A stretch of DNA of 20,963 nt from a virus. The stretch is taken from positions 1 to 20,963 of the IMG/VR virus record IMGVR_UViG_3300032053_000645; one strand, given 5' to 3'. The position numbers were made by a program, and so were the translations under genes. Shown piece by piece: positions 1-20,963 of this stretch. How positions within the stretch are numbered: position 1 is the first letter of the stretch; each line of letters starts with the position of its first letter. The notes below the pieces were generated by a model, which did not search any database, was not told where the DNA came from, and saw nothing but the letters and a program-made list of their open reading frames with translations.

Positions 1-101
1 CTTCTTACATTGACCGCAACTTGGAGTTCCGTGATATAAATACTTCTAGATTTAGCTTTATTATTTAGTGGGTCTGGACTTGTCCATGTAAAAGTTGGCA
101 T
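1..101 (-). CDS. Partial gene: N-terminus of a probable tail fibre or tail-associated protein
   Basis: Thirty-three codons of an open frame begin with ATG at 101-99 and leave the window at position 1. The peptide starts MPTFTWTSPDPLNNKAKSRS and continues with YITELQVAVN. I recall similar short N-terminal modules (W-T-D-P followed by an I/H-x-E-L-R-x-A-V-N stretch) at the start of fibre or glycan-active proteins of environmental phages; this is recollection, not a search. The start overlaps the stop of the 84-residue gene as TAATG, so it is translationally coupled to the same late operon. Its place after the hub gene suits a tip or fibre component. The function of the missing part cannot be told. 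Confidence 0.6.
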   Translation of the reverse strand, partial: MPTFTWTSPDPLNNKAKSRSIYITELQVAVNVR

Positions 102-355
102 TATTTTCTCTTCTTATCTAGACTCTTTATTATGTTATAAAACTCATTATCAACATACTGAGTTTCAAGTAATTTTGCTACCCTTTTAAGTAGATTCTCT
201 ATATCTTTGCTGGCTCTATAAGCATGGGTGCTAATATCCCCATCCTTATCTGGACAATTTTTTATAATAAGGTCAAAGCCCCGCTTCAATAAAGCAGAGC
301 CCTTATTTAATTCTTTTATCTGTTTAATCTCTTTTTTATTTGGTTTATACAACAT
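101..355 (-). CDS. Small basic protein, function unknown
   Basis: An 84-residue, lysine-rich, largely helical-looking protein without signal peptide, membrane segment or cysteine pair. It has several charged helices (KKEIKQIKELNKGSALLKRG near the N-terminus, then a central DKDGDIS turn). ATG at 355 follows the stop of the upstream gene by five bases, with only a weak purine-rich stretch ahead of it, so translation is probably coupled. Its stop overlaps the next start as TAATG. I do not recognise the family. The setting, between the hub and a fibre-like gene, suggests an accessory late protein, but nothing shows whether it enters the virion. Confidence 0.65.
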   Translation of the reverse strand: MLYKPNKKEIKQIKELNKGSALLKRGFDLIIKNCPDKDGDISTHAYRASKDIENLLKRVAKLLETQYVDNEFYNIIKSLDKKRK

Positions 356-360
356 AATTT

Positions 361-654
361 TTACTCTATTAAATTTGCTCCAAGTTTAGCAAAGCAATCC
401 CCACCTTGCTGATTATTGGTGTGATTATGCTGCATAAGTTGAGCGGCTCTCGCATACTTTAAAACATAGGGTTGCAAAAATTTATCCCACTGCTCGCTCG
501 ACCAATCATTCATATCATTCGCAGACCCAATAACACTAACTGTTTTTTGCAAAATATCCACAGAATTCTTTAGAGTTTCTACAGTTATCTCCAAAGCCCT
601 TACTTTTTTTATTAATGCTTCAATAGCTTGTCTTTCTTCTCTCGTTAGGGCCAT
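361..654 (-). CDS. Small coiled-coil protein downstream of the hub gene
   Basis: A 97-residue protein. Residues about 5-43 are a heptad-rich helix (REERQAIEALIKKVRALEI and onwards, with hydrophobics spaced 3-4 apart), which predicts a coiled coil and oligomerisation. The C-terminal half is hydrophilic and rich in Q, N and H. There is no membrane segment, so it does not look like a holin. The start is well supported: AAGGAG lies seven bases before ATG. It sits 10 bases after the hub stop and 5 bases before the next gene. Small coiled-coil proteins at this place in phage operons can be tip or fibre accessory proteins, but I cannot assign a role. Confidence 0.7.
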   Translation of the reverse strand: MALTREERQAIEALIKKVRALEITVETLKNSVDILQKTVSVIGSANDMNDWSSEQWDKFLQPYVLKYARAAQLMQHNHTNNQQGGDCFAKLGANLIE

Positions 655-664
655 TTATAACTCC

Positions 665-3600
665 TTATTTTAAATATTCAGAGGTAATTTCTAAGGTAGT
701 GGTATTCATATCAAAATCATATTTTATACCTATAACTTTAGCATTTAAAGTTGTCCAGCTACCTTGTGCAGTATTTATTAAATTTACTGTTTTATCTAAG
801 TCCCAATCCAAATCTATGGTATCTAATGTTATTGAGCCGTTTACTTTAATATCCTTATATTTTTCTAATAAATCTGTCGCATACTCTGTCATTCTTAGGG
901 TATCGTCTACCAAATCTTCTGGGTCTTCACTATATTTAAAGCTTGTATTAACTATCCTTAATGTCTTACTAATTCCGCTGGCTGTTCCAGAAACAATAAC
1001 CTCAACCTTTAATGGGATTGTTTCTATCAAAATATCCGCCCCTACGTTAGCACACTCACGCCTTGTCTGCTCGCTTGCTATGCCAGCATCTACAGTATAA
1101 CCCAAAGTACTGTTAGTTGCCCCCCTAGGCCAAAAATTGTACATCTCTCTAGAAAACCTTATTGTATTATAAGTTCCTAAAGAACCCTGTTCTTCAATAA
1201 GACTAGTTTGACTCTTTTGTTTAACACCTGGAAGGTAGTGGTCATTACTAAGTCCAGAAGTATCTTCTGTTGTTTTTTGTATTTGCTCTTTTTCTGTTTT
1301 AATTATTTTATTATCCTGACAAATTTCAGTTTTTAAAAAAACACCAGACCAAGCTGTTATTTCTGAACCTAAAACAATTGGTATAAAAAACATCGCCTTT
1401 ACTCTATAATAACTTACAAAAGTTTCAATAATCTTCACAACGGGCCATTTTGAATCTATATGATATATTTTAAATCTATTATAGTCATCCCTACTTTCTT
1501 CATCCAATTGGTTTACTAAGCTTCCAGGCAACGTGCAGCTAGCATTTACCATAATTCGTTCAAGTTTCTTTGCTCCCTCAATTATACATTTATTATAACG
1601 ATTAGTTATATCAAACTGTAAATTAGCGGTCATAACATTATATTGAGGTGATATTGCGTTTACAGTTGTTCCATAAATTCCAAACTTTGCTTGCCCAGGA
1701 TTTATGGCTGTTAAATCTATCGACACTAGGCTACCATTCGGCCTCATATACCATCCATACTTAGTTTTAGAATAAATACTATCAAGAATGCTAGAAACAG
1801 TTTGTCCTATGTATTCGTCGGATATATTAGCCCCTACTGGATAACTCTCAATATTCTTAACAATCATTGGAAATTTAGAAACTATAGTATCAATTGCCGT
1901 ACTCAATGGAACGTCATTAAAAGTTATCTGAGCAGTTTCTCCATAATTTTCGTCAATAATATAAGCGTACTCCTCTGATAAATCTTGTCTAGGTCCAGAA
2001 CAGTTGTATATTACCCCCTCTTCCCCTATATCAATAGTTCTTTCTATTTGGGTTATCCTACCACTAAGCAGAGTTTCATTAGTTGCCCCATAAACAACAC
2101 AAATAGTCTCTCCCTCTGAGAAGGGTAGAGTAGAATCAAAATCAACGGGTAGAAAAAATCTACAAACTCTTGCACTATTAAAATCCCATGAAATTTCTTT
2201 AACATGAACTTCTTTTAAACTTTGTCTAAGTATAGTATTTCCACAAATAATTGCGGTATCATCCGTAAATACCTGTGTTCCATATATAAATATAAAAGAT
2301 TTTGTTTCTCCCCAATACCCTGTAGTAACATCATAAGCCCTAACCTTTAATACTGTTATACCATCTAAATAAACTCCTGGAGTATAATTATTAACAACCA
2401 AAAAAGAATCCCCTATATCTGGTTCTGTTCCATCTTCAGTATAATAATATCTAATTGGTCCTGGCTCTGTTGGTGCAGCATCCCATTCAAAATATGGTGT
2501 ATTGTCTGCGGTTTGATATAAACCATTAGCTAACTCAACAAGCTTTGTTCCATCTGTATAGCATTTAATTTCTCCGATAGTTGGGCTATCATCAGCAACC
2601 CAAATATTGAAAGTAGCAATATCACTCCATAAACCATTAACACACCTTCCTTTAACATTAAGTATATGCTGTCCAATAGATAATGGCTCAGCCAAAAATT
2701 TAGATAATTCTATATAAAATTGTCTTAAATCTGTTAATGTAACAACGCTATTATCAACCGCACCAGCGGGAACATAAGCCCGAGCTAATGCAATACTTTC
2801 CTCTGGTGTATCTGGAGGTAAAGGAGAAATATTCTCATCGCCATTTGCCACATACACATTTGCATCAATTCCGTTAATATAAATTATATCTATTCTATCA
2901 AGTGCTCCACCATTATCTAAAGTTATATTCGAGGCGGCTTCTTCTCGTAAATCATTATTACAATAAAAATAACCAGATGCTATATTAAAACCCATTCCAG
3001 ACCCTTTTGAAACTTCAATACCATTGCGAATAAGTGTTCCAGTAAATATACCAATTAAATCATTTGGTGCGTCGTCTAGTGCAAAACTAAAACCCTCGTA
3101 AGAAGTATTATACGTAGGAACAAGCCATCTAAAAAATGGGGTTTTATCTGTTTGATATGTGGAAGATGGAATTGGCGTCCCAGCACCAGAATCAGTATAA
3201 GCCTCAATAGTAACACTTGGTGGAATTATTGTATTAACCAGTCCAGTAATTACATCAGTTCCATCTGATAAAGTGCCTTGTATATCAGTAACCCTAACAA
3301 ATACCTGCTTAGCCCCATCTCCAGAACTTAAAGTCCATGCTTTTGTATTAGAAAAGACTTCCAAAGAAGACCAAGCACCAGACTCGTTTTTAAATTGCAT
3401 TTTAACAGCACCAGACACGTCTAACTTTATTGTTACAGAATTTGTAGATAAATAATAACCATCATAAAAATATAAACTATTTATAACTATTTGATTTAAG
3501 TTAATCCTATTAACAACCCTAATATCTGTAGCAATGTCAGAAAAACCTCTAGCTATAACACGTAGGTCTAAATCTATGTCCTTAATTATGGATTGAGCAA

Positions 3601-5767
3601 CTCTAAAATCTGTAACTATATCCTTTATAATATCATCTATTACCCTGATATCAGTATTAATATCATCAAAATATTGCCCAATGGTCCTAATATCTACATC
3701 AATATCCTTAAAATGTTCTTCTAGTTTTACACGTATGTCGATATTTACGTCTTCTATTGTCAGTTTACTCACCCGAATGTCCACATCCAGGTCTTTGAAA
3801 TGTTCTTCCAGTTTTGCTCTAATATCCGTATTAATATCTTCTATTACTTGTTCAGAAATTCTTATATCTGTATCCAAATCTATAAAATTAGGAAGAACTT
3901 CTTCTGCACCAAAACTTAATAATGCTAAATTATCACTAGCAATTCTCGCAGTTCTCCAAGCAGCGTCTCTATCAACTCCAATTGAAAATCTAACCTCATC
4001 CATATAACCATTAATAAAATAACCAGTATCAAAAACATTTCCAAATTGCCATCCGTGCGCCCTATCAACTAACGAATCTGGGTCTACTTGAGTACTACCA
4101 ACCTGCGTTCCATCTTTAAAAACCTTAAAATTACTCCCATTTCGTGTAATTTCTAAGTCATACCAATTAGCTAATCCAAAAGAAGGATTAATAGACCAAT
4201 CAATTGCCCCGCCACCACTATAATCTCTAAATCGTAGGGCTGTACCAACTCCAGAATCCGCCCCTACATAAAAATAACTGGCTCCATCGCTCCTACCTAA
4301 CAGCCCCCAGTTACTTCCAAAGGCTATAAACTTTACCTTCATACTAATAGTAAAGTTTTGATTTGTTAATTCAAGATTTGCAACATCGGGAATATTTATT
4401 TTTTTATTAGAAGCAAACTGCTGCCCTTTATAAATTTTTCCATCGGAGCAAGTCGGAGCAGACGAACCTTGCCCATTATTTGCGTTTACTGTAGAATCTT
4501 TGTATTCTCCTACTACCCCAGCTCCAACTTCACTTAAATGCCAAACACCCTTATGATTAGTATCCCAAACATTTACTTTATCTTCTCCATCAGTAGCTGT
4601 AGGTTTTCCATGATATAGGTAAATATAGGTATTAACTGTTCCTGAAACAGAGGGAACCTTTACCCAATAATAAGCGGTCTTGCTTGCTTCCAGCATCTCA
4701 ACTTCATAAAAGCCCCCTTCTGAAGAAGACCTATATGAACTCGTTATTTTTATTTTATAATGTCTATACGACGTGGGATTAGAAAAAGTATAGTCTTCCC
4801 AATTTGAATTATTTGCGTGATTACCACCATAAATAGAAGTCCAATCTGTATCCGTAGAATAATCGGGGCTTGCTATATTAGAACCATATAAAGTAAAACC
4901 ATTGCAGTAAGCATTACCAGCATAAATTGCTGGTTTTAATCTTAGTTTCCTAACAGCTTTTGAAATGCCTAAACCTAAATCATACCCCCACCAATGGGGT
5001 ACAGCAACGTAGGCTGGGGTAGACCATGATGTTGCCTCATTATTATCACACGCTTTTTCTGGGGTAGCACTACCATCTGAAGTACTAGCCGAGGGTGTTC
5101 CACCATTTAAAAAATCAGACGAATAAATTTCACCATGAAATTCTCGTTCATATTTCAATAGAGTAGTGCCATCGTCCGAAGTGAATCTAATATCGTATCC
5201 ATCACTCCTTGCATGGTCAAAATTAAAATTAGGAGGTATGGACTTTATGAATTCTACTTCCCATACGGATAGTATTGTAGTTTTCCAGCTACTTGTCATA
5301 TAAATTCTATAATATCTATACGCTGTAGTATTTACAAAAGTAAATAAACTTGATGTTACCATATCGGCATATTGAAATGTTCCAAGTGTATACCACGTAG
5401 AATCGTTATTTGAACCTTCTACAGTAAAATCCTTAAAAGCCGAATGAACATCATTAAAAGCATAAATATTAACAGCATCTATAATAGTAGCTACACCAAA
5501 ATCATATTTTAACCATTGAGGAAAACCACTATTATCAGAATTCCAGCGTGTTCCAGCATAGTCATCGTCAAAGGCCTTTGCAGCAGAATAAGTACTATTA
5601 TATTGGCTAGAGGCAGTAGCAGTTCCGGCTGGTGTAGTTAAATCAGAGGTATAATCAGTAACATTATTTAATTTAACCAGAACAGGAAAATCTGTTAAAT
5701 TAGCATCAACCTTAGTTTGGTCAATTATAATTTCCTTTTTATATGTCCAACCAGAAAGCCAACTAAT
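665..5767 (-). CDS. Tail hub protein with large N-terminal adhesin region (discoidin, DUF2341, LamG domains)
   Basis: About 1,700 residues. The first ATG is at 5362, but the frame stays open to a stop at 5785-5783 and codes for convincing protein: a SWLSGWTYKKEIIIDQ opening typical of DUF2341 modules, then the first half of a discoidin (F5/8C) domain. No ATG, GTG or TTG lies there; ATT at 5767, eight bases after AAGGGGG, is the best start. Domains: DUF2341 pieces at about 2-33, 180-206 and 368-389; discoidin-like domains at about 36-174 and 214-362; LamG-like 408-620; nine D-I-x-T-D-I-R repeats 630-750; Ig-like segments 755-1160; and from about 1165 a region resembling gp27-type tail hubs. 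The last part should form the tail-tip ring and the rest should bind host surface glycans. The hub assignment rests on pattern and gene order. Starting at 5362 would cut the first discoidin domain in half. Confidence 0.8.
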   Translation of the reverse strand: MSWLSGWTYKKEIIIDQTKVDANLTDFPVLVKLNNVTDYTSDLTTPAGTATASSQYNSTYSAAKAFDDDYAGTRWNSDNSGFPQWLKYDFGVATIIDAVNIYAFNDVHSAFKDFTVEGSNNDSTWYTLGTFQYADMVTSSLFTFVNTTAYRYYRIYMTSSWKTTILSVWEVEFIKSIPPNFNFDHARSDGYDIRFTSDDGTTLLKYEREFHGEIYSSDFLNGGTPSASTSDGSATPEKACDNNEATSWSTPAYVAVPHWWGYDLGLGISKAVRKLRLKPAIYAGNAYCNGFTLYGSNIASPDYSTDTDWTSIYGGNHANNSNWEDYTFSNPTSYRHYKIKITSSYRSSSEGGFYEVEMLEASKTAYYWVKVPSVSGTVNTYIYLYHGKPTATDGEDKVNVWDTNHKGVWHLSEVGAGVVGEYKDSTVNANNGQGSSAPTCSDGKIYKGQQFASNKKINIPDVANLELTNQNFTISMKVKFIAFGSNWGLLGRSDGASYFYVGADSGVGTALRFRDYSGGGAIDWSINPSFGLANWYDLEITRNGSNFKVFKDGTQVGSTQVDPDSLVDRAHGWQFGNVFDTGYFINGYMDEVRFSIGVDRDAAWRTARIASDNLALLSFGAEEVLPNFIDLDTDIRISEQVIEDINTDIRAKLEEHFKDLDVDIRVSKLTIEDVNIDIRVKLEEHFKDIDVDIRTIGQYFDDINTDIRVIDDIIKDIVTDFRVAQSIIKDIDLDLRVIARGFSDIATDIRVVNRINLNQIVINSLYFYDGYYLSTNSVTIKLDVSGAVKMQFKNESGAWSSLEVFSNTKAWTLSSGDGAKQVFVRVTDIQGTLSDGTDVITGLVNTIIPPSVTIEAYTDSGAGTPIPSSTYQTDKTPFFRWLVPTYNTSYEGFSFALDDAPNDLIGIFTGTLIRNGIEVSKGSGMGFNIASGYFYCNNDLREEAASNITLDNGGALDRIDIIYINGIDANVYVANGDENISPLPPDTPEESIALARAYVPAGAVDNSVVTLTDLRQFYIELSKFLAEPLSIGQHILNVKGRCVNGLWSDIATFNIWVADDSPTIGEIKCYTDGTKLVELANGLYQTADNTPYFEWDAAPTEPGPIRYYYTEDGTEPDIGDSFLVVNNYTPGVYLDGITVLKVRAYDVTTGYWGETKSFIFIYGTQVFTDDTAIICGNTILRQSLKEVHVKEISWDFNSARVCRFFLPVDFDSTLPFSEGETICVVYGATNETLLSGRITQIERTIDIGEEGVIYNCSGPRQDLSEEYAYIIDENYGETAQITFNDVPLSTAIDTIVSKFPMIVKNIESYPVGANISDEYIGQTVSSILDSIYSKTKYGWYMRPNGSLVSIDLTAINPGQAKFGIYGTTVNAISPQYNVMTANLQFDITNRYNKCIIEGAKKLERIMVNASCTLPGSLVNQLDEESRDDYNRFKIYHIDSKWPVVKIIETFVSYYRVKAMFFIPIVLGSEITAWSGVFLKTEICQDNKIIKTEKEQIQKTTEDTSGLSNDHYLPGVKQKSQTSLIEEQGSLGTYNTIRFSREMYNFWPRGATNSTLGYTVDAGIASEQTRRECANVGADILIETIPLKVEVIVSGTASGISKTLRIVNTSFKYSEDPEDLVDDTLRMTEYATDLLEKYKDIKVNGSITLDTIDLDWDLDKTVNLINTAQGSWTTLNAKVIGIKYDFDMNTTTLEITSEYLK
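3518..3880 (-). repeat. Nine tandem 14-15-residue D-I-x-T-D-I-R repeats inside the hub-adhesin gene
   Basis: Nine consecutive units begin with a variant of D-[ILV]-x-x-D-[IFL]-R (DLDTDIR, DINTDIR, DLDVDIR, DVNIDIR, DIDVDIR, DINTDIR, DIVTDFR, DIDLDLR, DIATDIR), each followed by 7-8 mostly hydrophobic or charged residues. Two units share the insert KLEEHFK almost exactly, visible in DNA as near-copies around 3708 and 3796, so part of the array arose by recent duplication. The array separates the LamG-like adhesin from the Ig-like and hub part and probably acts as a stiff or extensible stalk. The regular aspartates might bind a metal, which is inference. Confidence 0.85.
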
Positions 5768-5782
5768 TTTAATCGCCCCCTT
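5765..5782 (-). promoter_or_regulatory. Shine-Dalgarno and probable ATT start codon of the hub-adhesin gene
   Basis: On the minus strand AAGGGGG (5782-5776) can pair along seven positions with the 16S anti-SD sequence, with one G-U pair. Eight bases later comes ATT (5767-5765), then AGT TGG CTT TCT GGT TGG, the usual S-W-L-S-G-W opening of this protein type, which normally follows an ATG. The SD lies inside the last codons of the LAGLIDADG endonuclease gene, whose stop is at 5771-5769. A second in-frame ATT at 5773 is only two bases from the SD, too close. Either AUU is used as a rare initiator, or a point change or sequencing error hides an ATG. Confidence 0.6.
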
Positions 5783-6548
5783 TTATACATGGTTTTATCA
5801 GGCTTAAAAATCTAGTAGTTTCTTTATTTCCACCTAATATTCCAATATGATACAATGGTTTATTCTTTCTACCTTTATGAGTAGTTATATATTCGCTAAA
5901 CTTAAAATTAAGGTTATTTAAACAGCATTCTACTAGTTCTACCAAATTATTATTAGTATTATATATAGTTATTCTATAATTGTTTCTAGACCTATGTTCT
6001 ATCGTTCCCTCCGATTCATAAAATCCCCTAAGAAAAGCTACCATAAATTTTTTATTATTTAAAAGTTTTGCCCTCACTGTTCTAAAAGTTAATCCAGTAT
6101 ACCATTCATAAAACAATCTAGAATTTGCAATAATATGAAATTGCTTACTATGCCTATTATTTTTAGGTATTTTAACACTCATACTTGGATGTAGACCTAT
6201 TTTATTTAAAGATTTCATAAAAGATATGGCAAACTCTTTATTTACAACACCCAATCCTACCATATAATTATATCTCTTTCTATATACCCAACCATCACCA
6301 TAAGTAACACCTAAAATATAGCACATATTTTTATTCCATCTTAAATTAGGCGTTATCGTAACCTTACATATATTTTTACTATAAAATAATTTTAATTTTT
6401 CAGAAGGTGTTCTAAAGGAAATATTAAATTTTCTCATATAATATCTAATATTGGCTTCTGTACATTTATAAATTCTACCGATGTCTACGGTAGATAGTTT
6501 ATTACTCCAATACAACTGATATAAATATTCTTCAGTTATATTTACCAT
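5769..6548 (-). CDS. Free-standing LAGLIDADG homing endonuclease
   Basis: A 259-residue protein with two LAGLIDADG motifs: ILGVTYGDGWV (78-88, acidic residue D85) and FLRGFYESEG (172-181, acidic E180). These helices form the domain interface and place the two catalytic acids. An N-terminal stretch (about 17-45, STVDIGRIYKCTEANIRYYM) looks like a helix-turn-helix. The single-chain, two-motif design suggests a monomer making a double-strand break at a long asymmetric site. There is no room for an intron around it: the ATG overlaps the stop of the 182-residue gene (TAATG) and its stop lies one base before the next gene's predicted start, so it is intergenic. Many A/T-ending codons and dense Asn/Lys/Tyr usage fit a mobile gene. 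Confident on family; target site unknown. Confidence 0.9.
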   Translation of the reverse strand: MVNITEEYLYQLYWSNKLSTVDIGRIYKCTEANIRYYMRKFNISFRTPSEKLKLFYSKNICKVTITPNLRWNKNMCYILGVTYGDGWVYRKRYNYMVGLGVVNKEFAISFMKSLNKIGLHPSMSVKIPKNNRHSKQFHIIANSRLFYEWYTGLTFRTVRAKLLNNKKFMVAFLRGFYESEGTIEHRSRNNYRITIYNTNNNLVELVECCLNNLNFKFSEYITTHKGRKNKPLYHIGILGGNKETTRFLSLIKPCIKGGD

Positions 6549-7096
6549 TACTTAATCCCCATTTTCCATAATTTTTTGTCGGTTTCTCGTCCTCTATATT
6601 CTTGTCCCAATGGTAAAACTCTTTTTGTTATGTCACCAATTTGATATTTATCCTCGCCATTTTTACCATTCAAGGCTACCCTATAGGATGTTACCTCGCC
6701 ATTTTTTAGTCCCATAATATAAATATATTTATCCCCCTGTGGTACAACTAAATGCTTAAAATCTTGTATATTCCCAATCCAATCACATTTAGTACAACGA
6801 GCAACTAATTCTTGTTTAGTTTCATTATTTGTATATTTAGTAATTCTTTTGGATATTTTGCCCTTGCTATTACATTTTGGGCAGTTTCCTACAGGTCCTG
6901 CAATTGTAGTTTCAGCCTCAACAAAACAGAGATAAGACTCAAAGCCCTCTAAAATAATTCCTTCTCCGTCGGATAAAAAGTATTCCAGACGACTGATAGG
7001 GCGGTCTGGAATTTCTAACCAACGAGAATTATGTATGGAATTTCCACCTAGAAAAACTGAGGAGTCTTGAAAAACGATTCTAAAAATATTAGGCAT
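6548..7096 (-). CDS. Phage tail-region protein with an internal zinc ribbon, function unknown
   Basis: A 182-residue protein. The outer parts (FRIVFQDSSVFLGG and SRWLEIPDRPISRLEYFL at the N-terminus; KYQIGDITKRVLPLGQEYRG near the C-terminus) match a pattern I recall from small phage-encoded proteins, though I cannot name the family. Two CxxC pairs, C72-C75 and C101-C104, form a classical zinc ribbon inserted in the middle. ATG at 7096 is preceded by AAGGTGAT with about nine bases spacing, a fair SD. The gene is sandwiched between two homing endonuclease genes and its TAATG stop overlap feeds the downstream one. Before those insertions it would have joined the tail-tip candidate at 7991-8629 directly to the hub gene. 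A regulatory or assembly role is possible; nothing in the sequence decides. Confidence 0.7.
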   Translation of the reverse strand: MPNIFRIVFQDSSVFLGGNSIHNSRWLEIPDRPISRLEYFLSDGEGIILEGFESYLCFVEAETTIAGPVGNCPKCNSKGKISKRITKYTNNETKQELVARCTKCDWIGNIQDFKHLVVPQGDKYIYIMGLKNGEVTSYRVALNGKNGEDKYQIGDITKRVLPLGQEYRGRETDKKLWKMGIK

Positions 7097-7140
7097 GATA
7101 TATTATCACCTTTATCTTAAAAATACTCTACTAATTTATA

Positions 7141-7971
7141 TTATAAAATACCCATTTCTATCAATTGCTCTTTCTCTAAAACAGCTAAATTAATTAAAGG
7201 ATATTTCTTCCTAAATTCTAAAAACTTTTCTTTAGCGTCGTCTCTCCACCAGCCCTTAATTTCAATATACTCATCTGTTTCTGGTAAATAAAAATCTGGC
7301 CTATATGTTGTTTGCTTTCCGTTTGAATCTACTTTAAAAGCTACTGGCTCATAAACCCATTTTATATTATTAGAATCTAACCATTTTGCGTAAGCTATTT
7401 CGTAAGAACTCCTCATATAATAATTATTATATTTATTACCTTTACCATGTGTAACTTTTCCAAACATCGGATTGCCCACTCCAGACATTCTAATACTATG
7501 AGCTATTCCATTACATTTTACACATCTGGTTTTTCCATAGTTAATTTCTTTACCACAATCAATACACTTAGGCTTTCCATTTTTATATGTAAAACTTTTT
7601 TCACCTTTTGGATTATTAGAATGTCCCCTCATAATAGCACTATGTAATTTATATTTACATTCTTTACATATACCTCTTTTATGTAAAGCCGCTACTACAG
7701 ATATAGGATTTCCACATAATTTACAATAATATTGTTTAAGAGTTCTACCATCTATGTATCCAGGACAATTCTCCCCTAAATTTTCTTTTCTAAGAAACTC
7801 TATAGTTTCTTCAGTATGATGTTTACCATAAAAAGGATTTTTTTCTCCTAAAAAATATTTATTAACCACTTCTTTATTTTTCATAGGATTATGGTTTGTA
7901 AGAAAACATTCCCTACACCAAGTTGAAGAGTACTTTATCTTCTTACCACAATCTAAACAAAATTTAGGCAC
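7141..7971 (-). CDS. Free-standing homing endonuclease: zinc fingers, NUMOD3 motifs and PD-(D/E)xK nuclease domain
   Basis: A 276-residue protein with two parts. Residues 1-180 carry three CxxC...CxxC zinc fingers (C5/C8-C19/C22, C83/C86-C102/C105, C136/C139-C150/C153) mixed with NUMOD3-type DNA-binding motifs (NPFYGKHHTEET at 45-56, NPMFGK at 167-172). Residues 186-276 form a compact nuclease domain with SSYEIAYAKWL (E191), then RPDFYLPETDEYIEIKG, giving P225-D226...E237-I-K239, the PD-(D/E)xK signature. Together this indicates a sequence-specific nuclease that spreads its own gene. The start is GTG at 7971, six bases after AAAGGAG; an ATG at 7975 is out of frame and stops after three codons. 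It lies 19 bases after a tail gene and 44 bases before the next start, so it is an intergenic insertion. Strong on nuclease class; its target is not known. Confidence 0.88.
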   Translation of the reverse strand: MPKFCLDCGKKIKYSSTWCRECFLTNHNPMKNKEVVNKYFLGEKNPFYGKHHTEETIEFLRKENLGENCPGYIDGRTLKQYYCKLCGNPISVVAALHKRGICKECKYKLHSAIMRGHSNNPKGEKSFTYKNGKPKCIDCGKEINYGKTRCVKCNGIAHSIRMSGVGNPMFGKVTHGKGNKYNNYYMRSSYEIAYAKWLDSNNIKWVYEPVAFKVDSNGKQTTYRPDFYLPETDEYIEIKGWWRDDAKEKFLEFRKKYPLINLAVLEKEQLIEMGIL

Positions 7972-7990
7972 TCATAACTCCTTTATTTAC

Positions 7991-8629
7991 TTATACATAT
8001 GTAAAGCGACAAGAAATTACGGGTTGTTCGATGAATGGGACCAAAAACGACCCTGGTACGTCCCAGTGTATATTTACATATACATCGGTTGCTCCGAGCA
8101 ATGCTCCACCACCCGAATTTAAAAGTAACAAATTCGGCGCAGCTCCGCCCGCTATAGGAGTACCTCCCCAACCTGGTCCAGGAGCTCCACCAGTTGTTAA
8201 AACAGCTTTTAACATACTATCTGCTGGTGTTCCTAAACCTAAGCAATTTAAATTTGCTGTAACATGGGTATCGTCATCCCATGCTTCTAATGTAGGTTCT
8301 GTAGCGGTAGCTCCACCAAAAGCTAGGCAAATAACATATCTATGATTTCCTGAATTTGCCATTAACATTTCTCTTAACTCAGCCCCAATATTTGATACAT
8401 CCAATAAAAATGTATGAGCCACTTCTACTGGAGTTGCTTGGATTATTGTTGCAGCCTCGTTGAGCTCGGCAGAGCTTGGAGTAGGCTGCCCATCAGCAAC
8501 AGCAGCAGAGCCAGCAGAAAAAATTAACTTATCATTTGCGAGGTCCATTTGGACATAATTGGCTGGTTGAGCTACTCTTGTAGCGTCTACCGCCGATTTA
8601 TTACAATGTACAACTAAACTAGTCACCAT
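7991..8629 (-). CDS. Putative tail-tip or other structural protein, unknown family
   Basis: A 212-residue protein, rich in Ala, Gly, Thr and Val, with a beta-rich look and no signal peptide or membrane helix. A glycine/proline-rich loop (about residues 148-180, GGAPGPGWGGTPIAGGAAPN) lies before a final beta-like stretch ending CRFTYV. GGAGGA lies eight bases before the ATG, an excellent SD typical of abundantly made structural proteins. Codon usage is more balanced than in the neighbouring endonuclease gene, as expected for a resident gene. It follows the 116-residue gene after a 16-base gap and precedes an inserted homing endonuclease. Position between tape measure and hub suggests a distal-tail or decoration role, but I do not recognise the family. 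Confidence 0.65.
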   Translation of the reverse strand: MVTSLVVHCNKSAVDATRVAQPANYVQMDLANDKLIFSAGSAAVADGQPTPSSAELNEAATIIQATPVEVAHTFLLDVSNIGAELREMLMANSGNHRYVICLAFGGATATEPTLEAWDDDTHVTANLNCLGLGTPADSMLKAVLTTGGAPGPGWGGTPIAGGAAPNLLLLNSGGGALLGATDVYVNIHWDVPGSFLVPFIEQPVISCRFTYV

Positions 8630-8645
8630 AACTTTTCCTCCTTAA

Positions 8646-8996
8646 TTAATCGCCACTTCTGTAGAGTACTATTGTAAACCTTGACCATTTATAATAATCT
8701 GACCCAGGTGAAATAGATTTTAAAATACAGTTTGAATATGTATTATGATTTACTACTAAATCTGCTAAACCAGACCCAAAAGAAGCCGCTAACCCATCAA
8801 TATATAATTCCAATTCCTGCCTACTCATTTTTTTAACCCAACCAGATATATTTATTGTCTTAACACTACCGCCACGCCTACGCAATATAGCACCATCTGC
8901 TCTCGGAATCTTATGAATCTCAATTTCTAATTCTGTATCCACATTCATGTGGCAGAAGGACCCCAAATTTACGCCGTTAAATGACCCGTTGCTCAT
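8646..8996 (-). CDS. Probable distal tail protein (Dit-like), short form
   Basis: A 116-residue protein lying immediately after the tape measure gene, where distal tail (Dit) or equivalent hub-adaptor proteins are encoded. It opens SNGSFNGVNLGSF and continues with IPRADGAILRRRGG and VKTINISGWVKK, the pattern of a short beta-barrel domain in which the F-x-G-V-x-L loop and the central R-G-G precede an I-x-I-x-G strand. It is much shorter than two-domain Dit proteins, so only the ring-forming part would be present. Its ATG overlaps the tape measure stop (TAATG), giving tight coupling. Family assignment rests on position and fold-like pattern, not on a specific catalytic or binding motif. Confidence 0.6.
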   Translation of the reverse strand: MSNGSFNGVNLGSFCHMNVDTELEIEIHKIPRADGAILRRRGGSVKTINISGWVKKMSRQELELYIDGLAASFGSGLADLVVNHNTYSNCILKSISPGSDYYKWSRFTIVLYRSGD

Positions 8997-11900
8997 TATT
9001 CTAACCCCGCACCAATTCGTGCTTTATTTCTTCGGTCTGCTTCTGGTTTTATTGTTTGTCTACTTAATGCTGTTATATTACCCTCTTGTTCCATTACAAT
9101 TTTCTCTAAGTTATCCAATTTACCTTGTAGTAAAGTTAATAAGCCAGTTCTTTGAGACGGTCCTAAAATATTTTCAATTTTATCAGATTGGCCAATCATC
9201 TTTTTTATGGCTTCAACTTCTTCATTAGCTTTTAGGGTTTCTAAATCTATTTTTACTCCACCAATCTCCATATAGCCGCCACCCTTTTCAGGTCCTGTCT
9301 TACCACCCAACCCCTCTTTTCCTTTTTCTTTTCCTTTTCCAAGCCAATCTATTTCTGCAAGTGCTCCAGCTTTTATTTTTAATTCTTCCATAGTAGCTGC
9401 CATGTCTGCTCTAAATTGTTTATTAAACATTTTCCACGGCTTAGAAAAAGCAAGCATACTCATAGCAGCCAATTTTAAAGAAGGCCCAATTGCGCCAGCT
9501 AAAACAAACAGAGCAGCAAAATATCCTTTAACAATTGACAGTTCCCCTATAAAACTACCCAGAGTCCAAGCAGCTATTGCAACTCCTATTACCAATACTG
9601 CTTGCCAAATAAAAAGTAAAAGTGGTTTTAAACCAGCTAGAAGAGCAGCAGATAATGTAATCTTTAGGCCTAAAGAAGCCCAGAGAGCATTCAGAGCCAC
9701 AAGTAAAAATACAATATTCAACACACCGCCAAAGAGCTGAATAACTAAAGCAACAACAATCATTATTGGGCGAAGCGTATCTCTAATTCCTTTAGGAAGA
9801 GCCATCCAAGCCTCGGCTATTAATTTCACAGTACCTATAACTATCTTTCCCAAACCAATAAAAATATTGAGCGTATCTTTTACTATTGCGCCTAATTCTC
9901 CCTTTTTAAAGGACCCTATAAACCCCTCTATACCTTTCTTAATTCCGCTAAAAAATTGTAGAACATCTTTTGCTGTTAGTGTTGAAAGCCATTTTTTAAA
10001 ATCTGACGCTAACTCCTTTATTAATCCAGAGATGGGTTTTAAAGCATCCTGAACACCTGCTATAATAGTTTTAAAGATGCCCATCCTATTACCAACATTT
10101 ACTATATCAACAACGAAGTTACGAATAAAAAATATTGCTTCTGCTAATGGTTTTTTAAATTTTTCTGAAAAAGCTAATCCCAAGTCAACTATAGAAGCAA
10201 TTAAATCCCTAGTCCTACCTTTTACAGTAGTCCTAAAGGCTTGCGACATATCTTCTGCGGCTCCTTGAGAATTTCGTAAATCATTTGTTAATGAACTAAG
10301 AGCCGCAGAACCTCTACTAAGTAATGCTATCATTCCTGGACCACCACGTTGACCAAAAACTTCCATAGCTTGAGCAGCAGACATGCCCTTGGTTTTTAAA
10401 TCTCGTAAAATATCAGCAAAGGGCCTTAATTTTCCAGAAGATGTTACACCACTCACTCCCAATCCTTTTAATATTTTTTCTGCTTTTGCTGTTGGTGATA
10501 TTAATTCAGAAAAAGCTCGACGAAGGGTTGTCCCAGCCATGCTATTTCCGCAAACAATGACTTTTCCATTACGCCTTACTATTAATAGATGATTTTTAAC
10601 CTCAGCACAATATATTCTACCATCGTAATCTTCCCACTGTTCAATAATATTAGTCCCAAGTCCTTTTAATCTACTACTGTGCTTTGGTGATTTATATTCA
10701 GATTGATAAAAAGAGGGTGTTAAATGTTTTTTATTAATATATACTTCCCAACCAACGTGTGTTGAATATATTTTTCTATCTCTAATAATAGACTCTTCGC
10801 CAACTTCCATAACTTTTTGACTTTTAGCTCCAAAACCCAACTTTAACAATATTTCAACAAAATCGTCTCTTAATCTTACAGAAGAGGTATATAAATTTCC
10901 TTGACTATCTCCATCACCTTTTCTAAAGGCCTCATATAAAATATATAAATATTTTTTATCTAAGTCTTTTATATCCTCGGGAACGTACTTATCATAACAA
11001 TTACCTAATTTTGATAGGTAATTATACAACTGCTGATTTAGGATTACAAAATTAAAAGAATTATTATTTTTAACAATATTGTAGTGAACTGGTAACTTAT
11101 CTAAACAACTTTTTATACGGTAGAATGTAGCAGATTTATTTTGTGTTATACGAATCCTATAACTACCATTATTAAAATCACAACACCCTTCGGATAAATA
11201 ATAACCTAAAAATTCTACCCAAGTAGCCATATCTATTTTAACTGTTTTTATTTCTTTTTTCCAATTGCCCCTTCCCTGCTCAAACCCATCCAAAATAAAA
11301 AACTCTTGTTTTTTACCTTCCCAATTACAAGTACCAAGATATTCAGATTCTTTTCCAAATAAGTCCTCTGCCTTAATTCTTTCAAAAGCATCTTTTCCAC
11401 GTCTTCTAACATACATCCAGTGATTTGGTGTAACTTTTAAATCAATATGTTTATTTTTAACAACATACATTTTACCCTTATATGGTGCATTCACTAAACC
11501 AATAGGTTTTTGATACTCAATTTCATGTGTATTTGGATTAATAGTAGCAAAAATATCCTCCATAGAAACATCTGACCATTTTTTAAAGCCTTTCAAAGTT
11601 AAAACTTCAGTATCTTCATCATAGCAACCTTTTATACCAGCATCTGATAGTATACCAATAGCAGCAACTGTTTCTTCAATTGATATTCCAACACCTGCTG
11701 CAACAGGAGCAACATATTTAAAAGCTTCTGCCAAATCACTAACACTCATGCTTGCTTTAGAAGCACCTAAAGCCATAATATCAGCCACTCTCCTAGCCTC
11801 TGATGTTGAAAAATTGAAACTCCTCAATGCAGATATAACATAGTCAGCGGATTCTGCTAATTCCAAATTATCCGATATTGCAAGATTCATAACAGGCCCA

Positions 11901-12328
11901 ATAGAATTCAAAACTTCTCTAGTATTGAAACCTGCCCTAGCTAAAACTTGCATACCTTCAGCCGCATCAATAGCAGAAAATAGAGATTCCCTTCCTAATT
12001 CCAAAGCTTTACTCGTCATTCGTGAAAGAGAGTCCGCAGTAGCATTGCCTCCCTCTTTCATAATAACAAAGGCCCTCATCATTTCGTCTTCAAACTCTGC
12101 CCCAGCCGTAGCAGCTAAAGTAAAGCTACCTACTAAAGCAGCCAAACCAATTTGCAAGCCTTTTATAGCTACATCAGAAACCTGCCGAAAAGCTTCACCA
12201 ATTCCCCCAGTCAAACCTTCACTTAACAAAGAAAAGTCACGAATCAACGAAGAGGCTTGTGCAAGATTGGCTCTTAATTTTGATGTTGAGGCCGTGATTA
12301 CAACTTCTATTTCGCCTATTTTGACCAT
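8996..12328 (-). CDS. Tail tape measure protein (TP901-type), interrupted by an intein
   Basis: The 1,110-residue precursor contains a 361-residue intein (residues 235-595); removing it leaves 749 residues. The N-terminal extein has the TP901-type tape measure core: GFNTREVLNSIGPVMNLA, ALGASKASMSVSDLAEAFKY and IEETVAAIGILSDAGIKG, resuming after the intein as SMAGTTLRRAFSELISP. The central and C-terminal part (precursor about 830-960) holds several long hydrophobic segments, as usual for tape measures that may insert into the host membrane. The end is charged and helical. The protein sets tail length and is ejected ahead of DNA. AAGGAAA lies before the ATG. The gene follows the chaperone pair by nine bases and overlaps the next gene as TAATG. 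Unless the intein splices, the tail cannot form, because it splits the most conserved motif. Confidence 0.93.
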   Translation of the reverse strand: MVKIGEIEVVITASTSKLRANLAQASSLIRDFSLLSEGLTGGIGEAFRQVSDVAIKGLQIGLAALVGSFTLAATAGAEFEDEMMRAFVIMKEGGNATADSLSRMTSKALELGRESLFSAIDAAEGMQVLARAGFNTREVLNSIGPVMNLAISDNLELAESADYVISALRSFNFSTSEARRVADIMALGASKASMSVSDLAEAFKYVAPVAAGVGISIEETVAAIGILSDAGIKGCYDEDTEVLTLKGFKKWSDVSMEDIFATINPNTHEIEYQKPIGLVNAPYKGKMYVVKNKHIDLKVTPNHWMYVRRRGKDAFERIKAEDLFGKESEYLGTCNWEGKKQEFFILDGFEQGRGNWKKEIKTVKIDMATWVEFLGYYLSEGCCDFNNGSYRIRITQNKSATFYRIKSCLDKLPVHYNIVKNNNSFNFVILNQQLYNYLSKLGNCYDKYVPEDIKDLDKKYLYILYEAFRKGDGDSQGNLYTSSVRLRDDFVEILLKLGFGAKSQKVMEVGEESIIRDRKIYSTHVGWEVYINKKHLTPSFYQSEYKSPKHSSRLKGLGTNIIEQWEDYDGRIYCAEVKNHLLIVRRNGKVIVCGNSMAGTTLRRAFSELISPTAKAEKILKGLGVSGVTSSGKLRPFADILRDLKTKGMSAAQAMEVFGQRGGPGMIALLSRGSAALSSLTNDLRNSQGAAEDMSQAFRTTVKGRTRDLIASIVDLGLAFSEKFKKPLAEAIFFIRNFVVDIVNVGNRMGIFKTIIAGVQDALKPISGLIKELASDFKKWLSTLTAKDVLQFFSGIKKGIEGFIGSFKKGELGAIVKDTLNIFIGLGKIVIGTVKLIAEAWMALPKGIRDTLRPIMIVVALVIQLFGGVLNIVFLLVALNALWASLGLKITLSAALLAGLKPLLLFIWQAVLVIGVAIAAWTLGSFIGELSIVKGYFAALFVLAGAIGPSLKLAAMSMLAFSKPWKMFNKQFRADMAATMEELKIKAGALAEIDWLGKGKEKGKEGLGGKTGPEKGGGYMEIGGVKIDLETLKANEEVEAIKKMIGQSDKIENILGPSQRTGLLTLLQGKLDNLEKIVMEQEGNITALSRQTIKPEADRRNKARIGAGLE
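10544..11626 (-). mobile_element. LAGLIDADG intein in the tape measure protein
   Basis: The 361-residue intein begins with C1 in CYDEDTEVLTLKG (block A) right after extein GIKG, and ends GKVIVCGN before extein S-M-A-G. Block B has TPNH (66-69). The endonuclease motifs are FLGYYLSEG (E146) and LYEAFRKGDGD (D238, D240). Block F is IYCAEVKNHLLIV, with a Cys at about 340. The terminal pair is G360-N361 instead of the common H-N; Asn cyclisation without the penultimate His is known in other inteins. The +1 nucleophile is Ser. The catalytic set for splicing is otherwise present and both endonuclease acids are kept, so it is probably active both as intein and as homing enzyme. Confidence 0.93.
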
Positions 12329-12337
12329 ATAATTTCC

Positions 12338-12595
12338 TTATATTACAATTTCTTTTCTTCCATCTTCTCTTGTTTGTTCTTTACCACCCAGGGCTTTTAA
12401 ATCTGATATAGAAAGCTCCTCATCTGTAGTTCCTTCTTTGTTATTTTGCTTGTCATACCTATCTCTTATGACCTTAAGTAATGAAGTTATCTGGCCTAAG
12501 TCCAGAGATTTAATATATTCTATAGTCCATCCATATTCCTTAGCTAGAATATCAACAATCTCTGCCCAATCTATATCATACTTTTCATCATCCAT
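12338..12595 (-). CDS. Tail assembly chaperone, downstream partner
   Basis: An 85-residue acidic protein with KYDIDWAEIVDILAKEYGWT near its start, the pattern often seen in the second, T-like part of tail assembly chaperones (a W-x-x-E-x-x-x-x-x-A-x-x-Y-G-W motif). It lies directly before the tape measure gene, where these chaperones are always found; they coat the tape measure before the tube polymerises. Unlike most phages it does not look like a frameshift extension. AAGGA lies five bases before its ATG, the upstream TAG is one base before it, and its own frame has a TAG nine bases upstream. It is thus separately initiated and probably coupled to its neighbour. Confidence 0.75.
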   Translation of the reverse strand: MDDEKYDIDWAEIVDILAKEYGWTIEYIKSLDLGQITSLLKVIRDRYDKQNNKEGTTDEELSISDLKALGGKEQTREDGRKEIVI

Positions 12596-12596
12596 A

Positions 12597-12902
12597 CTAT
12601 CCTTCTATTTTTGCTTTTTGTCCAACAATAACTTTAATAATTTCTTGAAGGTCTGACAAATCAACTATTTTACCTACTTCAGATTCTTCTATTTTATTTG
12701 ACCCTTTTAAAGCCACATAAACAAGATGTTTAATATCATTAAGTAACTCTACACTAACATCTTTTTCTTTATTTTCTAATTTAACTACTAAAGGCCATAT
12801 TTCTATTAAGTCATCAATAGGCAATGGTAGAACAGTGTACTCCTTCCCATCTCTCAAAGTAATAGATATACCTTTCCTTTTAATAACATTTTCATTAGCC
12901 AT
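12597..12902 (-). CDS. Tail assembly chaperone, upstream partner
   Basis: A 101-residue protein: a beta-rich N-terminus (KGISITLRDGKEYTVLPLPI) followed by helices (LIEIWPLVVKLENKE and DLQEIIKVIVGQ). This arrangement and length fit the G-like chaperone encoded between the tube and tape measure genes. It would bind the tape measure and prevent aggregation during tail assembly. AGGGAGATAATAA lies before the ATG. It ends in TAG, the only TAG stop I noticed among the genes of the window, one base from the start of the next ORF. Assigned from position and secondary-structure pattern, without a diagnostic residue motif. Confidence 0.75.
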   Translation of the reverse strand: MANENVIKRKGISITLRDGKEYTVLPLPIDDLIEIWPLVVKLENKEKDVSVELLNDIKHLVYVALKGSNKIEESEVGKIVDLSDLQEIIKVIVGQKAKIEG

Positions 12903-12944
12903 TTATTATCTCCCTTTATTCTGTAAATTATCTATATTATGCTA

Positions 12945-13310
12945 TTAAATCTCTGTATCTTTCTTTCTCCACTCTAATTTTGACGCAACAAAAGCATTCT
13001 GAGCAGAAGTAACTTCGGCTGAAACTAAAACCATATTGGTCAAAGTAACAACTATCCCGCCAGTATTTGCTCCAGCTTCTAACTCCAATGTTTCTGCAAC
13101 TCCAAAAGTTGGTTCTGTTGCATCATAATCTGCCGAGTCCGCACTAACAACTAAAGACTGGTCTCCAGGAACAATATCTAAAGGATATCTATAATCCCCA
13201 CCACGAAACTCTTGAGGATTACCATCATACCTAACGGTAATACCTGTACAGACTCCAATATAGCTAGCGCCACGTTTAATCCGTCCCACCGAAAATTTAC
13301 GAGTTCCCAT
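12945..13310 (-). CDS. Major tail tube protein, small form
   Basis: A 121-residue protein, shorter than typical siphovirus tube subunits but with a plausible tube-like layout: a basic N-terminus (GTRKFSVGRIKRG), then ITVRYDGNPQEFRGGDYRYP with a GGDYRYPLDI loop, and a last strand with LVSAEVTSAQNAFVASKLEW before a charged tail. I recall this order from small phage tube proteins. It lies between the tail terminator region and the chaperones, the expected place. AAGGAGG lies nine bases before ATG, one of the strongest SDs here, consistent with the many copies a tube needs. No contractile sheath gene accompanies it. Moderately sure; a decoration role cannot be excluded. Confidence 0.7.
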   Translation of the reverse strand: MGTRKFSVGRIKRGASYIGVCTGITVRYDGNPQEFRGGDYRYPLDIVPGDQSLVVSADSADYDATEPTFGVAETLELEAGANTGGIVVTLTNMVLVSAEVTSAQNAFVASKLEWRKKDTEI

Positions 13311-13348
13311 TTTGAATTTCCTCCTTTTTAATTATTTTAAATAAATTC

Positions 13349-13612
13349 TCAAACACCAACAACTAAAACTATGACATGTTTGGTTACACAAAGAACATCT
13401 GTTATAGTAATAACATTAGTTAATACTGTAGCTGTATATACAGCGGCGTCTGCTAAATCAATAACTTTTACAACATTAACTGTAGTTAAATTGGCAACTG
13501 TAATAGTATCGTCCTTGCTAATAGAGGTAACTTCTAGAGTTAAATGCTTTTTTAAATTAGTAACTGTCTGTCCCTGCCCCTGGTCTTTTACTACATACGT
13601 TTTATCTGACAT
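13349..13612 (-). CDS. Small Val/Thr-rich protein between tail terminator and tube genes
   Basis: An 87-residue protein very rich in Val and Thr, with a predicted all-beta character (for example VVKVIDLADAAVYTATVLTN) and a hydrophobic C-terminus ending VIVLVVGV. It ends in TGA, unlike most neighbours. AAGGAGG sits before its ATG, the same strong context as the tube gene, so it is probably made in quantity. A spaced, Lys/Asp-containing N-terminus precedes the beta region. Candidate roles are a minor tube or decoration subunit. I do not recognise the family, and the C-terminal hydrophobic run is too short to call a membrane helix with confidence. Confidence 0.65.
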   Translation of the reverse strand: MSDKTYVVKDQGQGQTVTNLKKHLTLEVTSISKDDTITVANLTTVNVVKVIDLADAAVYTATVLTNVITITDVLCVTKHVIVLVVGV

Positions 13613-13636
13613 TTTTATTCCTCCTTATTTTTAAAT

Positions 13637-14050
13637 TTAACAATCTCCTCCATGCCCTTCCATAACTACATCAAAAGACATTGATTGATGAAAAACTTTT
13701 GTATCATCTTCCCAAACTGGAATACTAGTTGATTTCCATAACTGATAAACTTTTGGGTCATTGGTCAAATAGGATTTCTTATCTATATTTAATAAAATTT
13801 GTTTGGCAATTAAACCCGCCGTTGTTCTACATCCAGACCCCTTGGTCCAAACATTTATCCTTAAATCTGGAAAATAATCATTAGTTAAAGAATCTGTAGG
13901 ACCATCATTATCTTCAATAGTAATTTGTGGGTAATCATTTTCTGTATTTACAACAAGCTTGCCTTCCATATAAATACGACTACCAACATACGCAGTAATA
14001 GTTGAGTCGGCTAATAACCGGTCTCTAATTAATTTAATTAAATCTAACAT
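13637..14050 (-). CDS. Tail terminator / tail completion protein (gpU- or gp17-like)
   Basis: A 137-residue protein. The opening MLDLIKLIRDRLLADSTITA followed by YVGSRIYMEG is typical of this family: an initial helix, then a V-G-x-R-I-Y strand. Next come YPQITIEDNDG and DLRINVWTKG strands, a central helix (AGLIAKQILLNID) and a final strand pair ending FDVVMEG. This alpha-beta fold forms the hexameric ring that stops tube growth and docks to the head-completion protein. The gene follows the HK97 gp10-like gene by one base, and the order gp10-like, terminator, tube is standard. The SD is weak (GAGG about 12 bases upstream), so coupling is likely. The family is clear from pattern and place. Confidence 0.82.
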   Translation of the reverse strand: MLDLIKLIRDRLLADSTITAYVGSRIYMEGKLVVNTENDYPQITIEDNDGPTDSLTNDYFPDLRINVWTKGSGCRTTAGLIAKQILLNIDKKSYLTNDPKVYQLWKSTSIPVWEDDTKVFHQSMSFDVVMEGHGGDC

Positions 14051-14051
14051 T

Positions 14052-14486
14052 TTATATTACGCCCTCTGTTAATGTTCCTTTTTTACCACCACCGTAGTAT
14101 TTTCCAACAGACGCTTTAGTAATAGCTTCATCCATAGCCCTACTAAATTTTTCTATCATTAAGGCCCTATTCTTTAGCAATGCTGGATATAAAAAAGGAT
14201 GCCCACCAGGTTGTCCAGACCAACCTCGCTCTTGAAAAATTGAATATCTAGCACTACTTCTAATTTGCCCAATCAGAACAATACCCCTAATTTTACTAAT
14301 AACTCTACCAGTAATATGCGCTTTCAAATAACCAGTATCCTCTGGTGCAAAATATTTAGCATCTGTCATAACAGAATCAACAACTTCAGCCATCTTCTGA
14401 CCTAATTCACTATTTGCAATATCATTGAATTTCTGTATTTTATTTATTACTTCATCTGCTCCCGTTACTTTTACATTTACGTCCAT
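14052..14486 (-). CDS. HK97 gp10-like head-tail (neck) protein
   Basis: A 144-residue protein starting MDVNVKVTGADEVINKIQKF. The motif APEDTGYLKAHITGRV is the hallmark of this family (x-A-P-x-D-T-G-x-L), followed by ARYSIFQERGWSG and HPFLYPALLKN (Y-x-x-x-x-E-x-G then P-F-L-x-P-A). The protein acts in the neck between connector and tail tube. An upstream ATG at 14540 would overlap the previous gene by 37 bases and add 18 residues that do not resemble the family. The ATG at 14486 leaves a 17-base gap and has GGA eight bases upstream, so I chose it. Secure assignment. Confidence 0.9.
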   Translation of the reverse strand: MDVNVKVTGADEVINKIQKFNDIANSELGQKMAEVVDSVMTDAKYFAPEDTGYLKAHITGRVISKIRGIVLIGQIRSSARYSIFQERGWSGQPGGHPFLYPALLKNRALMIEKFSRAMDEAITKASVGKYYGGGKKGTLTEGVI

Positions 14487-14503
14487 ATTTATTTCCAATA
14501 TTT

Positions 14504-14947
14504 TTACAATAAATCTAAGCGGGTTAAACGCAATTCGCAATGGTGAAGTTTTTCTCTTTCAAATAGCTCATCCACTACCAATACCTTATAATGCCTAGTT
14601 CCAATAAAAAGCTCATCATTCTCCATTATATTTTCTCCAGGACAAACAAATCCTCTATAATCGGCTGTAACTACTCCGCCTCGCGTCTCGACACGCAGCC
14701 CCTCTGCTGTTCTATTACGCTCCCTATCAACCCTAATCTTCAATGCAATATTAATTATGGGGGCAGTTGGGTAAGCTAGGAGAACCTCACCATAAGTATT
14801 AACGACTCTAACTGATTCATCAGAATCCCAGGGCCTTTTTTGAATGGCCACTTGATTCAACAACGCCTCAAAATTAGCATCACAAGGGGACCTAACAATT
14901 GCCTGTATATTAAATTGTGTATATAGTTTTTTGGTTGTATCTACCAT
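14504..14947 (-). CDS. Probable head-closure / head-tail joining protein
   Basis: A 147-residue protein, mostly beta strands, with FEALLNQVAIQKRPWDSDES near the start and ENDELFIGTRHYKVLVVDEL before a final LHHCELRLTRLD strand. The R-x-Y-K-V-x-x-V-D-x-x-F pattern followed by an H-x-x-x-x-L strand is common in head-closure (gp16- or gpFII-like) proteins. The order connector, closure, gp10-like, terminator supports it. Its ATG overlaps the stop of the upstream gene (TAATG). The protein probably seals the portal after packaging and provides the tail docking surface. No strictly diagnostic residue is visible, so the call is moderate. Confidence 0.65.
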   Translation of the reverse strand: MVDTTKKLYTQFNIQAIVRSPCDANFEALLNQVAIQKRPWDSDESVRVVNTYGEVLLAYPTAPIINIALKIRVDRERNRTAEGLRVETRGGVVTADYRGFVCPGENIMENDELFIGTRHYKVLVVDELFEREKLHHCELRLTRLDLL

Positions 14948-15291
14948 TATTTTATCCCAATTTTCTCATTTCTTACATTTATTGTAACATTATCGCCATT
15001 ATTACTTAAAACTAACTCTAACCAGGTATTCTCTCCTAAATTCTTAAAAATCCTTCTAGCAACCATTTTAGACTGTTCTGCACCTTGTTCTAGTATAAAA
15101 TCATCAGTCTGCCAAAATAGGCTTTTAGAGCCTTTTCTAGCAGATAATGTATAAAGTTTCTTATCTTCCCTTTGAAGTTGGATAGATGTTATATCCTCGG
15201 ACCAACCCCTTCTAAATGAAACTTCATTAGAATCCCAATCAGAAGTTGTAGTTTGCCCATCTTTTTTGTGTAATATCCAGCGTGTTCCCAT
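14947..15291 (-). CDS. Neck-region protein, unknown family, behind a structured leader
   Basis: A 114-residue protein from ATG at 15291 (MGTRWILHKKDG). It is rich in Trp, Lys and Ser with an alternating strand pattern (ITSIQLQREDKKLYTLSARK) and a final stretch NTWLELVLSNNGDNVTINVR. The frame also offers GTG at 15315 and ATG at 15309, adding eight or six residues, but those starts lie inside a hairpin and have no SD. A GAGG about 12 bases before 15291 is the only SD-like match, at a long spacing. Its stop forms TAATG with the head-closure gene. It may be a small adaptor of the head-tail interface; I do not recognise the family. Confidence 0.65.
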   Translation of the reverse strand: MGTRWILHKKDGQTTTSDWDSNEVSFRRGWSEDITSIQLQREDKKLYTLSARKGSKSLFWQTDDFILEQGAEQSKMVARRIFKNLGENTWLELVLSNNGDNVTINVRNEKIGIK

Positions 15292-15303
15292 ATAATAAAA
15301 AAT

Positions 15304-15327
15304 CCTCATAGGCACAAGCTTATGAGG
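15304..15327 (-). terminator. Hairpin with T-run in the leader: intrinsic terminator or SD-sequestering stem
   Basis: On the minus strand CCTCATA and TATGAGG form a perfect 7-bp stem; after an A-C mismatch the GC/GC inner pairs close a TTGT loop. It is followed immediately by ATTTTTT, the layout of a rho-independent terminator. The second arm also contains the only SD-like sequence (GAGG) for the ATG at 15291, so the same stem could mask translation. The stem is short and not very GC-rich, so termination would be partial. It supports attenuation at the entry to the neck genes but is not proof. Confidence 0.5.
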
Positions 15328-15376
15328 TTAATTTAGACTACTTGACTCATTCACTTGTGGCCTAATTTTATATAAC

Positions 15377-15409
15377 CCAAATATCACCAATGACTTGTGA
15401 TTATTTTGG
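15377..15409 (-). promoter_or_regulatory. Upstream leader hairpin with CACAAG element
   Basis: In the 199-base non-coding stretch 15292-15490, the minus strand folds CCAAAATAATCAC against GTGATATTTGG with two small bulges. The loop side holds CACAAG (15399-15394). A second CACAAG, within GGCCACAAG, lies at 15362-15354 outside the stem. Both can pair with CTTGTG in the terminator-like hairpin at 15318-15313, which would open that hairpin. This is a possible antiterminator arrangement inferred from base complementarity only. No known riboswitch class is recognised. Confidence 0.35.
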
Positions 15410-15443
15410 CCCAATATGTATATATTTATGACTCTCTACATAT

Positions 15444-15474
15444 ATTATACGATAAAAAAGAACAATTGGGACAA
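15444..15474 (-). promoter_or_regulatory. Candidate sigma-70-type promoter ahead of the neck genes
   Basis: On the minus strand a perfect TATAAT lies at 15449-15444. The best -35 match is TTGTCC (15474-15469, four of six consensus bases) with a long 19-base spacer. Initiation would fall near 15437, giving a leader of about 145 bases before the ATG at 15291. The stretch lies in the only large gap of the structural cluster, just after the stop at 15491, which makes it more credible than the same match inside a gene. AT-rich background lowers confidence. Confidence 0.45.
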
Positions 15475-15490
15475 CTTATTTTAAAATAGT

Positions 15491-16000
15491 TTAAGAAGTA
15501 AATGAAAATTTTATCAAAAAGTCTAGGAGTCTAACCCCTGGAACACTCTCAGTAGAAGGAACTGCTATCTTTTGCTTTATATGAGCTTCTCCACCAACCC
15601 CAATATCATCAGGATTAGAGCCTCCAGCACTTGAATCATCTAAAGCTACTGCGTTTGCTAAACTATCCATTTGGGATGTTCTTAGATTATATTCATATAT
15701 CCCATCATGGTTTACGTCTATTAAAAATCCCTTAGATGCACTGGCATTTCCCCACGCTTTTAATTCATCAAAGTCTAATAGAGCAGTCTGCCCACCATCA
15801 TAAGTTCCAGTAAATTGCTGACAATAAAACTTGCAATCAGTTATTTCATTTAGCCCATTATGCCTTATATAAATATCTTCTGGATATGTTTCCTTGCCAT
15901 TTGCTACATTTCCATGATTAATGCCTGAATTAGCGCCTTTTAAAATATCTGCAATGGCTTGGCCGCTGGAAACTCTACTAAAGGTTACAGTAACTACCAT
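15491..16000 (-). CDS. Putative virion structural protein, unknown family
   Basis: A 169-residue protein with a beta-rich, Gly/Asn/Asp-rich sequence and two cysteines close together (CKFYC at 56-60). Residues 94-102 read IDVNHDGIY, a D-x-N-x-D-G loop as in EF-hand or dockerin-type calcium sites, though only one loop is seen. Its ATG overlaps the stop of the connector gene (TAATG), and its stop precedes the promoter-bearing gap, so it closes the upstream transcription block. Position suggests a head or neck component or decoration protein. I do not recognise the family. The calcium idea is inference from the loop. Confidence 0.6.
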   Translation of the reverse strand: MVVTVTFSRVSSGQAIADILKGANSGINHGNVANGKETYPEDIYIRHNGLNEITDCKFYCQQFTGTYDGGQTALLDFDELKAWGNASASKGFLIDVNHDGIYEYNLRTSQMDSLANAVALDDSSAGGSNPDDIGVGGEAHIKQKIAVPSTESVPGVRLLDFLIKFSFTS

Positions 16001-16953
16001 TACACAACCCTCATTTTCCTAGTTCTATAGATTCTTAAAATATTCTTGGCACTAAAAACATCCTCTTCTAACCTATCTGCAACACTCTTTGCTTCGTATA
16101 CATCGTCTTTTATAGAACTTTGACTTCCTTCTCTGTATCTATATTCACCAATCTGCTCTTCGGTTATATTTCCAAATTTTATTAATCCAGAATTTACCAA
16201 GCTAGTAAAAGCAATCTGAGAAGCTATAACAGTTGCGGCCCACTCAATTTCATCAGGAACAGATGCCCTACCATATTTATATGTTACTTCTATTTTTTGT
16301 CTTCCATAAACAAATGCACCAACATTATAAATATTTCCAACAAAGTCATCAGCAAGTTTTATAATACCTTCACCCTCATAAATAAGATAGTCGGCAGCAT
16401 CCATAACCTCGCCATCATTCTTAATTTCTGTTACAGACACAACTGGAAAATTATCTAAAAATAATACACTTTGCCCAGATTTATTTATATCATATTTTTC
16501 AGTTACCGTTTTTTCTCTAAAAATACAATTACAATACAAATCAATATAATAAGTTGCCCACTCAATCCAATCATCCTCTATTTTATCAGCATCTACACCA
16601 AGATATTTAGCAACTTTTGTTTTTGATGTATATAAAGTCCCAGGAGTCCCTGTGCTACTATCAATTATTCTAAGTTGTTCATTGGCCTCGGCGTATTCAC
16701 CATCCAAAATAGCGGAATACTCTATAGTATACTCAGTTAAGTCAGCGTCGGCAGGAACATTCCATTTATAATAATACATAGTCTCAACACCCAAAGACAT
16801 AGCGGCTTCATTAACATCTGTAACAACAACATTACTACTATTAATATGCCTAATTGTAATTTTTGCATCTGTTACAGTTGTCGCTTCCTTGCCTTCTAAT
16901 GTAAGAAAATTTGCATATAATGTATGTTCTTGATTTCTTTCGTATGATTCCAT
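16000..16953 (-). CDS. Head-tail connector (gp6-like) with N-terminal Ig-like domain
   Basis: A 317-residue protein. Residues about 8-95 are an Ig-like domain (LYANFLTLEGKEATTV, KITIRHINSSNVVVTDVNEA, YYYKWNVPADADL) closely matching the separate 101-residue protein encoded upstream. From about 105 the sequence changes to a gp6-like connector pattern: LYTSKTKVAKYLGVDADKIE, IEWATYYIDLYCNCIF, FLDNFPVVSVTEIKNDGE, VTYKYGRASVPDEIEWAATV, then a long helical end. The connector part forms a ring under the portal and is the docking point for the neck. AGGAG lies seven bases before the ATG. The Ig-like domain probably projects from the particle or mediates assembly; such a fusion is unusual for a connector. 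The connector family is fairly secure, the N-terminal part less so. Confidence 0.78.
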   Translation of the reverse strand: MESYERNQEHTLYANFLTLEGKEATTVTDAKITIRHINSSNVVVTDVNEAAMSLGVETMYYYKWNVPADADLTEYTIEYSAILDGEYAEANEQLRIIDSSTGTPGTLYTSKTKVAKYLGVDADKIEDDWIEWATYYIDLYCNCIFREKTVTEKYDINKSGQSVLFLDNFPVVSVTEIKNDGEVMDAADYLIYEGEGIIKLADDFVGNIYNVGAFVYGRQKIEVTYKYGRASVPDEIEWAATVIASQIAFTSLVNSGLIKFGNITEEQIGEYRYREGSQSSIKDDVYEAKSVADRLEEDVFSAKNILRIYRTRKMRVV

Positions 16954-16962
16954 ATTTATCTC

Positions 16963-17268
16963 CTAAGAAATAATTTGTATAACTTCGTTTTCTTCTTGAT
17001 ATTCCCCATTACAATCTGCGCTAAACTCGACAGCATGATTTCCTATAAAAGCATCAGAAGGAACCACCCATTTATAATAATATGTAGTCTCAGCCACTAA
17101 AAACATAGAAGCCTCATTAACATCCGTAATTAAAACATCACTATTGTCAATATGCCTAATAGTAATAAGGGGATTAACCACTGTAGAAGGTTCTTTATCT
17201 TCTATTGTTAAAAAGGTGTGGTATAATACTACAGTATCACCACGTTCATATTTTTCTATATTACTCAT
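16963..17268 (-). CDS. Standalone Ig-like domain protein, paralogue of the connector N-terminus
   Basis: A 101-residue protein that aligns over nearly its whole length with residues 1-95 of the next gene product, sharing FLT-E-KE-TV, ITIRHI, TDVNEA, ET-YYYKW-VP and GEY-E-NE at about half of positions. The two clearly came from a duplication. Here the connector part is absent and the ORF ends cleanly, so it is a domain protein rather than a decayed copy. No SD is visible before the ATG at 17268, which lies nine bases after the upstream stop, so translation probably depends on coupling. A head decoration or assembly role is possible; function unknown. Confidence 0.72.
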   Translation of the reverse strand: MSNIEKYERGDTVVLYHTFLTIEDKEPSTVVNPLITIRHIDNSDVLITDVNEASMFLVAETTYYYKWVVPSDAFIGNHAVEFSADCNGEYQEENEVIQIIS

Positions 17269-17277
17269 ATATAAATT

Positions 17278-17448
17278 TTATGATTCTAATAAAGCTTGTT
17301 TTTGTTCTAATGTTTTAGCTAAAAGTTGAGCGTCAACATTTTGTGCAATATGATTAGCAGCAATTGTTTTTAAATATATTTCAATATTTGTTATTCCCAT
17401 TGCAGTAAAAGCGTCTACTTCGGCTTGAGTTAAATTAATTTCAATCAT
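17278..17448 (-). CDS. Small 56-residue protein following the fibre gene
   Basis: A complete short ORF: ATG at 17448, TAA at 17280-17278. The product opens MIEINLTQAEVDAFTAMGIT and continues with a helical, Ala/Leu/Gln-rich stretch ending QALLES. AGGAG sits six to seven bases before the ATG, a strong SD, and the gene fits exactly between the fibre stop (16-base gap) and the next gene (9-base gap), which argues it is real. Small proteins with an I-x-L-T-x-x-E-V start are often encoded right after phage fibre genes; whether it assists fibre folding is unknown. Confidence 0.72.
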   Translation of the reverse strand: MIEINLTQAEVDAFTAMGITNIEIYLKTIAANHIAQNVDAQLLAKTLEQKQALLES

Positions 17449-17464
17449 TTTATTTCTCCTTTTG

Positions 17465-20400
17465 TTATGTCCACATTGGAATATAATACCGAGTTCCAGA
17501 TATATCTACCAAAAGCCACCTTGAAATCCCAGACGTTCCTATACCAGCAGGACCAACGCTTGAGACAACCACAGCGTTACTTCCATTTGCTACATCACAA
17601 CCATCAATTCTAATACCAGCCACAGCGTCACTGATAGCTCCGTTGTGGTCAATATATAAAGAAGCACCTGTTCCATCTTGTTGTAAAACTAATAAATCTT
17701 TATCAGAACTAGCATTATCCTGTACAAAATTAACCAAAGGAGCATTTACTTGTGCTGAATTTGAATAAACATATAAACCATACTTATTTGCTGCTAATAC
17801 ACCGTCTTGGTGAATGTATAAAGCATGGTTTGTTCCATCATTATTAATTTCTTGAGCAATACCATTTCCATATTGTTCTATAAATAAAGCAACACCAGTA
17901 CCATAATTTTCTATAACAACAACTTCTCTATTTGTACTTGCATTATGTTGTTCAGCCCATATCATGCAAGTATTTGAATTTGTTTGAGCAGTATTTGAAT
18001 AAACAAATAAACCACGCTGATTTACTGCTAGTACACCATCTTGGTGAATGTAAAGTCCGTGGTTTGTTCCGTCGTTATCAATTTCTACAGCAGTTCCATT
18101 ACCATTCTGAATTATTAATACTCCAATACCAGTACCGTCATTAATTGTCGTTAATGCTCCATAAGTTGAAGAAGCATTATCTTGTTTTATCTTAACTAAT
18201 TCAGTATTACCACTAGTTTGTACAGCATTTGAGTAGACATAAAGTGCATGGTAATCTGTACCTAATATTCCAACCTGGTCTATGTATTGACCAAAATAAG
18301 TATTATTAAATTGGAAATATACTCCATAACTAGCATTACCATTTTGAATAATAGTTAGACCAATACCAGTACCATCATTATTGATAGTAACTACTCCTGA
18401 TGTAGAACTAGCGTTGTCTTGTTGAAAATAAGCTAAAGGAGCATTTACTTGTGCTGAATTTGAATAAACATATAAACCATACTTATTTGCTGCTAATACA
18501 CCATCTTGGTGAATGTAAAGAGCGTGCTTAGTACCGTCATTGTTTATTTCAGCACATATTGGATTATTAGTAGTGTCTAATTGTTCTATTAAAAGTGTTT
18601 GTTGATTTGTTGCCGAAGCACTTTGAACATGTAATCTTGCTGTAGGACTTGCTACACCTACTCCTAATCTACCATTTGTTTTATCTGTATAAATAAACCC
18701 ACTACTATCAACAGGTTTATCAGCAAAGGCAAAGGCACAAGAACCTTCTAAGAGCATTGCTCCGTCAAAGTAGGCGGAAGTGTCGCCTGTGCTTACAAAG
18801 CAAGATAGGCTTACTGAAGAGGCACTTATATTTATAGTTGAACTTACATTTAACCATTGCCAAGTAGAATTACCTGTATGATAAGGAGAATATACAACAC
18901 CGCTTTCAGGGTCATAAATACGAAGGCAAGCCCTATTTGCTACAGTAGCATACACCCAACAACCAAAAGTTATAGTTCTCCCTCTCCAATAAACCAATCC
19001 TTTAATATTTACAAAAGTATCATTATATATTTGACTATCTACTCCACCTCTTGTTAATTTTGTTGAATAAGTACCTATTTTTACTATTGTGCTTTCTCTT
19101 GCTACATTCCCTCCTGCTCCATTATATATCCACCCATCAGGAGCAGCACTAGCCCCTGCCGACCATAATTCAAAATCGCCATTAGTAATAAGATTTGTAG
19201 GATTGGTGTTAGTAAAACAGTTACCAACAATAGTATTAGTCTTAACTGCAAATACACTTCCATCTTCTATATCGTAACCAGAACCATCATTCTGTATCTT
19301 TAATACTGATTGAGTAGAACTAGCATTATCTTGTACAAAATAAATTAAAGGTGTATTTACTTGTACTGCATTTGAATAAACATATAATGCCCATTTAGAT
19401 GCTGCTAATACTCCATCTTGGTGAATGTATAAACCATGATTAGTTCCATCATTATTTATTTCAGCACATTGAGGATTATTAGTAGTGTCTAACTGTTCAA
19501 TTAAAAGTGCCTGGACATTTTTAGTAGCTGCAACATTAACATGAAGTCTAGTAGATGGCGTATCTGTACCTATACCAACATACCCTTCTTTGGTAAGGGT
19601 CATATTATTATTACTAACACCCGCAATGTAAGTCCTTAAAAACATTTTTCCAGAATTATCTGCTCCATCACGACTACCGTAAATATCGCAAATTATATTA
19701 TCTACAGCAGACACATCCCTAATTGTAAATGTAATTTGACAACCAAAACCATCTACCATATCAGCAGTAGTTCGGTGCTGTATTACCAAAACACCCCTAT
19801 TACCATTAGTATCAGCCGTAGTCCTAACAAATTGACCCACTGGGTAATCTGGACTAATAACCTCTAATTTACCAGCTGGAGAATCAGTTCCAATCCCCAC
19901 ACAACCTTCTTTGGTAAGGGCCATATTATTAAGTCTAACACCCGCATTATAGGTACTTAAATACATCTTCCCAGAATTATCTGCTCCATCTCGTTCTATA
20001 TGAATATCTCCAATAGTATTATCAACATTAGAAGTATCCCTAATCTCAAAACTAACAACTACACCTAACCCATTTATCATATCCCCACCAGTACGCTGCT
20101 GTAATGCTATTACTGTTCTTCCTCCAGTAGTGGCCGATGGGTCAGTTCTTATAATTCTAGTAGCTGGAGCCGCTGGGCCAAAAACCTCAAGAGCAGGTTT
20201 AGTAGAACTAGCGTTATTCTGAACTATCGAAACTAAAGGAGCATTAACTTGTGCAGCATTAGAATAAACATATAAACCATATTTAGAAGCTGCCAAAACT
20301 CCATCTTGGTGAATGTATAAACCATGATTAGTTCCATCATTCTTTATTTCAGCACATTGAGGATTATTAGTAGTGTCTAGTTGTTCAATTAAAAGTGCCT

Positions 20401-20963
20401 GGACATTTTTAGTAGCTGCAACCTGAACATGCAGTCTAGTAGATGGCGTATCTGTTCCTATACCAACATACCCTTCTTTGGTAAGAGCCATGTTATTATT
20501 ACCAACACCCGCATTATAGGTACTTAAATACATCTTCCCAGAATTATCTGCTCCATCTCGTTCTATATGAATATCTCCAATAGTATTATCAACATTAGAA
20601 GTATCCCTAATCTCAAAACTAACAATTACACCTAACCCATTTATCATATCCCCACCAGTACGCTGCTGTAATGCTATTACTGTTCTTCCTCCAGTAGTGG
20701 CCGATGGGTCAGTTCTTATAATTCTAGTAGCTGGAGCCGCTGGGCCAAAAACCTCAAGAGCAGGTTTAGTAGAACTAGCGTTATTCTGAACTATCGAAAC
20801 TAAAGGAGCATTAACTTGTGCAGCATTAGAATAAACATATAAACCATATTTAGAAGCTGCCAAAACTCCATCTTGGTGAATGTATAAACCATGATTAGTT
20901 CCATCATTATTTATTTCAGCACATTGAGGATTATTAGTAGTGTCTAACTGTTCAATTAAAAGT
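17465..20963 (-). CDS. Repetitive fibre-like structural protein, 5' end outside window
   Basis: At least 1,165 residues, open to the window edge; a TTG at 20863 is an ordinary internal Leu codon and not a start, because the repeat pattern continues upstream of it. The chain repeats modules such as LLIEQLDTTNNP, EINNDGTNHGLYIHQDGVLA and YGLYVYSNAAQVNAPL, joined to GYVGIGTDTPSTRLHV units, common in trimeric phage fibres. The short strands with N-D-G-T turns suggest a beta-helical stalk. Codons in 18720-19200 encode a jelly-roll, CBM-like domain starting NLITNGDFELWSAG with later W and G-x-Y-S-x-K-L positions, a possible carbohydrate-binding module. The C-terminus (GISRWLLVDISGTRYYIPMW) lacks an S74 chaperone domain. 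Location ahead of the connector genes is unlike ordinary tail fibres; a head fibre is possible. Confidence 0.82.
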   Translation of the reverse strand, partial: LLIEQLDTTNNPQCAEINNDGTNHGLYIHQDGVLAASKYGLYVYSNAAQVNAPLVSIVQNNASSTKPALEVFGPAAPATRIIRTDPSATTGGRTVIALQQRTGGDMINGLGVIVSFEIRDTSNVDNTIGDIHIERDGADNSGKMYLSTYNAGVGNNNMALTKEGYVGIGTDTPSTRLHVQVAATKNVQALLIEQLDTTNNPQCAEIKNDGTNHGLYIHQDGVLAASKYGLYVYSNAAQVNAPLVSIVQNNASSTKPALEVFGPAAPATRIIRTDPSATTGGRTVIALQQRTGGDMINGLGVVVSFEIRDTSNVDNTIGDIHIERDGADNSGKMYLSTYNAGVRLNNMALTKEGCVGIGTDSPAGKLEVISPDYPVGQFVRTTADTNGNRGVLVIQHRTTADMVDGFGCQITFTIRDVSAVDNIICDIYGSRDGADNSGKMFLRTYIAGVSNNNMTLTKEGYVGIGTDTPSTRLHVNVAATKNVQALLIEQLDTTNNPQCAEINNDGTNHGLYIHQDGVLAASKWALYVYSNAVQVNTPLIYFVQDNASSTQSVLKIQNDGSGYDIEDGSVFAVKTNTIVGNCFTNTNPTNLITNGDFELWSAGASAAPDGWIYNGAGGNVARESTIVKIGTYSTKLTRGGVDSQIYNDTFVNIKGLVYWRGRTITFGCWVYATVANRACLRIYDPESGVVYSPYHTGNSTWQWLNVSSTINISASSVSLSCFVSTGDTSAYFDGAMLLEGSCAFAFADKPVDSSGFIYTDKTNGRLGVGVASPTARLHVQSASATNQQTLLIEQLDTTNNPICAEINNDGTKHALYIHQDGVLAANKYGLYVYSNSAQVNAPLAYFQQDNASSTSGVVTINNDGTGIGLTIIQNGNASYGVYFQFNNTYFGQYIDQVGILGTDYHALYVYSNAVQTSGNTELVKIKQDNASSTYGALTTINDGTGIGVLIIQNGNGTAVEIDNDGTNHGLYIHQDGVLAVNQRGLFVYSNTAQTNSNTCMIWAEQHNASTNREVVVIENYGTGVALFIEQYGNGIAQEINNDGTNHALYIHQDGVLAANKYGLYVYSNSAQVNAPLVNFVQDNASSDKDLLVLQQDGTGASLYIDHNGAISDAVAGIRIDGCDVANGSNAVVVSSVGPAGIGTSGISRWLLVDISGTRYYIPMWT
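17795..20885 (-). repeat. Dispersed repeat encoding the I-H-Q-D-G-V-L module, six copies
   Basis: The plus-strand string CCATCTTGGTGAATGTA, or one-base variants, recurs at about 17802, 18036, 18501, 19413, 20301 and 20868. Each encodes Y-I-H-Q-D-G within a longer unit of about 25-30 residues that ends in an A-x-K/Q-x-x-L-Y/F-V-Y-S-N strand. Copies differ by synonymous changes and by neighbouring modules, indicating older duplication followed by shuffling. These are in-frame protein repeats and not a CRISPR: units differ and there are no uniform spacers. Confidence 0.85.
19910..20963 (-). repeat. 567-bp in-frame direct repeat in the fibre gene
   Basis: Positions 19910-20396 and 20477-20963 are nearly identical with a constant offset of 567 bp (189 codons); I find only about a dozen mismatches by eye over 487 bases, mostly clustered at the left end. 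The second copy is cut by the window edge and may continue. A third, partly matching segment at about 19410-19585 repeats the stretch 20300-20480. Near identity means recent duplication or gene conversion. Since the unit is a multiple of three, copies can be gained or lost without breaking the frame, changing fibre length. Confidence 0.9.

Follow-up and report, generated by a model that had tools for sequence, protein, structure and literature searches.

The tail-gene region and the hub reading frame

The window, that is the whole stretch of DNA analysed, is a 20,963-base virus record on a single contig. Its tail-region genes lie on the minus strand in the order tape measure, small tail gene, gene 8629, an endonuclease-like gene, gene X, a LAGLIDADG endonuclease and a hub/adhesin-like gene, the last being named from its domain content and the gene order. 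The features that bear on the start of the hub gene are as follows.

8996-12328 (-): tape-measure gene
8996-8646 (-): small tail gene, adjoining the tape measure
7971-7141 (-): endonuclease-like gene (Phage_endo_I, NUMOD3), between gene 8629 and gene X
6548..7096 (-): gene X, conserved, 182 aa, with a TAA that shares bases with the endonuclease ATG
5769..6548 (-): LAGLIDADG homing endonuclease gene, 259 aa, with an I-DmoI-like double motif
6546..6548 (-): endonuclease ATG inside TAATG, at the position of the relatives' hub start codon
5765..6545 (-): 781 bases between ATG and AGT TGG that endonuclease-free relatives lack
5776..5783 (-): Shine-Dalgarno (SD) sequence AAAGGGGG, overlapping the 3' end of the endonuclease gene
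5769..5771 (-): endonuclease stop TAA, one base ahead of the hub AUU
5765..5767 (-): AUU (ATT), proposed hub initiation codon, aligned with M1 of endonuclease-free homologues
665..5767 (-): hub/adhesin-like tail gene, 1700 aa counted from the AUU, with Laminin_G_3, DUF2341 and F5/8 domains
5255..5620 (-): F5/8 type C (discoidin) domain of the hub, containing ATG 5362
5360..5362 (-): ATG, first standard start of the hub frame, rejected as initiator

Beginning at 5782, directly after TAA 5785-5783, the hub reading frame continues uninterrupted to the stop at 665-667; ATG, GTG and TTG are all absent from it ahead of ATG 5362, as the first-pass annotation had claimed. ATG 5362 is residue 141 of the translated frame (P0001) and falls within the F5/8 type C domain (residues 55-176), which agrees with the earlier remark that half a discoidin domain lies upstream of it. 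A gene finder restricted to standard starts would choose this ATG and lose the 135 codons that separate it from ATT 5767-5765, an omission that had been foreseen and that the ORF listings used here did make. However, there is next to no chance that the hub begins there: no SD pairing was found at ATG 5362, and a start at this codon would cut the F5/8 domain and drop a conserved N-terminus. The near-N-terminal F5/8 domain itself (5255-5620) is an insertion relative to the related phage G001, whose sequence runs on without it.

The gene between X and the hub matches LAGLIDADG_3 with an E of 1.5e-13. Its nearest solved enzyme is I-DmoI, the alignment to which covers both motifs (YILGVTYGDG and FLRGFYESEG), with the acidic residues D and E of both aligned with those of I-DmoI. 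No relatives of the endonuclease were found in viral contigs, genomes or plasmids, while phages gave weak N-terminal matches only, and a single-sequence structure model was poor (pLDDT 42). The search for a close cultured phage likewise returned none, the terminase being nearest to those of Bacillus phage G and Streptomyces phage BRock, both distant.

The endonuclease-free allele and the AUU codon

Six relatives were found in IMG/VR with gene X as query, and in all six, which are free of the endonuclease, the X/hub boundary reads TAATG, so that the stop codon of X and the hub ATG overlap (TAATG AGT TGG; in L002, for example, GGGATTAAATAATGAGTTGGTTAAGCGG). Two more distant phages, L060 and L061, have the same TAATG boundary, which brings the empty site to eight relatives. 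The window instead reads GGGATTAAGTAATG, then 781 bases ending in ...AAAAGGGGGCGATTAAAATT, then AGTTGGCTTTCTGG; the 781 bases are the endonuclease and its last bases, and hub coding resumes at AGT TGG after ATT 5767. Since the same TAATG starts the endonuclease in the window, the endonuclease holds the old start of the hub, and ATT 5767 stands exactly at hub residue 1, as had been proposed from the sequence alone. The endonuclease-free site TAATGAGTTGG is the presumed target of the endonuclease. The exact window allele occurs on one contig only, and no further copies of the exact junction were found in IMG/VR. A duplication of the target site at the 3' junction was considered and dropped, because the similarity to the ancestral site was weak, being equalled by 2% of shuffles with the best relative and 11-29% with the remaining ones, and higher scores were obtained at other start regions of the window.

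These junctions are clean relative to the relatives, and I-DmoI is encoded in an archaeal intron; both would suit an intron whose splicing rejoins ATG with AGT TGG. We consider this very improbable. A coding frame fills the whole insert, and neither a group I boundary (U before, G at the intron end) nor a group II boundary (intron ending in AU) would restore ATG AGT in frame. A search for a group I or II catalytic RNA core at the insert gave no Rfam match at the gathering threshold or at E 5, and for a bulge-helix-bulge intron the duplex energy of the junction flanks was no better than in shuffles (fraction 0.47).

Initiation at the AUU is supported by the sequence around it. AAAGGGGG forms eight contiguous pairs with the anti-SD, one of them G.U, at -13.65 kcal/mol and with a spacer of 8 nt, within the range of 5-9 nt; the first-pass annotation had the spacing right but had counted a match of seven positions. 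Sites equally strong occur at 0.42% of minus-strand positions, and among the 722 minus-strand ATT triplets one has an SD as strong, namely ATT 5767 itself, whose SD also ranks with the strongest scored for window genes. A clear SD site precedes most genes of the window, so the host uses such sites. The other ATT near the beginning of the hub frame, at 5773, has its best helix merely 3 nt away.

Protein conservation points to the same codon. ATT 5767 aligns with M1 of every endonuclease-free hub homologue, and conservation begins at residue 2, with 75% identity to G001 over residues 2-36 (pN 0.17, pS 0.60), which bears out the earlier impression that the region upstream of ATG 5362 is conserved; the motif SWLSGW is common to the window hub and that of L002. 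This conserved N-terminus has no standard start. AUU 5767 is thus supported as by far the best hub initiator, as judged from sequence, and the alignment with endonuclease-free homologues that had been suggested as a check agrees with it. It is not a conserved AUU of the infC type, the hub homologues having ATG. The local RNA fold pairs the hub AUU and is not special, which counts against this reading, and RNA structure at the hub and tape-measure AUU codons did not depart from expectation (z between -0.9 and +0.9).

Two further readings would leave the AUU without a role. In the first, the hub allele is not expressed, having recently been broken by the insertion and being complemented by endonuclease-free phages; no standard start is left, and a recent insertion could still have left the frame intact. 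The strong, well-spaced SD ahead of the ATT speaks against this, as do tape-measure genes with ATT or ATA starts scattered over a tree of relatives, which indicate that such alleles persist, and we give it only a slim chance. In the second, a +1 frameshift near the endonuclease end (AAA GGG GGC GAT TAA), where the two frames overlap by 14 bases at a G run, would yield an endonuclease-hub fusion. This is highly improbable, as the usual +1 slippery arrangement is absent, the fusion would place 259 aa ahead of a conserved tail N-terminus and the strong SD would be left unexplained.

Start codons and mobile-type ORFs in related tail genes

Gene starts were also compared across the relatives. The tape-measure gene, compared in 13 phages, starts with ATT or ATA in up to five of them and with ATG or GTG in the other eight. 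G001 and L044 have ATT at residue 1 behind GGAGGT or GGGGGT (TTGGAGGTAACTTAAA ATT GTA AAA ATA, L002:2530-2560, and ATTGGGGGTAACTTAAA ATT GTA AAA ATT, L044:3690-3710), and since a stop stands three codons upstream and standard codons are absent close by, the ATT is the only possible start. For the remaining three, ATT or ATA starts are probable but not certain: G005 (GAAGGGGTGAGTCTA ATT), L045 (AGGGGGTGAGTCCA ATA) and L051 (GGGGGTGGATGAC ATT, one codon shorter) all have a strong SD, with an in-frame GTG three codons upstream that lies inside the SD and has no SD of its own. A noisy all-against-all ORF screen of the relatives for non-standard starts singled out the G001 tape measure alone; ORF callers would place the start of this gene roughly 35 codons downstream, at an internal TTG.

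The SD sequences of the six non-canonical starts, at -12.0 to -18.0 kcal/mol, exceed in strength the -6.9 to -12.6 kcal/mol of canonical starts of the same two genes (P = 0.0004, a value that is indicative only, the rows being related). In a tree of the tape-measure N-terminus the non-canonical rows are scattered, the best tree requiring five changes, at least two of which are forced by well-supported branches. These cases bear on the possibility that base 5765 is not T, through a base or assembly error, and that the hub begins with ATG. The window allele is known from a single contig and the relatives have ATG, which would suit such an error. However, ATT or ATA stands at the start of another tail gene in other contigs, in G001 and L044 with no alternative start, and cases that all fall at the same codon position cannot be errors together; a sequencing error at the hub ATT is therefore unlikely, with only a small chance left to it.

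Endonuclease-type ORFs are found at other tail-gene starts as well. In G001 an HNH/NUMOD3 endonuclease lies at the start of the small tail gene (window 8996), as in G003, where an ORF resembling it opens with the site and first codons of that gene (GCGGGGTTAGAATAATGAGCAA) and the small tail gene has a new ATG behind the ORF. The endonuclease-type ORFs on the small tail gene start, at L004:6233-6955 and L002:4788-5645, use its ribosome-binding site. Related zinc-ribbon ORFs without a Pfam match, which we read as endonuclease-like, lie at the tape-measure start site in G002, G005 and L042. With the hub, a mobile-type ORF appears to have taken the initiation region at three tail genes. The SD and ATT of G005 resemble the start of L045, where such an ORF is absent; the odd start of G005 may therefore predate the insertion.

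Other mobile-type sequences occur in the same region. The endonuclease-like ORF at 7141-7971 has an HNH/NUMOD3 counterpart at the same boundary in G001 and none in G002, G003 and G005. Within the tape measure, residues ~235-600 form a long insert that matches LAGLIDADG_3 weakly, beginning with CYDEDTEV and ending with VIVCGN-S; homology halts at residue 234 and resumes beyond the insert, which is probably an intein.

Proposed start-codon capture and known systems

Taken together, we favor start-codon capture by a free-standing homing endonuclease, with an extended SD to rescue initiation at the AUU, and assign this reading a probability of about 0.83. The endonuclease gene sits exactly after the former hub start codon; it would have taken this codon and the ribosome-binding site from the hub and split its own target, as is usual in homing genes. 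Translation of X would end at UAA and re-initiate at the captured AUG to give the endonuclease; this in turn would end at UAA 5771-5769, with initiation or re-initiation of the hub one base later at AUU 5767, aided by the extended SD AAAGGGGG encoded in the last codons of the endonuclease. The weak AUU probably lowers hub output, which may be acceptable for a low-copy tail protein. The AUU may have come with the insertion or may be older; the L045 tape measure has a similar SD with AUA and no endonuclease.

Both parts of this arrangement have precedents. In phage T4 the free-standing homing endonuclease gene mobE, between nrdA and nrdB, overlaps the upstream stop as UAAUG, and translational coupling has been proposed (PMC2988022). 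The window endonuclease starts in the same way, but it also holds the start of the downstream gene, leaving an AUU there, and it is a LAGLIDADG enzyme whereas MobE is HNH. Cellular genes initiated at AUU include infC and pcnB of Escherichia coli and cvfC1 of Staphylococcus aureus, the last with an extended SD, as in the window, and about 10% of the output of AUG (PMC13009471). In these genes the AUU is conserved or regulatory, while in the window it belongs to a phage tail gene and adjoins a mobile gene. A phage gene with a predicted AUU start and a sequence confirmed by resequencing is orf28 of Streptococcus phage TP-J34 (PMC3952083); it lies in another gene region (the primers are named terS), and the passage on this gene describes no mobile element. 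In ShiLan, a hidden HNH endonuclease is inserted in a phage methylase (PMC11855218), like the window insert with no detectable splicing element and with a stop codon in its last bases, but it lies inside the gene and is read through, whereas the window endonuclease is at the start codon. No case of a non-AUG start left by a homing endonuclease was found in the literature covered, which is incomplete. AUU starts have been described before, and so have UAAUG-coupled endonucleases; the new part is their combination and recurrence.

A broader and more tentative reading, which we hold to be possible rather than probable, is that AUU and AUA are regular, repeatedly evolved starts of large low-copy tail genes (tape measure and hub), with extended SD sequences and perhaps with sensitivity to IF3, and that the start codons of tail genes are a recurrent landing place of homing endonucleases, which take over the initiation signals of these genes. 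Published work shows that IF3 acts against non-canonical start codons; an IF3 gene was looked for in these phages and none was found. If the hub is translated as proposed, a phage can survive the capture of a tail-gene start signal by a mobile gene, and versions of one gene that naturally begin with AUU or AUG become available for testing how far SD strength makes up for a poor start codon. For annotation, gene finders limited to ATG, GTG and TTG would trim 135 residues from the hub and about 35 from the G001 tape measure, as happened in the ORF listings used here.

Two other minus-strand ORFs of the window deserve mention. An open-ended ORF of more than 1160 residues at 17465-20962, with repeats such as NNDGTNHGLYIHQDGVLAASKYGLYVYSN, is probably a tail fibre. 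At 14947-15315 the listed GTG start is doubtful, as relatives align only a few residues later, near MGTRW.
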